Shown piece by piece: positions 1-64,000 of a stretch of 64,000 bases of DNA. This stretch comes from Alphaproteobacteria bacterium SS10 (lineage in GTDB: Bacteria > Pseudomonadota > Alphaproteobacteria > TMED2): positions 539,294 to 603,293 of the forward strand of contig JAHCML010000003.1 in NCBI GenBank assembly GCA_019192455.1. Direction: 5' to 3'. A model generated the notes under the pieces. That model saw nothing but the letters and a program-made list of their open reading frames with translations, was not told the DNA's origin and searched no databases. Every line of letters begins with the position of its first letter. Position 1 is the first letter of the stretch. Made by a program: the position numbers and the translations under genes.

Positions 1-141
1 TGACCATGGAGATGCAGATGCGGTAACGCGCCATCTCAAAACAAGTTCCAGCGTCTCCCCCGCTGTTGTCTTCGTCGCCAACGAATTTTGTAAATCCACG
101 GTCAGGCACCACGCCGACCAAGCTTATGATTAGGGGATAAC

Positions 142-1503
142 ATGGCTGATTTTCGTCCACTTCTGGACCTCGCGGCAGAGGCTCCAAGCGATCCATACGC
201 TGGATCGAACAGTGCAGGCGCCATCGCGGCGGCTGACGAGGACATGCATGCACAGTTGATGAACTTCTTGCATCCACGACGCCACCAACCAGAGATTGAT
301 TACGGGTCACCAGAGGCTTGGGGTGCCTTTGCCGATGATCAACCAATTCCAACCGCGTCAACCGCCAGCGTTGAGGGCACCGGTAATGGTGCAGCGGCCA
401 AGGACAGCCAGAAGCTGATCGTTTGGGATGAGTTCGGTGCCAATAAGCGCCTGCCAACCAACAACCGCGACGGCAGCTTCCCTGGCAGCGGCCCATCAGA
501 CAGCAAGGATGAGGGCCCAGATGCTCCGGGTGATGAGGGCGAAGAGATGCCCAAGATGACCCAGGAAGGTGCTGTGGCAACGATCAATCGCTACATGGAA
601 ATCCTCAATAAGAGTGAGTCAGGTCGCGCCCTGGTTGAGATGGCGAAAGAGATGAACATCAAGTTCGCCATCGATATGCAGGCTGGTGTCTATGGCTACT
701 ACTCACCAGGCGAGAATCTGGTTGGCATCAACCCAACCGTTGATGAGGGACGTGCGGTTGCCACTTTGGCGCACGAGCTTCGCCACGCTTGGCAGTTCAA
801 GAATGGCTTCAATACCAAGCTTGAGTTCAAGCCACGCGACAACATTTGGATGATGCGTGCGATGGAAGCTGATGCCGAAGCCAACGCCATTAAGTTGGCG
901 GCAGAACTGGCCGAAGCGGGCTATCCAGCTGCACTGCAGTCCCACCTGAACAGTGAGTATGGTGACGAGGCCATGGCCTTCATCCACCAGGTTCAAGAAG
1001 ACCCAACCTCACTTACCGATGGTCGTGCACAGCGTGCGGTGTTTGATCAGTGGTTCTCTAAGACCTGGCGCCGGGATGCTTACGATAAGCACTCCGTTGA
1101 CTATCTTGAGCACTTCTCCTTCGCGCTTGAGCACAACAAGAAGACCAAAGGCTTCGATGAAGTTACGGTTGAGTGGCTGCGCGGCATGGGTGCCCAACCG
1201 GATGGCAGCAACTATCTGGACCCGAAAGACGGCTCCATGGATCTGGATGATGACTTCTACCGTGAAGGTATCGCCAGCCCGGTTGAAGATCGTCTTGAGC
1301 ACATTGAGCGTCGTCTGGACGGTGTTAAGCGTGGACCGAACCGCCGCAATGGCGATGAGGCACCGCTTAAGATGCCACCACGTGGTGCGGCCAACGACGA
1401 TCGTCTGCCTGGCGATGGCGGCCTGCCAATCGCGGCTGAACTTGGCAAGGATGGTGAGCCAAAGCCACCACGCCTTCTGCGGGCTGGCGGCATGGGCATG
1501 TAA
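142..1503 (+). CDS. Putative zinc metallopeptidase (DUF6782-like)
   Basis: A 453-residue protein without a signal peptide. Residues 1-140 are low-complexity and acidic. The recognisable part is a gluzincin-type zinc motif, HELRH at residues 211-215 followed by AWQ, with a downstream acidic helix (MEADAEANA, about residues 241-249) that could supply the third ligand. The motif resembles the uncharacterised family of putative metallopeptidases called DUF6782; I am moderately sure of that name and do not know the substrate. The start is well supported by AGGGGA five bases before the ATG. An intrinsic terminator follows, so the gene appears to be transcribed alone. Proline is encoded mostly by CCA (22 of 31 by hand count), a bias shared with other probably highly expressed genes here. 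Confidence 0.75.
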   Translation: MADFRPLLDLAAEAPSDPYAGSNSAGAIAAADEDMHAQLMNFLHPRRHQPEIDYGSPEAWGAFADDQPIPTASTASVEGTGNGAAAKDSQKLIVWDEFGANKRLPTNNRDGSFPGSGPSDSKDEGPDAPGDEGEEMPKMTQEGAVATINRYMEILNKSESGRALVEMAKEMNIKFAIDMQAGVYGYYSPGENLVGINPTVDEGRAVATLAHELRHAWQFKNGFNTKLEFKPRDNIWMMRAMEADAEANAIKLAAELAEAGYPAALQSHLNSEYGDEAMAFIHQVQEDPTSLTDGRAQRAVFDQWFSKTWRRDAYDKHSVDYLEHFSFALEHNKKTKGFDEVTVEWLRGMGAQPDGSNYLDPKDGSMDLDDDFYREGIASPVEDRLEHIERRLDGVKRGPNRRNGDEAPLKMPPRGAANDDRLPGDGGLPIAAELGKDGEPKPPRLLRAGGMGM

Positions 1504-1530
1504 GCCCAGTCAGAATAAACAGATAGTAGG

Positions 1531-1568
1531 GAAGGCGGCGCCAATGGTGGCCGCCTTCTTTCCTTTTC
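1531..1568 (+). terminator. Intrinsic terminator after the metallopeptidase gene
   Basis: A nine-base-pair perfect stem (GAAGGCGGC at 1531-1539 pairing with GCCGCCTTC at 1550-1558) is followed by TTTCCTTTT. It lies 28 bases after the stop codon. Almost the same stem is used at 33649. Confidence 0.85.
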
Positions 1569-1623
1569 AGCTATCTGCCTTTACCTCTCACCTTATGAGA
1601 TTAACCGGATCTAGAGTGCAGAG

Positions 1624-2523
1624 ATGACGGACCGCGTTACCCTGGTTGAGGTGGGCCCGCGCGACGGCCTACAGAACGAACCAAAGCCGATTGATGCGGC
1701 GACTAAGATCACCTTGGTTGATCGACTGGCTGCCGCTGGGCTGCCCAGTGTTGAGGCTGGCGCCTTCGTGTCGCCGAAATGGGTGCCGCAGATGGCCGCC
1801 AGTGATGAGGTGATGCGCGGTATTCAACGGCATGAGGCTACAGATTACCCGGTGCTGGTCCCCAATCTCAAAGGCTTGGAGGCGGCTAAGACCGCAGACG
1901 CTGAGACCATCGCGATCTTCCTCGCGGCCTCTGAGAGCTTCTCCCAAAAGAATATCAACTGCTCAATCGATGAAAGTTTTGGCCGCGCCGCCGAGGTTAT
2001 TGCCGGGGCGAGGGAGAGCGGGTTGCAGGTTCGGGCCTATATCTCTTGTGTGGTCGGCTGCCCTTATGAGGGGGCTATTGAACCCATCGCCGTTGCCAAA
2101 GTGGCCGCCCGGCTGGCCCGCTTGGAGGTGGCAGAGATTTCGTTGGGCGACACGATTGGGGTCGGTACCCCTGGTAGCGTTGGCACGATGCTGAAGGCGG
2201 TTCAGGATGCGGTGCCCAGCAGCACCAAACTGGCCGGGCATTTCCACGATACCTATGGTCAGTCTCTGGCCAATATCTTGACCGCGATGAATCTGGGCAT
2301 TCGTACCTTCGATACCTCGGTGGCTGGCCTCGGCGGTTGCCCCTACGCGCCTGGTGCTAGCGGCAATGTGGCGACAGAGGATGTCATCTACATGCTGGAG
2401 GGCATGGGGATGGAGACGGGCGCTGACCTCGATCAGATTGTGGATATCGGCGACTGGATTTGCGGTGTAATCGGCCGATCTAATGGGTCTAAGGTTGCGG
2501 CGGCAAAGCTCGCCGCCCGTTGA
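1624..2523 (+). CDS. mvaB: Hydroxymethylglutaryl-CoA lyase
   Basis: Cleaves 3-hydroxy-3-methylglutaryl-CoA to acetoacetate and acetyl-CoA, the last step of leucine catabolism. The 299 residues match the family's normal length. The TIM-barrel signatures are visible: VEVGPRDGLQNE at the start (residues 8-19), the metal-binding HFHDT (206-210) and the signature loop GLGGCPYAPGASGN with the catalytic cysteine at residue 239. No other leucine-degradation gene is next to it, so it is not in the usual liu cluster. The DUF1489 gene follows 24 bases downstream and may be co-transcribed. Confidence 0.93.
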   Translation: MTDRVTLVEVGPRDGLQNEPKPIDAATKITLVDRLAAAGLPSVEAGAFVSPKWVPQMAASDEVMRGIQRHEATDYPVLVPNLKGLEAAKTADAETIAIFLAASESFSQKNINCSIDESFGRAAEVIAGARESGLQVRAYISCVVGCPYEGAIEPIAVAKVAARLARLEVAEISLGDTIGVGTPGSVGTMLKAVQDAVPSSTKLAGHFHDTYGQSLANILTAMNLGIRTFDTSVAGLGGCPYAPGASGNVATEDVIYMLEGMGMETGADLDQIVDIGDWICGVIGRSNGSKVAAAKLAAR

Positions 2524-2547
2524 TATCGCTAGACCGAACATCACCCT

Positions 2548-2982
2548 ATGCCCGTCAATCTCCTGCGCACCGCTGTTGGCTCCCGTTCTGTGGAGCATTT
2601 GAAGCAGATCCAAAAGCATCGCGGCTTTAGCTATGACGGTGAACCGGCCACCTGGGCCATGACCCGTCGGCGTCCAACCCGGGCGGATGAGATTATTGAT
2701 CGCCAAGGTTCAATCTATTGGATCGTGCAGCGTTCACTCTGCATCCGGCAACCGGTTATCGACCTGCCGGTGGAGGAGGATGTTGAGGGCAAGACCTATT
2801 GCCGGATTGTCCTAGATCCCAACCTGGTGCTGGTGGAGCCGGTAACCCGCAAGCACATCCAGGGATGGCGCTATCTGGAAACCAAAGACACCCCGAAAGA
2901 CCTGGCCCAGATCGATACCGGTAAAGGTGATGATCTGCCGGATCAGATGGTCGTGGAATTGCGTGAGCTGGGGCTGATGTAG
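2548..2982 (+). CDS. DUF1489 family protein
   Basis: A 144-residue cytoplasmic protein of a family found almost only in Alphaproteobacteria. The pattern is typical: a short N-terminal strand (MPVNLLRTAVG), then PTRADEIIDRQGSIYWIV, then an RCRL-like strand (YCRIVLDPNLVLVEP) and a WRYL segment. Function is unknown. It lies 24 bases after the HMG-CoA lyase gene on the same strand. The reading frame ends in a GGGGCTGATG-TAG-CCCC palindrome with no T-tract, so I do not call a terminator there. Confidence 0.8.
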   Translation: MPVNLLRTAVGSRSVEHLKQIQKHRGFSYDGEPATWAMTRRRPTRADEIIDRQGSIYWIVQRSLCIRQPVIDLPVEEDVEGKTYCRIVLDPNLVLVEPVTRKHIQGWRYLETKDTPKDLAQIDTGKGDDLPDQMVVELRELGLM

Positions 2983-3133
2983 CCCCAAATCAGCGCCTTA
3001 ACGCCCGATAAACCCATATCCTGCTGGGAATATTCGCTGCTGCTACTGGTTGATTTCACCGGCGGCGCCATATCTGTCATCAGTTATAGACCTCAGACCA
3101 TCGGTAATTTGCCGAGGAACGAACCGTAAGACC

Positions 3134-4279
3134 ATGACCGATAGCGCCAATCCAAATCGCCCATTTAAGATCCCATCCGATCACCCGGCCGTGCCCGGCC
3201 CGAAAACCGGCGTGTTGCTGATTAATCTCGGAACCCCGGATGCGACCAGCTACTGGCCGATGCGCCGGTACCTGAAAGAGTTTTTGAGCGACCCACGGGT
3301 TATTGAGCTTAGCCCCTGGCTTTGGCAGCCGATCCTCAATCTCATCATTCTAACCACCCGCCCGGGCAAGAGCGGTGAGGCCTATGCCAGCATCTGGGAT
3401 AAGGAAACCAATGAGAGCCCGCTGCGTCGGATTACGCGCGAGCAAACCGAGGCGCTAGCCGCGCGTTTGGCGCCGCTGGGTGACAATATCGAGGTCGAAT
3501 GGGGCATGCGCTATGGCAACCCATCGATTAAGAGCCGGTTAGAGGCACTCAAAGAGAAGGGCTGTGACCGCATCGTGATGATGGCGCTCTATCCCCAGTA
3601 CTCCGCCTCCACCATGGCGACGGCTTATGACAAGGCCTTCGATGCGCTAAAGAAGATGCGTTGGCAGCCAGCTGTGCGCACCATGGCGCCCTATCATGAT
3701 GACCCGGTCTATGTTGAGGCGATTGCCAAATCATTGAACGATCATCTGGCAACCCTGGATTGGGAGCCGGAGGTAATCCTGTCCTCCTTCCACGGTGTGC
3801 CGAAGAGCTATCTGATGAAGGGCGATCCCTATCACTGCCAATGCGCGAAGTCGGCCCGGCTGATCCGCGAGCATCTGGGCATGGATAGTGAGAAGTTCAA
3901 ACTGACCTTCCAGTCTCGCTTTGGCCCGCAGGAATGGCTGCAGCCCTATACCGATAAGACGATCGAGAAGCTGGCCCAGGAAGGTGTGAAGAAGATGGCG
4001 GTGATTACGCCGGGCTTCTCATCCGATTGTGTTGAGACCCTGGAAGAGATTGCCATCGAGGGGCATGAGATTTTTGAGGAGCATGGCGGCACCCATTACA
4101 CGGTGGTGCCTTGCCTCAATCAGAGTGAGCCATCGATTGATCTAATGGTTCATCTCGCTAAGCAGGAATTGGCGGGCTGGGTGCCAGCTGACCAATTGGC
4201 CCTGGTGTCCGATAAGGCCAGTGATGTGGTCTCAATTGACGGTAGCGAACCGCAAGAGCCGCAAGCTAAGGCTGGCTGA
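3134..4279 (+). CDS. hemH: Ferrochelatase
   Basis: Inserts ferrous iron into protoporphyrin IX in the last step of haem synthesis. The frame is open from 3050, but the ATG at 3134 (MTDSANP) gives a normal 381-residue protein and removes an implausible leader. Family landmarks are GVLLINLGTPD near the N-terminus, the active-site histidine in SSFHGVP, and GFSSDCVETLEEI with the catalytic glutamate. The segment DPYHCQCAKSARLI is also typical. The last 14 bases overlap the convergent ubiquinone monooxygenase gene. Confidence 0.95.
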   Translation: MTDSANPNRPFKIPSDHPAVPGPKTGVLLINLGTPDATSYWPMRRYLKEFLSDPRVIELSPWLWQPILNLIILTTRPGKSGEAYASIWDKETNESPLRRITREQTEALAARLAPLGDNIEVEWGMRYGNPSIKSRLEALKEKGCDRIVMMALYPQYSASTMATAYDKAFDALKKMRWQPAVRTMAPYHDDPVYVEAIAKSLNDHLATLDWEPEVILSSFHGVPKSYLMKGDPYHCQCAKSARLIREHLGMDSEKFKLTFQSRFGPQEWLQPYTDKTIEKLAQEGVKKMAVITPGFSSDCVETLEEIAIEGHEIFEEHGGTHYTVVPCLNQSEPSIDLMVHLAKQELAGWVPADQLALVSDKASDVVSIDGSEPQEPQAKAG

Positions 4280-5510
4280 TCGGCCGCATGAGGCGCGGCA
4301 GCTGGCCTAGCGGCTTCATCCCCTGCGACATGAGCTGGCGGCGTAATGGGCCAACGGCCCCAATGCCGCGCAGCCCTAAGCGGCGAAGCTGATCCACGAC
4401 CGGATTACGCCGGTGCACCATATCCGATAGTAGACTGATTGCGCCGCTGCGGCCGATGACGTCGAAGCGCCGGGCCCGGCGATAGCCGTCGGTGACATCC
4501 GGTCGGCCGGGATCGGCTCGGCCCGATGGCCCCAATAGATCAATCAAGACGGCAATATCGGCCAAGGTCGTGTTCAGACCCTGGGCCCCAATGGGTGCCA
4601 GCGCATGGGCCGCTTCCCCGACCAGCACGGCCCTCGAGGCTGATAGCCGTTGGGCGCGGAAGGGGCGAACCGGAAACCCCGATGGCTTACCCGCCTGCAT
4701 AATCTTACCCAACCGCCCGCGTGTCGCATCCTCAACCAAGGTGCGAAGCGCTGGCTCCTCCATGGCACCGATCCAATTCATGCTGGCCTCATCACCGACC
4801 AGATTGATCGCGGATCGGTTGCCGGGCAGCGGGATGGTTGTTACCTGCCCGAAACCATCGGCCAGGGGGCCGTGAAACTCGTAAGAGATGCCGTCATGGC
4901 TAACCGCATGTTCGGTGTTGAAGACGAGGGCCATTTCCGTGGCGGCTCCCTTCACAACCCCGATGCGCAACATGTCCCGGCAAGCGGATCGTCGGCCGTC
5001 GGCTGCGACCAGTAGCTTTGGCTCAATCGTGTCCTGTGGTCCCTCGTCTGGGCCAATGCGAACCTGAAGATGCTGGTCCCGATGGCTGATGCCATGCACC
5101 GTGGTGCCGGGTAAGAGGGTGATGCCGTTCTGCTTTTTCAGCACGGCCATCAGCGTTGATTTCAACGCCTCATTCGGCACGTTTTGCGCAAACCATTCTT
5201 GGTCAATTTCGGCGGCATCAAAACGCTGATCCAGCGTGTTGCCGGTGCTGTCATCAATCAGCTGGAGGTAGCGAAGTGGCGCGCTTATCGGCTCAAGCTC
5301 CTGCCAGACGCCCAGTTGCTCAAGCATCCGGATGCCGCTCGCCATGATGGCCGTGGTGCGGGCATCACTCTTCACATTTGTGCGCTTGGCGGTCAGCGGG
5401 CCCGGGTCAACCAAGGTTACAGACCAACCGGCCTGGCAGGCCGCGAGGGCGGTCACAAGGCCAGCAGCACCGCCGCCAGCGACAAGGAGATCTGGTTGAG
5501 TGTCAGGCAT
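4266..5510 (-). CDS. UbiH/UbiF/COQ6-family FAD-dependent monooxygenase
   Basis: A flavin hydroxylase probably acting in ubiquinone ring hydroxylation. The 414 residues carry all three fold signatures: the dinucleotide-binding GGGAAG near the N-terminus, VAADGRRS in the middle (the DG motif) and GEAAHALAPIGAQGLN near the C-terminus that closes over FAD and the ribityl chain. Which ring position it hydroxylates (UbiH, UbiF, UbiI or UbiL type) cannot be told from sequence alone. It is convergent with hemH and overlaps it by 14 bases. Confidence 0.88.
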   Translation of the reverse strand: MPDTQPDLLVAGGGAAGLVTALAACQAGWSVTLVDPGPLTAKRTNVKSDARTTAIMASGIRMLEQLGVWQELEPISAPLRYLQLIDDSTGNTLDQRFDAAEIDQEWFAQNVPNEALKSTLMAVLKKQNGITLLPGTTVHGISHRDQHLQVRIGPDEGPQDTIEPKLLVAADGRRSACRDMLRIGVVKGAATEMALVFNTEHAVSHDGISYEFHGPLADGFGQVTTIPLPGNRSAINLVGDEASMNWIGAMEEPALRTLVEDATRGRLGKIMQAGKPSGFPVRPFRAQRLSASRAVLVGEAAHALAPIGAQGLNTTLADIAVLIDLLGPSGRADPGRPDVTDGYRRARRFDVIGRSGAISLLSDMVHRRNPVVDQLRRLGLRGIGAVGPLRRQLMSQGMKPLGQLPRLMRPISQP

Positions 5511-5599
5511 GATGATGGGCTATCCGTCCAGGTTTCCGTCATCAATATAGAGACGGGACCCGGACGTATACCCATGGGTGTCTTGTCGCAGTTAACCGT

Positions 5600-6442
5600 T
5601 TAGAACCGGTAGGTAATGCCCACCGCCGCCAGGAACTGGCTGCTTGAGCCTTCATCATCGACAATTGGGCTGTCCGCAGCATCGCCGAGTAACTCGGTAT
5701 AGCCAATGCGGGCCAGCGCGCCCCAGCTATCGTTGAAGTCATAGGTGAGGGTGGTACCGATACCGATATCCTTGAACCCGCTATCCGCCTCAAACACTGG
5801 CAGGCCGCTAAGCGCGGAGTTACCGGTATCGACGGTGAAGTAGGTATCCATATAATCGCTGCTGGCGAAGCTGGTGCTAACATCCAGGATCACGCCGAGC
5901 TTGGCAGTTGGTCGCCAGCTATAGGCCGCGCCAAAGCCGCCGACCAAACCCTCATGGGCGTCACTGACGTCTTGAAGGATGTCGACCTCAAACGACAGGC
6001 GGTCGCCGTCCAAGAGGTCGGGGGAGAGGTTGTAGCGGAAGAAGCCACCAACCTCGATTGCATCATCAATCTCCCGCAAGCGGGCAACCACATCATTATC
6101 GACATCATCATCGCGCCCGCCCCGGAAGTTGATCACCGGACCGGCATCAAAGCGACGGGAGGGTAACACATCGATGGCCGCACCCAGGCCGCGCAGCTCT
6201 AAGCCAAAGCCACGCCAATTGGCCTGACCAACCACAAGCGGGATCACGTCATAATCTTCGGACCCCTCATATTCCGGTGCGATGCCAACACCGGCACCGA
6301 CAAAGCCAGAGGCATCTTCGGTGACAAAGCCGAACAAGGCATCACCGCGGGTGCTCTCATCATCGTTAGCGAGGGCAAGGGCAGGGGAAAGGGCGACCGT
6401 CGCGCTGATCGCAGCGGCGAGGAAAAGGGGGCGATTGGACAT
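5600..6442 (-). CDS. MipA/OmpV family outer-membrane protein
   Basis: A predicted beta-barrel of the MipA/OmpV family. The frame extends back to 6544, but the ATG at 6442 (MSNRPLFLAAA) starts a clean signal peptide ending ALALA-ND, so that start is chosen and gives 280 residues. Supporting features are the FVGAGVGIAPEYEGS motif after the signal, alternating barrel strands rich in Gly, Tyr and Asp, and a terminal phenylalanine (TYRF). MipA was described as a scaffold between murein hydrolase and synthase, but most relatives have no proven role. A TetR-family gene lies 172 bases upstream on the same strand and may regulate it. Confidence 0.85.
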   Translation of the reverse strand: MSNRPLFLAAAISATVALSPALALANDDESTRGDALFGFVTEDASGFVGAGVGIAPEYEGSEDYDVIPLVVGQANWRGFGLELRGLGAAIDVLPSRRFDAGPVINFRGGRDDDVDNDVVARLREIDDAIEVGGFFRYNLSPDLLDGDRLSFEVDILQDVSDAHEGLVGGFGAAYSWRPTAKLGVILDVSTSFASSDYMDTYFTVDTGNSALSGLPVFEADSGFKDIGIGTTLTYDFNDSWGALARIGYTELLGDAADSPIVDDEGSSSQFLAAVGITYRF

Positions 6443-6468
6443 GGATTGGGTGGGGAAGCAACGTTGAT

Positions 6469-6490
6469 CTGTACATACTAAGTTATACAG
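6469..6490. promoter_or_regulatory. Imperfect palindrome upstream of the MipA/OmpV gene
   Basis: CTGTA and TACAG arms, 12 bases apart in an AT-rich block, lie 26 bases before the chosen mipA start codon. The place and symmetry suit a repressor site, possibly for the neighbouring TetR protein. This is inference only. Confidence 0.3.
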
Positions 6491-6614
6491 GCCTCTGCTG
6501 GCTGACCCTACTCGCGCGGGCGTGGAAAAAAGGTGTTTTATCATAGGGGTTTACCGGTTGGGTTGGATGGCTTGCTCGGCAATTCTCGAGGGTTTGCGAT
6601 TGCCGAGTGGGGGA

Positions 6615-7274
6615 TCACTGAACGGTGGCGTTGGCCGGTCCTTGCGATGACAGGTAGGCGGTGACCACCTGCATGATGTGATCTTCAATCTGCTGAGACG
6701 GGATCTCACGGTCGCTATAGACAACAAAGGCATGGACTAGGGCTTCGATGATGAAGGCGCTGGTGTTGATCTGATTGATCGCCTCGTCCTCAGTGTCCGC
6801 GTCACGCTGGGCTGGATCGCTTAAGCTATCCACCGCCTCGTGCAACGCCTGATAGAGGCGCGTCATGTCGTTTTCCGGATCGTTCTCGGTTCGCTGCTCA
6901 AGCGGGCCCACATGGGGGATCTCTTGCGATAGCACGCGATGCAACGCCGGATCCTTGCGGTGGGTCTTAATATCAGCCCGAACCAGCTGGCGGATTAGCT
7001 CCAGCGGTGGCAGATCCTTGGCCTCATCCAGCACGCTGACCAGCGCCACCCGCACATCACGTTGGTGCAGGCGCCGAAGCGCCATGACAATCGCTTCCTT
7101 ATTGTCGAAGTAGTGGTAGAGCGTGCCGATTGAGACGCCGGCTCGCCGGGCCAACTCATTGGTATTAAAGCGGTTATAGCCTTGCTCGACCAAGATTTGG
7201 CCAGCAGCGCCCAAAATCGCATCGACGATCGCTTGCGATCGTTGGTTCTGCGGTTTCCGACGAAGTTCCTTCAT
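6615..7274 (-). CDS. TetR family transcriptional regulator
   Basis: A 219-residue repressor-type regulator. The N-terminal helix-turn-helix is typical: AILGAAGQILVEQGYNRF, then TNELARRAGVSIGTLYHYFDNKEAI (about residues 20-65). The C-terminal ligand domain is family-specific and not informative to me. It lies between moaE and mipA on the same strand. The palindrome in its own promoter region (7286-7306) suggests autoregulation, and the adjacent outer-membrane protein gene is the most likely second target. Confidence 0.9.
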   Translation of the reverse strand: MKELRRKPQNQRSQAIVDAILGAAGQILVEQGYNRFNTNELARRAGVSIGTLYHYFDNKEAIVMALRRLHQRDVRVALVSVLDEAKDLPPLELIRQLVRADIKTHRKDPALHRVLSQEIPHVGPLEQRTENDPENDMTRLYQALHEAVDSLSDPAQRDADTEDEAINQINTSAFIIEALVHAFVVYSDREIPSQQIEDHIMQVVTAYLSSQGPANATVQ

Positions 7275-7285
7275 TGAGAGCCCTA

Positions 7286-7306
7286 CAAGATTATGTGGTG
7301 ATCTTG
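7286..7306. promoter_or_regulatory. Candidate TetR operator (CAAGAT-N9-ATCTTG)
   Basis: A perfect six-base inverted repeat with a nine-base spacer sits 12 bases upstream of the TetR start codon. Outer CCTACA and TGTAGG sequences flank it (7282-7287 and 7320-7325). TetR-family repressors commonly bind palindromes of this size in their own promoters. That this protein binds here is inference. Confidence 0.4.
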
Positions 7307-7362
7307 CGTTGCTCTACGTGTGTAGGTTGATTTTGGTTCTGTAGAATTGCTCGAAATGGGCT

Positions 7363-7821
7363 CTAGTCGGTCGCCCAGCGCCGCTTTGCCTCATCATCAC
7401 TGGCGCGTGCCTCAACCCAGCGGGTCTCACCTTCCGCGGTGGTTTCAGCCTTCCAAAACGGCGCCTCTGTCTTCAGGTAATCCATGATGAAGTCGCAAGC
7501 TTCAAAGGCGGCAGCGCGGTGGGCTGAGGTGGTGCCAACAAAGACAATTTGATCGCCGGGCGATAGGCGCCCAACCCGGTGAATGATTGTAACGTCGATG
7601 AGTGGCCAGCGCTCCCGCGCTTGCTGTTCAATGGCGTTGAGCGCCTTCTCTGTCATCCCGGGATAATGCTCGAGGGTAAGGTCGCTGACGCCGGTTCCTT
7701 CATTACGGTCACGGACTAGACCGATGAAGGTGGCGACCCCGCCTACATCCCGTCGCCCGTCGGTCAGGACCTTAATCTCAACGCCCGCGTCAAAATCAGC
7801 TTCGCCAACACGCACGGACAT
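7363..7821 (-). CDS. moaE: Molybdopterin synthase catalytic subunit
   Basis: The large subunit of molybdopterin synthase, which puts two sulfurs into cyclic pyranopterin monophosphate to make molybdopterin. The 152 residues include the family's conserved HRVGRLSPGD segment, the SAHRAAAFEACDFIMDYLK helix and the catalytic lysines in LKTEAPFWKAE. It lies four bases after moaD, its partner. Possible local users of the cofactor include the MsrP reductase at 25995. Confidence 0.95.
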   Translation of the reverse strand: MSVRVGEADFDAGVEIKVLTDGRRDVGGVATFIGLVRDRNEGTGVSDLTLEHYPGMTEKALNAIEQQARERWPLIDVTIIHRVGRLSPGDQIVFVGTTSAHRAAAFEACDFIMDYLKTEAPFWKAETTAEGETRWVEARASDDEAKRRWATD

Positions 7822-7825
7822 GGTG

Positions 7826-8095
7826 CTAGCCCCCGGTCACTGGTGGGAAGAAGGCCACCTCATCACCCGGTTTGACCGGGGTGGTTGCTTCGGCGAATTC
7901 TTGGTTCACGGCAGCCTTCAAGCCCTCGGGCTTGTTGAAGACCGCAGCATGGCTTTCTGAGCGTCCAGCCAATTGCGTCATCAAATCTGCGATGGTGGTG
8001 GCGCTATTGCTTAGCTCGACCGTTTCACCAGCCAGGTCTAGACGACTGCGCACCCAGGCAAAGTACTTGATGGTAATGGCAGTCTGGGCACTCAC
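7826..8095 (-). CDS. moaD: Molybdopterin synthase sulfur-carrier subunit
   Basis: A small ubiquitin-like sulfur carrier. The 89 residues end in the required Gly-Gly (FFPPVTGG), which is adenylated and then thiocarboxylated before sulfur transfer inside the MoaD-MoaE complex. The start codon overlaps the pgsA stop by four bases (ATGA), and moaE follows after four bases, so the three genes are translationally linked. Confidence 0.93.
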   Translation of the reverse strand: MSAQTAITIKYFAWVRSRLDLAGETVELSNSATTIADLMTQLAGRSESHAAVFNKPEGLKAAVNQEFAEATTPVKPGDEVAFFPPVTGG

Positions 8096-8670
8096 GATGC
8101 GGCCTCATCCCCGCTTAAGCTGGGCCAAGCCTGGCGCAGATAGTCGATGCCAGTCACGACGGTCATCAGTGCGGCAACCCAAAGCAACCCAATTGCGGAC
8201 AGGGTAGCTGGCGTCCAGGCGGCTGACAGCAGGATCGCACCCGTTGCAACCAGTTGCATGGTCGTCTTCCACTTGGCGAGCGTTGTCACATGGATGACGA
8301 GGCTTCCAGCCAGGAACTCTCGCAGGCCGGAGATCACAAACTCCCGGGTCAGGATCAGATAGACGGCGAGGGTGTGCCAGCCCTCGATCAATCCCATGCC
8401 GATGAGTAGTGGCAGCATGACCCCAACCACGACCTTATCCGCAATCGGGTCCATAACCCGGCCAAAGGCGGATGCCATGTTGAACCGGCGGGCGATCCAG
8501 CCATCGAGAAAATCACTGACACTCATTAGGCAGAACAGGGCAAAGGCAATCCAGGCGCCATTCTCACCGCCATAGGCAAGCGCGAGGCCCAGCGGGATCA
8601 TCGCCACCATCCGGCCAATGGTCAGTATGTTCGGTAAGGTCCACATAAGCCGGTGCCATAGCATGGGCAC
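8092..8670 (-). CDS. pgsA: CDP-diacylglycerol--glycerol-3-phosphate 3-phosphatidyltransferase
   Basis: Makes phosphatidylglycerophosphate, the committed step to phosphatidylglycerol and cardiolipin, in the inner membrane. The CDP-alcohol phosphotransferase motif D-x2-DG-x2-AR-x8-G-x3-D-x3-D is complete (from SDFLDGWIARR to MDPIADK), and several hydrophobic helices follow. Starts at 8670 (MPMLWHR) or 8646 (MWTLPNILT) are both possible; the second matches the usual family N-terminus. In many Alphaproteobacteria pgsA directly follows uvrC; here they are 2.8 kb apart with accessory genes between. Confidence 0.93.
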   Translation of the reverse strand: MPMLWHRLMWTLPNILTIGRMVAMIPLGLALAYGGENGAWIAFALFCLMSVSDFLDGWIARRFNMASAFGRVMDPIADKVVVGVMLPLLIGMGLIEGWHTLAVYLILTREFVISGLREFLAGSLVIHVTTLAKWKTTMQLVATGAILLSAAWTPATLSAIGLLWVAALMTVVTGIDYLRQAWPSLSGDEAAS

Positions 8671-8692
8671 GGCGGGGCTGTAAGCCCTGGCG

Positions 8693-9013
8693 TTATCGCA
8701 GGGTCAGAGTCTTGCGCCGCGTGGTGCCTTCCGCGTGTTGTTGCGGCCTGACCGGCTCGGCGGCGGCAGCCTTGGGCTGGGCAGTTTCAACCGCTGGCTT
8801 TTTGGTTGGTGGGCCGCTGTGAATCATCTTGTGGCGGAAGTTTTTGATCATGTTGACCAAGGTCTCACGAAGCTCGGTCTGAACCGCCTTTGGTGCCACG
8901 CCAACGATGCCATTGCGGTCGTTGCGGTTGTTGATCTCAGGGAAAAAGCTGGCTGTCAGTGGTAGGCGCGCCACCCGATTAGCCTGGATCATAAAGGCAC
9001 GATCCTGACCCAT
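8693..9013 (-). CDS. C-terminal part of a split PemK/MazF-like toxin
   Basis: A 106-residue frame in exactly the same reading frame as the 72-residue gene before it, separated only by TAA and four codons (EARK). Its first 60 residues (GQDRAF, then RLPLTASFFPEI, then NGIVGVAPKAV) read as the continuation of a PemK/MazF-like fold. The remaining tail is Ala/Pro/Lys-rich and looks disordered. GAGG stands eight bases before the ATG, so separate translation is possible. The simplest reading is one toxin gene broken by a nonsense codon; a base-call error or a two-piece protein are alternatives. Confidence 0.5.
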   Translation of the reverse strand: MGQDRAFMIQANRVARLPLTASFFPEINNRNDRNGIVGVAPKAVQTELRETLVNMIKNFRHKMIHSGPPTKKPAVETAQPKAAAAEPVRPQQHAEGTTRRKTLTLR

Positions 9014-9025
9014 CTTGCGCGCCTC

Positions 9026-9244
9026 TTATTCCGTAAACTGCTTGAAGCCGAGCGTGCCCTCATTCTGGCGCATCCAGTTTTCAGAACTGGTGGTGTAGAG
9101 CACGAGGGCGGTTGGATTGTCGGGATCGGTGGTGCGGTCAATACCAGCCACATACCCAATCCGGCGTTCGCCCGGACGGGTCGGTGCTTCCTTGTAAGGG
9201 AAGTTGGTGCGTACGAATTGCCCTTCGGCGTACGGCACTCTCAT
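9026..9244 (-). CDS. N-terminal part of a PemK/MazF-like toxin, cut by an in-frame TAA
   Basis: A 72-residue frame whose start overlaps the stop of the antitoxin gene (ATGA), the normal layout for a toxin-antitoxin operon. It resembles the N-terminal barrel strands of PemK/MazF-type RNases: EGQFVRTNFPY, RPGERRIGYV, ALVLYTTS. It is shorter than family members and stops at TAA (9028-9026 on this strand), after which the frame continues without a shift into the 106-residue frame at 8693-9013. Together they would make about 183 residues. The family assignment is by eye and needs a profile search. Confidence 0.55.
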   Translation of the reverse strand: MRVPYAEGQFVRTNFPYKEAPTRPGERRIGYVAGIDRTTDPDNPTALVLYTTSSENWMRQNEGTLGFKQFTE

Positions 9245-9549
9245 AAAGCGGTGTCCTCACCCTGCGGTCCATTGAGCAGCTCGTTAAACAACGCTTTCCG
9301 CTCTTCATAATCCTCAAGGCTTTCACCGCGATCGCGGTCGGGGACAAATGGTTGCCCGGCCACGGCATCGATGACGACAATCTCTGGTGCCTCTTCAGCC
9401 GGTAGTTTTCCGTCTGCTTGAAGCTCTGCCAAATCCTTGCCGATCAGAACTTGAAGGTAAGCGGTAAGCGACTGACCATGGGCCCTTGCCGCTGTTTTTG
9501 CTCTCTCAACAGTTTCCGCTGGCAGTAAGATCGAAACAGATTTTGTCAT
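9241..9549 (-). CDS. Ribbon-helix-helix antitoxin-like protein
   Basis: The N-terminus (TKSVSILLPAETVERAK, then SLTAYLQVLIGKDL) has the strand-helix-helix pattern of CopG/Arc-type DNA-binding proteins. The C-terminal half is acidic and probably unfolded, as expected for an antitoxin that wraps its toxin. The frame opens at a TTG (9576), but the ATG at 9549 begins right at the ribbon strand and follows CAGGG, so it is preferred. The 102-residue gene overlaps the toxin gene by four bases. A palindrome 35 bases upstream suits autorepression. Confidence 0.6.
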   Translation of the reverse strand: MTKSVSILLPAETVERAKTAARAHGQSLTAYLQVLIGKDLAELQADGKLPAEEAPEIVVIDAVAGQPFVPDRDRGESLEDYEERKALFNELLNGPQGEDTAL

Positions 9550-9584
9550 AACCCTGAACCGCTTGGTTAAGCCCAAACGACATC

Positions 9585-9597
9585 ATGAGTTACTCAT
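9585..9597. promoter_or_regulatory. Candidate antitoxin operator (ATGAGT-T-ACTCAT)
   Basis: A perfect six-base inverted repeat with a one-base centre lies upstream of the ribbon-helix-helix gene, next to an AT-rich block at 9610-9630. Short palindromes in this position are the usual binding sites of such antitoxins. The match of site and protein is inference. Confidence 0.4.
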
Positions 9598-9758
9598 ATG
9601 CGCAAGAAAGAACTAAATTTTTTTGGGTAAACCGGCTTAAAGTTACGCGGCATTTTCAGGGGGCTTTTCACATCTTCTCAGACCCTGATAATGCTTGCCC
9701 AGCGGCGGTGACGGGTGTTACCGCGGCTCTACCGCTTCGTAGATGATTGATTGCAATT

Positions 9759-10718
9759 ATGGTCGCATTCCTGCGCGACAAACTTTTCGGCAAATCTAAG
9801 CCCCCAGCCACTAAAACCTCGGCCCTCCAGAATGATGGTTTTGTCATTCGCCAGGATCAGGATTTCGACCGGTTCGTGGTTGGCATTGTTGGCATTCCCC
9901 GATCTGGCACCTCCATGACCGCTGGTTGTCTTGCCACGCTTGGCATTCCCATGGGGGATAAGCTCGACCGCGCGGTTTATGAGGATTTCGCGGTCTCCGC
10001 CCTGATTGAGAAGGGCGATATGGCGGCAATCACCGAGTTCGCCAACGCGCAGAGTGAGACGCATCTAGTCTGGGGCTGGAAACTACCCATGGGCTATCAG
10101 CGCCTCGATTTACTGGCTGAGGCGATCCCGCAGATGAAGCTGATTGCCATGTATCGCGACCCTCTCGCGATCACGGAACGCAATCGCATCTCCATGGATA
10201 TGGAGACTGAGAAGACCCTGCGCTGGGCGGCAGAGGAAACCGTAGCCTTTACCGATGCGGTTTTGAAGTATCCGGGCCCGACAGCGCTTGTGTCCTACGA
10301 GAAAGCCTTACTGGACCCAGAGGGGTTCATTGATCGCTTGCTCGGTTACCTGCGATGTCCGGTTGATCATGAAACACGGCAGGCGGCGGCCGCCACGATT
10401 GAGAATGGCAACGCCGAATATGTCATGTCATCGCGCCCACGACAGATTGACGGCTATCTTGATGCGATTAAGGGCAATCGCATCAACGGGTGGGCGTTCG
10501 ACCCTGAGCGGAAGCTTGAGGTGGATGTGTTCGTCAACGGTCGCACGATCACGCGTTTGACAGCGGATAGTTACCGGGCCGATCTGGCGCGCAACGGCAA
10601 GGGCGATGGCCATTGTGCCTTCGAATACAGCTTCGAATTCCCGATTTCCGTGAAGGATGACGTCCGGGTGGCTGTCGATGGTGAGGTGCTGCCCCTGCTT
10701 CGGGATGAGCGGCGTTAG
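9759..10718 (+). CDS. Sulfotransferase with C-terminal glycan-enzyme-associated domain
   Basis: Residues about 40-230 form a sulfotransferase domain: GIVGIPRSGTSMTAG is the loop that holds the 5'-phosphosulfate of PAPS, and MYRDPLAITERN resembles the 3'-phosphate-binding segment. From about residue 235 a second domain begins (GYLDAIKGNRINGWAFDP), a beta-rich module that I associate with bacterial glycosyltransferases, which suggests a sugar or polysaccharide acceptor. The frame opens at TTG 9747, but ATG 9759 is preferred; no clear ribosome site is visible. The gene is opposite in strand to its uvrC/pgsA surroundings and appears to belong to an inserted segment. Confidence 0.75.
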   Translation: MVAFLRDKLFGKSKPPATKTSALQNDGFVIRQDQDFDRFVVGIVGIPRSGTSMTAGCLATLGIPMGDKLDRAVYEDFAVSALIEKGDMAAITEFANAQSETHLVWGWKLPMGYQRLDLLAEAIPQMKLIAMYRDPLAITERNRISMDMETEKTLRWAAEETVAFTDAVLKYPGPTALVSYEKALLDPEGFIDRLLGYLRCPVDHETRQAAAATIENGNAEYVMSSRPRQIDGYLDAIKGNRINGWAFDPERKLEVDVFVNGRTITRLTADSYRADLARNGKGDGHCAFEYSFEFPISVKDDVRVAVDGEVLPLLRDERR

Positions 10719-10876
10719 GTACCCCAACACAGTCTGATCACGAAAACCTCACGCGTTCATCACCACTTGCTAACAAACCCGTCAGACCATGTGTTTGGCC
10801 ATCTTTAGCTGGGTCGTCCATATCAGCGTCATCCCGCAGCCGATGCTGCGCGCTTTTATGAAGAGGAACCCGAGAG

Positions 10877-11431
10877 ATGAATACGACTACTGTTGATCAG
10901 ATTGATAACGCCGTTGATGCGGCCCCCGCCGCTGACGGCTTTAAGTTCGCGGGCTTTGATCTGCCTGCACTAACCTTACGCACTTTTATTGTCACGATTA
11001 TCGCCGGCTCTGTGGCCACGATCTTCTTTGACCTGTTTGGTCAGGCGCTCTCGCCCATGGCCGGGTTTGCCAAGCTGGCGCCGGTGCCGCTGGCGACCCA
11101 GACTTGGGGTGTTGTGTTTGGTGAAACCTATCGCCCAGGCGGTCACCTGCTGCACTACATTGCTGGTCTGATTGCCTACCCAGTTGGCTGGCTGTTTATC
11201 TGGGAGCCGATTGTGAAGCGTGTGGCACCGTTCGTTCCATGGCTGCTGTCATCGATCGTCTATGGCGTCGCCCTTTGGGTCTTTGCCCTGTACTTCATGG
11301 CGCATCTGGTTGCCGGTAACCCACCATTCCTGAACTTCACCGGGATCACCTATGTGGCGCTGGTCGGGCACATCTTGTTCGCTGTCGTTGCCGCCGCTGT
11401 CTATCGCTACGAGTTCGCGATTAAGCGCTAA
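10877..11431 (+). CDS. Hypothetical integral membrane protein
   Basis: A 184-residue protein with a polar N-terminal 35 residues and about four membrane helices: around TFIVTIIAGSVATIFFDL, HYIAGLIAYPVGWLFI, WLLSSIVYGVALWVFALYF and VALVGHILFAVVAAAVY. It ends in a short basic tail (EFAIKR). I do not recognise the family. It sits 158 bases downstream of the sulfotransferase on the same strand and ends at a terminator shared with the convergent uvrC. Confidence 0.75.
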   Translation: MNTTTVDQIDNAVDAAPAADGFKFAGFDLPALTLRTFIVTIIAGSVATIFFDLFGQALSPMAGFAKLAPVPLATQTWGVVFGETYRPGGHLLHYIAGLIAYPVGWLFIWEPIVKRVAPFVPWLLSSIVYGVALWVFALYFMAHLVAGNPPFLNFTGITYVALVGHILFAVVAAAVYRYEFAIKR

Positions 11432-11453
11432 GCCAAAGCATATAATCAGGTTG

Positions 11454-11484
11454 AAGGGCCGGTGCCGTTGCGCTGGCCCTTTTG
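11454..11484 (+). terminator. Intrinsic terminator between the membrane protein gene and uvrC
   Basis: AAGGGCC at 11454-11460 pairs with GGCCCTT at 11475-11481 across a 14-base loop, and TTT follows. The T-tract is short, so strength is uncertain. Confidence 0.55.
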
Positions 11485-13401
11485 CTATTCCGGATGACCG
11501 TGGAAGTGGTCGTAGATCTTCTTCGCCACCGTCTTGCTGATCCCCTCAACACTCTCAAGATCGCTCAAACCCGCACGTTTGACTGAGCGGGCAGAGCCGA
11601 AATGGAGCAGTAGGGCGCGTTTGCGCGATGGCCCAATGCCGGGGATGTCATCCAGGGGCGACTGGCTAATCTTGTTCTGCCGCCGGGCGCGGTGGCTGCC
11701 GATGGCGAAGCGGTGGGCTTCATCCCGCAGGCGCTGAACGAAGAACAGCACCGGATCATTAATCGGTAGTTGGAATGGGGCCTTATTCGGCAGGAAGAAC
11801 TTCTCTCGCCCCGCATTGCGATCAGGGCCTTTAGCAACGCTGACTAAGGGTAGGTCAGTGATGCCCAACTCCTCCAACACGCCCATCACAGCGTTCAGCT
11901 GGCCGAGACCCCCATCGATGATGACCAGATTTGGCCACTGGCCTTGAGTACGGTCAGGGTCTTCCTTTTGTGCGCGGCTGAAGCGGCGCTGCATGACCTC
12001 ACGCATCATGCCGTAATCATCGCCCGGCTCTAGCTCTTGGTCTTTTATGTTGAACTTGCGGTAGCTGTTCTTGGTAAAGCCCTCGGGCCCAGCCACGATC
12101 ATACCGCCCACCGCATCGGTCCCGCTGATGTGGGAGTTATCGTAAACCTCGATCCGCTCTGGCGGCTGTTCCAGGTCCAGCAACTCGGCCAAGCCTTCAA
12201 GCAGGCGGCGTTGGGAGGCGCTTTCTGCCAATCGGCGGGCGAGGGCATCCTTGGCATTGGTCAGCGCCCGGTCGACCAGCTTACGCTTGTCGCCCCGTTG
12301 GGGGGCCGTGACCTCAACCTTATACCCGGCACGCATGGATAGGGCCTCGGTCAGCAGTTCTGTCTCGCTTGGCTCCTCCGACAGCAGCAGGCGCTTTGGC
12401 GCCGGTTTGTTGTCGTAGAACTGGGCGATAAAGGCCGCCAGGACGTCGGCTGTGCTCTCATCCTTATCATGCGCTGGGAAGTAGGCCCGGTTGCCGTAGT
12501 TCTGGCCTGAGCGGAAGAAGAAGACCTGGATGCAGGTCTCACCACCCTGCTGGGCAAGGGCGTGGATGTCTGCATCGCCCAGGCCAGGCACATTGACCTC
12601 CTGATGCGATTGGATGGCTGTCAGCGCGCGAATACGGTCGCGGAAGCGGGCGGCCACCTCGAACTCTAGGTTCTCCGATGCCTTCTGCATTTCAGCGGCA
12701 AAGAATTCTTGGGCAGCGCGGCTCTCACCACTCAAGAACGATTTCGCCAGCTTTACCTGCTCCGCATACTCATCCTTGGTCACGTAATCAACGCAGGGGC
12801 CGGAGCAGCGTTTGATGTGGTACTGCAGGCAAGGCCGGGTGCGGGTTGAGAAGACATGGTCCGTGCAGTTGCGCAGCAGGAACGCCCGCTGCATGGCGGC
12901 GATGGTCCGGTCCACCGTGCCAGCAGAGGCAAAGGGGCCGTAATAGTCGCCTTCCTTAGCGCGGCTGCCCCGATGCTTACGGATCTGTGGGAAGTCGTGG
13001 TCACCGGTCAGTAGGATGAACGGGAAGCTCTTATCGTCGCGCAGCAGGATGTTGAAGCGTGGGCGGAACCGCTTGATCAGGTTGCTCTCAAGCAGCAGCG
13101 CCTCAACCTCGGTATGGGTGGTGACGATCTCCATCCGGTGGGTCTCAGCCACCATGCGTCGCAACCGGTTCGGCAGCTTGTTTACATGGGTGTAGGTGAT
13201 GACCCGTTTTTTCAGGCTGCGCGCCTTACCGACATAGAGCACCTCCTCATGGGCATCGATCATCCGATAGACGCCGGGGCTGTCGGGTAACCGCTTGGCC
13301 GTGTCACGAATAACCTCCTGACCATGGGTAAGACTCACCACCGGGCGTGTCGCTTTGTCAGCCCTGGTTTCGGTCTCTTGATCGTTGGGGGTTGAGGTCA
13401 T
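11485..13401 (-). CDS. uvrC: Excinuclease ABC subunit C
   Basis: The dual-incision nuclease of nucleotide excision repair. The 638 residues show the GIY-YIG domain ([22 protein letters not shown], about residues 40-62), the cysteine-rich segment around [19 protein letters not shown], the UVR motif near residues 215-250, the RNase H-like C-terminal nuclease ([19 protein letters not shown]) and two helix-hairpin-helix motifs at the end ([20 protein letters not shown]). It is on the same strand as uvrB, with a dehydrogenase between. I see no alphaproteobacterial LexA box (GTTC-N7-GTTC) upstream. Confidence 0.97.
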
Positions 13402-13853
13402 CTGATCGGCAGCCTCGCGGCTGGCTCCTTCATGTATGTGTTCGGCAGTGCTCTTGACCTATTGGGAAGCTATTTTCGGCCTGGATCACGGAAATTAACG
13501 GTTTAGTTACTAATCCACGGATTTTGTGGATAAGTCTGTTGAATACGCTGGGGGAGAGGCCCCGAACCCGCGCAAACCCTGACAATTGCCATTATTGCCC
13601 ATTTTTTAGTCACTTTAGCTAAGTTATTGATATTTCGAAATAAAGATATGTCAGAATTGTCATATTTCGGCATGGTCATGAAAGACAGACCCCCAAACCA
13701 AAGCATTTCTTCCGAAAATCGCCCGTGTGCACAACTTGACGGTTCAGACGCGATATTGCAGGCGCGTTTCGCAGGCGCGAGGTGAAATCTGCCAAGTGTC
13801 TGGCTTGTAAGGGGAAACCAAATTTGGTGGGCGGTATTGATCATTCAAATGCC
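13402..13853. other. AT-rich intergenic region with a perfect DnaA box
   Basis: This 452-base gap upstream of uvrC holds no convincing gene. It is much richer in A+T than its surroundings, especially 13600-13680. It contains TGTGGATAA (13525-13533), a perfect reverse-strand DnaA box, a related TAATCCACG at 13511-13519, and TGTGCACAA near 13726 (one mismatch). A 12-base perfect palindrome, TATTTCGAAATA, lies at 13631-13642. It probably holds the uvrC promoter. Replication-related binding is possible but one perfect box is weak evidence. Confidence 0.45.
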
Positions 13854-14627
13854 TTAGCTGGGCAGTTTCATCGCGCGGCCATGGGGCACCCAACCAAGAT
13901 GCGCACCCCCGTCCAATGACAGCATCTGACCGGTGAATGAACGAGCCTCAAGCATGAAGCCAATGGCCGAGTCGAACTCGGCCTCAGATGGTGCCCGGGC
14001 CAGCGGCAAGGTCTCAACCGACCGCTCAAACGCCTCTTGGGTATGACCGGGTGCCACCAGGGTAGGGCCAGGGCCAATGGCATTGACCCGAATGCTCGGC
14101 GCGAGGTCGAGGGCCATGGCTTGGGTTAAATACCAAAGGCTGGCTTTGGATGCGGAGTAGCTGATGAAGTGCTGATTGGGCCGATGCATCTTTGAATCGA
14201 TGATGTTGACGATCAGATTGTTGGCCTGCTCATTCGCTTGGTTGCTGACCTGGGCGGCGAAGGCTTGGCTTAGCTTGGTCGGGGCAAACAGGTTAATGGC
14301 CTGATGGCGATCCCAGCTCTCATCGGTGAGGCTTTCGGTGCGATCACGCTCAAAGATAGCGGCTGAATTCACCAGGGATTGCCAGCTCGCCACCCCCTCC
14401 ATGGCTTCGATCAGTGATTGGACGCCATACCGCTCTTCCAAATCCGCTTGAATGGGGGTGGCGCTGCCGCCAGCCTGCTCGATCTCCTGGGCGGTTTTCC
14501 CAACCTCATCGCCATCGGTCCGGTAATGCATGGCCACATGCCATCCACGCCTGGCATAGGCGAGGGCGATAAAGCGCCCGATGCGACGTGCGGCGCCGGT
14601 CACCAGGACGGTGGGCTGCTCTGCCAT
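13854..14627 (-). CDS. SDR family oxidoreductase (pteridine reductase-like)
   Basis: A 257-residue classical short-chain dehydrogenase. The NAD(P) motif is TGAARRIGR at residues 10-18; the arginines favour NADPH and, with the RIG sequence, resemble pteridine-reductase-like members. The catalytic pair is in YSASK. A C-terminal GGAHLGWVPHG segment closes the fold. The substrate is unknown. It lies between uvrB (24 bases before it) and uvrC on the same strand; a neighbour of this type next to uvrC is common in related bacteria. Confidence 0.85.
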   Translation of the reverse strand: MAEQPTVLVTGAARRIGRFIALAYARRGWHVAMHYRTDGDEVGKTAQEIEQAGGSATPIQADLEERYGVQSLIEAMEGVASWQSLVNSAAIFERDRTESLTDESWDRHQAINLFAPTKLSQAFAAQVSNQANEQANNLIVNIIDSKMHRPNQHFISYSASKASLWYLTQAMALDLAPSIRVNAIGPGPTLVAPGHTQEAFERSVETLPLARAPSEAEFDSAIGFMLEARSFTGQMLSLDGGAHLGWVPHGRAMKLPS

Positions 14628-14651
14628 GGTGGTTGTCCTTAGGGTTAGTGG

Positions 14652-16853
14652 TTAAGAGCGACGGCGTCGCTTGCCTTTGCGTGAGGATCGGGTGGGCGCT
14701 GAAGAGCGCTTGGACCAGCCGGGTGCCAGACGGGGCGCCGTCATATCGCTATCGGCAAAGCCGAGATCGGCAGCCTCCAGGCGGCGAATTTCATCGCGGA
14801 TGCGGGCCGCTTCCTCAAACTCCAGATCGGCGGCGGCCGCCTTCATGCGCTCTTCCAGGGCAGCAATTTGTGACTTCACATCCTGCGGCTCAAAGGCGGT
14901 CTGGCCATCGCCATCGGCGGCCTCTGCCGTAACCGTTACACCGTCCTTGGCATAGACGCTGGCCATAACGTCAGAGATTTGCTTGCGCACACTTTCCGGT
15001 GTGATGCCCATCTCTTCATTGTAGGCGAGCTGCTTTTGCCGGCGACGCTCGGTTTCATCGATTGCGTACTGCATGCTGTCGGTCACATTGTCAGCATAGA
15101 GTAGGGCGCGGCCATCAACATTCCGCGCCGCCCGGCCGATTGTCTGAACCAGCGAGGTTTTGGAACGCAGATAGCCTTCCTTATCCGCATCGAGGATGGC
15201 GACCATTCCGCATTCCGGAATATCCAAGCCCTCGCGTAGCAGGTTGATCCCGACCAATACGTCAAAGGCACCAAGGCGCAGATCGCGGATAATCTCAATC
15301 CGCTCCAGCGTATCAACGTCGGAGTGGATGTAGCGGACCTTAACCCCGGCCTCGGTCATGTATTCGGTCAGTGCCTCGGCCATCTTTTTGGTCAGGGTGG
15401 TGACCAGGACGCGCTGTTCCTTCTCAACGCAAGCGCGGCATTCGGCGAGCAGGTCATCAACCTGGTTCTCGGTCGGGCGGACGATAACCGGCGGGTCGAC
15501 CAGGCCAGTTGGGCGGACAACTTGCTCGGTGAACACACCGCCGGTCCGCTCTAGCTCCCAAGGGCCAGGGGTTGCCGAAACGAAAACCGTCTGCGGGCGC
15601 ATGGTCTCCCATTCCTCAAACTTCAGCGGGCGGTTGTCCTTACAGGCCGGTAGGCGGAAGCCGAAATCAGAAAGCGTACTCTTACGCGCAAAGTCGCCCT
15701 TATACATGCCACCGATTTGCGGCACGGTCACATGGCTCTCATCAACGATGAGCAGGGAGTTGTTGGGTAGATACTCAAACAGCGTCGGCGGTGGTTCGCC
15801 AGGCGCCCGACCGCTTAGATAGCGTGAGTAGTTCTCAATGCCTTGGCAGGAGCCGGTGGCTTGCAGCATCTCAATATCGAACTGGGTGCGCTGCTCGATC
15901 CGTTGTGCCTCAAGCAGCTTGCCCTCGGCCGTGAACTCTTCAATCCGCGTCTTCAGATCGGTTTTGATCTGCTCAAGCGCTTGGTTCACCGTTGGCTTCG
16001 GCGTCACATAGTGGCTGTTGGCGTAGACCTTAACGCCGCTCAACTCACTGGTCTTCTGACCGGTCAGCGGGTCAAACTCGGTGATCTTCTCAATCTCATC
16101 GCCGAACATTGAGATGCGCCAGGCACGGTCATCCAAGTGGGCGGGGAAGATCTCCACCGTATCGCCCTGGGCACGGAAGGTGCCACGGCCAAAGGCGATA
16201 TTGTTCCGCGTGTATTGCAGGTCGACCAGACGGTTCAGCAGATCATTCCGTTCCAACCGCTGCCCGGGTGAGAGGGCCAGGACCATGTTGGAATAGGTCT
16301 CAACCGAGCCGATACCATAGATGCAGGAGACCGAGGCGACGATGATCACATCATTCCGCTCCAGCAGCGCCCGGGTGGCGGAGTGGCGGAGGCGATCAAT
16401 CTGCTCGTTAATCGAGCTCTCTTTCTCAATGTAAGTGTCTGAGCGGGGGACGTAGGCTTCCGGCTGGTAGTAGTCGTAATAGCTCACGAAATACTCGACC
16501 GCGTTGTCGGGGAAGAAGCTCTTCATCTCCCCATAGAGTTGTGCGGCGAGGGTTTTGTTCGGCGCCAGGATCAGCGTCGGCCGTTGGGCGCGCTCAATCA
16601 CATGGGCCATGGTGAAGGTCTTGCCCGAGCCGGTAACACCCAGCAGAACCTGGTCCCGCTCTCCATCGAAGACACCGCCGGTCAGCTCTTCAATCGCGGT
16701 GGGCTGATCACCCGCCGGCTCAAACTCTGAGGCGACCTTAAACGGCACGCCGCCATCACCGCTTGGCGCACCGGCGAGTGCACCCTCGGTCGCATCAGCG
16801 GCCATATCGGCGGGCAGGTTATCGTTTTCAGCGGGTCGAATGTCGTCAGGCAT
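14652..16853 (-). CDS. uvrB: Excinuclease ABC subunit B
   Basis: The damage-verifying helicase of nucleotide excision repair. The frame is open from 16901, but the ATG at 16853 ([10 protein letters not shown]) is a better start. Visible parts: Walker A GVTGSGKT, the beta-hairpin region [21 protein letters not shown] as motif [21 protein letters not shown] as motif VI, and the C-terminal UVR motif ([21 protein letters not shown]) that contacts UvrC. The last 30 residues form a Ser/Arg/Lys-rich tail. About 55 residues before the helicase core are Ala/Asp-rich and longer than usual. Confidence 0.97.
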
Positions 16854-16955
16854 GGCTGAAACATAGGCCTCCAAACCCGTCACGGCTAGGGGCCACAGCA
16901 TTGATCAGGCATGCATCACGCGCCTTCACGCGCCGGGGATTGGGTTTGACTGGCA

Positions 16956-16973
16956 AATCAGTGGTTACTGATT
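16956..16973. promoter_or_regulatory. Perfect palindrome between uvrB and the MFS gene
   Basis: AATCAGT and ACTGATT, seven-base arms with a four-base centre, lie 55 bases before the MFS start. TTGACT, a possible -35 element, stands just before it (16947-16952). It could be an operator in the divergent promoter region; no adjacent regulator gene identifies its protein. Confidence 0.4.
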
Positions 16974-17027
16974 AAAGTGCGCGCCCTAATCCATCTGCAT
17001 GACAGTCGTTAATGGGACAGCAGTTTC

Positions 17028-18218
17028 ATGGGTGTGTTCGCAGCCGCCTTGCGCGGTGAAACCAAACCAGCAGTGCTACGCCGGGGCAGCATTATTGCCC
17101 TGATCAGTTTTTTGACCCTGATCGACCTGTTTGGCTCGCAGGCGCTGTTGCCGAGATTGGTTGATGCCTATGGCGTTGATCCGGGTACGATGGGGTTCGC
17201 GGTGAACGCCTCCACCTTTGGGATGGCGATTGCGGGCTTGTTCGTTGCTTGGTTTGCTGACCGGATTGATCGACGGCGCGGGATTTGGGTCAGCCTGGCG
17301 CTGCTCTCAATCCCCACCTTCCTGCTGGGCATTACCCAGGATGTGACCATGTTCGGCATTTTGCGCGTGCTGCAGGGGATGTGCATGGCGACGGCGTTTA
17401 CCCTGACGCTCACTTACCTGTCTGAGCAGTGCGATATCACCGCCGCCAGCATGGCCATGGCCGCCTATATCACCGGTAATGTGGGCAGCAACTTATTCGG
17501 GCGTTTGATGGCGGTCAGCTTCGCCGATGGATTTGGCATCGCTGGCAGCTTCTTTGCCTTTGCCGCTCTGAACCTTTTGGGCGCGATCATCGCCATGCTG
17601 GTCATCGGCGTTAAGTCAAAGGAGCCGCCAAGCCGGGGCGGCTCACCACTAGATGCTTGGAAAGGGCATATGGCCGTGCCTAGCCTGCGGGCAAGCTTTG
17701 GCCTCGGCTTTATCATCCTGTTCGCCTTTGTCGGCGTGTTTACTTATGTGAATTTTGAGTTGGTTGGCCCGACGCTGGACTTACACCCCGACTATCTGGG
17801 CGTGGTCTATTTCGTCTTCCTGCCTGCCTTGTTCACGACACCGCTTGCCTCACCCATCGCCAAGGCCTTTGGGCCGCGCAAGGTCTTCTGGCTGTCCTGC
17901 CTTGTCTCAATAATCGGCCTGGCCCTGACACTGGTGCCGAACTTGGCAGCCGTGCTAGCCGGGCTGGCACTGATCGGCATGGGCTTATTCTTTGCCCAGG
18001 CCGCCGCAACAGCCTTCGTCGGGCGTGCGGCCACCAGCAACCACGCCGCCGCTAACGGCCTCTATCTCACCAGCTACTATATCGGTGGGTTGGTTGGCGC
18101 GTTTGCCCTGGGCCAGATTTATGACGGCCTTGCCTGGGAAGGTGTGGTCGCCGTGATCCTGGCTAGCCTAGTGGTGGCGATGTTGCTCGCGGTTAAGATG
18201 AAGCAGGCGGAAACTTAA
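17028..18218 (+). CDS. MFS transporter
   Basis: A 396-residue carrier with about 12 membrane helices, the family's normal size. The cytoplasmic motif after helix 2 is AWFADRIDRRRG, close to the G-x3-D-R-x-G-R/K-R signature of the major facilitator superfamily. The overall look resembles YnfM/AraJ-type exporters, but the substrate cannot be told. It is divergent from uvrB and overlaps the stop of the convergent M48 lipoprotein gene by four bases. Confidence 0.88.
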   Translation: MGVFAAALRGETKPAVLRRGSIIALISFLTLIDLFGSQALLPRLVDAYGVDPGTMGFAVNASTFGMAIAGLFVAWFADRIDRRRGIWVSLALLSIPTFLLGITQDVTMFGILRVLQGMCMATAFTLTLTYLSEQCDITAASMAMAAYITGNVGSNLFGRLMAVSFADGFGIAGSFFAFAALNLLGAIIAMLVIGVKSKEPPSRGGSPLDAWKGHMAVPSLRASFGLGFIILFAFVGVFTYVNFELVGPTLDLHPDYLGVVYFVFLPALFTTPLASPIAKAFGPRKVFWLSCLVSIIGLALTLVPNLAAVLAGLALIGMGLFFAQAAATAFVGRAATSNHAAANGLYLTSYYIGGLVGAFALGQIYDGLAWEGVVAVILASLVVAMLLAVKMKQAET

Positions 18219-18997
18219 GCAGCCTCAATGCGCTTTAGCTCTTCGGTCAACACGCGGATGCGGGTTTCGTCCGAGGGGTGGGTCGAGAGGAACTCTGGTG
18301 GCTTCTGACGTTTCTCGCCTTGCTCCATCATCTTCTCCCAGAACTTTAGATTCTCACGCGGATCGTATCCGGCGGCCGCCATGTAGCGCATGCCGAGGCG
18401 GTCGGCCTCAATCTCATGACGGCGGCTATAGGGCAGCAGGACACCAAACTGCAGGCCGACACCCAGGACGGCACCGATCTGTCCGGCATACTGAACATCG
18501 GCCTGGCTTAGGGCGATTGAGGTTGCGGTGAGGGCAACACCGGCGGCTAGTTGTTGGGAGTAGCGCTCGGCGGCGTGGCGGCCCGCGACGTGCCCAACCT
18601 CATGCCCCATAACGGCGGCGACCTGGCTGTCATTATCCATGATGTCCAGAATGCCGTCATAGAACCCAACCTTACCGCCAGGCATCACGAAGGCATTGAT
18701 CTGCTCGTCATCAAAGACGCGGTAGTCCCAATCCGAGCGCGGCACATTCGGGCCGGCAGCGGCTACGATACGGTCACCAATTTCCCGCAGCTCAGTCGTT
18801 TGCTTCGCATCCACATCCTGCACGGTTGAGTCAGCGAGGAGTGCCTGCCAAGTTTGGCGGCCCAGCTGCGCCAACTGTTGATCACTGACCAGGATAAACT
18901 GATCACGGCCGGTCACTGGATTGGTTGAGCAGCCCGTAATGGTGAAGGCAACCACGGTCCCGGCCGCGAGGCCCGACAGTAATTGCCGACGGTTCAT
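18215..18997 (-). CDS. M48 family metallopeptidase, predicted lipoprotein
   Basis: A periplasmic zinc protease of the LoiP/BepA type. The ATG at 18997 (MNRRQLLSG) is preferred to the upstream 19054 because it begins a signal peptide with paired arginines and a lipobox ending ITGC, so the mature protein would be lipid-anchored. The zinc motif is HEVGH, with the third ligand in RRHEIEADRLG, and LSTHPSDETRI is the family's C-terminal signature. Such enzymes act in outer-membrane quality control; the substrate here is unknown. A second, unrelated M48 membrane protease lies at 35341. Confidence 0.9.
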   Translation of the reverse strand: MNRRQLLSGLAAGTVVAFTITGCSTNPVTGRDQFILVSDQQLAQLGRQTWQALLADSTVQDVDAKQTTELREIGDRIVAAAGPNVPRSDWDYRVFDDEQINAFVMPGGKVGFYDGILDIMDNDSQVAAVMGHEVGHVAGRHAAERYSQQLAAGVALTATSIALSQADVQYAGQIGAVLGVGLQFGVLLPYSRRHEIEADRLGMRYMAAAGYDPRENLKFWEKMMEQGEKRQKPPEFLSTHPSDETRIRVLTEELKRIEAA

Positions 18998-19124
18998 CGA
19001 CACCTGGTTCGTGGTGTCCAATTTGATCTCGCCAGGCGTTGTCAGTTTGGTCATGTGATTACCGTCGGAAAAGCGTGGTCGGGGTCAGCCATATTGGGCG
19101 GTAGTATAGTGGCCATCACCCACG

Positions 19125-19154
19125 AAAAAACCCCCGCTAGAGCAACGGGGGTTT
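19125..19154 (-). terminator. Intrinsic terminator of the 70-residue protein gene
   Basis: Read on the minus strand, a nine-base stem (AAACCCCCG pairing with CGGGGGTTT) with a nine-base loop is followed by a run of six T. It lies 68 bases after the stop of the small gene at 19222. Confidence 0.85.
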
Positions 19155-19221
19155 GCGTCGATTTTACGGCAGCTATTTGCCGAAAACCGTTCTTTAAAAA
19201 TTTTTAAGCTTCGCGCCAGGC

Positions 19222-19434
19222 TTAGCGGCGGCGATAGGTGGCGCGCAGTGCGTCGATGCGGCCATCAAGCTGAACCACCAGAGTATCATTGCCGGCATCC
19301 GCAGCTTCTTTACGCTTCACAAGCAGTGAAGGAAGCATGGTGAGCGAGTGATCGCCCAAACGGTTGCGTGCCTTAGACGCAGTTTTGTCGCGGCTGATGA
19401 TGACTTCTTCTAGATGATCGGTGGCAAAATCCAT
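19222..19434 (-). CDS. Small orphan protein, 70 residues
   Basis: A charged, soluble small protein (MDFATDHLEEVIISRDK at the start, RIDALRATYRRR at the end), mostly helical in appearance. I do not recognise it. It is credible as a gene because AAGGG stands ten bases before the ATG, a strong terminator follows, and a 179-base leader with inverted repeats precedes it. It is therefore probably a single-gene transcript between the M48 lipoprotein and sortase genes. Confidence 0.65.
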   Translation of the reverse strand: MDFATDHLEEVIISRDKTASKARNRLGDHSLTMLPSLLVKRKEAADAGNDTLVVQLDGRIDALRATYRRR

Positions 19435-19575
19435 GACGCCGTACCCTTATTCGTTATGGCCGGTGCAACTTCATGCGCGTGCCTCATCGCACGACCGCCT
19501 GCCGGCAGATTTGGTTCTATTTGGGTTTCCTCCGGACCGTCTTTTGCGGTCCTATTAGGATAGTCCGATATTCGT

Positions 19576-19617
19576 GTGAAAGCGTCAAACTACACTTATT
19601 ACATTGACGACTTTCAC
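19576..19617. promoter_or_regulatory. Long inverted repeat at the sortase gene end
   Basis: Arms of 13 bases (GTGAAAG-CGTCAA at 19576-19588 against TTGACG-A-CTTTCAC at 19604-19617, with one bulged base) flank an AT-rich centre. The right arm covers the sortase stop codon. No T-tract follows on the minus strand, so a simple terminator is unlikely. On that strand the inner arm supplies TTGACG, a possible -35 for the downstream 70-residue gene. A shorter hairpin (GGACCG/CGGTCC) lies further along the leader near 19535-19553. Confidence 0.4.
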
Positions 19618-20234
19618 CCCTTCCCGGCACTGGCAAGCTCAACTGGTTTTCTCACCTGTTGGGCCCAAACCAAAAACCGTTCGGGTGTTCCCGGATCTAT
19701 CCCGGCGAATGGATAGCAGGTGACGAGCAGCAGCCAACCGTCACCGGGCGGCGGCACCACCTGATCATGCCGGATATCGACCACCTGTGTCTTGGTGGTC
19801 GCAAAATGCTGCGTATTACCATCTGCATTCGTCAGCAGCACCGTCTCGCCCGCTGCAATGTCCGACAAAAACGCCAGATGCGTATCGCGATGGCCAGTGA
19901 TGATAGTGTGGCCAGCTGGCGCAAACTCGCCATTGCCAGGTGGTGTGGACCACAGCCCAGGCCCCCAGGTAAGGGCCTCCCCACTGCTGTTGTTCAGTAC
20001 GATCAGGTCAATGCCTTGGCTTGGAATCTCAAGATGGGCAGCGGGGTGAATGTCCGCCCATGACCAAGGCTTTTCTGGCAATCCATGCTGCAGGGTTTTG
20101 GCCCAAGCATCGCGCAGCAAAATTGGACCTAACCAAGCCTTGGTTTGGATCAAGGCGGCCTCTGCCATGAACACGAAGCCGATCGCGACACACAAAAGGG
20201 CGAGGGTCGGGCGACCCCATTTCAGTCGGTTCAT
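19614..20234 (-). CDS. Class GN sortase
   Basis: A Gram-negative sortase transpeptidase that joins a target protein to an acceptor after cutting its C-terminal sorting signal. The ATG at 20234 overlaps the target gene's stop (ATGA) and leads straight into a membrane anchor (LALLCVAIGFVFMAEAAL), so it is preferred to 20279. Catalytic signatures are GHRDTH (histidine), LLVTCYPF (cysteine) and ERFLVWA (arginine). The paired gene upstream encodes the single dedicated substrate typical of this system. The acceptor in Gram-negative cells is not established. Confidence 0.9.
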   Translation of the reverse strand: MNRLKWGRPTLALLCVAIGFVFMAEAALIQTKAWLGPILLRDAWAKTLQHGLPEKPWSWADIHPAAHLEIPSQGIDLIVLNNSSGEALTWGPGLWSTPPGNGEFAPAGHTIITGHRDTHLAFLSDIAAGETVLLTNADGNTQHFATTKTQVVDIRHDQVVPPPGDGWLLLVTCYPFAGIDPGTPERFLVWAQQVRKPVELASAGKG

Positions 20235-22474
20235 GCTGCACCTTTTGGGTGCAGCATTTTTGTGAGCCGACGCCACCACAAACTGACCATTCCGCCGATG
20301 CTCAGCAGTAATCCAAAGAGCCAGAGTAGGGCCGCCGGTGTTGCGGTCTGTGGAAGTGCGTTGGCGGCAAATGGATTTGTCGGCGCAGCAATTGGCGTCA
20401 CAGTTGTGGAGGTGGAAGCCGAAGCCGCGGCCGCTTGTGCCGGTGGTTGCATGGTGGCGCCGTGGGGCATGTTGGTGGCGACACTGCCGCTGGCCAGCTG
20501 GGCCTCCGCCGGGCGACGGGCGACACTGTCGATTGCAACCAAGCTGGTTTGCTGGCTGAGTAGGTCATAGCTCAACGCCACCTGAACAATGTCATCGCGG
20601 ATGCTCTCACTGGCACCGCCTGATTGGCGTCTGCCAACCCGCTCAATCTCGCGGATTTTGTGTCGGGCCCAGAGGGCCGCAACGCCATCGCGTCCTTCAT
20701 CCGTTTCTAGTCCCGCTATCTGGATGCTCTCAGCAAAGGCCGTGCCCTGATGCATGGCGCTAACGCCAACCTGGCCATTGGTGCCTTCGGGTAGTCTTAG
20801 GACAAAGCTTACCGGCTCACCGGCATAGAGGTCGGGGATTAGCGGTGGGTAGATCTCGGCGCCCCGTGGTAGATCCAGATCGATATCGGTTAGCACTGGT
20901 TCGGCCAGCTGTCGGAACAGCTCAGTCATCTTGGCTGTGACCTCATCGCTCTGCCCGATAAAGGTAAAGGTGCCACGCCCGGCGGTAGCGGCTTCCCGCA
21001 TGAAGAAGCCATTGGGCGCTGAACCAATGCCAACGGTGAATAGGCGGCGATCACCAAGCTTGCGATTGATCATGCCGAACAACGCATTCTCATTACCGAC
21101 GGCGCCATCCGTGATGAACACAATCTGGCGCAGGCGGCCTTGGCTCTCCTCATCACCGGTAAGGGCATGCCGTAGGGCGGCGGCCATCTCTGTCCCGCCA
21201 CCCGCTTCGATCCGGCCTAGCCAATCCATCGCATCATCGATGTTGCCGCCCATCGCCGGGCGGGGTTCGCCGAACAGCGTAGTGTAGCCGGAGCTGAAGG
21301 CGATGATGTCAAATCGGTCGCGGTTGGATAGGCGCTTCAGCGCATTCTCGAGTGCGGCCTTAGCTTGCCGGATTGGCTGGCCAGACATGGAGCCGGAGCG
21401 GTCGAGGATGAAGGTGATATCGCGGGGTTGGGGTTCTACAATCTCAACCGCGCTGCCATCGGGTTTGGGTGGTGAGATCATCACCAGGTGGTGGTCAAAC
21501 CCGTCATGGTTCTCTGAGAACAGACCCGTGGCCGGTGCGGCGCCGGGCAGGGGACGCCAGACCAGTTCAAAGTCACGATCCGCTGGCACGACCCCCTCGG
21601 CAAGTTCCAGCTTGTAATGATCCTCCGCGGCCTTGGTCGTGATTGAATGGTAGGAGCTGTCGATCACATCCAGCGGAAACCCCGCGGCGAGATCGACGGT
21701 TAGGCTAAGCGGATTAACCTTCACCTCATCATGGGCATTCACTGGTGGCGAGATGCGGCTGGCATCCGCTACCTGATCCGTATCAAAGGCCCAGCCATTG
21801 CCGGTATCTGTGTAATTGACCTGCAGGGCAGCGAGGGGTTGGCCCGGCATATAGCGGGGCATGATCGCCATTGGAAAACGGATTGAGAAGCGTGGACCCG
21901 CCTGCTCGTCATAGTGATAGTCGACGGGCTGCTCGAACCCGATTTGCACCGTGACCGTTTCGCCCGGCGCTATGTTGGTCACGGCATTGGTGAAGATGTT
22001 GGGCCGTTCCTGACTTAACAGGCTGGCTGTCTTGCCAGCATCTCGCGCTTCCTCAAACTGCCGCTGCGCTTCCTCACGTTCGGCGATAGCGCCTTCGATC
22101 ACGCGGTCACCGATGGTAAGGCGGAGGCGATCAACCGCCGCTGTTTCGGGCAGGGGAAAGACATAGAGCGCCTCAACCCAATCCTCCCGAGGGTTGGCGA
22201 AATGCTGGGTCACCATGGTGCGAGCAACCATGCCGCTGACGCTGATCTCAACCTCTGCCGCCACCTGTTGGCCAGGCAGGACCGTATCGGCGGTTGCACC
22301 GGGGAAGAACAGGCCACCCTTACCCATCGTTTCAATATTGGCGGGCACCTCCTGCAACGCGGTTTTGGCGGGCTGTCCGCGCCCCTCAACCGGTAGGAGG
22401 GCGAGGCAGAGGATGAGGCCGAAACGGGGTAGGCGGTGACGGCTTAGTTTGTTGTTTACGATGTGCGTCGGCAT
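20231..22474 (-). CDS. Marine proteobacterial sortase target protein (VIT and vWA domains)
   Basis: A 747-residue exported protein. It has a signal peptide, a VIT domain (about residues 50-170, like inter-alpha-trypsin inhibitor heavy chains), and a von Willebrand A domain whose metal site DRSGSMSGQP is intact. The C-terminus is a sorting signal: LPQTATPA, a hydrophobic helix (LLWLFGLLLSIGGMVSL) and a basic tail beginning WWRR. The class GN sortase follows with a four-base overlap. VIT-vWA proteins usually bind other proteins or matrix, so a surface adhesion or scaffold role is likely but unproven. Confidence 0.9.
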   Translation of the reverse strand: MPTHIVNNKLSRHRLPRFGLILCLALLPVEGRGQPAKTALQEVPANIETMGKGGLFFPGATADTVLPGQQVAAEVEISVSGMVARTMVTQHFANPREDWVEALYVFPLPETAAVDRLRLTIGDRVIEGAIAEREEAQRQFEEARDAGKTASLLSQERPNIFTNAVTNIAPGETVTVQIGFEQPVDYHYDEQAGPRFSIRFPMAIMPRYMPGQPLAALQVNYTDTGNGWAFDTDQVADASRISPPVNAHDEVKVNPLSLTVDLAAGFPLDVIDSSYHSITTKAAEDHYKLELAEGVVPADRDFELVWRPLPGAAPATGLFSENHDGFDHHLVMISPPKPDGSAVEIVEPQPRDITFILDRSGSMSGQPIRQAKAALENALKRLSNRDRFDIIAFSSGYTTLFGEPRPAMGGNIDDAMDWLGRIEAGGGTEMAAALRHALTGDEESQGRLRQIVFITDGAVGNENALFGMINRKLGDRRLFTVGIGSAPNGFFMREAATAGRGTFTFIGQSDEVTAKMTELFRQLAEPVLTDIDLDLPRGAEIYPPLIPDLYAGEPVSFVLRLPEGTNGQVGVSAMHQGTAFAESIQIAGLETDEGRDGVAALWARHKIREIERVGRRQSGGASESIRDDIVQVALSYDLLSQQTSLVAIDSVARRPAEAQLASGSVATNMPHGATMQPPAQAAAASASTSTTVTPIAAPTNPFAANALPQTATPAALLWLFGLLLSIGGMVSLWWRRLTKMLHPKGAA

Positions 22475-22676
22475 GGCGGCGGTTCCCTGGGCTTACAGTC
22501 AATGGGCTGGCATTCAATGCCGCCCTTGGTAGCCAGCCGATCTGTCTGCAATGGTTCACGCTTAAGGTCATTGCCGTACCGCATCTGGGCAAATGTGGTT
22601 GGGGTGGGGCCAAAATCCATCCGGTTCCACTTGCAAGGAGGGGGTGAGCGGGCATAGTTTGCGCCCTCGATCTTAA

Positions 22677-23924
<1,248 letters not shown>

Positions 23925-23955
23925 GCATTGGAAATGAAATGGGGGGGCGGGCTGT

Positions 23956-24005
23956 GGGGCGACCTACGGCCCGCGTCCTGGGGGCGACCTACGGCCCGCG
24001 TCCTG
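23956..24005. repeat. Perfect 25-bp tandem duplication
   Basis: Two identical, adjacent 25-base units (23956-23980 and 23981-24005), each with GGCGACCTACGGCCCGCG as its core. The patatin stop codon lies inside the second unit. Reading the patatin gene, the stop is met in the first unit encountered, so the extra copy does not change the protein. Confidence 0.9.
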
Positions 24006-25695
24006 GGCCTGATGTGCCGCGACCTTCCGGTGGTAAGGGCTGTCGCCATGAAACGGGCCGCTCCTCATCTGGCGTGTCTTCGCCGTCACCTTCCACCAGG
24101 GCATCGATAACCCCCTGGTCGACGATTTCTCCGTTTTCATTCGCCGGCGGTGGGGCGTCCAGATCATCAGAGTGAACAACTCGGGTTATCTCTGGTGGGC
24201 CGCCATCGCTACGGTTGCCCTCAATTTCGGCAAGCGCTTCGGCGCTCTCAGCCGCTGCCTGACGATCACGTTCGGCGGCTGTCCGGGCAGCTTCCAACGC
24301 CTCATCAATCTCGGTGTCGATGTCTTTGCCCTTCTTGCCCGCCATTTGGCCGAACCGATGGGCAAGAGCTCTTAGCGCCTCCAGTTCGGACTCTTCTGCT
24401 GGCATTGTCCGTCTTCGACGTCCAGTGGTCGGCTCTTGCTTATCTGAATCTTTATCGTGGCGTCTGCGGGTGTCCAACTCGTTGGAGTCCCAGCCAAGAT
24501 CCTTTGGCGTTTGTTGCTCCTCGGGCCAAAGGCCAGCGCCACGCAACCATCCCTTCATGCGGGAGCGGATATCATCGGGTTCATTGTCCCGGACAGCAGC
24601 GGCCAACTCGGCATCTGGACGAGGTCTTGGGCCACGACCCAAATCCTTTTGATGCATGCGGCTTTTTAATACATCAACGATCACATCGATCTTATCGGTG
24701 TTCTGCTTGATCATCCGGTCGGCAAAGCGTTGAAGCTTGGCCATGTTTTCCGGTGACGCATCATCAAACGCATCATTGGGCGATAGTTTTGGATCCTCGT
24801 CGTCTCTCAGCGGCTCCTCAAGGCGGATAAACTGATCGCCGAGCATAAATTCCATGTGCTGATTGGCGGCAGAGGACTGGGCATCAAAGGAAGCGTTTAG
24901 AACGGGCACATCATTATTTGGATTAATCCAACCGAGGCCGCCCCATCGCTTGGCGTCTTCATACTTGAACGCCCGGGTCAGGCTGCCGGTGCCAAGCGAG
25001 ATAACAAACATCTCGGCGTCCCTTTGCTCGGCCTCTTTACTGCCGGCAAAATACGCCGCGGCCGCTGGGTTCTGGACGAAAATGCCGCCATCAACCAGCG
25101 TATGTTCCATGATGGCAGGCTCATCATTAGAGCCAGCGCCCTTCGGCGCGTATGAACGCACCCGGGCAGGCTTGAAATAAGTGGGGGCGGAAGATGTGGC
25201 CAGGGTTGCATCCCGAACCTTCCAGCGGCGTTCCGCATTTCCATCAGGATGGTCTTTGAAGTGGCGCATGAACACGCTTTCGCGGGTCTCGATGTCATAC
25301 GCGGTCAGCATGATGCTGGTCAGGGAATCCTCAAGCCGTGTATCACCAAAGAAGCGGCGTAGTGAGGCTTCAAGCGGTGCACTGCTATACTTTGGACGGA
25401 ACAGAGAGCGCAGGCGGCTAAACACGCCCTTCTCAAAAATCTCAGGGCCATCGTTCAAGTAGAAGCCAACAAGGTCCATCGCTTTGAACCGTGGCTGGTC
25501 TTGTCTGACTGGGTGGGGGGCCGTGAGGCCAGCCGCAATAATCCCGCCGGTCGACGTGCCAGCAGCCAGATCAATTGCATCAGAAATCGGCCGTCCTAGC
25601 CGCTTTTCGATCTCGGCAAGGACCAGCAGGGGGAGTATTCCCCGGATGCCGCCGCCATCAATTGAGAGAACAGTGTAGAGCTCTTTATCTTCCAT
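23989..25695 (-). CDS. Patatin-like phospholipase
   Basis: A predicted acyl hydrolase. The patatin domain fills about residues 1-330: the oxyanion loop DGGGIRG (13-19), the nucleophile Ser48 in GTSTGG and the catalytic Asp202 in VDGGIFVQNP are all present. The C-terminal 200 residues are charged, Glu/Arg/Asp-rich and probably unstructured, with a possible coiled coil (SELEALRALAHRF onward). It lacks a signal peptide. Similar cytoplasmic patatins act as effectors in anti-phage systems, but no cyclase or other defence gene is adjacent, so that role is not supported. An AT-rich upstream region carries paired repeats. Confidence 0.88.
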   Translation of the reverse strand: MEDKELYTVLSIDGGGIRGILPLLVLAEIEKRLGRPISDAIDLAAGTSTGGIIAAGLTAPHPVRQDQPRFKAMDLVGFYLNDGPEIFEKGVFSRLRSLFRPKYSSAPLEASLRRFFGDTRLEDSLTSIMLTAYDIETRESVFMRHFKDHPDGNAERRWKVRDATLATSSAPTYFKPARVRSYAPKGAGSNDEPAIMEHTLVDGGIFVQNPAAAAYFAGSKEAEQRDAEMFVISLGTGSLTRAFKYEDAKRWGGLGWINPNNDVPVLNASFDAQSSAANQHMEFMLGDQFIRLEEPLRDDEDPKLSPNDAFDDASPENMAKLQRFADRMIKQNTDKIDVIVDVLKSRMHQKDLGRGPRPRPDAELAAAVRDNEPDDIRSRMKGWLRGAGLWPEEQQTPKDLGWDSNELDTRRRHDKDSDKQEPTTGRRRRTMPAEESELEALRALAHRFGQMAGKKGKDIDTEIDEALEAARTAAERDRQAAAESAEALAEIEGNRSDGGPPEITRVVHSDDLDAPPPANENGEIVDQGVIDALVEGDGEDTPDEERPVSWRQPLPPEGRGTSGPGRGP

Positions 25696-25763
25696 AGATC
25701 TCTAGTAATACGGTCAACCGGCGAAAGTCCGTAACTATCTGACAATAAACTCTATTGTTGCGC

Positions 25764-25867
25764 TGCAATATGACCCGGTATGCATCAATCGGGTTACATT
25801 GTTTGTGTAAGAAGTATTTAATCACCGTCAAATAATTGTGCGGTGCAATATTATTTGTATGCATCAA
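25764..25867. repeat. Paired imperfect direct repeats upstream of the patatin gene
   Basis: Two copies of TGCAATAT-N5/6-GTATGCATCAA lie at 25764-25788 and 25844-25867, each preceded by a related TTG(T)TGCG(C/G) sequence. They sit in an AT-rich stretch between the divergent patatin and msrP genes (25696-25994, 299 bases, no convincing gene). The spacing is 80 bases, between seven and eight helical turns. They look like binding sites for one protein. Confidence 0.6.
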
Positions 25868-25994
25868 AATTTCTGTGAAAGCGATTTGCCCTCGCCAATG
25901 ACAGATACGTGATCCAAAGTTGGTGTTGGGCAACGGCTGTCGCCCGTATTCTCAGGCCATCGCTGATCAGCGCCATCGCTAAGGAACCTCGTCA

Positions 25995-26942
25995 ATGTTT
26001 GTGCATCGCCGCCGTGGTTGGGAAATCCCGGAATCCCAAGTAACGCCAGAGAGCACCTTTATGAACCGTCGGGCCTTGCTGGGTGCCGGTGCGGGGCTTG
26101 GCTTGGCCGCCATGATGCCCAAGGCGCAGGCGCGGGCTTCGGCTGATTTGTATCCAGTTCCGACCAACCCGAAATTTGCCAAGGTTGATCGCCCGATTAC
26201 CGATGCCCGGCAGGTGATGACCTACAACAACTTCTATGAGTTCGGGACGCATAAGCAGATTGCAGCGGCCGCCCAGCAGCTGCGCACCGAGCCCTGGGCC
26301 GTCACCTTTGATGGGATGGTTGAGCAGGAGCGCACCATCGACTTCAGTGATCTGATCAAGCAGATGCCCTTGGAGGAGCGTGTGTACCGCCTCCGCTGTG
26401 TTGAGGCATGGGCGGCTGTGGTTCCCTATAGCGGTTTTCCACTGAAGGCCCTGGTTGATTTCGCCCGCCCACTCTCAAGTGCCAAGTATCTGCGGATGGA
26501 GACGTTTAACGATGCGTCAATGGCGCCGTCACAGCGGCAGTTCTGGTACCCCTGGCCCTATACTGAGGGCCTGACCATGGCCGAGGCGACCAACGAACTC
26601 GCCTTCATTGCCACCGGCATGTACGGCAAGGTGATCCCAAAACAGAATGGCGCGCCACTCCGGCTTTCGGTGCCATGGAAGTATGGCTTCAAATGGTTGA
26701 AGTCGATTGTCCGCTTTACCTTTACCGACGAGCGGCCCACCACGTTCTGGTCTGAAGTAGGGCCAAACGAGTATGGCTTCTGGGCCAATGTGAACCCGGA
26801 AGTGAGGCACCCGAGGTGGAGCCAGGCATCGGAGCGTATGTTGGGCACGGATGAGCGTTTGCCGACCCAACTCTTCAATGGCTATGGCGAGTATGTCGCC
26901 GATATCTATGCCAATATTCAGGGCGAGCGGCTGTTTATGTAA
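25995..26942 (+). CDS. msrP: Protein-methionine-sulfoxide reductase catalytic subunit
   Basis: A periplasmic molybdenum enzyme that repairs oxidised methionine in envelope proteins. The N-terminus has the family's pre-signal segment (RRGWEIPESQVTPEST) before a twin-arginine signal (NRRALLGAGAGLG), so it is exported folded with its cofactor. Cys135 in RLRCVEAWAAVVPYSG is the molybdenum ligand. AAGGA seven bases before the ATG fixes the start. The usual partner, the haem membrane protein MsrQ, is not next to it: a 237-base gap and an autotransporter follow. Confidence 0.93.
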   Translation: MFVHRRRGWEIPESQVTPESTFMNRRALLGAGAGLGLAAMMPKAQARASADLYPVPTNPKFAKVDRPITDARQVMTYNNFYEFGTHKQIAAAAQQLRTEPWAVTFDGMVEQERTIDFSDLIKQMPLEERVYRLRCVEAWAAVVPYSGFPLKALVDFARPLSSAKYLRMETFNDASMAPSQRQFWYPWPYTEGLTMAEATNELAFIATGMYGKVIPKQNGAPLRLSVPWKYGFKWLKSIVRFTFTDERPTTFWSEVGPNEYGFWANVNPEVRHPRWSQASERMLGTDERLPTQLFNGYGEYVADIYANIQGERLFM

Positions 26943-27179
26943 GCCGGGCTAGCGCCATCGATCTATTTGCCATTTTGCATCATATGTATGCCGACAAAAT
27001 GTGGCCTTTGCGTCACGCTTTGTTGGTGGCGGAAAGACACTGTATCAGCGGGTTTCAGCGATATCCCACCGATGCTTGACGCCTTCCACTGGTGCCTTTA
27101 ACCAACACCTTCAATAAGCCGGTGTGAGTGGCCAATCACTCAATTGAGCAACGCCGGTTGGCACCATGGGGAGGAATTC

Positions 27180-29087
27180 ATGAAGCGTGATCTCTTACGC
27201 GGCACCGCGCTCGCGTCAGCTCTTGTTGTTGGTCTTGGTTTTGGCGCGGCTGCGAAGGCGCAATCGACCACCGTTAATGGCGCCATCGACACGATGGTTT
27301 TCGTCGGCGATAGCTTGAGCGATCCGGGTAATCAGCCCGCGCTTCTCGGTGGTGCAAACCAACCACCATCCCCACCATATTCTGAGAACCGCTTCTCAAA
27401 CGGTGATGTCTTCTCACAAGTTGTCCCTGGCACCTTTGGTGTTGATGACAGTGCGGTTGTGAACACGGCCGTTGGTGGTGCGTTCACGGGCCAGATTGAG
27501 GTCGCCCCCGGCATTACCGCTGGTAACATTGTTGGCGATCCAACCAACCCACTTAGCAGCCGTGACATCCTCGCCCAGGCGCAGGAAGTTGCCGCCAGCG
27601 GTGTGCTGACCCAGGGTAATTCCGTTGCGACCGTTTGGGGTGGTGCCAACAACTACTTCCTCGAGTTGAACTCCCTCGACCCGACCGCTTCTAGCCTCGA
27701 TATCTTTAACTCCTTCTCGGCCAGTGTGAACGAAGCCGTCACCGATATTGCCGAGGCTGCTCAAACCCTCGCTGCTGGTGGTGCTGATACAGTTGTTCTG
27801 TTCAACCTCCCATCCTTCTCTGGCTTGCCACAGTTCACGGCCTTGGGCCCAGAGGTTGCCGCAGCCGCTGGTCAGCTAACGGCTATTCACAACGGTGCAA
27901 TTGCTGGCTTGGCTGCCGATCTTCAGGCCGCTGGCATCAATGCCCAGGTCGTTGATGTTGATGGCCTCTTCACCGAGGTTCAGGCCAACCCAGCCGCCTT
28001 TGGTTTCTCAAACATCACCGATGCCTGCATCAACGATGCGGCTTGCGTGACCGCCTCTGTTGAAGCGCAGAATGAGTTCTTGTTCTTCGACACTGTGCAC
28101 CCAACCAGTTCCGCCCACGGTTTTATCGCCCAGGCATTTGAAGAGACCTTCACTGGTCCTCTCGCTTTGGCTGCGACCGGTGATGCCGGTCAGGCCGCGG
28201 TGCTTGATTACGGTAATGGCCTGCTGTCCCGCTTGGGTCTGCTCGACCTTAACGATGATGAGACCACCGTCTTTGGCGATGTGAACTATCTCGACGTCTC
28301 TTACGATGATGATGGCGGCGTTCTGGGTAGTGACTTTGACCTGGTACGTGCCGATTTCGGTATCGCGTTCGGCGTGACCGACAGCACCTTGATTGGTGTT
28401 GGTATCGCGTATGAGCAGGGCTCAAGCGACATCAACAACAATGCCGGTGATTTCGACTTTGAATCACTGCGCGCCTCGGCCTTTGCTGATTATGACAACG
28501 GCACCTGGGGCATCGGCGCTGTCGCTGCCTTCGGTAGCGATGACTACCAAGACATCAACCGCAACACGGCCGTCACTGGCCTGTCCGCCGGTGCTGATGC
28601 TGATGGTCGCTCGGTCTATGTCGCTGCTGAGGGTCGCTACCACGTCAATGTGGACATGGTCAGCATTACCCCGGCTATTCGCCTCGGCTACGCCAACGCA
28701 ACCGTTGATGAGTATAATGAGAGCGGCGCAACCGGCCTAAACCGGGCGGTTGGCGAACAGGACGTCGATAATTTCTTTGGTGAGATCGGTGCCACCGTCT
28801 CTGCTGATTTTGAAGTTGGCGATGATGGCGGCTTCTTCCGCCCACATCTGTCCCTCTTCCTGCATCAGGACTTTGACGATAGCGAGCGCTCGGTCACCTC
28901 ATCACTGGTCAGTGCACCAGGGGCGATCACCACGACCGACATTGATGGCCGTGACACCACCACCGGCCACATTGCCCTCGGTGTGGATTTCCTAAGTGGT
29001 CCATGGACTGTCGGTATCCTCGGCGATTACCAGACCAGTAACCCAGACGGCTTCGGCATCACTGGTCGGATGACCTACAAGTTCTGA
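27180..29087 (+). CDS. Autotransporter GDSL esterase/lipase
   Basis: A type Va secreted esterase. A strong GGGGAGGAATTC site fixes the start at 27180 (MKRDLLRGTAL), giving 635 residues. A signal peptide ends near AKAQS. The SGNH/GDSL hydrolase follows: the nucleophile Ser45 in FVGDSLSD, block III as GGANNYF, and the catalytic DTVHPT near residue 317. The C-terminal 280 residues form a 12-strand autotransporter barrel ending in the aromatic sequence MTYKF. Relatives such as EstA stay on the cell surface and cut short acyl esters. A strong terminator follows. Confidence 0.92.
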   Translation: MKRDLLRGTALASALVVGLGFGAAAKAQSTTVNGAIDTMVFVGDSLSDPGNQPALLGGANQPPSPPYSENRFSNGDVFSQVVPGTFGVDDSAVVNTAVGGAFTGQIEVAPGITAGNIVGDPTNPLSSRDILAQAQEVAASGVLTQGNSVATVWGGANNYFLELNSLDPTASSLDIFNSFSASVNEAVTDIAEAAQTLAAGGADTVVLFNLPSFSGLPQFTALGPEVAAAAGQLTAIHNGAIAGLAADLQAAGINAQVVDVDGLFTEVQANPAAFGFSNITDACINDAACVTASVEAQNEFLFFDTVHPTSSAHGFIAQAFEETFTGPLALAATGDAGQAAVLDYGNGLLSRLGLLDLNDDETTVFGDVNYLDVSYDDDGGVLGSDFDLVRADFGIAFGVTDSTLIGVGIAYEQGSSDINNNAGDFDFESLRASAFADYDNGTWGIGAVAAFGSDDYQDINRNTAVTGLSAGADADGRSVYVAAEGRYHVNVDMVSITPAIRLGYANATVDEYNESGATGLNRAVGEQDVDNFFGEIGATVSADFEVGDDGGFFRPHLSLFLHQDFDDSERSVTSSLVSAPGAITTTDIDGRDTTTGHIALGVDFLSGPWTVGILGDYQTSNPDGFGITGRMTYKF

Positions 29088-29110
29088 TCCCAATTGGATC
29101 AACAGCAAAA

Positions 29111-29134
29111 AGCCGGGGCAACCCGGCTTTTTTC
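29111..29134 (+). terminator. Intrinsic terminator after the autotransporter gene
   Basis: AGCCGGG (29111-29117) and CCCGGCT (29122-29128) form a seven-base stem with a GCAA tetraloop, preceded by an A-run and followed by TTTTTC. Confidence 0.9.
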
Positions 29135-29167
29135 TTGTCTGGATTTTGCTGCTCCAAGCTTTCTTAA

Positions 29168-29206
29168 ATCACGCCGTTTTTATGGGGCGTGATCAATAAA
29201 TATACT
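29168..29206 (+). promoter_or_regulatory. Candidate promoter and operator of the YHS-protein gene
   Basis: An inverted repeat, ATCACGCC (29168-29175) against GGCGTGAT (29186-29193), stands just before TATACT (29201-29206), a five-of-six match to a -10 box. No good -35 is visible at the right distance, so an activator or alternative sigma factor may be needed. The mRNA would have a leader of about 75 bases. Confidence 0.35.
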
Positions 29207-29289
29207 GTGAGAAGTTGTGAGTAAAAAAGCTCTCCTCACTCTGTCAAAACATCCTTGGGAACCGTTTTGATTAGAGTAAGTGAGGGTTC

Positions 29290-29730
29290 ATGCTCCGACG
29301 TTTATTTATTGCGGCCGCAATGGTTTTTGCCGCCGCCACCATGGCACCAGGTCAAGCCGATGCCAGTAATCAGCTAGCGGTCGCCATCGGTGGTCACGAT
29401 GCGGTTGCCTATTTCGACCGGGGTGAGCCGACCCAAGGTGCGGCCAAGTTCCACCATTTCTGGAATGGTGCTGTCTGGTACTTCGCCTCGGCTGAAAACC
29501 GGGACAAGTTCGCGGCCAACCCAACCGCCTTTGCGCCACAATATGATGGCTACTGCGCATGGGCCGCGTCACAGAACTACAAGCGTCCAGGCGATCCAAA
29601 TGTCTGGCAGATCCGTGACGGTAAGCTCTACCTGATGGTTCATGAGGGTGCCCGCAAGAAATGGCAGGCTGACATCCCAACCCATATCGCCCAGGGCGAT
29701 GACAACTGGGTTCAGATCGCACCGTACTAA
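29290..29730 (+). CDS. YHS domain-containing exported protein
   Basis: A 146-residue protein with a signal peptide ending GQADA-SN and a YHS domain: GHDAVAYFDRGEP, then FHHFWNGAVWYFASAENRDKF and YDGYCAWAASQ. YHS domains are thought to bind metal or accompany copper and haem enzymes; no clear function is known for this stand-alone exported form. Proline is almost always CCA and the gene has its own terminator, which suggests strong expression as a single unit. Confidence 0.88.
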   Translation: MLRRLFIAAAMVFAAATMAPGQADASNQLAVAIGGHDAVAYFDRGEPTQGAAKFHHFWNGAVWYFASAENRDKFAANPTAFAPQYDGYCAWAASQNYKRPGDPNVWQIRDGKLYLMVHEGARKKWQADIPTHIAQGDDNWVQIAPY

Positions 29731-29745
29731 GCGGATTGGTTAAAA

Positions 29746-29780
29746 CAAAAAAAGCCGGGCTCGATTGCCCGGCTTTTTCT
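29746..29780. terminator. Bidirectional terminator between the YHS gene and lysR
   Basis: A ten-base stem (AAAGCCGGGC at 29751-29760 pairing with GCCCGGCTTT at 29767-29776) has a six-base loop. An A-run before and T-run after it allow it to stop transcription from both convergent genes. Confidence 0.88.
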
Positions 29781-29797
29781 TGTTCAATGCTGATCGA

Positions 29798-30694
29798 TCA
29801 GGTGCCGAAGGTGGTGCCCTGCAGCTCTGAGATCAGGAAGTCTCGGAAGACTGAAATGCGCTTAGAGTTCCGAAGCTCTTCCGGATAACAGAAATAAGCC
29901 TGAACCGTTGGGCCGGAGATGTCCGGCAGAACCCGGGCGATATTGTCGTCACCTTCAGCCATATAGTCGGGCAGGGCGGCGATGCCGAGATTGCTGCGCA
30001 CGCCCGTCAGCATGCCGTAGACGCTGTTCACATCGAAGCGGCGGGTGAGTCGGCGCTCCATATCGCCCATCTGCTCATACAGCCAGTTGATGTGCGGAAT
30101 TGGCGCCGGTGCATCGGAGGCAAAGCCAATCATCCGGTGATTGATCAGATCGCCAATATCCTTTGGTACGCCGTTCTCTTTCAGATAGTCGACGCTCGCA
30201 TAGATGTGGAAATCCATGGTGAACAGGTTGCGGGCAATCAGATCGGGTTGCCGTGGTGCGTTCAGACGGATGGCGACATCGGCCTCACGCATACCGAGGT
30301 CTAGTTCCCGGTCCTCAACCACCAGGCTGACCTTAATCTCTGGATACTGCTCCATGAACTTGCCAATGCGTGGCACCAGCCAGGTACAGCCAAACGCGAC
30401 CGTGGTCGTAACGGTCAGCGGGCCTTGCGGCGTATCCTTGGTCTCGGAGAGGCGGCTCTCAGCGAGTGAAAGCTTGTGGAATACATCACGCGCGGTCTCA
30501 AGCAGCAGCTCACCCTGTTCAGTCAGGATGAGGCCACGAGCGTGACGGTGAAACAGGGTGACGTTGAGGCTTTCCTCAAGCGCACTAATTTGTCGGCTTA
30601 CGGCCGACTGGCTCAGCTTCAGCCGGTCGCCGGCATGGGTAAAACTCCCGGCATCGGCTACCGCGTGAAAGATCCGCAGCTTATCCCAATCCAC
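29798..30694 (-). CDS. LysR family transcriptional regulator
   Basis: A 298-residue regulator. The N-terminal winged helix-turn-helix is clear (LRIFHAVADAGSFTHAG, then LSQSAVSRQISALEESL), followed by the two-lobed effector domain. No target is evident: the gene is convergent with the YHS-protein gene and lies 145 bases downstream of trxB on the same strand. The last residues (LQGTTFGT) end close to the shared terminator. Confidence 0.9.
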   Translation of the reverse strand: MDWDKLRIFHAVADAGSFTHAGDRLKLSQSAVSRQISALEESLNVTLFHRHARGLILTEQGELLLETARDVFHKLSLAESRLSETKDTPQGPLTVTTTVAFGCTWLVPRIGKFMEQYPEIKVSLVVEDRELDLGMREADVAIRLNAPRQPDLIARNLFTMDFHIYASVDYLKENGVPKDIGDLINHRMIGFASDAPAPIPHINWLYEQMGDMERRLTRRFDVNSVYGMLTGVRSNLGIAALPDYMAEGDDNIARVLPDISGPTVQAYFCYPEELRNSKRISVFRDFLISELQGTTFGT

Positions 30695-30839
30695 TTGATT
30701 CAGCCGATGCTTAACGCCTCATCAGCGCTGATCGGTCCCAGGCAGAACACTTGTTAGCCAAGCATTGCTGTCATGCGCGCGTATCGGATGTCAACAAACT
30801 GTCGACTCGAAACGGGATTCGATGTGGTTGGAGTGCCGT

Positions 30840-31817
30840 TTACGCCGCTTCGGTTGCGGCGGCCTCATCCTCACGCTCGGCGAGGAAACGCTCAGCTTCC
30901 AGGGCGGCCATGCAGCCCATGCCAGCCGCCGTGACAGCCTGGCGATAAACCTTATCCCGCACATCACCAGCGGCGTAGACACCGGGCACGCTGGTCAGGG
31001 TGCTGTCAGCATCGGTGATGATATAGCCCTCATCATCCATCTTCAGCTTACCCTTAAACAGCTTGGTCGCTGGGTCATGACCGATGGCGACGAACATGCC
31101 GTCGGTCTCAATCTCCTGGGTCGTGCCGTCCTTAGTGCTCTTGAGGCGGAGGCCGGTCACACTCTTCGCACCGGTCTCGGTATTCTCATCGCCCAGAACC
31201 TCATCAACCACGTGATCCCAGATCACATTGACCTTCGGGTTCTTGAACAGACGGTCCTGCATGATCTTCTCGGCGCGCAGCTCATCGCGGCGGTGGATCA
31301 GGGTCACGCTCTCGGCGAAGTTGGTTAGGAACAGTGCTTCCTCAACCGCGGTGTTACCGCCCCCAACAACAGAGACCTTCTTGCCCCGATAGAAGAAACC
31401 ATCGCAGGTGGCACAGGCTGAGACGCCAAAGCTCTGGAACTTCTTCTCAGATGGGAGGCCGAGCCAGCGGGCGGAGGCACCAGTGCAGATAACCACAGTG
31501 TCGGCGGTGACGGTCTTGCCCTGGTCAGTTTTGGCGGTGAAGGGCCGTTGCTCAAGATCGATATCGATGACGATATCATTCACAATCTCAGTTCCGACAT
31601 GGGCCGCTTGCGCCTGCATCTGCTCCATCAGCCAAGGGCCCTGAACCACATCGGCGAAACCTGGGTAGTTCTCAACATCCGTGGTGATGGTCAGCTGTCC
31701 ACCGGGCTGCAGGCCAGCAATCAGCATCGGTTCAAGATTGGCACGGGCAGCGTAGATTGCGGCGGTGTAGCCGGCCGGGCCGGAACCGATGATCAGAACT
31801 TTGGTGTGTTCGCGCAT
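30840..31817 (-). CDS. trxB: Thioredoxin-disulfide reductase
   Basis: Reduces thioredoxin with NADPH through FAD. The frame reaches back to 31886, but the ATG at 31817 (MREHTKVLIIGSG) has AGAGG before it and gives 325 residues, close to the family norm. Visible sites are GSGPAGYTAA for FAD, the redox pair CATC in ACATCDGFFY, GGGNTAVEEALFL for NADPH and AAGDVRDKVYRQ near the C-terminus. The final 15 residues are Glu/Ala-rich. Confidence 0.95.
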   Translation of the reverse strand: MREHTKVLIIGSGPAGYTAAIYAARANLEPMLIAGLQPGGQLTITTDVENYPGFADVVQGPWLMEQMQAQAAHVGTEIVNDIVIDIDLEQRPFTAKTDQGKTVTADTVVICTGASARWLGLPSEKKFQSFGVSACATCDGFFYRGKKVSVVGGGNTAVEEALFLTNFAESVTLIHRRDELRAEKIMQDRLFKNPKVNVIWDHVVDEVLGDENTETGAKSVTGLRLKSTKDGTTQEIETDGMFVAIGHDPATKLFKGKLKMDDEGYIITDADSTLTSVPGVYAAGDVRDKVYRQAVTAAGMGCMAALEAERFLAEREDEAAATEAA

Positions 31818-31953
31818 GTCATGCCTCTTACAGGTCGCCAAGCTGGCGGTTGTGGTCGGATCGAACGTGTTTGTTCGCTTACCCATTTAGATAGGGAAAT
31901 CGAACGGCGAGCGCCAGCATGCCTGACCTGCATCTGGACAGTTCATCCAGAAA

Positions 31954-32979
31954 CTATCCCCAGTTAAACCGTTTCATCACCAGGTCGGCCAATCGGTCTG
32001 CCTCAAGGAGTGGTGAATAGCTGCTGGCTTCGAGCGATCCGGTGAAAGTTTGGGGCAGTTGGTGGCTCGCGCCATAGGCCGAAAGGCTATCGTGGAACCG
32101 CTTAAACTTCTGCGAATCACCAGGCAGGTTGTAGAGGAAGAGCGGTTTGCCGGTTGCCGCCGCCTCAGATGCCATCGAAACGCTGTCATTGGTTAGGATG
32201 ACCGCATCAGCGGCGCCTAAAAACGCAAAGTATGGGTTGTCACCCTGGCCATCCCAGAACCAATGCGGTGACTGATCCAAACCCGCTCGTAAGATACCTT
32301 CAGCCTCCGCACCCGTCCGGCGGGAGGTGGTGATCATGAAGCTGCAGTCACTTGCCGATGCCAGCGCGGTGAGGCGGTTGCATAGGTCGCTTGCGGCAGC
32401 CGTTGTCATCTGGTGGGTCTTGCTGGTTCCGCCAATCAATACGGCGTAGCGGGGCGTGGTAAGCGGCTTGAGCTGCTTACCGAACTGGTCAACGGCTGCT
32501 CTCAGGGTTTCCGGTGTAATTCGATTGAGGGCGCCAAGGCTTTCGACAACCTTGGGGCCAGGGGCCACCTGGTCATGGTTGGGCGGGATTACTAGGTCGT
32601 AATCGCTTTGCCCCAATCCAAATGGCATGGCCCAGCCGGTGGGGCGTTGTAGCTGGATGAGGGTAGTTGCGGGGTTTGCCCGCTTGATGGCCTGGGCTGG
32701 TACAATGCTTTGCCGACCGATCCCAATGACCAGATCGGACCAGGGCGCCTCTAGCGCATCAGTACCGCCTGCAAGGACGGACAGGCTGCGCGGTGATAGC
32801 CAGGGGGCCAATGTCCGCCAGGGCTGCTTTAAACCGACGCTCTTAGCCTCTACCGCGAAACCCGGTAGTCGGCGCCCTAAGGCTTCTGCCAGGCCAAGGC
32901 CCTGATTGCGCATTCCAGCGGCATCAGCGCTAAGCACCCAGCAGGTTTTTGGCGTGGATTTGGCGGCGGAGGCGATCAT
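31954..32979 (-). CDS. ELM1 family protein (mitochondrial-fission ELM1-like)
   Basis: A 341-residue protein of the ELM1 family, named after a plant mitochondrial fission factor but widespread in Alphaproteobacteria. The fold resembles GT-B glycosyltransferases: WVLSADAAGMRNQGLGLAEAL at the N-terminus, IGIGRQSI, VLIGGTSKTH opening the second half, and the DSVSMASEAAATGKPLFLY motif where a nucleotide sugar would sit. The bacterial role is unknown; a link to cell-envelope sugars is inference. The gene stands alone between trxB and lrp. Confidence 0.8.
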   Translation of the reverse strand: MIASAAKSTPKTCWVLSADAAGMRNQGLGLAEALGRRLPGFAVEAKSVGLKQPWRTLAPWLSPRSLSVLAGGTDALEAPWSDLVIGIGRQSIVPAQAIKRANPATTLIQLQRPTGWAMPFGLGQSDYDLVIPPNHDQVAPGPKVVESLGALNRITPETLRAAVDQFGKQLKPLTTPRYAVLIGGTSKTHQMTTAAASDLCNRLTALASASDCSFMITTSRRTGAEAEGILRAGLDQSPHWFWDGQGDNPYFAFLGAADAVILTNDSVSMASEAAATGKPLFLYNLPGDSQKFKRFHDSLSAYGASHQLPQTFTGSLEASSYSPLLEADRLADLVMKRFNWG

Positions 32980-33129
32980 GGGTTTCGGCTAGGTGATTGG
33001 GGCCATGGCTGGCAAGGAAATTTTATTTCTCTGAAACAAAAAGATCGGTAGCGCCGTCGGAATAAGCTCGTTATATCCTTATCGCGCAATAAAGCTCCAA
33101 TCCTCCCCGAAAAAGAGAGCGAAAGTTAC

Positions 33130-33618
33130 ATGAAACAGGTCAAGTTGGATCGCATAGACCGGCATATTCTGAACGATCTCCAAACCGATGGCCGGATGAC
33201 CAATGTGGATCTGGCCAAACGGGCTGGCATCTCTGCGCCGCCCTGTCTTCGCCGTGTGCGGGCCTTGGAAGATAATGGCTTTATCAGCGGTTACCACGCC
33301 CATGTGAATGGTAAGGCGCTTGGCTATGACCTCACCATCTTTGCCCAGGTTGGCCTAACCAGCCAGGCAGAGGCGGATTTGAGCCGGTTTGAAGAGCAGG
33401 TGCGCGATTGGCCAATGGTTCGCGAGTGCTACATGCTGGCCGGTGAAACCGACTTCCTACTGAAGATTGTCGCCAAGGATTGGGATGACTATCAGCGGTT
33501 CCTGACCACCGAGCTGACAGCTGCTGAAAACGTCAGCCATGTGAAGTCAGCCATGGCCATTCGGGCCACCAAGAACGAGCCTGGCGTGCCAATCGCTGAT
33601 GAGGATGATGACGACTAA
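33130..33618 (+). CDS. Lrp/AsnC family transcriptional regulator
   Basis: A 162-residue amino-acid-responsive regulator. The DNA-binding part is DRHILNDLQTDGRMTNVDLAKRAGISAPPCLRRVRALE (about residues 9-47), followed by the RAM ligand domain (VRECYMLAGETDFLLKIVAKD). An acidic tail ends DEDDDD. The effector and targets are not evident. It is divergent from the ELM1 gene and ends at a strong terminator. Confidence 0.93.
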   Translation: MKQVKLDRIDRHILNDLQTDGRMTNVDLAKRAGISAPPCLRRVRALEDNGFISGYHAHVNGKALGYDLTIFAQVGLTSQAEADLSRFEEQVRDWPMVRECYMLAGETDFLLKIVAKDWDDYQRFLTTELTAAENVSHVKSAMAIRATKNEPGVPIADEDDDD

Positions 33619-33648
33619 GCGCGTCAGCGGATTTAGATAAGTTTTGGG

Positions 33649-33679
33649 AAGGCGGCGATCAGCCGCCTTTCGCTTTTTC
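33649..33679 (+). terminator. Intrinsic terminator after lrp
   Basis: AAGGCGGC (33649-33656) and GCCGCCTT (33662-33669) form an eight-base stem with a GATCA loop, followed by TCGCTTTTTC. The stop codon of the convergent DUF2889 gene lies in the loop, so the hairpin overlaps that gene's end. Confidence 0.82.
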
Positions 33680-34249
33680 AGGCGGCCGCTCTTTGTAGAA
33701 ATCAGGCCAGCGTTTCTGAACGATGGGGCTGTGGGCTGCAAAAGCATGGCAGGTGTTGAGCAGCGGCGGCGGTTTTGCCGGGTCGCTGACCTCCCCCTCA
33801 ACGGGCTTCTTATTTTTCCGCGCTAGGTAGGGATAGACCGTTTGGAACGCCGTGGTGGCCACGGGGCCCAGCAATTCAGTGATGTGGGTACAGCCCTGAA
33901 TGCCGCCAAAGCGGGATTTGGTCTGTTTGGTCCAGCCGGGACCAATGCGCAGGCCGATCAGCTCTTTATAGACCGGTGTGATGTTGCCGCAGATGCCAAA
34001 CGGGCTGCCATCGGTGGAGGCCTCAGCATCGACCACGGTCAGGCCATCATCTACGGTAATGCGCAGCCACATATCGTGGATGGGATCACCAGGGGTGATG
34101 TCGCCCCGCTCATGATTGTGGAAGGCATAGGCTTTGGTATCGCGCAGATGCCCCTCAATATCCCAGAGACCATCTTCGCGCAGATAACCACGGCAGTGGA
34201 TTTCCCGATGATGGATTGGCTCACGTTTAACCGTCGGCGTTAAAGGCAC
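33659..34249 (-). CDS. DUF2889 domain-containing protein
   Basis: A 196-residue soluble protein of an uncharacterised proteobacterial family. Family landmarks are HHREIHCRGYLREDGLWDIEGHL, the HDMWLRITVDD strand, GPGWTKQ and RFGGIQGCTHITELL. No catalytic residue set is recognised. The last residues form a Lys/Pro-rich tail. It lies between lrp (convergent) and accA, 29 bases downstream of accA on the same strand, so co-transcription with accA is likely. Confidence 0.85.
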   Translation of the reverse strand: MPLTPTVKREPIHHREIHCRGYLREDGLWDIEGHLRDTKAYAFHNHERGDITPGDPIHDMWLRITVDDGLTVVDAEASTDGSPFGICGNITPVYKELIGLRIGPGWTKQTKSRFGGIQGCTHITELLGPVATTAFQTVYPYLARKNKKPVEGEVSDPAKPPPLLNTCHAFAAHSPIVQKRWPDFYKERPPEKAKGG

Positions 34250-34278
34250 GGCGTTATGCTCCCATCAATCGGTTGCGC

Positions 34279-35235
34279 TTAAGAGCTGAGGTGATGTCCC
34301 ATCTCTAAGAAGCGCTCACGGCGGCGCAGCTTGATCGCCTCGCCATCCATATCGTCAAACTGGCCGAGCACTTCGGTAATTTGATTGCCGACGCGCTTAA
34401 TCATGGTGTCACGGGCACGGTGGGCACCGCCCAGTGGCTCCTCAATGATCCGGTCGATGACGTTTAGCTGCAGCAGATCCTGCGCGGTCAGGCGCAGGGC
34501 GGCGGCGGCATCGCCAGCGGCGGTTGCGCTGCGCCACAGGATCGACGCGCAACCCTCCGGTGAGATCACCGAGTAGATTGAGTGTTCGAGCATCATGACG
34601 CTGTCGCCGGTCGCGATTGCAATCGCACCACCGGAACCACCCTCACCAATCACGACGGAGATGATCGGCACGCGGATGTCCAAGCAAACATCGATAGAAG
34701 AGGCAATCGCCTCAGCCTGGCCGCGTTCCTCAGCCTCAATGCCGGGATAAGCACCCGCCGTATCAACAAAGGTGATGACGGGCAGTTGGAAACGGTCAGC
34801 GAGGCGCATCAGGCGCTGGGCCTTCCGATAGCCCTCAGGCTTCGGCATACCGAAATTATGCTTCACCCGGCTTTCAGTGTCTGAGCCCTTCTCCTGACCA
34901 ATCACCACGCAGCTTTGGCCTTGGAAACGGGCGAGGCCGCCAATGATTGCCTGATCCTCGGCAAATAGGCGGTCACCGGCCAGCTCAGTGAACTCGGTGA
35001 AGAGCTCATCCAGATAGTCTTTGAAGTGGGGCCGGGTGGGGTGGCGTGCGACCTGAACCTTCTGTGCTGGTGTCAGCTTAGTATAGGTCTGGCGCAGCAT
35101 GCGCTCGATCTTGCCTTGAAGACGCTCAATCTCCTCATCGATATCGAAGCCTTCTTCCTCGGTACCGATCGAGCGGAGCTCGACAATCTTGCTTTCCAAT
35201 TCGGCGATTGGTTTTTCGAAATCCAGATAGCTCAT
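34279..35235 (-). CDS. accA: Acetyl-CoA carboxylase carboxyltransferase subunit alpha
   Basis: One half of the carboxyltransferase that moves CO2 from biotin to acetyl-CoA, starting fatty-acid synthesis. The 318 residues begin [17 protein letters not shown] as usual. The crotonase-type core shows [35 protein letters not shown], the glycine-rich [15 protein letters not shown] and [15 protein letters not shown]. The AccD partner is not in the window. The accA, xerD, aroK and aroB neighbourhood is typical of Alphaproteobacteria. Confidence 0.97.
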
Positions 35236-35340
35236 AGCGCAATGCGTGGTTGAACGAATGGGCCGGGTTACACCCGGGCTGGGCGCGCATCATAGGAATT
35301 TACGCCAGCGTGAAAAGCCGAAAACGTCGATCCGGTGAAG

Positions 35341-36207
35341 CTACTTGGCTGACTTGCCCAGGCTGGGGGCGCTGCCAAGGGTATTGGATAGGGGGGCGAG
35401 GGGCCCTTCAAGCGGCGCTTCCAGCTCATTGGCAAGCTCCTTTACCGCCGCAATTCGCTTGTCGATTGAGGGGTGGGTGCGCAGCATCTCAAAGTCATTT
35501 AGCAGCCCGCCACCGGCCTCAATATTGGCTGCATCGAGGGTTTCAAACAGATCGACGGCACCATTTGCATGCCCATACTCGCGTACCAGGGCGCGGAGGG
35601 CATCGGCATCGGCTTGGCGCTCTGCCTCTCGGCTAAAACCGAGCCGTAGCAAGCCACCAGCGCCCTGGAAGATGTCTGTGCTGACACCCTCGCCACCGAA
35701 AAAGGCGGTGTAGAACAGGGCCATAATTGCAGCGCCAAAGAGATTGGCCGCCACATCTCGGTTTTTGATGTGGGCAATCTCATGGGCCATCACCATGGCC
35801 AGTTCGTTCTCGCTCTTTACGTTTGAGAGCAGGCCACCAAGGATGATTACCTGGCCACCAACGGTGGCAAAGGCGTTCACCTGCGGGTCATTATCGTAAT
35901 GAACGGTGATCCGCATATCCTCGGGCAGGCGCATATGTCGGGCTAACCGATCTGCTAATTCCTGGAGCTCTAATGCTCTGCCCGAGTCTGGCCGGGTGAC
36001 GGCCTGGGGTGCAAAATGCTCAACCACCGCGAGCTCATAGGAGAATGGGATCATCCGACCAACGGCGCCACCCAGCAGCATCAGGCCGAACATCACAGCG
36101 ACAAGCAGGCCAAGGCCACCAATGCCCAAAAGCATAAGGTCGCGAAGCCCGCTATCCTTACCTCGGTTCATATGGTCCGGGGGAATGGGGTTGCTGTACT
36201 CGACCAT
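35341..36207 (-). CDS. M48 family membrane metallopeptidase
   Basis: A zinc protease anchored by one strong membrane helix (LMLLGIGGLGLLVAVMFGLMLLGG) near the N-terminus. Motifs are HEIAH for zinc, with AERQADADAL supplying the third ligand, and THPSIDKRI near the end. The ATG at 36207 (MVEYSNPIPPD) is chosen because it follows the stop of the upstream gene by ten bases; the earlier candidate at 36294 would overlap that gene. It is the last gene of an apparent three-gene operon with two YbjQ-family proteins. Substrates are unknown. Confidence 0.88.
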   Translation of the reverse strand: MVEYSNPIPPDHMNRGKDSGLRDLMLLGIGGLGLLVAVMFGLMLLGGAVGRMIPFSYELAVVEHFAPQAVTRPDSGRALELQELADRLARHMRLPEDMRITVHYDNDPQVNAFATVGGQVIILGGLLSNVKSENELAMVMAHEIAHIKNRDVAANLFGAAIMALFYTAFFGGEGVSTDIFQGAGGLLRLGFSREAERQADADALRALVREYGHANGAVDLFETLDAANIEAGGGLLNDFEMLRTHPSIDKRIAAVKELANELEAPLEGPLAPLSNTLGSAPSLGKSAK

Positions 36208-36217
36208 AACGCTGGGT

Positions 36218-36673
36218 TCAGCTGCGTCGGCTGGTTGGAATGACGGCGGTACCGTAGGCCAGCACCTCGATGGAGCCAACATTCCGTCGGCCACCTTTGA
36301 ACACCGATGATGTTTCCAGGCGGACGTTGAATATTGATGTGGCGCCCATTGATTTGGCCTCAGCCTTCATGCGCAGGATTGCCTCACGGCGACTACGGTC
36401 AATTAGGCTTTCATAAGTGCCCAATCGGCCACCGAAGATTTGCCGAAGGCCAGCGATAAAGCGCTTAAAATAGTCGACTGAGATCACCGCCGAGCCGCGT
36501 ACCAATGTAACCTTCGGCACGGTCTCACTCTCAGGCAGGTATTTGGATGAGATCACGAGGACGGGCTGCAGCTCAGCTTCCCGTTTTCGGATACTGGCGT
36601 AATGCCGCTTCTCGGTGATCGTGCCGACGCCATATCCCAGGATCATCAGCAAGATAAATAGACCGAATTCCAT
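36218..36673 (-). CDS. YbjQ-family protein with N-terminal membrane helix
   Basis: A 151-residue member of the YbjQ/UPF0145 family (often called heavy-metal-binding domain) that carries an extra N-terminal helix (FGLFILLMILGYGVG-like), so it is probably membrane-tethered. The core follows the family pattern: VTLVRGSAVISVDYFKRFIAGLR, then a helix with RSRREAILRMKAEAKSMGA and the final strand LAYGTAVI. It is six bases after a soluble paralogue and ten bases before the M48 protease. Confidence 0.8.
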   Translation of the reverse strand: MEFGLFILLMILGYGVGTITEKRHYASIRKREAELQPVLVISSKYLPESETVPKVTLVRGSAVISVDYFKRFIAGLRQIFGGRLGTYESLIDRSRREAILRMKAEAKSMGATSIFNVRLETSSVFKGGRRNVGSIEVLAYGTAVIPTSRRS

Positions 36674-36679
36674 GGCTGG

Positions 36680-37048
36680 TTACTCGGCCCGTTGGCTGGT
36701 CGGGACGCTGCTGCCGCCTTCACCGGCGGCGGCACGCTTGAGGACAACGGCAGTGCCATAGGCCATCAATTCGGACGCACCCTGGGTCACCGATGACGTA
36801 GCGAAACGGATGTTGAGAACAGCGTTGGCGCCAATAGCCTCGGCCTGTTCTTCCATGCGTTTCACAGCTTCCTCACGGCTATCGCGAAGCAGCTCGGTGT
36901 AGCCCTTAAGCTCACCACCGACGAGGTTCTTCAAGCCGGCCATAAAATCACGGCCTACATGCTTAGCCCGGACGGTGGAGCCCTGCACCACGCCCATATG
37001 CTTCACGACCCGGGCGCCGGGGACGTATTCGAGTGTTGTAAGGATCAT
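36680..37048 (-). CDS. YbjQ-family protein (UPF0145)
   Basis: A soluble YbjQ-type protein of 122 residues from the ATG at 37048 (MILTTLEYVPGARVV), preferred to 37108 because family members start at this strand. The core reads GSTVRAKHVGRDFMAGLKNLVGGELKGYTELL, then a charged helix, then ANAVLNIRFATSSV and LMAYGTAVVL. These proteins form pentamers or decamers in structural studies, but their function is unresolved. First gene of the YbjQ-YbjQ-M48 set. Confidence 0.85.
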   Translation of the reverse strand: MILTTLEYVPGARVVKHMGVVQGSTVRAKHVGRDFMAGLKNLVGGELKGYTELLRDSREEAVKRMEEQAEAIGANAVLNIRFATSSVTQGASELMAYGTAVVLKRAAAGEGGSSVPTSQRAE

Positions 37049-37130
37049 TGTGGTTCCATTCTTTGCGCTGGTGGCATCAGCACCATCGACCAATTCATCA
37101 TAAAGCAAAGCAGCTTATACTGCCCATTGC

Positions 37131-38111
37131 TTATATAGACGTCTCAGAATTCGATTTTGCTAGTGGATGGTGGTTCAAAACTGCCTCGCGCAGCCTTTTG
37201 CTCGAGACATGGGTGTAAATCTGGGTGGTCGTGATATCGGCATGACCAAGCAGTTGCTGCACCACGCGTAGGTCGGCGCCATGATCCAGTAGGTGGGTGG
37301 CAAAAGCATGACGCAAGACGTGTGGGCTGACCCTTGCAGGGTCGATCCCAGCCTCAATGGCTAATGCCTTCACCAACTGGCCGAAACGTTGGCGGGTGAG
37401 GTGCCCAGCGGCCGCCCGTGACGACGGGAAAAGCCAGCGATTATCCTCTGCCTTCTGGCCGTTCGGACAGAAAACCCCACGCATGGGGAGATAGGCATTT
37501 AGCGCAGCGCGGGCCGCATCGCCCAGCGGCACCAGCCGCTCTTTCCCGCCCTTGCCCTTAATCGTGGCAAAGCGCTGCTCCCGGTCGATGGAGTTGATCG
37601 GTAGGCCAACCAATTCCGATACCCGCAGCCCGGTGGCATAGAGTAGCTCAACCAGGCACAGCAAACGGGCCGCATCATGCTCGTCCCAGTTATTGGCAGC
37701 ATCGAGCAGGTCGAGAACCTCTTGCTCGCTCAATGTCTTAGGCAGGCGTCGTCCGGATTTTGGCGGATCGATATGGCGTGTTGGGTCGTCGACCCGCTGC
37801 CCCTCAGAGACCAGAAACTTAAAGAATTGGCGAAAGGCGGATAGGCGCCGTGCGGCTGTACGCGGGTTTACATCATCGGCGGCCAAGTGGCTGAAATAGT
37901 CGCGCAGGTGGTTTTCGGCCGCGTCCGCTGGTCCGACGCCCTTGCCATCAAGGAAGCCAGCCAAATCGGCCAGGTCACGCCGGTAAGCATCCCGGGTGTT
38001 TGCACTGGCACCGCGCTCGGCGGTCAGCATGTCCAGAAACGGCTCGAGTTGGCGGATGTTATCCGCCTTGGCTTGTTTGCCCGCCTTACTCGTCGTTCTG
38101 CCCTGTGCCAT
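37131..38111 (-). CDS. xerD: Site-specific tyrosine recombinase XerD
   Basis: With XerC it resolves chromosome dimers at dif. The 326 residues show an N-terminal core-binding domain (ERGASANTRDAYRRDL) and a complete catalytic set: Arg in LYATGLRVSEL, Lys in IKGKGGKERLVPL, HVLRHAFATHLL, the H of LLGHADITTTQIY and the nucleophile Tyr in IYTHV. It is a housekeeping recombinase by length and place near aroK/aroB/accA, not an integrase of a mobile element. Its start overlaps the end of the upstream gene by 26 bases. Confidence 0.95.
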   Translation of the reverse strand: MAQGRTTSKAGKQAKADNIRQLEPFLDMLTAERGASANTRDAYRRDLADLAGFLDGKGVGPADAAENHLRDYFSHLAADDVNPRTAARRLSAFRQFFKFLVSEGQRVDDPTRHIDPPKSGRRLPKTLSEQEVLDLLDAANNWDEHDAARLLCLVELLYATGLRVSELVGLPINSIDREQRFATIKGKGGKERLVPLGDAARAALNAYLPMRGVFCPNGQKAEDNRWLFPSSRAAAGHLTRQRFGQLVKALAIEAGIDPARVSPHVLRHAFATHLLDHGADLRVVQQLLGHADITTTQIYTHVSSKRLREAVLNHHPLAKSNSETSI

Positions 38112-39783
38112 CGAGATTTGCCGCCATTGCTGCGTTCAGCACGGCTTGCCTCGCCATGTCACGCGCTTCTTCCACTAGCCCGCCACGATGGAGGGCATCG
38201 GTCAACAGGGCGAGGGTTAGCGGCGATAACTCGGTTGAGCTGCGGTTACCAGCCAGCAACAGCGCCGCCATGCTGCGTTGGCCAAGGCTGGCATCACCTT
38301 CTGGCGCCGAAAGCAAGGCCGTGAGGGCGGCAAGGTCACCGTCATTGGCATCACCTGCTGGTGTTGCGAGGGCAGCAGCTAGGGCCTGAGTGGTTGGCGC
38401 CTGACCTGTACCGGCTAGGGCCGCCGCTGCCACCGCTTGAACCGGGGCGAATTCGTCGCTTTGTGGCAGGCTGGGCGGTGTGCCGGCGGGTTGCGCTAGA
38501 CGTTGGGCAAAGCTCGCGATCACCGCTGATGGATCCTGTCCGGCCTGACGCAGCCAAAGTGCGGCACGATCAGCCTCACCATGGGCGGCGAGCAGGAAGA
38601 ACGCCGCCGGTGCAATAACCTCGGTCCCCGGTCCTGGTTGGATTGTAGCTAGGCCACCAATAAAGGCCGGAACCAGTGCACCATCGATTGGTTTGGCACG
38701 CTCCCACGCAGCGGCTAGCAGCTGGGCCTTCGCGGCATCGAGGGTTTCACTAGCCAGCGCACTAAGTAATAGAGCTGCTTCCCCAGGGGTTCCCTGATCA
38801 GCGGTACCCAGCGGGTCCTCAAAGTCGGCCGTGCGGAACCCAGCGGAGGCGAGGCCACCCTGGAACTCATCAGCCTCAAGCCAGCCATGGCGGGCCAACA
38901 GGACCAGGCTGTCTAGTGCACCCGGTACATCCTTTAGCTCGCCATCTTGTTGGTTCAAATGTGCGAGGCGGGTTAGCAGTGTCGGGCTATCCGGCAAGCT
39001 GGCACCGGCCTTAATCAAGATGGTCAGTGCAACGGCTTGGTTAATGGGATCAACGGCGTCCAGCGGGTTCTCGATCCGGCTATCGGCGGCGAGGGCACTA
39101 GCGGCGGCCAAGACCGCGTCGTCGGTATCCCCGGCTTCCCGAAGCAGGTTGATCAGGAAGTTAGCGGCGCCGGTATTATTGTCGGCGAGCTGGCAGAGCA
39201 GATCGAGACGGTCCCAAAACCCGTCAGCGTTAATCCCATCAGGGTCATTGTCGCGGTCGGTTTCCCGCAAAACTACACAGGCGCCATCTTCATCCCCCTC
39301 AAGCAGGAGAGCCGTCGCTCGCAGACGGTCAGCCCGGGCCGCACCATTATTACGGGCGGATCGTGCAAGGCTTGCGGCCTCATCCAGATAGCCGAGCTTT
39401 AGCAGCGCTTCAGCCCGGTCGAGGGCAAAACTGGCATCACTGCCCCGCGGTGCGATGGCCGTGCTGGCCAGGGCGCGACGGGCCAGGCTTCTTAACGCTG
39501 GAACATGGATATCTGCCGGCGTGCTTTGAACCAGTGCTGATGCCAGCGCAGCGTCCGTGCTTTGCCAAAGGTTCAGCGACATGCCACCATCACGGCCTGG
39601 GTCTAGGATACCCAGGCCGGCACCGGGTTGGTTGCGGGTTAGCGGCACCTGTTGGACGCCGTCGCCACGCTGGGCCCAGGCGGCACCGGGCATCACCATG
39701 GTCAGGGTCAGGGTCAGGGTCAGGGTCAGGACAGCAGCCCCGATAAGGCGGCTAAATCGGTTATCGCTGCTGAAGGGCATCAT
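38086..39783 (-). CDS. Large secreted Ala/Leu-rich helical-repeat protein
   Basis: A 565-residue exported protein from ATG 39783 (a second ATG follows at once). The signal peptide has a core of alternating Leu-Thr (TLTLTLTLTM) and a cleavage site after PGAAWA. The rest is alpha-helical, rich in Ala, Leu and Asp, with repeat-like helix pairs (RADRLRATALLLEGDEDGA and AALWLRQAGQDPSAV) that recall TPR or Sel1-like solenoids. I do not recognise a family. Proteins of this kind are frequent between xerD and aroK in related bacteria. A small one-helix membrane protein precedes it with a 23-base overlap. Confidence 0.75.
   Translation of the reverse strand: MMPFSSDNRFSRLIGAAVLTLTLTLTLTMVMPGAAWAQRGDGVQQVPLTRNQPGAGLGILDPGRDGGMSLNLWQSTDAALASALVQSTPADIHVPALRSLARRALASTAIAPRGSDASFALDRAEALLKLGYLDEAASLARSARNNGAARADRLRATALLLEGDEDGACVVLRETDRDNDPDGINADGFWDRLDLLCQLADNNTGAANFLINLLREAGDTDDAVLAAASALAADSRIENPLDAVDPINQAVALTILIKAGASLPDSPTLLTRLAHLNQQDGELKDVPGALDSLVLLARHGWLEADEFQGGLASAGFRTADFEDPLGTADQGTPGEAALLLSALASETLDAAKAQLLAAAWERAKPIDGALVPAFIGGLATIQPGPGTEVIAPAAFFLLAAHGEADRAALWLRQAGQDPSAVIASFAQRLAQPAGTPPSLPQSDEFAPVQAVAAAALAGTGQAPTTQALAAALATPAGDANDGDLAALTALLSAPEGDASLGQRSMAALLLAGNRSSTELSPLTLALLTDALHRGGLVEEARDMARQAVLNAAMAANLDGTGQNDE
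39700..39729. repeat. Hexanucleotide repeat (GGTCAG)x5 inside a signal-peptide codon run
   Basis: Five exact tandem copies of GGTCAG on the plus strand (CTGACC on the coding strand) encode the Leu-Thr repeats in the hydrophobic core of the secreted protein at 38086-39783. Because the unit is six bases, gain or loss of copies adds or removes two residues without a frameshift. Confidence 0.92.
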
Positions 39784-39952
39784 CGGGAACCGGAATTGAG
39801 ACCTGGGCGCTTGGGGCTGGAAGTTGGGCACTGCCAAGATAGGCAACGCCACCGGCAACCAGGGCGGCAGCTAGGATCAGGATCGCAAGGGCGAATTTGA
39901 CGAGGAAGCTCCCGGCCTGTTTGGACCGTAAGCGGGCGGAATCGGATGCCAT
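39761..39952 (-). CDS. Small single-pass membrane protein
   Basis: A 63-residue protein from ATG 39952 (MASDSARLRSKQAG). A basic N-terminus is followed by one membrane helix (FALAILILAAALVAGGVAYLG) and a Pro-rich outer tail. The frame runs back to 40024, but the longer version has a polar, Pro-rich leader. Function is unknown. It overlaps the start of the large secreted protein gene and may be co-expressed with it; both are divergent from aroK. Confidence 0.6.
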   Translation of the reverse strand: MASDSARLRSKQAGSFLVKFALAILILAAALVAGGVAYLGSAQLPAPSAQVSIPVPDDALQQR

Positions 39953-40223
39953 GGTTGGGGGCCTAGGCTGTGAATTAAGCGTTTTGCCGAATGAATTCGG
40001 CGTCGGGGGCAGAGATAGCGCCAAATTCCGACGATTTTAAGGGGTAGATATTGGTTTCCATGGGGTTTCTTTCGGCCTGTAATGTGGAATTTCCCCACAA
40101 TCGGCACAAAACGGCGCTTTTTCACGTTTTGCTCCCTTGCCGAGAGGGCATGAACCCCTTAGAAGGGCGATCCGTGCCGGGTCGGAACTGGGCACGGCTT
40201 TGATTTATGAGGATAATGACGGC

Positions 40224-40796
40224 ATGACGCTGGATAAACTGGATCGTTCTATCGTGATGGTTGGCCTGATGGGTGCTGGCAAAAGCAGCATTGGCCGCCG
40301 CCTGGCAAATCGCTTGGGCCTGCCCTTTGTCGATGCCGATAATGAGATCGAGAAAGCCGCTGGCTGCACCATTACCGAGATCTTTGACCGGTTCGGTGAA
40401 GATGCGTTCCGCGATGGTGAGCGTAAGGTCATCAAGCGCCTGATGGATGGCGATGTGAAGGTTCTCTCCACCGGCGGCGGCGCCTTTATGGATGATGAGA
40501 CCCGCGCGCTGATCGGCGATAATGGCGTTTCGATCTGGTTGCGCGCTGATTTGGACCTGCTGGTTCAGCGCTGCTCTCGCCGCAACACCCGCCCTCTGCT
40601 TGAGAAGGGTGACCCGCGCGAGATCCTCAGCAACCTGATTGAAGAGCGCTATCCAGTCTATGGTGAGGCTGACATCACCATTGATGCTGGGGACCGCGAT
40701 CATGAAGACACCGTCGATCGTGTGATCGACTATCTCGAGTTATATCTCGAAAAAAACCCGCGCCGGGTTCGTGAACCCGAGCACGCCGGTAGCTAA
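40224..40796 (+). CDS. aroK: Shikimate kinase
   Basis: Phosphorylates shikimate at the 3-position in chorismate synthesis. ATG 40224 (MTLDKLDRS) gives 190 residues and avoids the implausible TTG leader from 40137. The ATP-binding loop is GLMGAGKSS; substrate contacts are in DADNEIE and the GGGAFMD loop; the lid arginine is in RRNTRPLL. The aroB gene follows, its first likely start 16 bases after this stop. Confidence 0.95.
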   Translation: MTLDKLDRSIVMVGLMGAGKSSIGRRLANRLGLPFVDADNEIEKAAGCTITEIFDRFGEDAFRDGERKVIKRLMDGDVKVLSTGGGAFMDDETRALIGDNGVSIWLRADLDLLVQRCSRRNTRPLLEKGDPREILSNLIEERYPVYGEADITIDAGDRDHEDTVDRVIDYLELYLEKNPRRVREPEHAGS

Positions 40797-40812
40797 CCTG
40801 CCAAGCGATAAG

Positions 40813-41958
40813 ATGATGAGCGACGCACCGCTACGCACAGTCCATGTGGATTTGGCGGGCCGTTCCTATGACATCGATATAGGCCAGGGCCTTTTGGCCC
40901 AGGCTGGTGCCAAGCTGACAGAGATGTTTGGCAACCGGATCTTGATACCGGTGGTCGATGCCGCCCTTACTGACACGCACCTTGCAACATTGATCACCAG
41001 CCTTGATGAGGCCGGTGCCAATTATGCTGAACCGGTGGTCGTGCCCTCTGGTGAGGCCAGCAAGGGCTGGGATGGCTTCTCCAAAACCGTTGAGGCGTTA
41101 CTGGATCGCGGTGTTGATCGGCAATCGGTGGTTTTGGCCCTTGGTGGCGGTGTCATCGGTGACTTGGCTGGCTATGCGGCCGCGAGCACCATGCGCGGCC
41201 TCGATTTCGTACAGATACCGACCACACTCTTGGCCCAGGTGGATAGTGCGGTTGGTGGCAAGACCGGGATCAATACTCGCCATGGCAAGAACCTAGTTGG
41301 CGCGTTCCACCAGCCCCGCCACGTTTTGATCGACACCGACACCCTTGCAACCCTGCCGCATCGTGAGATGCGCGCCGGTTATGCCGAGGTGCTGAAATAC
41401 GGTCTGTTGGGCGATGCCGAGTTCTTTGATTGGCTAGAAGCCAACGGCCAGGCGGTTCTGGATCGTGATGCCGAACCCTTAACGGAAGCCATCGCGCGAA
41501 GCTGTGCTGCTAAGGCTGCGATTGTCGCCGCCGATGAGCGTGAGGCCGGGCAGCGCGCGCTGCTGAACCTTGGGCATACCTTTGCCCATGCCCTGGAGGC
41601 TGAGGCCGGTTATGACGGCAGCCTGCTGCATGGCGAGGCGGTATCGATCGGCATGGCGCTCGCCTACCGCCTATCAACCGCGCTTGGATACTCCGAGGCC
41701 GCGCATATTGATCGAGTTGAGGCCCATCTATCTGGCCACGACATGCCGGTTTTGCCGTTTACCGGGAATTGGCGTCGTGCCTTATCTGCTGATCGCCTGC
41801 TGAACCATATGCGCCTTGATAAGAAGGCTGAGGGTGGTCGCCTGACCTTTATCCTCGCCCGTGGGATTGGTGATGCCTTTGTCAGCCGCGACGTTGATGA
41901 GGCAGCCGTGACGCCAATCCTCGACGAATTTCTGGCCCGGATTGCCGCCGCTGCCTGA
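40813..41958 (+). CDS. aroB: 3-dehydroquinate synthase
   Basis: Cyclises DAHP to 3-dehydroquinate, the second step of the shikimate pathway, with NAD and zinc. A GTG at 40771 opens the frame inside aroK, but the paired ATGs at 40813 and 40816 are better starts. Landmarks are ALGGGVIGDLAGYAAA, the QIPTTLLAQVDSAVGGKTGI active-site stretch, and the zinc ligands in LNLGHTFAHALE and LLHGEAVSIGM. It is cotranscribed with aroK in most relatives. Confidence 0.96.
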   Translation: MMSDAPLRTVHVDLAGRSYDIDIGQGLLAQAGAKLTEMFGNRILIPVVDAALTDTHLATLITSLDEAGANYAEPVVVPSGEASKGWDGFSKTVEALLDRGVDRQSVVLALGGGVIGDLAGYAAASTMRGLDFVQIPTTLLAQVDSAVGGKTGINTRHGKNLVGAFHQPRHVLIDTDTLATLPHREMRAGYAEVLKYGLLGDAEFFDWLEANGQAVLDRDAEPLTEAIARSCAAKAAIVAADEREAGQRALLNLGHTFAHALEAEAGYDGSLLHGEAVSIGMALAYRLSTALGYSEAAHIDRVEAHLSGHDMPVLPFTGNWRRALSADRLLNHMRLDKKAEGGRLTFILARGIGDAFVSRDVDEAAVTPILDEFLARIAAAA

Positions 41959-41988
41959 ACCCACCTACATTAAGATCCAACCACGTCA

Positions 41989-42008
41989 CCCGCGAACGGC
42001 TTCGCGGG
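41989..42008 (+). other. Perfect hairpin in the aroB-corC gap
   Basis: CCCGCGAA and TTCGCGGG pair perfectly over eight bases with a CGGC loop, 25 bases before the corC start. No T-tract follows, so it is more likely an mRNA-stability or translation element than a terminator. Confidence 0.45.
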
Positions 42009-42033
42009 CGCAACCTTATGGGATTGAGACATC

Positions 42034-43341
42034 ATGGATATCTGGTTGACCGCAGGTGCTGTCACCGTACTGCTGATCCTTTCTGGCTTCTTCTCCGGCT
42101 CTGAGACTGCATTGACCGCGGCCTCCCGGGCGAAGATCCACCAGCTTGCCGAAGCCGGTAACAAGCGCGCGGATATTGTGAACCGCCTGCGTGAGAATAA
42201 GGAACGGCTGATCGGTGCCATTCTCTTGGGCAATAACCTGGTCAACATCCTGGCCACGGCCTTGGCGTCTAGTCTGCTGATCCAACTGTTTGGTGAGGCG
42301 GGGGTTGCCTATGCCACCCTTGGGATGACCGTGCTGGTCCTGATCTTTGCTGAGGTGCTGCCTAAGACTTATGCCATCCGGCATGCAGACAATGCGGCCT
42401 TGTTGGTTTCTCCAATCATCCGTGCGGTGGTTTTTATCCTGGCCCCAATCACCGGCGCCATCACCGGCGTTGTGCGGGTCATTCTAAAGGCGCTGGGCGA
42501 TACCGGCGATCAGGTTGGCTTGGCTGGCAACCTTGAGGAGCTGAAGGGCGCCATTGAGCTTCACCGGGCTGAGGATGAGGTGGAAAAGGAAGAGATCCGG
42601 CATGAGCGGGCGATGCTGCGTTCCGTGCTGGAGCTACAGGAGATTGAGGTGGGTGAGATCATGACCCACCGACGCGAGATGGTGACCATCGATATTGGCC
42701 TTCCGAATGCTGAGATTGTCGATCAGGTCCTCTCAGGCCGTCACACGCGTATCCCGGTTTATGAGAATGAGCCGGATAACGTCATTGGCGTCTTGCACGC
42801 CAAGGACCTGCTTCGGGCCGTACGGGCCGTTGGCGATGATATGGATGCCCTGGATATTCGGGAGACGGCGGCCAAGCCTTGGTTCATCCCAGACACGACT
42901 AGCCTGTTTGACCAACTCCATGAATTCCGTGAGCGGCGTGAGCACTTCTCCCTCGTTATTGACGAGTATGGTGCCTTGCAGGGGGTTGTGACGCTTGAGG
43001 ATATCTTGGAAGAGATCGTCGGCGAGATTGATGACGAGCATGATGCGCCCGTCTCAGGCGTCCGCCGTCAGGGGGATGGCAGCTACCTGGTCCAGGGATC
43101 GGTCACTATCCGCGATCTGAACCGGGAGTTTGAGTGGAAGCTGCCGACCGAGGATTACTCAACCGCTGCTGGCCTTGTCCTGCATGAGGCCCGGCGTATC
43201 CCTGAGGTGGGGCAGCAATATGCCTTCTACGGGTTGAGCTTTGAGATCCTGCGCCGGCAGCGCAATCAGATCACCCTGCTACGAATTCGCCCTCTAGAGG
43301 TGGATACGGTGCCAGAGGGTGGTGAGGCCGCTGATAACTAG
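42034..43341 (+). CDS. HlyC/CorC family transporter (CNNM domain and CBS pair)
   Basis: A 435-residue inner-membrane protein. It has the DUF21/CNNM membrane domain (GFFSGSETALTAASRAKIHQLAEAGNKRA, then LGNNLVNILATALASSLL), two CBS domains (from IMTHRREMVTIDI to VIDEYGALQGVVTLEDILEEIVGEI) and the C-terminal CorC/HlyC domain. Members handle magnesium or cobalt ions or affect their efflux. This family commonly follows aroB in Alphaproteobacteria. A bidirectional terminator ends the unit. Confidence 0.92.
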   Translation: MDIWLTAGAVTVLLILSGFFSGSETALTAASRAKIHQLAEAGNKRADIVNRLRENKERLIGAILLGNNLVNILATALASSLLIQLFGEAGVAYATLGMTVLVLIFAEVLPKTYAIRHADNAALLVSPIIRAVVFILAPITGAITGVVRVILKALGDTGDQVGLAGNLEELKGAIELHRAEDEVEKEEIRHERAMLRSVLELQEIEVGEIMTHRREMVTIDIGLPNAEIVDQVLSGRHTRIPVYENEPDNVIGVLHAKDLLRAVRAVGDDMDALDIRETAAKPWFIPDTTSLFDQLHEFRERREHFSLVIDEYGALQGVVTLEDILEEIVGEIDDEHDAPVSGVRRQGDGSYLVQGSVTIRDLNREFEWKLPTEDYSTAAGLVLHEARRIPEVGQQYAFYGLSFEILRRQRNQITLLRIRPLEVDTVPEGGEAADN

Positions 43342-43378
43342 GGCCGCCGCCCGCGAGGGTGCATAAGGCACAAAGAAA

Positions 43379-43412
43379 AACAGCGCCTGGCGATGCCGAG
43401 GCGCTGTTTTCG
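43379..43412. terminator. Bidirectional terminator between corC and the 97-residue gene
   Basis: A perfect ten-base stem (AACAGCGCCT at 43379-43388, AGGCGCTGTT at 43399-43408) has A-rich sequence before and T-rich sequence after, so it can serve both convergent genes. Confidence 0.88.
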
Positions 43413-43433
43413 TAACTCTTGAACGTCGTTCGT

Positions 43434-43727
43434 TTAGAACGGTCGCATGTCACGCTGACGCTGCAGGGTAGGCGTGTCTGCCTGCACAGTGGCCAGTGCT
43501 GGTTGCATTGCTGGCTGACGCGCTTCCATGATTTGCTCAACCAGGTTGCGAACGGTGTCACGGCCAGATTCCAGGACGTTACCGACGGTTTGGCCCATGG
43601 ACTTCAAAATCTCACCAGCACTCATGTTGCTACGGCTTTGAAGCAGCGAAGCACCGGGCGTGCCGCCCATGCTTTCATAAGTAAAGCCACTATCCATCAT
43701 ATCGGAACCAGCAGGCGTATTTTTCAT
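43434..43727 (-). CDS. Small orphan protein, 97 residues
   Basis: A soluble protein rich in Met, Gln, Ser and Gly with one likely amphipathic helix (ILKSMGQTVGNVLESGRDTV). I do not recognise it. Support for a real gene: AGGA nine bases before the ATG, a shared strong terminator after it, and its own 313-base upstream region. It is probably transcribed alone. Confidence 0.6.
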   Translation of the reverse strand: MKNTPAGSDMMDSGFTYESMGGTPGASLLQSRSNMSAGEILKSMGQTVGNVLESGRDTVRNLVEQIMEARQPAMQPALATVQADTPTLQRQRDMRPF

Positions 43728-44040
43728 CGGTCTATCCTGGTTGCGGTCGAAACGGTCTCTTCAACTCCGACCTTAGTCTTTCTGATAAGGATGAAAGCGC
43801 ATATTTTTCACACTGTGCAAGCCCTAAATTCGCAACAAAATTATAATGTCATGAAAGCTGGTGTATCAGATATTTCAACCACACTTTCCATATGTTTTGC
43901 GGCGCAATAAAGTGTTTCTTGTAGTTGTTGGCCCATTGAATCATGCTTTCGCCATGGGCAAGGGCTACTCAGTACACGCAAATTTTTCGGAATCTTGAGC
44001 TCGTGAACGGTAGCTTGAAACAAATGTTCACATCCGGCTG
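43728..44040. other. Non-coding gap upstream of the 97-residue gene
   Basis: This 313-base stretch is AT-rich from about 43800 to 43930 and carries no convincing gene. It must hold the promoter of the 97-residue gene on the minus strand. No clear palindrome or RNA structure was found by eye. Confidence 0.6.
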
Positions 44041-44811
44041 CTAGTCGATCTCTTCCTGGCCTTCATGTGCCTGGGCAAACATCTCACGGTCGACCGGCTC
44101 CTCATGTTGTGGCTCCCATGAGCCGCCCTCTGGTCGGTGCCAGGCGGTCCGATGCAATGATCCATCTGCCTGGCGTGCCCACCACCAGGTCTTGCAGCGA
44201 AGGTCGCCATGCCAGCTATAGGCGAGCAGGGCGGGCTGCTCCCGCGTGGTCAGCCCGTGCAGGCGATGCGCCGGGGTGTAGGAGTGATGCCCAGGTGTTA
44301 GCGTGACGGGCGCCCCGTCATAGCCATGCTGGATATCGACCTCGCCTGAGATGCAGTAATAGACCTCCTCCGCCTCATGGGTGTGAAGCGGGTAGCGCAG
44401 ATGTGGGGCCAGCAGGAACAACCCAGCTGAGATGTGGTCACTGTTGAAGCCACCATAGTTACCGGCCGCCTGCGCGGTGAAAAGCCCATCCGCCAGCCGC
44501 TGGTCGACCCCGCCACCGCCATAGACAGGGCTCCAATCCAGATTATGGATTGCTGAGTTCACGGCATCGGCCAGCGTGGTGCCGGTATGGGGGAGGGAGC
44601 CAGCAATCTGTTCGAGATGCTGATGCGCCTTATCTGCAATGGCGTTAAAGGGGCCGCGGATCGGGGCGCCGGCATCAATGGATGTTAGCTGCTTGGTGAA
44701 GCTAGCCAACCAAGGGTGTTCGGCAACCAGGTCATTCAGCGTATGGCTTAAGGACGCGATGTAGGTCGCTGCCGTTGATCGAAGTTCGACCTCAGTCGTG
44801 TCGAGTTTCAT
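44041..44811 (-). CDS. Cupin protein of the dimethylsulfoniopropionate lyase family
   Basis: A 256-residue protein with a helical N-terminal half and a C-terminal cupin barrel. The metal-site pattern of DMSP lyases such as DddL/DddQ/DddW is visible: GLFLLAPHLRYPLHTHEAEEVYY with His143, His145, Glu149 and Tyr151, then a second histidine in PAHRLHGL (182/185). This matches enzymes that cut the marine osmolyte DMSP to dimethyl sulfide and acrylate. No acrylate-use genes are adjacent, and related cupins without DMSP activity exist, so the activity is not certain. It lies downstream of secA on the same strand. Confidence 0.72.
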   Translation of the reverse strand: MKLDTTEVELRSTAATYIASLSHTLNDLVAEHPWLASFTKQLTSIDAGAPIRGPFNAIADKAHQHLEQIAGSLPHTGTTLADAVNSAIHNLDWSPVYGGGGVDQRLADGLFTAQAAGNYGGFNSDHISAGLFLLAPHLRYPLHTHEAEEVYYCISGEVDIQHGYDGAPVTLTPGHHSYTPAHRLHGLTTREQPALLAYSWHGDLRCKTWWWARQADGSLHRTAWHRPEGGSWEPQHEEPVDREMFAQAHEGQEEID

Positions 44812-44849
44812 CGATCGAACCCTTTAAGCGAGCCCTTCGTCAGGGCTGA

Positions 44850-47615
44850 TTAATCCAGCTTCCCGTGGCAGTGCTTGTACTTTTTGCCTGAACCACATGG
44901 GCATGGTGCGTTACGTGGCACCTTACCCCAAGTCGACGGATCATTGGGATCAATCGTTTTGGTTTCAGGATCCGCTTCCATCACCTCTGGTCCGGCAATA
45001 CCGGGGCCTTGCGGGGCTGTGTAGTTTAACGCCTCATCAGCCGGGGCCAGATCTTCTGGATTGGCTGCAGGGTCAATCACTCCCGCCATCGGGTTGCCAC
45101 GGTTGAGTGTGGCAACAGCCTGGGTCAGGCCGTTCTCACCCGGCTCACCAATTTGAATGGTGATGATGGCAAGAGAGTTGGTCACCTGTTCCCGTAGGCG
45201 GGCTAGCAGCCCCTCAAACAACTGGAACGCCTCGGCCTTATACTCATTCAGCGGATCACGCTGGGCATAGGCGCGGAGGTTGATGCCGTCCCGGATGTGA
45301 TCAAGGGTCAGCAGGTGTTCTTTCCAGAGCTGGTCGAGATGCTGCAGCAGGATGCTTTTCTCAACCGTGCGCATCACTGGTGCTGTGTAGGTAACGGCCT
45401 TACGGGCGATCTGTTCGTCCGCCATCTGGGTCAGGCGCTCGATGATCTCTTGATCGGCGATGCCTTCCTCATCCGCCCAGTCTTTAACCGGGACCGGCAT
45501 GCCGAAGATACGCTGCACTTCACTTTGAAGGCGGTCCACATCCCATTGCTCAGCATAAGCATTTGGCGGAATGCATTCAGCGACCAGGTCTTCGATCACC
45601 TCATGGCGCATATCGCGGATGGTCTCGGATAGATCATCAGCAGCCATGATCTCGCGACGTTGTTCATAGATGACCTTACGTTGGTCATTCATGACGTTGT
45701 CGTATTTCAGGATGTTCTTCCGGGCCTCAAAATAGTGACCCTCAACCCGCTTCTGGGCCTTCTCAATCGCCTTGTTGATCCAAGGGTGGAAGATGGCTTC
45801 CCCATCCTTCACGCCCAACTTGCCGAGCAGGCCATCAATCTTGTCACCGCCAAACACCTTCATCAGGTGATCTTCAAGCGACAGGAAGAAGATTGAGGCG
45901 CCAGGATCACCCTGACGGCCGGAACGGCCACGCAGCTGGTTGTCAATGCGGCGGCTCTCGTGGCGCTCGGTACCAACGATAAGCAGGCCGCCAGCCTCTT
46001 TAACCTCACCACGGGCATCCATGATCTGTTTCTCGATCTCAGCCTGTTTGGCGTCGGTCAGCTTGCCTTCCTCGATCTCGGAGAGCTGCATTTCTAGATT
46101 GCCGCCAAGCTGAATATCGGTACCCCGACCGGCCATGTTGGTGGCGATGGTCACGGCACCCGGGCGTCCGGCTTGCGAGATGATCTGGGCCTCTTGCTCG
46201 TGATACCGGGCGTTGAGGACGTTGTGCTTGATCTTCTTTTTCTTCAGCAGCGCTGAGAGTTCTTCCGACTTCTCAATAGAGATGGTGCCGACCAGGACAG
46301 GCTGGCCCTTCTCTTGTGCCTCGGTGACGACTTCGATCACCGCGTCGGTCTTCTCTTTCTCTGTGCGATAGATGACATCGTGTTCATCGGCACGGGCAAC
46401 CGGCTTATTGGTCGGGATATCGACCACAGGCAGGTTGTATATCTCTTCAAACTCGGCCGCCTCAGTCATGGCGGTACCGGTCATACCGGCCAGCTTCGGA
46501 TACAGGCGGAAATAGTTCTGTAGGGTGATCGAGGCGAGGGTTTGGTTCTCCCGCTGGATCGTCACGCCTTCCTTGGCTTCAATCGCCTGGTGCTGGCCCT
46601 CGCCATAGCGGCGGCCTTCCATCATCCGGCCGGTATGCTCATCAATGATGATGACGCGGTCGGATTTAACGATGTAATCGACATCACGCCGATACACATG
46701 CTGTGCCCGCAAGGCCCGGGTCACATAGTGCAGCAGGTTCAAATTCTCGATGTCATACATGCTGCCAGAGGGCATCAGGCCCATCTCACGGCAGATTTCA
46801 TCGATATGCTCGGCGCCCTTATCGGTCAGGGCTGCTGAGCGGGTTTTCTGCTCAATCTCGTAATCGCCTTCATTGAGCTTCTTCACCGCTTCGTTGAAGC
46901 TCATATACAGCTCAGAGCTATCAACTGATGGGCCGGAGATGATCAGCGGGGTCCGCGCCTCATCGATCAGGATGGAGTCCACCTCATCAACGATGGCCAA
47001 GGCAAATTCGCGCTGGACCATATCTTCCAGGCTGAACTGCATGTTGTCGCGCAGATAGTCGAAGCCGAACTGGGCGTTCGTGCCATAGGTAATATCGGCA
47101 TTGTACGCAGCCTGTCGCTGGTCCTTGCCGAACTCATTCTCCGTAATGCAGCCAACGGTCAGGCCGAGGGCGTTATACACCTGACCCATCCATTCAGCGT
47201 CACGGGCGGCGAGGTAATCATTAACCGTCACCACATGCACACCTTTGGCCGGGATGGCATTTAGATAGGCCGCCAGGGTCGCGACGAGGGTCTTACCCTC
47301 ACCGGTTCGCATCTCTGCGATCCGGCCCTGGTGCAGGACCATGCCGCCCATCAGCTGAACGTCAAAGTGGCGTTGGCCCAGCGTGCGCTTTGCGGCCTCA
47401 CGCACGGCGGCGAAGGCTTCCGGCAGCAATTTGTCGAGGGTTTCGCCACCCTCGTGCCGCTCACGGAACTTGGCGGTTAGGCCTTTCAGATCCTCATCGC
47501 TCAACGCCTCAAACTGCGGCTCAAGCTCATTGATCTGAGCCACCGTTGATTTCATTGAATTGAGCACGCGGTCATTGGGCGTGCCGAACATCTTGCGGGC
47601 GAGCGCACCGATCAT
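44850..47615 (-). CDS. secA: Preprotein translocase ATPase SecA
   Basis: The motor that drives unfolded proteins through SecYEG. The 921 residues include [19 protein letters not shown] (Walker A), [21 protein letters not shown] (motif II with the DEVD variant), [32 protein letters not shown] and the helical wing and scaffold domains. The C-terminus carries the zinc-binding SEC-C motif ([15 protein letters not shown]) for SecB and ribosome contact. It is divergent from the parvulin gene across a 288-base gap, an arrangement frequent in Alphaproteobacteria. Confidence 0.98.
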
Positions 47616-47903
47616 GGTGATATCCTAAGGGTCGTCTCTAAATCGCCACCAAACCGGTGGTCTGCGGTCGGGTTTGGTTACCCTGGGCGCTAATGTAGTG
47701 TGTGACTTACCGAGGTGCCATTACTCGTGTCAAATAACCACGTGGTGTTGGCACCCAGGATTACGACTTTTGAATCCTTGCTTGCCACCCTACACCCGTG
47801 CTTCTAATGCGCCGCAGCGTATCGCGCCGCCGCCCAATGGGCGCGCCGATAACCCCGAATGCCCTGGAAATCCAGGACTTTAGAACCGAAAGGTTGCCAT
47901 CCG

Positions 47904-48878
47904 ATGGCCGAAAATCAAACGACCGAACAAGCCGAAGGCAATAATGAGAAAGAAGCGGCGACCGCATCCGGTCAATCCCGCCTCGTAAGCTTTATTTTGA
48001 TGGGAGTCGTTGCCGTGATGGCCGTGTCCACCATCGGCTATATGGCGATCAATGCCACCCAGGCCCAAGAACAGGCCGTTACTGAGGCTGGCCCGGACGA
48101 AGATCTGGTGATTGCCCGCATTGGCGACCGTGAATACACCACCGCTGATCTGGAAGTGTTCGTTCAGACCCTGCCACCACAGCTTCAACAGCTTCCACTG
48201 TCGGTGATTTACCCATCGCTGATCGAGCAGTTCGTCAGCCTCGAGCTGGTGGTCAATGAAGCCTATAAGCAGGGGCTTGAGAGCGACCCAGAGGTGGTCG
48301 AGGCGCTGAAGGTTGAGCAGGACCGCATTGTCCGCGAAATCTTCCTCGATCGTTATGTGGAAACGCAGGTGACTGAGGAGTCGATTGACGACGCCTATAA
48401 TGAGTTCCTGTTCGCCAACCCGACTGAAACTGAAGTGCGGGCCCGTCACATCCTGGTTGATACCGCCGAAGAGGCCACTGCACTGATCGCCCGTCTTGAT
48501 GGCGGCGCGGACTTTGCCGAGTTGGCCCGTGAGGCCTCAACCGGTCCAAGCAGTGAAGCCGGTGGCGACCTTGGTTTCTTTTCTCGCGACCGGATGGTGA
48601 AGCCATTCTCAGATGCCGCGTTTGAGTTGGCGGTTGGCGATTACACCAAAACCCCGGTTGAGACCCAGTTTGGTTTCCACGTGATCCTGGTTGAGGAGCG
48701 CCGCGACAGCGACCCGCCAACCAAAGAGCAAGTGCGCGACCAGCTGTTTGATCGTCTGGCCTCCAACGCTGTCCAAGCGTACTTCCGTGAGCTGCAGGCG
48801 GCCTCAGACGTTGAGATGTTTGACTTGTCTGGTGAGCCGGTTGCTCTGTCTTCAGAAGAAGAAGGCGCTAGCCAGTAA
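47904..48878 (+). CDS. Membrane-anchored parvulin peptidyl-prolyl isomerase
   Basis: A periplasmic folding factor. ATG 47904 (MAENQTTEQAEGN) follows GAAAGG and gives 324 residues. After a polar tail of about 25 residues comes one membrane helix (LVSFILMGVVAVMAVSTIGYM), a SurA-like N-terminal chaperone segment and a PpiC domain (ARHILVDTAEEATALIARL, then GGDLGFFSRDRMVKPF and TQFGFHVILVEER). The tail is acidic. It is divergent from secA and precedes argJ by 36 bases, so it probably helps exported proteins fold. Confidence 0.92.
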   Translation: MAENQTTEQAEGNNEKEAATASGQSRLVSFILMGVVAVMAVSTIGYMAINATQAQEQAVTEAGPDEDLVIARIGDREYTTADLEVFVQTLPPQLQQLPLSVIYPSLIEQFVSLELVVNEAYKQGLESDPEVVEALKVEQDRIVREIFLDRYVETQVTEESIDDAYNEFLFANPTETEVRARHILVDTAEEATALIARLDGGADFAELAREASTGPSSEAGGDLGFFSRDRMVKPFSDAAFELAVGDYTKTPVETQFGFHVILVEERRDSDPPTKEQVRDQLFDRLASNAVQAYFRELQAASDVEMFDLSGEPVALSSEEEGASQ

Positions 48879-48914
48879 GCTAGCGTCAGCCCCCCCGGCT
48901 GGAGCTTCCCGCTC

Positions 48915-50165
48915 ATGTCACTTGCTGTCTCTCCACTTGCCCCGACTGGGTTCCCAGAAATGCTGGGCGTGCCCGGGGTTAAGATTGCCACCGGCAATTC
49001 CGGCGGTCGCTATCGCGGCCGTGATGATGTGCTGTTCATTCAGATGGATGAACCAAGCGCCGTTGCGGGTGTCTTTACCCAATCGCAGACGGCCGCGGCG
49101 CCAGTGCTGTGGTGTCGCCGTGCTTTGGAGAAGGGGTTGGCCCGCTCCATCGTCGTGAACGCCGGCAATGCAAATGCCTTTACAGGCAGTGCGGGCGATC
49201 GGCTGGTTGAGGCAACGGTGTTCGCCGCCACACAGATGGCACCGGATCCCACGCCGCCGGAGCAGGTGTTTATCGCCTCCACCGGTGTGATTGGTGAGCC
49301 GCTACCCGCTGATATGATTGCCAACGCGCTTGAACATATCGCACCAAAACTCGCCGATAGTGATCAGCCCGGTGGTTGGGAAGCCGCCGCCAAGGCGATC
49401 ATGACCACGGATACCTTCGCCAAGGGCGCTAGCACGACCTGCACAATTGGCGGCAAGACCGTAACGGTTAGCGGCATCGCCAAGGGATCTGGCATGATCG
49501 CGCCGAATATGGCGACGATGCTTGGCTTCTTATTCACCGATGCTGACATTGATCAGGCCGTGCTGCAGCGCCTGCTGACCACCGCGAATGACCGCAGCTT
49601 TAACTGCATCACGGTGGATGGTGATACCTCAACCAGTGACACGGTTCTGCTGACCGCCACAGGTAGGGCCGGCAATCAGAAGCTCACCAAGCTTAATGAT
49701 CGAGGTGTCAGCACCCTCCGCGCCGCCCTGTACCGGGTCATGGAGGACTTGGCCCAGCAAATCGTCCGCGATGGCGAAGGGGCATCCAAGTTTATTGAGG
49801 TCACTGTCACTGGTGCGCGCTCAACCAAATCGGCCCGCCAGGTGGCGATGAGCATTGCGAACTCACCGCTCGTGAAGACCGCGATTGCAGGTGAGGATGC
49901 GAATTGGGGGCGGATCGTGATGGCGGCCGGTAAGGCCGGCGTGCCGTTTGATCAGAACAGCCTGACCGTCGCTGTCGGTGGCATTGCCATTGCCGCCAAC
50001 GGTGAACGTGTCGCGGATTATGATGAGGCACCGGTTGCCGCCCATATGGCTGGTGATCGCATCGAGATAGAGGTTAGCCTCGGCGGTGGCCGCGGTAAGG
50101 GACGGGTTTGGACCTGTGATCTGACCCACCAATACATCACGATTAACGCCGATTACCGGAGCTGA
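48915..50165 (+). CDS. argJ: Bifunctional glutamate N-acetyltransferase/amino-acid acetyltransferase
   Basis: Recycles the acetyl group in the cyclic arginine pathway by moving it from N-acetylornithine to glutamate. The 416-residue precursor cuts itself at the conserved KGSGMIAPNMATMLGF, just before the threonine that becomes the nucleophile of the beta chain. N-terminal VVNAGNANAFTG and the C-terminal GEDANWGRIVMAAGKAG segment are both intact. The GNAT gene starts inside its stop codon (TGATG), giving the unit argJ-GNAT-mutT. Confidence 0.96.
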   Translation: MSLAVSPLAPTGFPEMLGVPGVKIATGNSGGRYRGRDDVLFIQMDEPSAVAGVFTQSQTAAAPVLWCRRALEKGLARSIVVNAGNANAFTGSAGDRLVEATVFAATQMAPDPTPPEQVFIASTGVIGEPLPADMIANALEHIAPKLADSDQPGGWEAAAKAIMTTDTFAKGASTTCTIGGKTVTVSGIAKGSGMIAPNMATMLGFLFTDADIDQAVLQRLLTTANDRSFNCITVDGDTSTSDTVLLTATGRAGNQKLTKLNDRGVSTLRAALYRVMEDLAQQIVRDGEGASKFIEVTVTGARSTKSARQVAMSIANSPLVKTAIAGEDANWGRIVMAAGKAGVPFDQNSLTVAVGGIAIAANGERVADYDEAPVAAHMAGDRIEIEVSLGGGRGKGRVWTCDLTHQYITINADYRS

Positions 50166-50770
50166 TGTCCGGCCTGACCCCATCCGGATTTGCGTTGCCC
50201 GAAGAGGGACTATCGACAGCCCGCTTAAGCTTCCGCCCACCAATTGACAGCGATGCCGACCAGCTGAAGGCCATCATGTCTGAGGGCGAGGTCACCCGCT
50301 GGCTGACAGATATTCCCTGGCCGTTTGAGGCGTATCATGCCCGGGATTGGGTTCAGCGATGCCAGCGTAGTTGGGGCCTCGATGCTGCCTATCCCCTGTT
50401 CGCCTTTATGGGCGATGACCTCGCAGGCTCGGTGACACTGACCAAGGTTAATGGTGATGAAGCGATTTTGGGCTTCTGGCTTAACCGTGCCTTCTGGGGG
50501 CAGGGGCTGGGCCTTGAGATGGTCTCCGCACTAACTGATTGGAACTTTGAGCAAAGGTATTTCAAGCGCTTCGTGGCTGGTGTCCATCCGGATAATGCAA
50601 GGTCGATTAAGCTGCTAGAGGCCCTAGGCTATGTGCCAATTGGTGAGCGGATGTATATATTGCCGCCCCATGATCACCGTGCCATCGGTCCGCACTACAT
50701 GCTAACCGACGATAACTGGCAGGCCATTCAAGTCGCCAAGGCTAGAGCTGAGAGAAAAGCCACAAAATGA
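50165..50770 (+). CDS. GNAT family N-acetyltransferase (RimJ/RimL-like)
   Basis: A 201-residue acetyltransferase of the RimJ/RimL type. Visible parts are LSTARLSFRPPIDSDADQL at the start, the acetyl-CoA stretch around GFWLNRAFWGQGLGLEMVSAL, and HPDNARSIKLLEALGYVPIGE at the C-terminus. The substrate is unknown; relatives modify ribosomal proteins or small amines. It overlaps argJ by one base and mutT by four, so translation is coupled. Confidence 0.88.
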   Translation: MSGLTPSGFALPEEGLSTARLSFRPPIDSDADQLKAIMSEGEVTRWLTDIPWPFEAYHARDWVQRCQRSWGLDAAYPLFAFMGDDLAGSVTLTKVNGDEAILGFWLNRAFWGQGLGLEMVSALTDWNFEQRYFKRFVAGVHPDNARSIKLLEALGYVPIGERMYILPPHDHRAIGPHYMLTDDNWQAIQVAKARAERKATK

Positions 50771-51216
50771 CCGAGACACAGACCGAAACCGTCGCCCTCG
50801 CCGGTAGCCGTGAGAAGCCGATCCTGCTGGTCTCCGCCGCCGTTTTGGTTGATGGCGATAACCGGGTGCTATTGGCCCGACGCCCGCAGGGCAAGCACCT
50901 CGGTGGGTTATGGGAGTTTCCCGGTGGTAAGCTGCAGGCGGGTGAAACGCCAGAAGATGCGGTGATCCGGGAGCTTCAGGAAGAGCTGGGCGTTCATACC
51001 CAGGCAAAATGCCTGCACCCCCTGACCTTTGCCTCGCATCCTTATGAAGAGTTCCATCTGATGATGCCGCTTTTCATCTGCCGTAAATGGGGTGGTCCTG
51101 CGGTGCCTAAAGAGGGGCAAGAGCTCGCCTGGGTGAAGCCTGGCCAGTTGCGCGATTATCCAATGCCACCAGCGGACGCCCCGCTGATTAGTGCCATCCA
51201 AGATCAGTTGATGTGA
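50767..51216 (+). CDS. mutT: 8-oxo-dGTP diphosphatase (Nudix, MutT type)
   Basis: Removes 8-oxo-dGTP from the nucleotide pool. The Nudix box is complete (GKLQAGETPEDAVIRELQEE then LG, fitting G-x5-E-x7-REUxEExGU), and RRPQGKHLGGLWEFPGGKL before it is characteristic of MutT. The N-terminal 20 residues are a polar extension. It is the last gene of the argJ-GNAT-mutT unit. Confidence 0.93.
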   Translation: MTETQTETVALAGSREKPILLVSAAVLVDGDNRVLLARRPQGKHLGGLWEFPGGKLQAGETPEDAVIRELQEELGVHTQAKCLHPLTFASHPYEEFHLMMPLFICRKWGGPAVPKEGQELAWVKPGQLRDYPMPPADAPLISAIQDQLM

Positions 51217-51285
51217 TCGTGGCGGGATTCACGGCGGGGCTAGAGCGCGTTCTGGCAATCGCCGTTCCGTGTTAACCTTTCGCCC

Positions 51286-52056
51286 ATGTATCGCGACGTC
51301 ATCGACCTCAACAATTTCTACCAGGATCGGCTTGGCCAGGTCGTGCAACGGCTGTTGCGTCGCCGGTTGCGGCAGATGTGGCCGGACTTGTCGGGGATGA
51401 ACCTGCTGGGCTTCGGCTATGCCGGACCGCTTTTGCAGGCCTTTGAGGAAGACGCCGCAGCCAAGTTTTTGGCCATGCCGGCACCGCAAGGCGTTATGGC
51501 CTGGCCTGGTGAGGGAACCCCGGGTGGTGTCGCCCTGGTTCATGAGGGCGAGCTGCCGTTTGAGGACGCCTCAATTGACCGGATTGTCCTGTGCCACGCG
51601 GTGGAGTGTTCCACCAAGCCGGATGCCCTTATGCGCGAGGTTTGGCGGGTGCTGGCCGGGCAGGGACGTTTGATGGTAATCGCGCCAAACCGGGCTGGCG
51701 TCTGGGCGCGGTCTGAGACAACGCCCTTTGGATATGGGGTGCCGTTTTCAACCGGCCAGCTGGTGCATTTGCTGCGTGACCATAACTTTGCCCCGGAAAG
51801 GACGGCCAAGGCGGTCTTTATCCCGCCGGTGCGGCGTCGGTTCCTGCTCTCTGCCGCCCCAGCTTGGGAGGAATTTGGTGAGCGATGGTTTGAGCCGCTG
51901 GCCGGTGTGAACTTCGTTGAATGCTCTAAGCAGGTATTTGCCGGGCTTAAGCCACAGCGCGAGGCCCAGCGGATCAAACGACCGGTGCTTGTGCCTGTAC
52001 CTGCGAATGGACGGCCGCAGCCGGGCTACGCATTACGTCGGGATCGCTCGGTCTAG
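51286..52056 (+). CDS. Class I SAM-dependent methyltransferase
   Basis: A 256-residue methyltransferase-like protein. The nucleotide-binding part is modified: [15 protein letters not shown] occupies motif [19 protein letters not shown] is the typical motif IV region, and [22 protein letters not shown] is the following helix and strand. The last 50 residues are basic and Pro-rich. This type is common in Alphaproteobacteria near gloB, which is absent here. The substrate is unknown. Its stop overlaps the convergent metX-metW gene by four bases. Confidence 0.82.
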
Positions 52057-53915
52057 CCCTGGCTAACCTTAAAGACCGCTTGCTCACCAAGCAGGTTGTG
52101 CCAGCGGGATAGGCGCTTGTAATCCACGACCCGGCTGCCCGCCAGATGCCGGTCCATAATCACCTTCGCCGCATCGATTTTCAGACCCATATCATCGGCC
52201 AAATCGATGAAGTCATTGATGGTGAAGAAGTGGATGTTTGGCGTGTTGTACCAACTATGGGGTAGGGCGCTTGTCACGGGCATGCGGCCACTGAGGCCCA
52301 ATGATGCGCGGACCCGCCAATGGCCGAAATTCTGGAATGAGATGATGGCGTAATGGGCGACCCGCAGCATCTCCTCCAGCATGACGCGTGGTTGGCTCAT
52401 CGCCTGGAGGGTTTGGCCCAAGACGGCGTAATCCACGCTGTCGGCGGGGTAGTGCTCCAGATCCTGCTCGGCATCGCCTTGGATGACAGTCAGGCCATGA
52501 CCAACGGCGGTTTGAACCAGGCCTTGGTCAATCTCAATGCCACGGCCTGAAACTTCGCACTTATCCCGCAGATGGACGAGCAGCGCACCATCACCACAAC
52601 CAATATCGAGCACAGTACTGCGTGGTTTGATCAGGCTGCCGATCAGGCCGATATCCGCCCGCACGGTTGGGTCTTGAACGGTCTTGGCCGGTTCTGCTGG
52701 TGTTGTTTCTGCTAGCGCCGGTAACAGGCCACGTGCCCGCGCGGCACCGTCAACAAAGCCTTGTATGACGGCTTCAAATTGCGGCTCATCAAGCAGGAAG
52801 GCGTCGTGGCCTTTATCGGTCTCAATCTCCGAGAACGTTACATTGGCACCGGCACCATTCAGCGCGTGAACTAGGCGTAGGCTCTCAGAGGTTGGGAATA
52901 GCCAGTCACTCGTAAACGACACGACACAGAACCGAACCGGCGTGCCTTGGAACAGCTTGGATAGTTGGCCACCATGGCTGCGGCACAGATCGAAGTAGTC
53001 CATGGCCCTGGTGATGTAGAGATAGCTGTTGGCGTCAAACCGCTCAACGAATGTGGAACCTTGGTGGCGCAGATAGCTCTCAACCTGGAAATCAGCCTCA
53101 AAGCCAAAGGTGAGATCGGGGCGGTCCTGAAGGTTGCGACCAAACTTCCGCTGCAATGCCGCCTCAGACAGATAGGTGATGTGGGCCGCCATCCGCGCCA
53201 CGGCGAGGCCGTTGCGTGGGCGCTTGCCATGGGCGAGGTAATTGCCGCCCAGCCAATCCGGATCAGCCATCACGGCCTGCCGTCCCACCTCATCGAAGGC
53301 GATGTTTTGGGCGGTGTGATAGACGGCCGTGGCAATCGGGATCGCGGCAAACACCCGTTCCGGGTAGCGGACAGCCCATTCCAGTACCTGCATGCCGCCC
53401 ATGGACCCGCCAATCACGGCGAACAGGCTATCAATGCCCAGATGGTCGATCAGCAGCGCCTGGGCCCGAACCATATCGCCAATGGTGATTACCGGGAATT
53501 TGGTGCCAAAGGCTTCACCGGTTTCCGGATTGATATCCAGCGGACCGAATGAGCCCATGCAACCGCCTAACACATTGCTGCAAATAACAAAGAAGCGGTC
53601 AGTATCGATGGGCTTGCCGGGCCCAATCAGGCTCTCCCACCAACCCGGCTTGCCCGTGACAGGGTGCGTCTCGCCGAAGTATTGGTCACCGGTTAGGGCA
53701 TGGCAGATCAGGATGGCATTGGTGCGATCCTGGTTCAGCGCACCGGCGGTCGTATATGAAATCCGAAGCGGGCTCAGGCTGCCGCCATTATCCAATGGCA
53801 TGGGCTCATCACCCGCCAGCTCCACATGGTGGCCAGGCAGGTTGGCAAGCTCTTCCGGCTTGGTTGGGGCGGCGATCGGGTTAGGTGACTGAGCGACCAC
53901 GGTTTCTAGCGACAA
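52053..53915 (-). CDS. metX-metW: Fusion protein: homoserine O-acetyltransferase (MetX) - MetW methyltransferase
   Basis: One 620-codon frame encodes two proteins that are usually separate neighbours. Residues 1-395 are MetX, an alpha/beta hydrolase that activates homoserine for methionine synthesis: CHALTGDQY, the nucleophile Ser171 in [10 protein letters not shown], Asp337 in FTSDWLFP and His370 in DKGHDAFLL are all present. Residues 395-416 are an Ala/Pro/Thr linker. Residues 417-620 are MetW, with [12 protein letters not shown] as the SAM motif and the family's [11 protein letters not shown] and [10 protein letters not shown] stretches. No ATG precedes the MetX core: TTG 53915 or GTG 53900 is the probable start. 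TTGACA at 53971-53966 could be a -35 element. Confidence 0.93.
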
Positions 53916-54145
53916 AATCTGGTTAAAACGGCATCTGCTGATACATGTTGCTGGCAGTGCGCCGCTGTCAACAAAACTTCCACAAATTGCCGCGCAGGGC
54001 AGACAGTCTTTGCGTTCTTGGCTGGCTACTCCTAAACAACGCAGCCACCCTGGGAATGGATGCCGATTTTAGGTGTGTTGCCAGCGGTTTCCGCTAGACT
54101 GCCCAGCCATTCCAAATTGTCGAACCCCCCTGATCCACGCCCGCC

Positions 54146-55036
54146 ATGCCAGACCTAGACGCGCTCCGCCAACAGATCGATGAGATTGACGATCAGCTGC
54201 ATGATTTGATCCGGTCCCGTACCCGGATCGTTGAGCAGGTGCGCGAGGCTAAACTCGAGGTGGATGCCGATGCCCGCTATATGCGTCCGGCGCGTGAGGC
54301 CGACATCATTCGCCGCCTGGCAGAGCGCCATGACGGTCGCTTCCCCCTAAACGCCCTGACCCGTATCTGGCGGGAGATGATTTCTGCCCTGACCCTGATG
54401 CAAGGACCGCTTTCCGTGGCTGTCTATGCACCCGGCAACCAAACCGGTCTTTGGGACGTTGCGCGCGACCATTACGGGGTTGAGGTGCCACTCCAACCGG
54501 TCGATAGCGCGATGGCGGTTCTGCGGGCCCTAACCGATGGGTCGGTTCAAGTTGGCGTCCTGCCCTGGCCAGAGTTGGAAGAACCAAAGCCATGGTGGCC
54601 AAGCCTGATGGCCGAGGATAACCAAACATTCAATGTGGTCGGGGTGCTGCCCTTCCACGGCGCGGGGAACGCCCGTAGTGCAAGCCGCAGCGGCATGGTG
54701 ATCGCCGATATGGCGCCAGAAGCCACCGGCGATGACCGAACCCTATTGGCTTTGCGGTTCAATGGCGGTGTCAGCCGGGACCGGTTGACCAGCGTACTTG
54801 CCGAGGTTGGCCTCGAGGCAACGTCATTCCTGGGCAATAAGCTGGTCGTCAAAGATCAGGATATTCGATGGCAACTCGTTGAAGTTGCTGGATTCCTTAC
54901 CGATGGCGATGAACGGTTGAGCAGCCTTGTTGGCAAATTTGATGACCTTTGCGACGGCGTTGATATCATTGGGGCTTACGCCACGCCCATGGTGATGCCA
55001 GAGCATGGTGAAAATCCCGTCGCTGCGACGGGTTGA
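54146..55036 (+). CDS. Chorismate mutase with degenerate prephenate-dehydratase/ACT-like C-terminus
   Basis: Residues 1-90 are an AroQ-type chorismate mutase (LDALRQQIDEIDDQLHDLI, then RIVEQVREAKLE and PAREADIIRRLAE), which converts chorismate to prephenate. Residues 95-295 follow the outline of a P-protein: a periplasmic-binding-like segment (LSVAVYAPGNQTGLW, ALTDGSVQVGVLPWPE) and an ACT-like end (RDRLTSVLAEVGLEA, DIRWQLVEVAGFL). The dehydratase TRF motif is not visible, so only mutase activity is expected; the rest may be regulatory. First gene of a unit with hisC and tyrA. Confidence 0.82.
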   Translation: MPDLDALRQQIDEIDDQLHDLIRSRTRIVEQVREAKLEVDADARYMRPAREADIIRRLAERHDGRFPLNALTRIWREMISALTLMQGPLSVAVYAPGNQTGLWDVARDHYGVEVPLQPVDSAMAVLRALTDGSVQVGVLPWPELEEPKPWWPSLMAEDNQTFNVVGVLPFHGAGNARSASRSGMVIADMAPEATGDDRTLLALRFNGGVSRDRLTSVLAEVGLEATSFLGNKLVVKDQDIRWQLVEVAGFLTDGDERLSSLVGKFDDLCDGVDIIGAYATPMVMPEHGENPVAATG

Positions 55037-55105
55037 GCTGACCGCCTCAAAGGTGCGGTCTCGAGTTAAGAAGTTACAAGCGAGAGCTTTGAGGGAAACC
55101 GCGCC

Positions 55106-56248
55106 ATGTCGCCCGACACCATCATGCCGAGCAAGACCCAAACAACGGGGCCAGAGCCGAAGCTTAGCGTGATGCGCATTGCCCCCTATGTGGCGGGTGA
55201 GAGTAAGGCTGCAGGCGCTGAGCGGTTGATCCGCCTTGCTGCCAATGAGGGGGCCTTTGGGGCCAGCCCATCTGCCCAGGCAGCGTTTGAGGCAAAATCA
55301 TCAGACCTGCATCGCTACCCGGATGGTGGCGCCACGCTGTTGCGCGACACCATTGCCGAGGTAAAGGGGCTAGAGGCCAACCGTATTGTCTGCGGTGCTG
55401 GGTCAGATGAGTTAATAGCCCTTTTGCTGATGGCCTATGCCGGGCCAGGTGATGAGGTTCTGCACACCGAGCATGGGTTCCTGATGTACTCCATCTCAGC
55501 CCTTTCAGTAGGGGCTGAGCCGGTATCCGTGCCAGAGACCAACCGGACAACAGATGTTGATGCCCTTTTGGCGGCAGTGACACCAAAGACCAAGATGGTG
55601 TTCATCGCGAACCCGAACAATCCGACCGGTACCTATCTGCCGGCTGCCGAGGTTCATCGCCTACAGGCAGGCCTGCCGAGCAATGTGATCCTGGTTCTTG
55701 ATGGCGCCTATGCCGAATACATGACCGCTAAGGATTATGAGGCGGGCGTTGAGCTGGTGAACGCATCTGAGAATGTGGTCATGCTGCGCACCTTCTCGAA
55801 GATCCATGGCCTTGGTGGCCTGCGTTTGGGTTGGTGCTATGCGTCTGATGCGATTGCCGATGTGCTGAACCGGGTTCGTGGTCCGTTCAATACCAGCCAC
55901 GCCGCACAGGCTGCCGGTGCCGCGGCCATGCGTGATGCCGAGTTCTTAGAGCGGTCAGTAGCCCACAACACGGCTTGCCGTGCTTGGGTCACTGAGGCGC
56001 TTCGTGGCCTAGGCATTCAGGTGGCGGATAGCTACGGCAACTTTATCCTCGCGGATTATGGCGACCGTGACCCGGAACCGTTACGCCTCGCCTTGAAGGC
56101 TGAAGGTATTCTGGTTCGGCAAATGGGCGGCTATGGCCTGCCAAACTGCCAACGGATCACCATCGGCACCGATGAGGAAATGCGCGAGGTCGTGGCAACT
56201 ATCGAACGCTTGCTGCCAACGCTCGACGCGGCCGAGGCAGCGGAATAG
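55106..56248 (+). CDS. hisC: Histidinol-phosphate/aromatic aminotransferase
   Basis: A PLP enzyme of 380 residues; GAGGG nine bases upstream supports the ATG at 55106. Landmarks are RLAANEGAFGASP, the substrate-contacting YPDGG, NPNNPTGTY, the cofactor lysine in LRTFSKIHGLGGLRLGW and a terminal RITIGTDEEM. Set between chorismate mutase and tyrA, it probably also transaminates prephenate or phenylpyruvate in tyrosine and phenylalanine synthesis. This triple is common in Rhodospirillales. Confidence 0.93.
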   Translation: MSPDTIMPSKTQTTGPEPKLSVMRIAPYVAGESKAAGAERLIRLAANEGAFGASPSAQAAFEAKSSDLHRYPDGGATLLRDTIAEVKGLEANRIVCGAGSDELIALLLMAYAGPGDEVLHTEHGFLMYSISALSVGAEPVSVPETNRTTDVDALLAAVTPKTKMVFIANPNNPTGTYLPAAEVHRLQAGLPSNVILVLDGAYAEYMTAKDYEAGVELVNASENVVMLRTFSKIHGLGGLRLGWCYASDAIADVLNRVRGPFNTSHAAQAAGAAAMRDAEFLERSVAHNTACRAWVTEALRGLGIQVADSYGNFILADYGDRDPEPLRLALKAEGILVRQMGGYGLPNCQRITIGTDEEMREVVATIERLLPTLDAAEAAE

Positions 56249-56291
56249 TCTGCGCGCCAGCGCTGACCAACCCTTATTCAAGTTTCTGATC

Positions 56292-57176
56292 ATGACTATC
56301 GAACCTTTTCGCCGGGTGGCCATCATTGGCCTTGGCCTGATCGGCTCATCTCTCGCCCGTGCGCTTACTGAGCAAAAGCTGGCCGACAGCATTGTTGGTG
56401 GCGATGCCGATCAGGCTGTTTGCGATGAGGCTGTGTCCCTTGGTGTAGTAGGTGAGGCATCGACCGATCTTGCCAAGGCTGTTGCCGACGCTGATCTAGT
56501 CGTCCTCAGTGTGCCCGTTGGCGCCAATGGCGATGTGGCCAAGATCATTGGTCCAGCCCTGTCACAAGGTGCAATCGTCACCGATGTCGGGTCTGTAAAA
56601 CAGGCGGTGATTGAAGCGGTGAAACCGCATCTGCCAGAGGGCGTGCACTTCATTCCCGGCCACCCAGTCGCGGGTACCGAGCATTCCGGTCCCGCCGCTG
56701 GTTTTGCCGGTCTGTTTGATGGTCGCTATTGGATCCTAACACCGGAGAGGGATGCCGATCCCGCAGCGGTTGAGCGGCTGAACGCAGCGCTTACCCAATG
56801 TGGTGCGCTGGTTGAAACCATGGCACCAGCCCATCACGACCGGGTATTGGCGATCACCTCACACCTGCCTCATTTGATTGCCTACACCATCGTTGGCACG
56901 GCCACGGACTTAGAGGACGAAACCAAGGATGAGGTGATCCGTTACTCAGCCAGTGGTTTCCGGGATTTCACGCGTATCGCCGCCTCTGACCCCGTCATGT
57001 GGCGCGATGTCTTCCTGAATAATCGTGAGGCGGTGCTTGAGATCCTTCAGCGCTTTTCAGAAGATCTCACGGCCCTGCAACGCGCCATTCGTTGGGGAGA
57101 GGGCGACACGCTTGAGCGTCGGTTCGAACAAACCCGCGAAATCCGCCGCGGCGTGATCGACGCCAATCAGGCTTAA
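56292..57176 (+). CDS. tyrA: Prephenate/arogenate dehydrogenase
   Basis: Oxidative decarboxylation of prephenate or arogenate towards tyrosine. ATG 56292 (MTIEPFRRVAIIGLG) is chosen because it starts directly before the NAD-binding GLGLIGSSLARAL; the longer frame from 56133 overlaps hisC. Other sites are VDVGSVK-type (ATDVGSVKQAVIEAV read as VTDVGSVKQ), the substrate-binding HPVAGTEHSGP and HHDRVLAITSHLPHLIAY. It is 295 residues long and lacks an ACT domain. It overlaps DUF2125 convergently by four bases. Confidence 0.94.
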   Translation: MTIEPFRRVAIIGLGLIGSSLARALTEQKLADSIVGGDADQAVCDEAVSLGVVGEASTDLAKAVADADLVVLSVPVGANGDVAKIIGPALSQGAIVTDVGSVKQAVIEAVKPHLPEGVHFIPGHPVAGTEHSGPAAGFAGLFDGRYWILTPERDADPAAVERLNAALTQCGALVETMAPAHHDRVLAITSHLPHLIAYTIVGTATDLEDETKDEVIRYSASGFRDFTRIAASDPVMWRDVFLNNREAVLEILQRFSEDLTALQRAIRWGEGDTLERRFEQTREIRRGVIDANQA

Positions 57177-58480
57177 CGCGCACCGGCCCAGGTGATGGGC
57201 GGCAGGCGGACCAACTGAACCGGGCCCAGCATCAGCCAGCGATCCGACACGCCCAATTGGGTGCGTAAGATCCGCTCGCCATCTTCGGTGGTCTGAACGA
57301 AGGGCTGGATCAGCAGTTGGGTCATCTGGGCGAAGTTCTGCGGCAGCTGATTGCTGGCGATCATCTCGTCCACCACGATGTCATAGCCGCGCAGTGAGAC
57401 GTCTATCCGTCCCTCGGGTTGTAAGGCCCGGTCTAGCGTCGCAGCGCCATTGGCTTCTAAGTGAAGTTCGCCGACCAGAACGGACAGCTTTTCAAGATCT
57501 AGTGCCCCACCGCCATCACGCCATTGGCCAAGTGCATAGCCATAGACACCAACAGGTAATGGCCCGGTGAAGGTGAGGCGGAGGCCAAATTCATCAACCT
57601 GTTGGCCTAGGCGCGCGTTCGGCACGATGGGTTGATCCGCACGTTCTGTGATCAGCGGCCTAAGCCCCAGCATGGCAGTATCAATGGTCAGTGCCGGGTC
57701 ACCGGCCTGTGCCGGTGGCCAAACGGGCTGGATGAAATCCAGGGTTAAGCGGTCCAGCGCCACCCCTTCGATCTGGTTGAACAGCGGGTGCCTCGGAGCG
57801 GCTGGACGTTGTGTGGGTTCCTGCCCGGGTGGTGCATCAAGGGTGATGCTGCCATTGGGCTCAACGTCAACACTACCGGTCGGTTCTTCAACCTCGCGGT
57901 CACCAGGGGTAATCAGGATTTGGCGAACATCGAAATGCGGGTTGCGGGCGCCCGTATCGCTTAGCTCAAAATGCCCTGTGGCTTGGTCAGCCGTTGCCGT
58001 GATGTGCGACACGGCGATACCAGGTCGGTTTGATGGTACTGGCAGGCGCGCACTGATGCCGCCGATCGCCTGCCATTCAAACTGTCGAAAATTGGCAAGG
58101 TTGAAGCCAATAACGGCGTGATCGGCACTGATCCTGGTGCCACTTTGAACATCCTCCACTTCTGGGGCGGATAGGTGGATGTGCCAGCCAAACGGATAAC
58201 CACCCATTGAGATGGCGGCATACCGGAACTGTCGTTGCGGCGTTGCTGTCGGGGCCAGCGGGTCACCAAGACCTTGACCAGCGGCGGCCTGCTGACCACC
58301 AGAGATGATCTGGATCGCCTGTTGCTCGATAAACTTCGCGTAGCCAAACCAAATGGCGGACCAGACGCCAATCACCGCGATCAGTGAAATACCACCACGG
58401 CGAAGCCACCGTTTTACTCGGCTTGGCTTGGGCTTAATGGCGGTATCGGGGGCAGTTTCTGGAAGTGATTGGTCAGTCAA
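57173..58480 (-). CDS. DUF2125 domain-containing protein
   Basis: A 435-residue envelope protein of an alphaproteobacterial family. A basic N-terminus (PKPSRVKRWLRRGG) leads into one membrane helix (ISLIAVIGVWSAIWFGYAKF); the rest is a beta-rich periplasmic domain with the family strands FRYAAISMGGYPFGWHI and VAVSHITATADQ-like segments, ending in a helical part (LDRALQPEGRIDVSLRGY). Role unknown. It commonly sits between tyrA and a cyclotransferase gene, as here. Confidence 0.85.
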   Translation of the reverse strand: MTDQSLPETAPDTAIKPKPSRVKRWLRRGGISLIAVIGVWSAIWFGYAKFIEQQAIQIISGGQQAAAGQGLGDPLAPTATPQRQFRYAAISMGGYPFGWHIHLSAPEVEDVQSGTRISADHAVIGFNLANFRQFEWQAIGGISARLPVPSNRPGIAVSHITATADQATGHFELSDTGARNPHFDVRQILITPGDREVEEPTGSVDVEPNGSITLDAPPGQEPTQRPAAPRHPLFNQIEGVALDRLTLDFIQPVWPPAQAGDPALTIDTAMLGLRPLITERADQPIVPNARLGQQVDEFGLRLTFTGPLPVGVYGYALGQWRDGGGALDLEKLSVLVGELHLEANGAATLDRALQPEGRIDVSLRGYDIVVDEMIASNQLPQNFAQMTQLLIQPFVQTTEDGERILRTQLGVSDRWLMLGPVQLVRLPPITWAGAR

Positions 58481-58627
58481 GCGAAGGTCCTGGCATTGCC
58501 GGTTGGCGAATGGCTATTGAGGTGGGCCGCAGCATGGCCTGTGGCAAGTGACCCAGTTATTCCAAACCGCACCGTAACCGGCTCGAAACTCATTGGCTAT
58601 AGGGTGGTTTCAGACCATATTTCAGCC

Positions 58628-59269
58628 ATGGCAAAGTATCGCTGCGCAGATGATCCCTATGACAGCCAGTTTCAGCCTGGCATGGCCACCAGCTGGTTAA
58701 CGGACCGGGGCTGGCTTGACCGGCAGTCTGATGGCTCGGTTGAGGCAAACCGGCCCCTTTGGGTCTTTGGTTATGGGTCGCTTATGTGGAACCCCGGCTT
58801 CACCTTTGATGCCAGCGAACCGGTGCTGCTGCGCGGCTATCATCGCCGGTTTTGTGTCTGGTCTTACCGTTATCGCGGCACACCAGAGCAGCCGGGCCTG
58901 GTCTTAGGCTTGGACCATGGTGGCGCCTGCTGGGGTGTCGCCTTCCGCATCCCGAAAACCCAAGTGGTCGAATGCGCTGAGTACCTTTGGTATCGGGAGA
59001 TGATTAGCGCGATTTATCAGCCCAAGCTGGTGCCATTGCCACTTAAAGATGGGGCGGTTGATGCCGTTACCTTCTGTGTTCAGCGAGACCACAGCCAGTA
59101 TCGCGAAAACCGAGAGCTAGAAGAGGCGGCGCGGGTTATAGGTAGCGCGGTGGGGCCAAGGGGGCCAAACCTCGAATACCTGACCCAAACACTCGACCAC
59201 CTTCACGCGATCAACATTCGCGATCCACGGATGGAGCGGCTTTGGAAGCTGGTACAGCAATCAAGCTGA
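58628..59269 (+). CDS. Gamma-glutamylcyclotransferase (ChaC-like)
   Basis: Probably cleaves the gamma-glutamyl bond of glutathione to 5-oxoproline and Cys-Gly. The signature LWVFGYGSLMWNPGF opens the domain, followed by GYHRRFCVWSYRYRG and a GACWGVAFRIP segment that holds the catalytic glutamate region of ChaC-type enzymes. ATG 58628 (MAKYRCADDPYD) is preferred to 58469, which would run into the divergent DUF2125 gene. The end overlaps the convergent plsC-like gene by nine bases. Confidence 0.85.
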   Translation: MAKYRCADDPYDSQFQPGMATSWLTDRGWLDRQSDGSVEANRPLWVFGYGSLMWNPGFTFDASEPVLLRGYHRRFCVWSYRYRGTPEQPGLVLGLDHGGACWGVAFRIPKTQVVECAEYLWYREMISAIYQPKLVPLPLKDGAVDAVTFCVQRDHSQYRENRELEEAARVIGSAVGPRGPNLEYLTQTLDHLHAINIRDPRMERLWKLVQQSS

Positions 59270-60025
59270 TGCTTTTTCCGGCGCCGGTGCGGCGGGGGCG
59301 GTTGGGATGAACCCTTCGGCGGCGAGTAGTTTGTCGCCCTCGGTCTCAATGACATCGGTCAGGATGGACATCAGCTCATCCTGACTTTTACCCGGTTCGA
59401 TGGGCGGTAGAATTTTTACTGAAACCGAACCGCTCCGCTTCACCAACCCCATCTTGGTGGCGAACAGACCGCTGTTCAGGGCGACCGGCACCACGGGCAC
59501 CTGAAGGTGTTCATAAAGCTTGGCGATGCCGGTGCGGTAATCTCGCTTAACGCCCGGCGGGACCCGTGTGCCTTGCGGGAAGATGACGATGTCACGCCCA
59601 TCGGCGATCTTCTTCTCAGAGTCAGCCAGCATGGTTGGAATAGCGTCTTTGCCCAGGCTGCGGTCGATCGGGATCATATCTGCCCGGCTCGCATACCAAC
59701 CCCAGAGCGGCATGCGGAACAGCTCAATCTTCATGATGATGGCGGGATCGCGGAACAAATGGATCAACCGCATCGTTTCCCAACCTGATTGGTGCTGAAG
59801 TGCGACCAGGCAGGGGCCGTCAGGCAGGTTCTCTCGCCCCTCAACGGTGTAGGTCAGGCCAAAGGGTGGTTCGATATAGTCGTGGACCTTGAAGTAAGCC
59901 TCAGTTAGCCAACCGCGCAGCTTCTTGCCCGGCAATAGAAGCAGTGGCAGGTAGGCAAGACAGCAGAATGCGGTCCAGCCGATGTAAACGATGCCATGGA
60001 GTAGGATGCGCAGATACGTGAGCAC
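59261..60025 (-). CDS. Lysophospholipid acyltransferase (PlsC family)
   Basis: A 254-residue 1-acylglycerol-3-phosphate acyltransferase-like enzyme with an N-terminal membrane helix. Motif I is HQSGWE (residues 78-83), a variant of the usual H-x4-D that is frequent in this subfamily; motif III is FPQGTRVPPG instead of FPEGTR; motif IV is PVVPVALNSG. It would make phosphatidic acid or remodel lipids at the inner membrane. Last gene of the ftsE-ftsX-ydcF-plsC run. Confidence 0.88.
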   Translation of the reverse strand: MLTYLRILLHGIVYIGWTAFCCLAYLPLLLLPGKKLRGWLTEAYFKVHDYIEPPFGLTYTVEGRENLPDGPCLVALQHQSGWETMRLIHLFRDPAIIMKIELFRMPLWGWYASRADMIPIDRSLGKDAIPTMLADSEKKIADGRDIVIFPQGTRVPPGVKRDYRTGIAKLYEHLQVPVVPVALNSGLFATKMGLVKRSGSVSVKILPPIEPGKSQDELMSILTDVIETEGDKLLAAEGFIPTAPAAPAPEKASA

Positions 60026-60054
60026 GGCGTGTCAGGTCGTCTGTAGTGTCAGGT

Positions 60055-60714
60055 TTAGCCAGGCTGATACAGCGCAAACCTGGCCCGTGTCAGTAGATAT
60101 TTTGTGTACTCAGTCGCGTAGAGGCCAAAGCTGCGTGGCTGTCGCCACCATCCATCTTGGCTGACCGTCGCTGGTGCAATGGCATGGGGCATGATGGTTA
60201 GGTTTGGGTCGGCCATCCGAAACTCAAGTAAGCTGCGCGGCATATGATAGTTGGAGGTGACTAGGCGGAGGGAGGTAAAGCCCTGTTCCTGCATCCAGCG
60301 TGCAGTCTCTGCGGCGTTCTCCACCGTATCATCCGCTTCATAGTCAAGCTCGATACAGCATTCCAGATCGCTGGGGGCATTGCGGGCAAGGCGGAGTAAT
60401 TCCTGCACCTCCACACCCCGATAGACGCCGGTGACAAACAGCTTCTGGCCATAGGCCTGGTTCAGCAGGTCCATGCCGGTCTGTAAGCGGTTTGATCCGC
60501 CAGTTAGAACCACGATGGCATCGGTTCGGGTGGCTGGCAGTGGAACGGCGGGCACCGCATCGGCGGTGGGTAGGTCGCGGACAAAGATCACGAGCCCAAT
60601 CGACCAGCCCGCCAATAGCAGGACCGTCAGCAGCGCAATGATAGAGACACGCAGTCGATTGGTAAGCCTGAAGCCGCTCCCCTGCCGTATCTCCGTCCCG
60701 GGTCGGTCAAGCAT
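60055..60714 (-). CDS. YdcF family protein (DUF218)
   Basis: A 219-residue membrane-anchored protein: one N-terminal helix (VSIIALLTVLLLAGWSIGLVIF) and a DUF218 domain with AIVVLTGGSNRLQTG, the FVTGVYRG strand and LRLVTSNYHMPRSLLEF. Relatives (SanA, ElyC/YcbC) affect envelope integrity or undecaprenyl-linked steps; the activity is unknown. It overlaps ftsX by eight bases, so translation is probably coupled. Confidence 0.88.
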   Translation of the reverse strand: MLDRPGTEIRQGSGFRLTNRLRVSIIALLTVLLLAGWSIGLVIFVRDLPTADAVPAVPLPATRTDAIVVLTGGSNRLQTGMDLLNQAYGQKLFVTGVYRGVEVQELLRLARNAPSDLECCIELDYEADDTVENAAETARWMQEQGFTSLRLVTSNYHMPRSLLEFRMADPNLTIMPHAIAPATVSQDGWWRQPRSFGLYATEYTKYLLTRARFALYQPG

Positions 60715-61651
60715 GGCGAGCCAACTCTCGGATCACGGTGAACCTTGCAGTCAGTACCGCGAGCACCACGAGCAGGGCCGGGAATAGGACCATGGCGAGC
60801 ACGACAAACGGGTCCAGCGTCATACGCGGTAGGAAGCTTGGCCAACCGGCACCACCGGTTGAGGTAACAGCCAAAACCAGGCTGATCAACGCCGCAATCA
60901 AACCAGCGACCGCCCCAACACCACCCCGGCGGAGGATGTGCCACTCTATCTCCTTGGCGATGTCACGATCGGTGGCGCCAATCAAATGTAGCAGGCTGAC
61001 CAGACGCATATGGCTCGCCAGTGCTGCCCTGGCGCTGAACGCGGACAGCAGCAAGCTAGCGGCAAAAACCGCGAGTAAAATGGCATAGGCAAACGCCTCA
61101 GCAATTCGCGCTGGTCGCAGAAGATCGGTCGCCAATGGCGCCTGATCAATCACCCGCAGCCCAGCGATATCGGCGCCTAAGACAGCCTCAAGGGCGGCTG
61201 GGTCAAAGGCCTGACCACCATCGCTCAAAGTCACCTCAATCAAGGTGGGCAGCGGTAACTCAGACAACAGGCTTGGATCGTCAATCCAGGGGCGCAAGCT
61301 CTCCAGCTGGCGGTCCGGTGGTAGGGCCGTGACTGTCTCGATGCCTGCAACTTGGTTCAGGGCGTTTAGCGTCGCCTGCAGGCGGCCATCATCATCGGCC
61401 TCAATACCCGCGATGGGGTCTAGCTCGACAAGTAGCCCAGCATCGAAGTCGCTTTGCCAACGGGCGGAGAGTCCGGCCAGGGCAACAACGGCAGCCAGGG
61501 CGAGGCAACCCAGATAGCCCATCAATCCAATAATCCAGGGCAGGAAGCGGGAGCCGGGGGTATGGCCCGGTGGGATCAACCGCTCACGATTGCGCCGACC
61601 GCCTTCCGCTGCCGTCCCTAGCCCTGGTGCTGGTTGTGCATTGGTCGCCAT
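60707..61651 (-). CDS. ftsX: Cell-division ABC transporter permease FtsX
   Basis: The membrane half of FtsEX, which links septum ATP hydrolysis to peptidoglycan hydrolase activation. The 314 residues give an N-terminal helix (WIIGLMGYLGCLALAAVVALAG), a periplasmic loop of about 130 residues for hydrolase or adaptor contact, and three more helices with MRLVSLLHLIGATDRDIAKE between them. The first 40 residues form an Arg/Pro-rich cytoplasmic tail. It starts five bases after ftsE. Confidence 0.93.
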   Translation of the reverse strand: MATNAQPAPGLGTAAEGGRRNRERLIPPGHTPGSRFLPWIIGLMGYLGCLALAAVVALAGLSARWQSDFDAGLLVELDPIAGIEADDDGRLQATLNALNQVAGIETVTALPPDRQLESLRPWIDDPSLLSELPLPTLIEVTLSDGGQAFDPAALEAVLGADIAGLRVIDQAPLATDLLRPARIAEAFAYAILLAVFAASLLLSAFSARAALASHMRLVSLLHLIGATDRDIAKEIEWHILRRGGVGAVAGLIAALISLVLAVTSTGGAGWPSFLPRMTLDPFVVLAMVLFPALLVVLAVLTARFTVIRELARHA

Positions 61652-61656
61652 GCCGT

Positions 61657-62583
61657 CTAGCCTTTACCCCGGCGCGCTAGCGCATCGCGATCATTCAGCA
61701 GGGTCTCGCCGCCGCTTGGTCCCTCGGGGCTTTTGGTCGGCAGGGTCTCATCACTGGCGGCCCGTTTGCCCAGGGTCATGGCCTCGGTCACCGTCCGTTC
61801 AACCTGATCCCAGGCGATGGTCATACTGGCCGCATCTTCCCCATGCATCGGGTCAGCCGCCCGAAGCTGACCATGGCGCAGGACAAGGCAGGGATGGGGG
61901 AACGCTTCACGTAGGCCATCATTATGGGTCGCCAACACGATGGTGGTGCCGAGGCGATTAAGCTCTTCAAATAGGCGCATCAGGCGTTCGGCAATTCGGT
62001 CATCAACATTGCCGGTTGGCTCATCCGCAATCAGCAGCGCTGGTCGGTTGATTACCGCGCGGGCGATGGCCAAGCGCTGTTGCTCGCCACCAGATAGAGA
62101 GGCGGGATAGCGATCAATCACATCGCCGAGGCCAACCCAAGACAGCAGCTCGTTTACATGGTCGCGCAGCTCATTCCGGGGTCGCCCCTCAAGGCGGAGT
62201 GGCAGGGCCGCGTTGTCGAAGACGGTTAGGTGATCAACCAGTCGGAAATCCTGGAACACGATCCCGATCCGGCGCCGAATCAGCGGCAGGTTTTTGCGCG
62301 AAAACCGGGTTATGTCCTCACCAAACAGGCGAATAACGCCGCGGCTTGGCCGAATGCCCATATAGATGAGCTTCAGCAGGGATGACTTTCCGGCCCCGGT
62401 TGGGCCCATGATGTAGTGGAAGGAACCGCCGGGCAGATCAAAAGTTAGATCGCTCAGCACTTCCGGGTTGCGGCCATAGCGCAAACCAACACCATCAAAT
62501 CGCACAAGCGATTCGATGCCGGAAATCTGCCCGCTTGGTGGGGCATTGGCATGGTGGTGGAGTTGGTGAAACTCGGCCGTCAT
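61657..62583 (-). CDS. ftsE: Cell-division ATP-binding protein FtsE
   Basis: The ATPase of FtsEX. Walker A is GPTGAGKSS, the signature is [14 protein letters not shown], Walker B is LLIADEPTG, and the Q-loop [12 protein letters not shown] is typical of FtsE. At 308 residues it is longer than the usual 220: about 25 extra residues (His/Ala/Pro-rich) precede the domain and about 65 follow it, ending in a charged tail. No ribosome site is clear at the start. First gene of the run towards plsC; divergent from the zinc-ribbon gene. Confidence 0.93.
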
Positions 62584-62870
62584 TGGCTGTGTTGCGCTCT
62601 GTTAAGCTTCGCGTTTCGTGGTTCTGGGCTGTTGGGCTTGTTCTAGCCGACCGCCGGTAGGGCGCACCGTATAGCATTGAAAAGCGCCCTGGGTCGCTAG
62701 GCCGGTTCTCGACCATCAACCCTGAATTTCATGATATCACTTTGTGTGACAATGTAAGGGCAGTGGCAACCCGGCGTAATGCTGTTTACGGTGCCCACCC
62801 AGCGACCCGGCCCAATTACGGGGCCACAAGTTTAAGAGTGCGTGACGACGCTCCGGCGGATATCGAATTT

Positions 62871-63734
62871 ATGATTGTCACTTGCCCAGCCTGTTCAACC
62901 AAATACGCCCTGCCTGACAACAGTGTCTCTGGCGAAGGGCGCACCGTTCGTTGTGCCCGCTGTGGCCACCAATGGTATCTGGACGCAGCCAATATTGCGG
63001 CCCCACCCGCTGCCCCGGAAGAGGATGCAGGTGAAGAGGCGGTTGTCAGCGCCGAACAGCCCGAGGTTGAAGAAGCGGCCGCTGAGCCTGCTGCCGAAGC
63101 TACTGAAGAAGCCGTAGAGGATTCCGCCGCGGATGACGCTGCAGAGGACGAGGCACCAGCAGCGGATGGTGAGGAAGAGGAAGATCCCTGGGAGCGCAGA
63201 AGCCGCCGCGCGGTTGAAGGGGAACTCCCGCCGACCATTAATCGTGCGCCGACCATGCCCGATGCCGCGACCACCGGCAGTGGCCGTGGGCGTGCCGCTG
63301 CGGTCTGGTTAGTCTTTGCCGCGCTGGTTGGTGGCACCATCGCTGGCGCCCATTACGGTAAGGACGACATCCTAGACAGTCTTCCGCAGGCGCAGCCCTA
63401 CTACGAGATGCTGGGCTACAGCTTTTCTGGCCCGCTAGATGGTCTCGACCTGCCTGAGGTGAAGTCAACGCGTGAGCTGCAAAACGGCTCAAGCGTGTTG
63501 ATTGTTGAAGGTAAGGTTTCCAACACCAGCGCTGAGAATAAGCGCGTGCCTGAGCTTCAGGCTGAGTTGTTGGATGCCTCGGGTGTCACGATCTCAACTT
63601 GGAAGTTCACCACCGATGTTAGTGTGGTGGCGGCCAATGGTGAAATCCCGTTCCAAGAGACCGTGGTTGATCCCGATCCACGGGCTGAGAACGTCGCCGT
63701 CTCCTTCGTCGGTGCCGAAGAGAGCAGCCAATAA
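62871..63734 (+). CDS. Zinc-ribbon (MJ0042-type) and DUF3426 membrane protein
   Basis: ATG 62871 (MIVTCPACSTKY) starts a four-cysteine zinc ribbon (CPAC and CARC, residues 5-28). A long Glu/Ala-rich acidic stretch follows (about 45-140), then one membrane helix (AAVWLVFAALVGGTIAGAHYG) and a beta-rich DUF3426 domain (SVLIVEGKVSNTS, VPELQAELLDASG, ISTWKFTT). Length is 287 residues. Function is unknown; the gene is regularly divergent from ftsEX in Rhodospirillales, so an envelope or division role is plausible. Confidence 0.88.
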   Translation: MIVTCPACSTKYALPDNSVSGEGRTVRCARCGHQWYLDAANIAAPPAAPEEDAGEEAVVSAEQPEVEEAAAEPAAEATEEAVEDSAADDAAEDEAPAADGEEEEDPWERRSRRAVEGELPPTINRAPTMPDAATTGSGRGRAAAVWLVFAALVGGTIAGAHYGKDDILDSLPQAQPYYEMLGYSFSGPLDGLDLPEVKSTRELQNGSSVLIVEGKVSNTSAENKRVPELQAELLDASGVTISTWKFTTDVSVVAANGEIPFQETVVDPDPRAENVAVSFVGAEESSQ

Positions 63735-63747
63735 AACCCAATCAGGT

Positions 63748-64000
63748 TTAGAACCGATCTAGTAAGCGCTCGATATAGTCGAGTTCTTCTTCTGGGCGTT
63801 CAAATTCGCCAGCGCGGCGGCGTAGCTCTTCCAGGATTGAGCGGGCCCGTTGAACATCGCTCTCGCTTGGGATTTCCACATCACTACCGGTGCCAAACCC
63901 GTCTTGCTCAGGCTCCCGGCCTAGCGGGTCGAGGCCTTGCTCAGTGCCAGGTGCCCGGCGCTGTGAAGGCACACGACCGAAGCGGAGGGACGGTTGGCCA
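63748..64000 (-). CDS. C-terminal end of a DUF4175/TIGR02302-like membrane protein (partial)
   Basis: The frame is open to the window edge (it continues as SLRFGR upstream of PSQRRAPGTEQGLDPLGRE), so only the last 83 residues are seen. They match the C-terminus of large Gln-rich TIGR02302/DUF4175 proteins: VEIPSESDVQRARSILEELR followed by RRRAGEFERPEEELDYIERLL. Members have N-terminal membrane helices; function unknown. Convergent with the zinc-ribbon gene, 13 bases apart. Confidence 0.6.
   Translation of the reverse strand, partial: GQPSLRFGRVPSQRRAPGTEQGLDPLGREPEQDGFGTGSDVEIPSESDVQRARSILEELRRRAGEFERPEEELDYIERLLDRF

Follow-up and report, generated by a model that had tools for sequence, protein, structure and literature searches.

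A conserved gene unit of two YbjQ paralogues and a membrane-anchored M48 metalloprotease

BepA, the periplasmic M48 metalloprotease of Escherichia coli, contains a plug whose histidine occupies the zinc and whose mobility is required for function; the corresponding HPx4R motif is family-wide, and its authors proposed a role in autoregulation (accessible part of PMC7950410). The M48 protein of the locus analysed here has the predicted catalytic fold, the zinc ligands and the HPx4R plug in common with BepA, but it is devoid of the TPR domain and possesses a membrane anchor and dedicated YbjQ partners; moreover, other M48 genes are present in its source genome, including one encoding 485 aa that was provisionally taken for BepA by its length. 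HtpX, the inner-membrane M48 protease with four transmembrane helices, resembles our protein as a membrane-bound zinc protease and differs from it by its several helices, where the protein described here has one strong N-terminal helix.

The proteins of the YbjQ family (UPF0145/DUF74) are widespread and pentamers have been solved, but we found no agreed function for them in the searchable literature. Homologues are described as pentameric in the accessible parts of PMC2954204 and PMC4092069, the former reporting unequal subunits in the 1vr4 pentamer. Co-evolution of the YbjQ domain with the recombinase domain PF02796 is mentioned in the accessible part of PMC6822775, whose authors leave its plausibility open. 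The Pfam label of the family (PF01906), "putative heavy-metal-binding", is a guess, heavy-metal binding being backed by the Pfam name only. The work cited for a thiamin phosphate synthase activity of YbjQ reportedly concerns YjbQ, an unrelated family, through a swap of names. We therefore made no use of this activity, which section 2.1.2 of PMC7084401, the part accessible to us, assigns to YbjQ. Both small proteins of our locus belong to PF01906 and share the fold of the described pentamers (1vr4, 1y2i), but they form a paralogous pair of which one member is membrane-anchored, and they are linked to a protease.

Two further systems deserve comparison. RcsF and the periplasmic domain of IgaA, which are involved in Rcs envelope-stress sensing and act outside the cytoplasm, have a YbjQ-like fold in common with our membrane-anchored YbjQ; however, the YbjQ domain of the latter is predicted to be cytoplasmic, we know of no protease partner of RcsF or IgaA, and similarity of fold is no evidence of a common function. 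The SPFH scaffolds of HflKC-FtsH and prohibitin-OMA1 are membrane-tethered rings that control a membrane protease and may offer an analogy for the way our locus works; they differ in that a Pfam scan found no SPFH domain in our three proteins and that FtsH is not part of this locus. No published YbjQ-M48 unit was found in the full-text literature, a search that covered few subscription papers and does not prove absence. The component families are known; what appears to be undescribed is their combination, together with a YbjQ that carries a membrane anchor and the fusion reported below.

The unit lies on the minus strand of the window, i.e. the whole stretch of 64,000 nucleotides that was analysed, and begins with ybjQ1 (36680..37048), which encodes a soluble YbjQ of 122 aa. 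It is followed after 6 bases by ybjQ2 (36218..36673), encoding a membrane-anchored YbjQ of 151 aa with an N-terminal hydrophobic helix at about residues 2-34 preceding the YbjQ domain, and after 10 further bases by m48 (35341..36207), encoding a membrane-anchored M48 metalloprotease of 288 aa. Both flanking genes are also on the minus strand and outside the unit: a xerD-like recombinase gene (37131..38111, PF00589) 82 bases upstream and accA (34279..35235, PF03255, 474 bits) 105 bases downstream. A sequence-only reading had described a soluble YbjQ, a membrane-tethered YbjQ and a membrane protease with these gaps, placed between accA and xerD; coordinates, Pfam matches and N-terminal helices bear out this description, and Pfam confirms both flanks. 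By tblastn, a xerD-like gene was also found upstream of the unit in one relative (G659, two matches, both in overlapping loci of that genome). Scanning 34200-38200 for promoters and terminators returned 4 and 6 sites, where shuffled sequence gave means of 1.9 and 3.2, an excess that is not decisive. No further YbjQ gene was found in the source genome (3.19 Mb, 16 contigs), which has six M48 matches. The top match of the genome (18239-18805, 142 bits, 289-aa frame) is a further M48 in the same window and is possibly HtpX, and two other matches (G000:C3:294869-295495 and G000:C14:8974-9600) score identically, which indicates either a gene duplication or a redundant assembly. Elsewhere in the window (31954-32979), a bacterial protein matches the "Mitochondrial fission ELM1" domain over its full length (PF06258, 299 bits).

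Both small proteins score above the curated cut-off of PF01906 (YbjQ_1, 23 bits), with 131.7 bits for YbjQ1 and 90.1 bits for YbjQ2. YbjQ1 has solved relatives (1y2i, 2gtc and 1vr4) and was aligned with its homologues in 57 rows (alignment A3). The AF2 model of YbjQ2 (mean pLDDT 88.1) matches 1vr4_B, a subunit of a YbjQ pentamer, with Z 12.2 (81 residues aligned, rmsd 1.7), with RcsF (Z 9.9) and the IgaA periplasmic domain (Z 9.6) as weaker matches; similarity between RcsF and YbjQ has already been published (PMC4092069, accessible part). A GxxxG motif in the helix and an EKRHY..IRKRE stretch are conserved in YbjQ2 (alignment A2, 58 rows). By analogy with the solved homologues, these proteins may form a pentamer-type ring, which YbjQ1 and YbjQ2 might share as one mixed ring.

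The M48 protein (108.2 bits against a curated PF01435 cut-off of 20.3) consists, in order, of an N-terminal tail (residues 1-23, 36139..36207, minus strand, delimited from alignment A1 and the list of relatives' N-termini), one strong transmembrane helix and a catalytic domain predicted to be BepA-like. Its catalytic residues are intact: H142, E143 and H146 of the HExxH motif and E196, the glutamate that serves as third ligand, are invariant in the 58 rows of A1, and so are H245, P246 and R251 of the HPx4R plug. Its AF2 model (pLDDT 87.8) matches BepA (6sar) with Z 19.1 over 187 residues (rmsd 2.9) and 3c37 with Z 18.5. Since the plug is invariant here and has been proposed to be autoregulatory in BepA, the enzyme is likely to be active yet restrained, and a partner relieving that restraint would be reasonable. 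Assignment to the named M48 families was rejected. The best NCBIfam score for HtpX was 49 bits against a cut-off of 341, far below every HtpX cut-off; BepA gave 60 bits against 570, for a protein of 288 aa in which the Pfam scan found no TPR region; and LoiP gave 25.5 bits against 365. In the relatives, the tail conforms to xYxNPxxPEGINxSxxxPLKEF, strictly in 43 of 76, the protein of the window being divergent. We rejected the form PEGIN[TAVI][ST] of this motif as a docking tag for clients: it occurs once in each of 16 of the 22 genomes searched and is absent from the other six, so that no genome has a second match. All five matches compared by hand (G452, G455, G461, G464 and G467) were located at the start of the M48 protein, the hand comparison covering these five of the 16.

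Scanning the genomes of 84,980 species for proteins like YbjQ2 returned 113 relatives, and the 80 best were retained as loci. Among these best 80 of 113, a soluble YbjQ gene lies directly upstream of ybjQ2 in all 79 loci with enough contig (L086 starts at the end of a contig), and an M48 sequence lies directly downstream in 79 of 80, across about a dozen bacterial phyla; the 79 include two loci truncated where the contig ends (L022 and L036) and a third, L010, whose reading frame is broken. The one true exception, L049, has a convergent gene after ybjQ2 in place of m48. Gene order and strand are invariant throughout these 80 loci, with median gaps of 3.5 and 8 bases. Selection by similarity to a YbjQ2 with M48 beside it makes this set a biased one. 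Less biased counts were obtained from genome draws, a YbjQ2 of this type being defined by at least 92 bits with profile A2 and an M48 of this type by at least 190 bits with profile A1; a limited number of candidates was scored per genome, so that some genomes with YbjQ2 may be missed. In a draw of 398 genomes from the phylum, 12 had YbjQ2: seven with a separate adjacent M48 gene, three with a fusion, one with the YbjQ pair without M48 (G074) and one in which the YbjQ is a hybrid and the M48 is broken (G136). A draw of 385 genomes from the class gave nine, with six separate M48 genes, two fusions and one pair without M48 (G869). When both draws are pooled (two genomes shared), an intact M48 is adjacent or fused in 16 of the 19 distinct genomes with YbjQ2. 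Conversely, an M48 of this type was present in 10 of the 398 genomes drawn from the phylum, in all 10 beside or inside YbjQ2, the next-best M48 scoring 172 bits. Among 149 genomes drawn from Acidobacteriota, YbjQ2 of this type was found in one, the centre genome itself. These counts indicate a unit that is rare but strongly linked.

A chance neighbourhood was dismissed on the following grounds. Only one of 29 lone-YbjQ loci, L090, has an M48 gene less than about 1.5 kb off, with a distance of two genes, and no YbjQ was found near the 20 next-best-scoring M48 loci outside the system. The trio is not a local accident, and its recurrence is beyond chance; the possibility, which the sequence-only reading counted against itself, that YbjQ and M48 genes would show no conserved neighbourhood in other genomes fails on these counts. 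Clustering of the flanking ORFs of the 80 loci revealed no fourth conserved gene. The biggest cluster outside the trio holds 22 proteins from 20 loci at scattered distances, and one inspected sequence resembles a histidine kinase; several clusters are limited to Granulosicoccaceae-type loci, and one of 13 proteins corresponds to antisense frames over the YbjQ genes.

In four genomes, YbjQ2 and M48 are encoded by a single ORF of 453 or 437 aa (G297, G407 and G411 of one genus, and G839 of another family), preceded by a soluble YbjQ. An assembly error is unlikely, because four genomes carry such an ORF, and all four may stem from one ancient event. Pfam recognises both domains in one chain in the L143 fusion, and the joint of the fusions is the M48 tail, reading PDDGVNISHRNLLAEF in L143. 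These natural fusions show YbjQ2 to be physically tied to M48. In a tree built from the three proteins joined (74 rows), phylum labels are followed closely, with 10 label changes for a minimum of nine, and the unit of the window groups with other alphaproteobacterial units (support 100/98), while long branches leave the deeper joints unsure. The three proteins give concordant distance matrices (r 0.80, 0.80 and 0.72; none of 999 permutations was as high), and shared species ancestry accounts for part of this correlation. One locus titled Anaerolineae (L030) was treated as a binning error because it is 95-100% identical to the alphaproteobacterial L023; with this exception, the phyla among the 80 loci are ones that we take to have two membranes.

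The charge distribution around the helices bears on the topology. In all 64 YbjQ2 sequences scored (those of 81 whose helix passed the hydropathy threshold), no K or R precedes the helix and a mean of 5.3 is found in the 20 residues that follow; the YbjQ domain is therefore predicted to be cytoplasmic. In the M48 protein, one strong helix is found near residue 25, and HExxH is followed by a weak hydrophobic stretch; of 71 helices scored for charge, 38 favour a tail inside the cell, 21 tie and 12 oppose it, which taken alone is weak evidence. The fusions contain a second hydrophobic helix between the YbjQ and M48 domains, and in those of L143 and L255 an R precedes this helix and the 20 residues after it are free of K and R; if it spans the membrane, the protease domain would be periplasmic. 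We thus predict that both YbjQ domains are cytoplasmic and the protease domain periplasmic, and the latter location agrees with the nearest folds, BepA and 3c37.

The association with M48 is not obligate. The YbjQ1-YbjQ2 pair occurs without M48 in L049, G074, G869, Haliovirga abyssi (Fusobacteriota) and Acinetobacter, where four of the six records found were inspected (L207, L208, L209 and L261). No M48 of this type was found elsewhere in the genomes of L049, G074 and G869, whose best scores are 127, 111 and 156 bits. The YbjQ pair is therefore the core and M48 its usual partner, with room left for other effectors. The sequence-only reading had suggested a complex of the three proteins: a physical complex within a conserved unit is now very probable in view of the natural fusions, but the YbjQ pair can do without M48, as several lineages demonstrate.

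Other YbjQ neighbourhoods are varied, although the other YbjQ genes sampled mostly stand alone. In the four inspected Acinetobacter records, the gene immediately upstream of the pair is adeK, which belongs to the adeIJK efflux operon. L142 (G136:C110, 1504-2225) contains a hybrid YbjQ, YbjQ1-like in its first half and YbjQ2-like in its second, followed by the broken M48, which is either a decaying copy or an assembly error. In L170 (G188:C307, 4739-9415), several multi-YbjQ genes cluster around an M48 gene (151 bits with A1); the first of them encodes a protein with a hydrophobic helix at its C-terminus and overlaps the M48 gene by 20 bases, and three more genes with YbjQ matches follow. In the same class, repeated-YbjQ genes of L164 (G111:C53, 127-3796) adjoin TelA (toxic anion resistance, PF05816) without M48. 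Finally, L166 (3092-4168) and L169 (2494-3561) encode YbjQ domains fused to long uncharacterised C-terminal regions, and both proteins end in cysteine pairs that by eye resemble a zinc ribbon.

The reading that we prefer, and hold to be about evenly balanced between right and wrong, is that a membrane-tethered YbjQ ring acts across the inner membrane on an autoinhibited M48 protease, which it would either cluster or gate. YbjQ1, YbjQ2 and M48 would form one inner-membrane complex, in which YbjQ1 and the YbjQ domain of YbjQ2 would assemble in the cytoplasm as a pentamer-type ring tethered through the single helix of YbjQ2. This helix would pair with the single helix of M48, whose periplasmic, BepA-like domain would be kept inactive by the His-Pro plug of the family. 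The state or assembly of the ring would be signalled through the paired helices and the conserved cytoplasmic tail of M48, so as to cluster the protease and set the timing of its activity on envelope proteins. The gene unit, the intact active site, the fusions and the co-inheritance are observed parts of this scheme, in which folds and topology are predicted; the mixed ring, the helix pairing, the gating and the substrates are inferred. A role in envelope quality control, which the BepA-like fold suggests, is plausible.

A simpler arrangement, which we regard as rather unlikely, is a passive scaffold in which the YbjQ ring gathers M48 and its membrane clients in a patch, in the manner of SPFH and FtsH, without any transmembrane signal. 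The GxxxG motif of the YbjQ2 helix and the pentamers described in the accessible parts of PMC2954204 and PMC4092069 fit such clustering, which also needs no other gene, but a scaffold alone leaves the two distinct YbjQ paralogues and the conserved M48 tail unexplained. The signal could also run in the reverse direction, with the periplasmic M48 domain as the sensor, or as a processing enzyme, and the cytoplasmic assembly of YbjQ1 and YbjQ2 as the output, so that in genomes lacking M48 the pair could respond to other inputs; the pair indeed persists without M48, and no M48 of this type was found without the pair among the 398 genomes, but no output partner of YbjQ is known and none is conserved nearby, and we consider this improbable. 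Improbable too is the proposal of the sequence-only reading that the YbjQ assembly binds proteins and passes them to the protease, since, for all the physical tie provided by the fusions, charge rules and fusions predict that the membrane separates the YbjQ domains from the active site, making a direct hand-off of soluble substrates unlikely, and the M48 tail motif, in the form searched, is no shared client tag.

The gated protease can be extended to a broader picture, which we put forward tentatively as possible though doubtful: a new class of transmembrane proteolytic switch of outer-membrane bacteria, in which the cytoplasmic YbjQ1/YbjQ2 ring would sense an intracellular state and, through the paired helices, open the plugged periplasmic M48 domain. 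YbjQ proteins in general would then be modular sensor or assembly rings with interchangeable effectors, M48 being one of them. The trio is open to experiment, as it occurs in bacteria that are in culture (Amphritea atlantica, Reinekea blandensis, Oceanobacter kriegii and Sulfidibacter corallicola). A conserved, fusion-tied partner recasts the function of YbjQ as a question about a measurable protease activity. If the gated complex is real, it would add to the envelope proteases a membrane M48 with a dedicated cytoplasmic regulator, distinct from HtpX, BepA, LoiP and YcaL.
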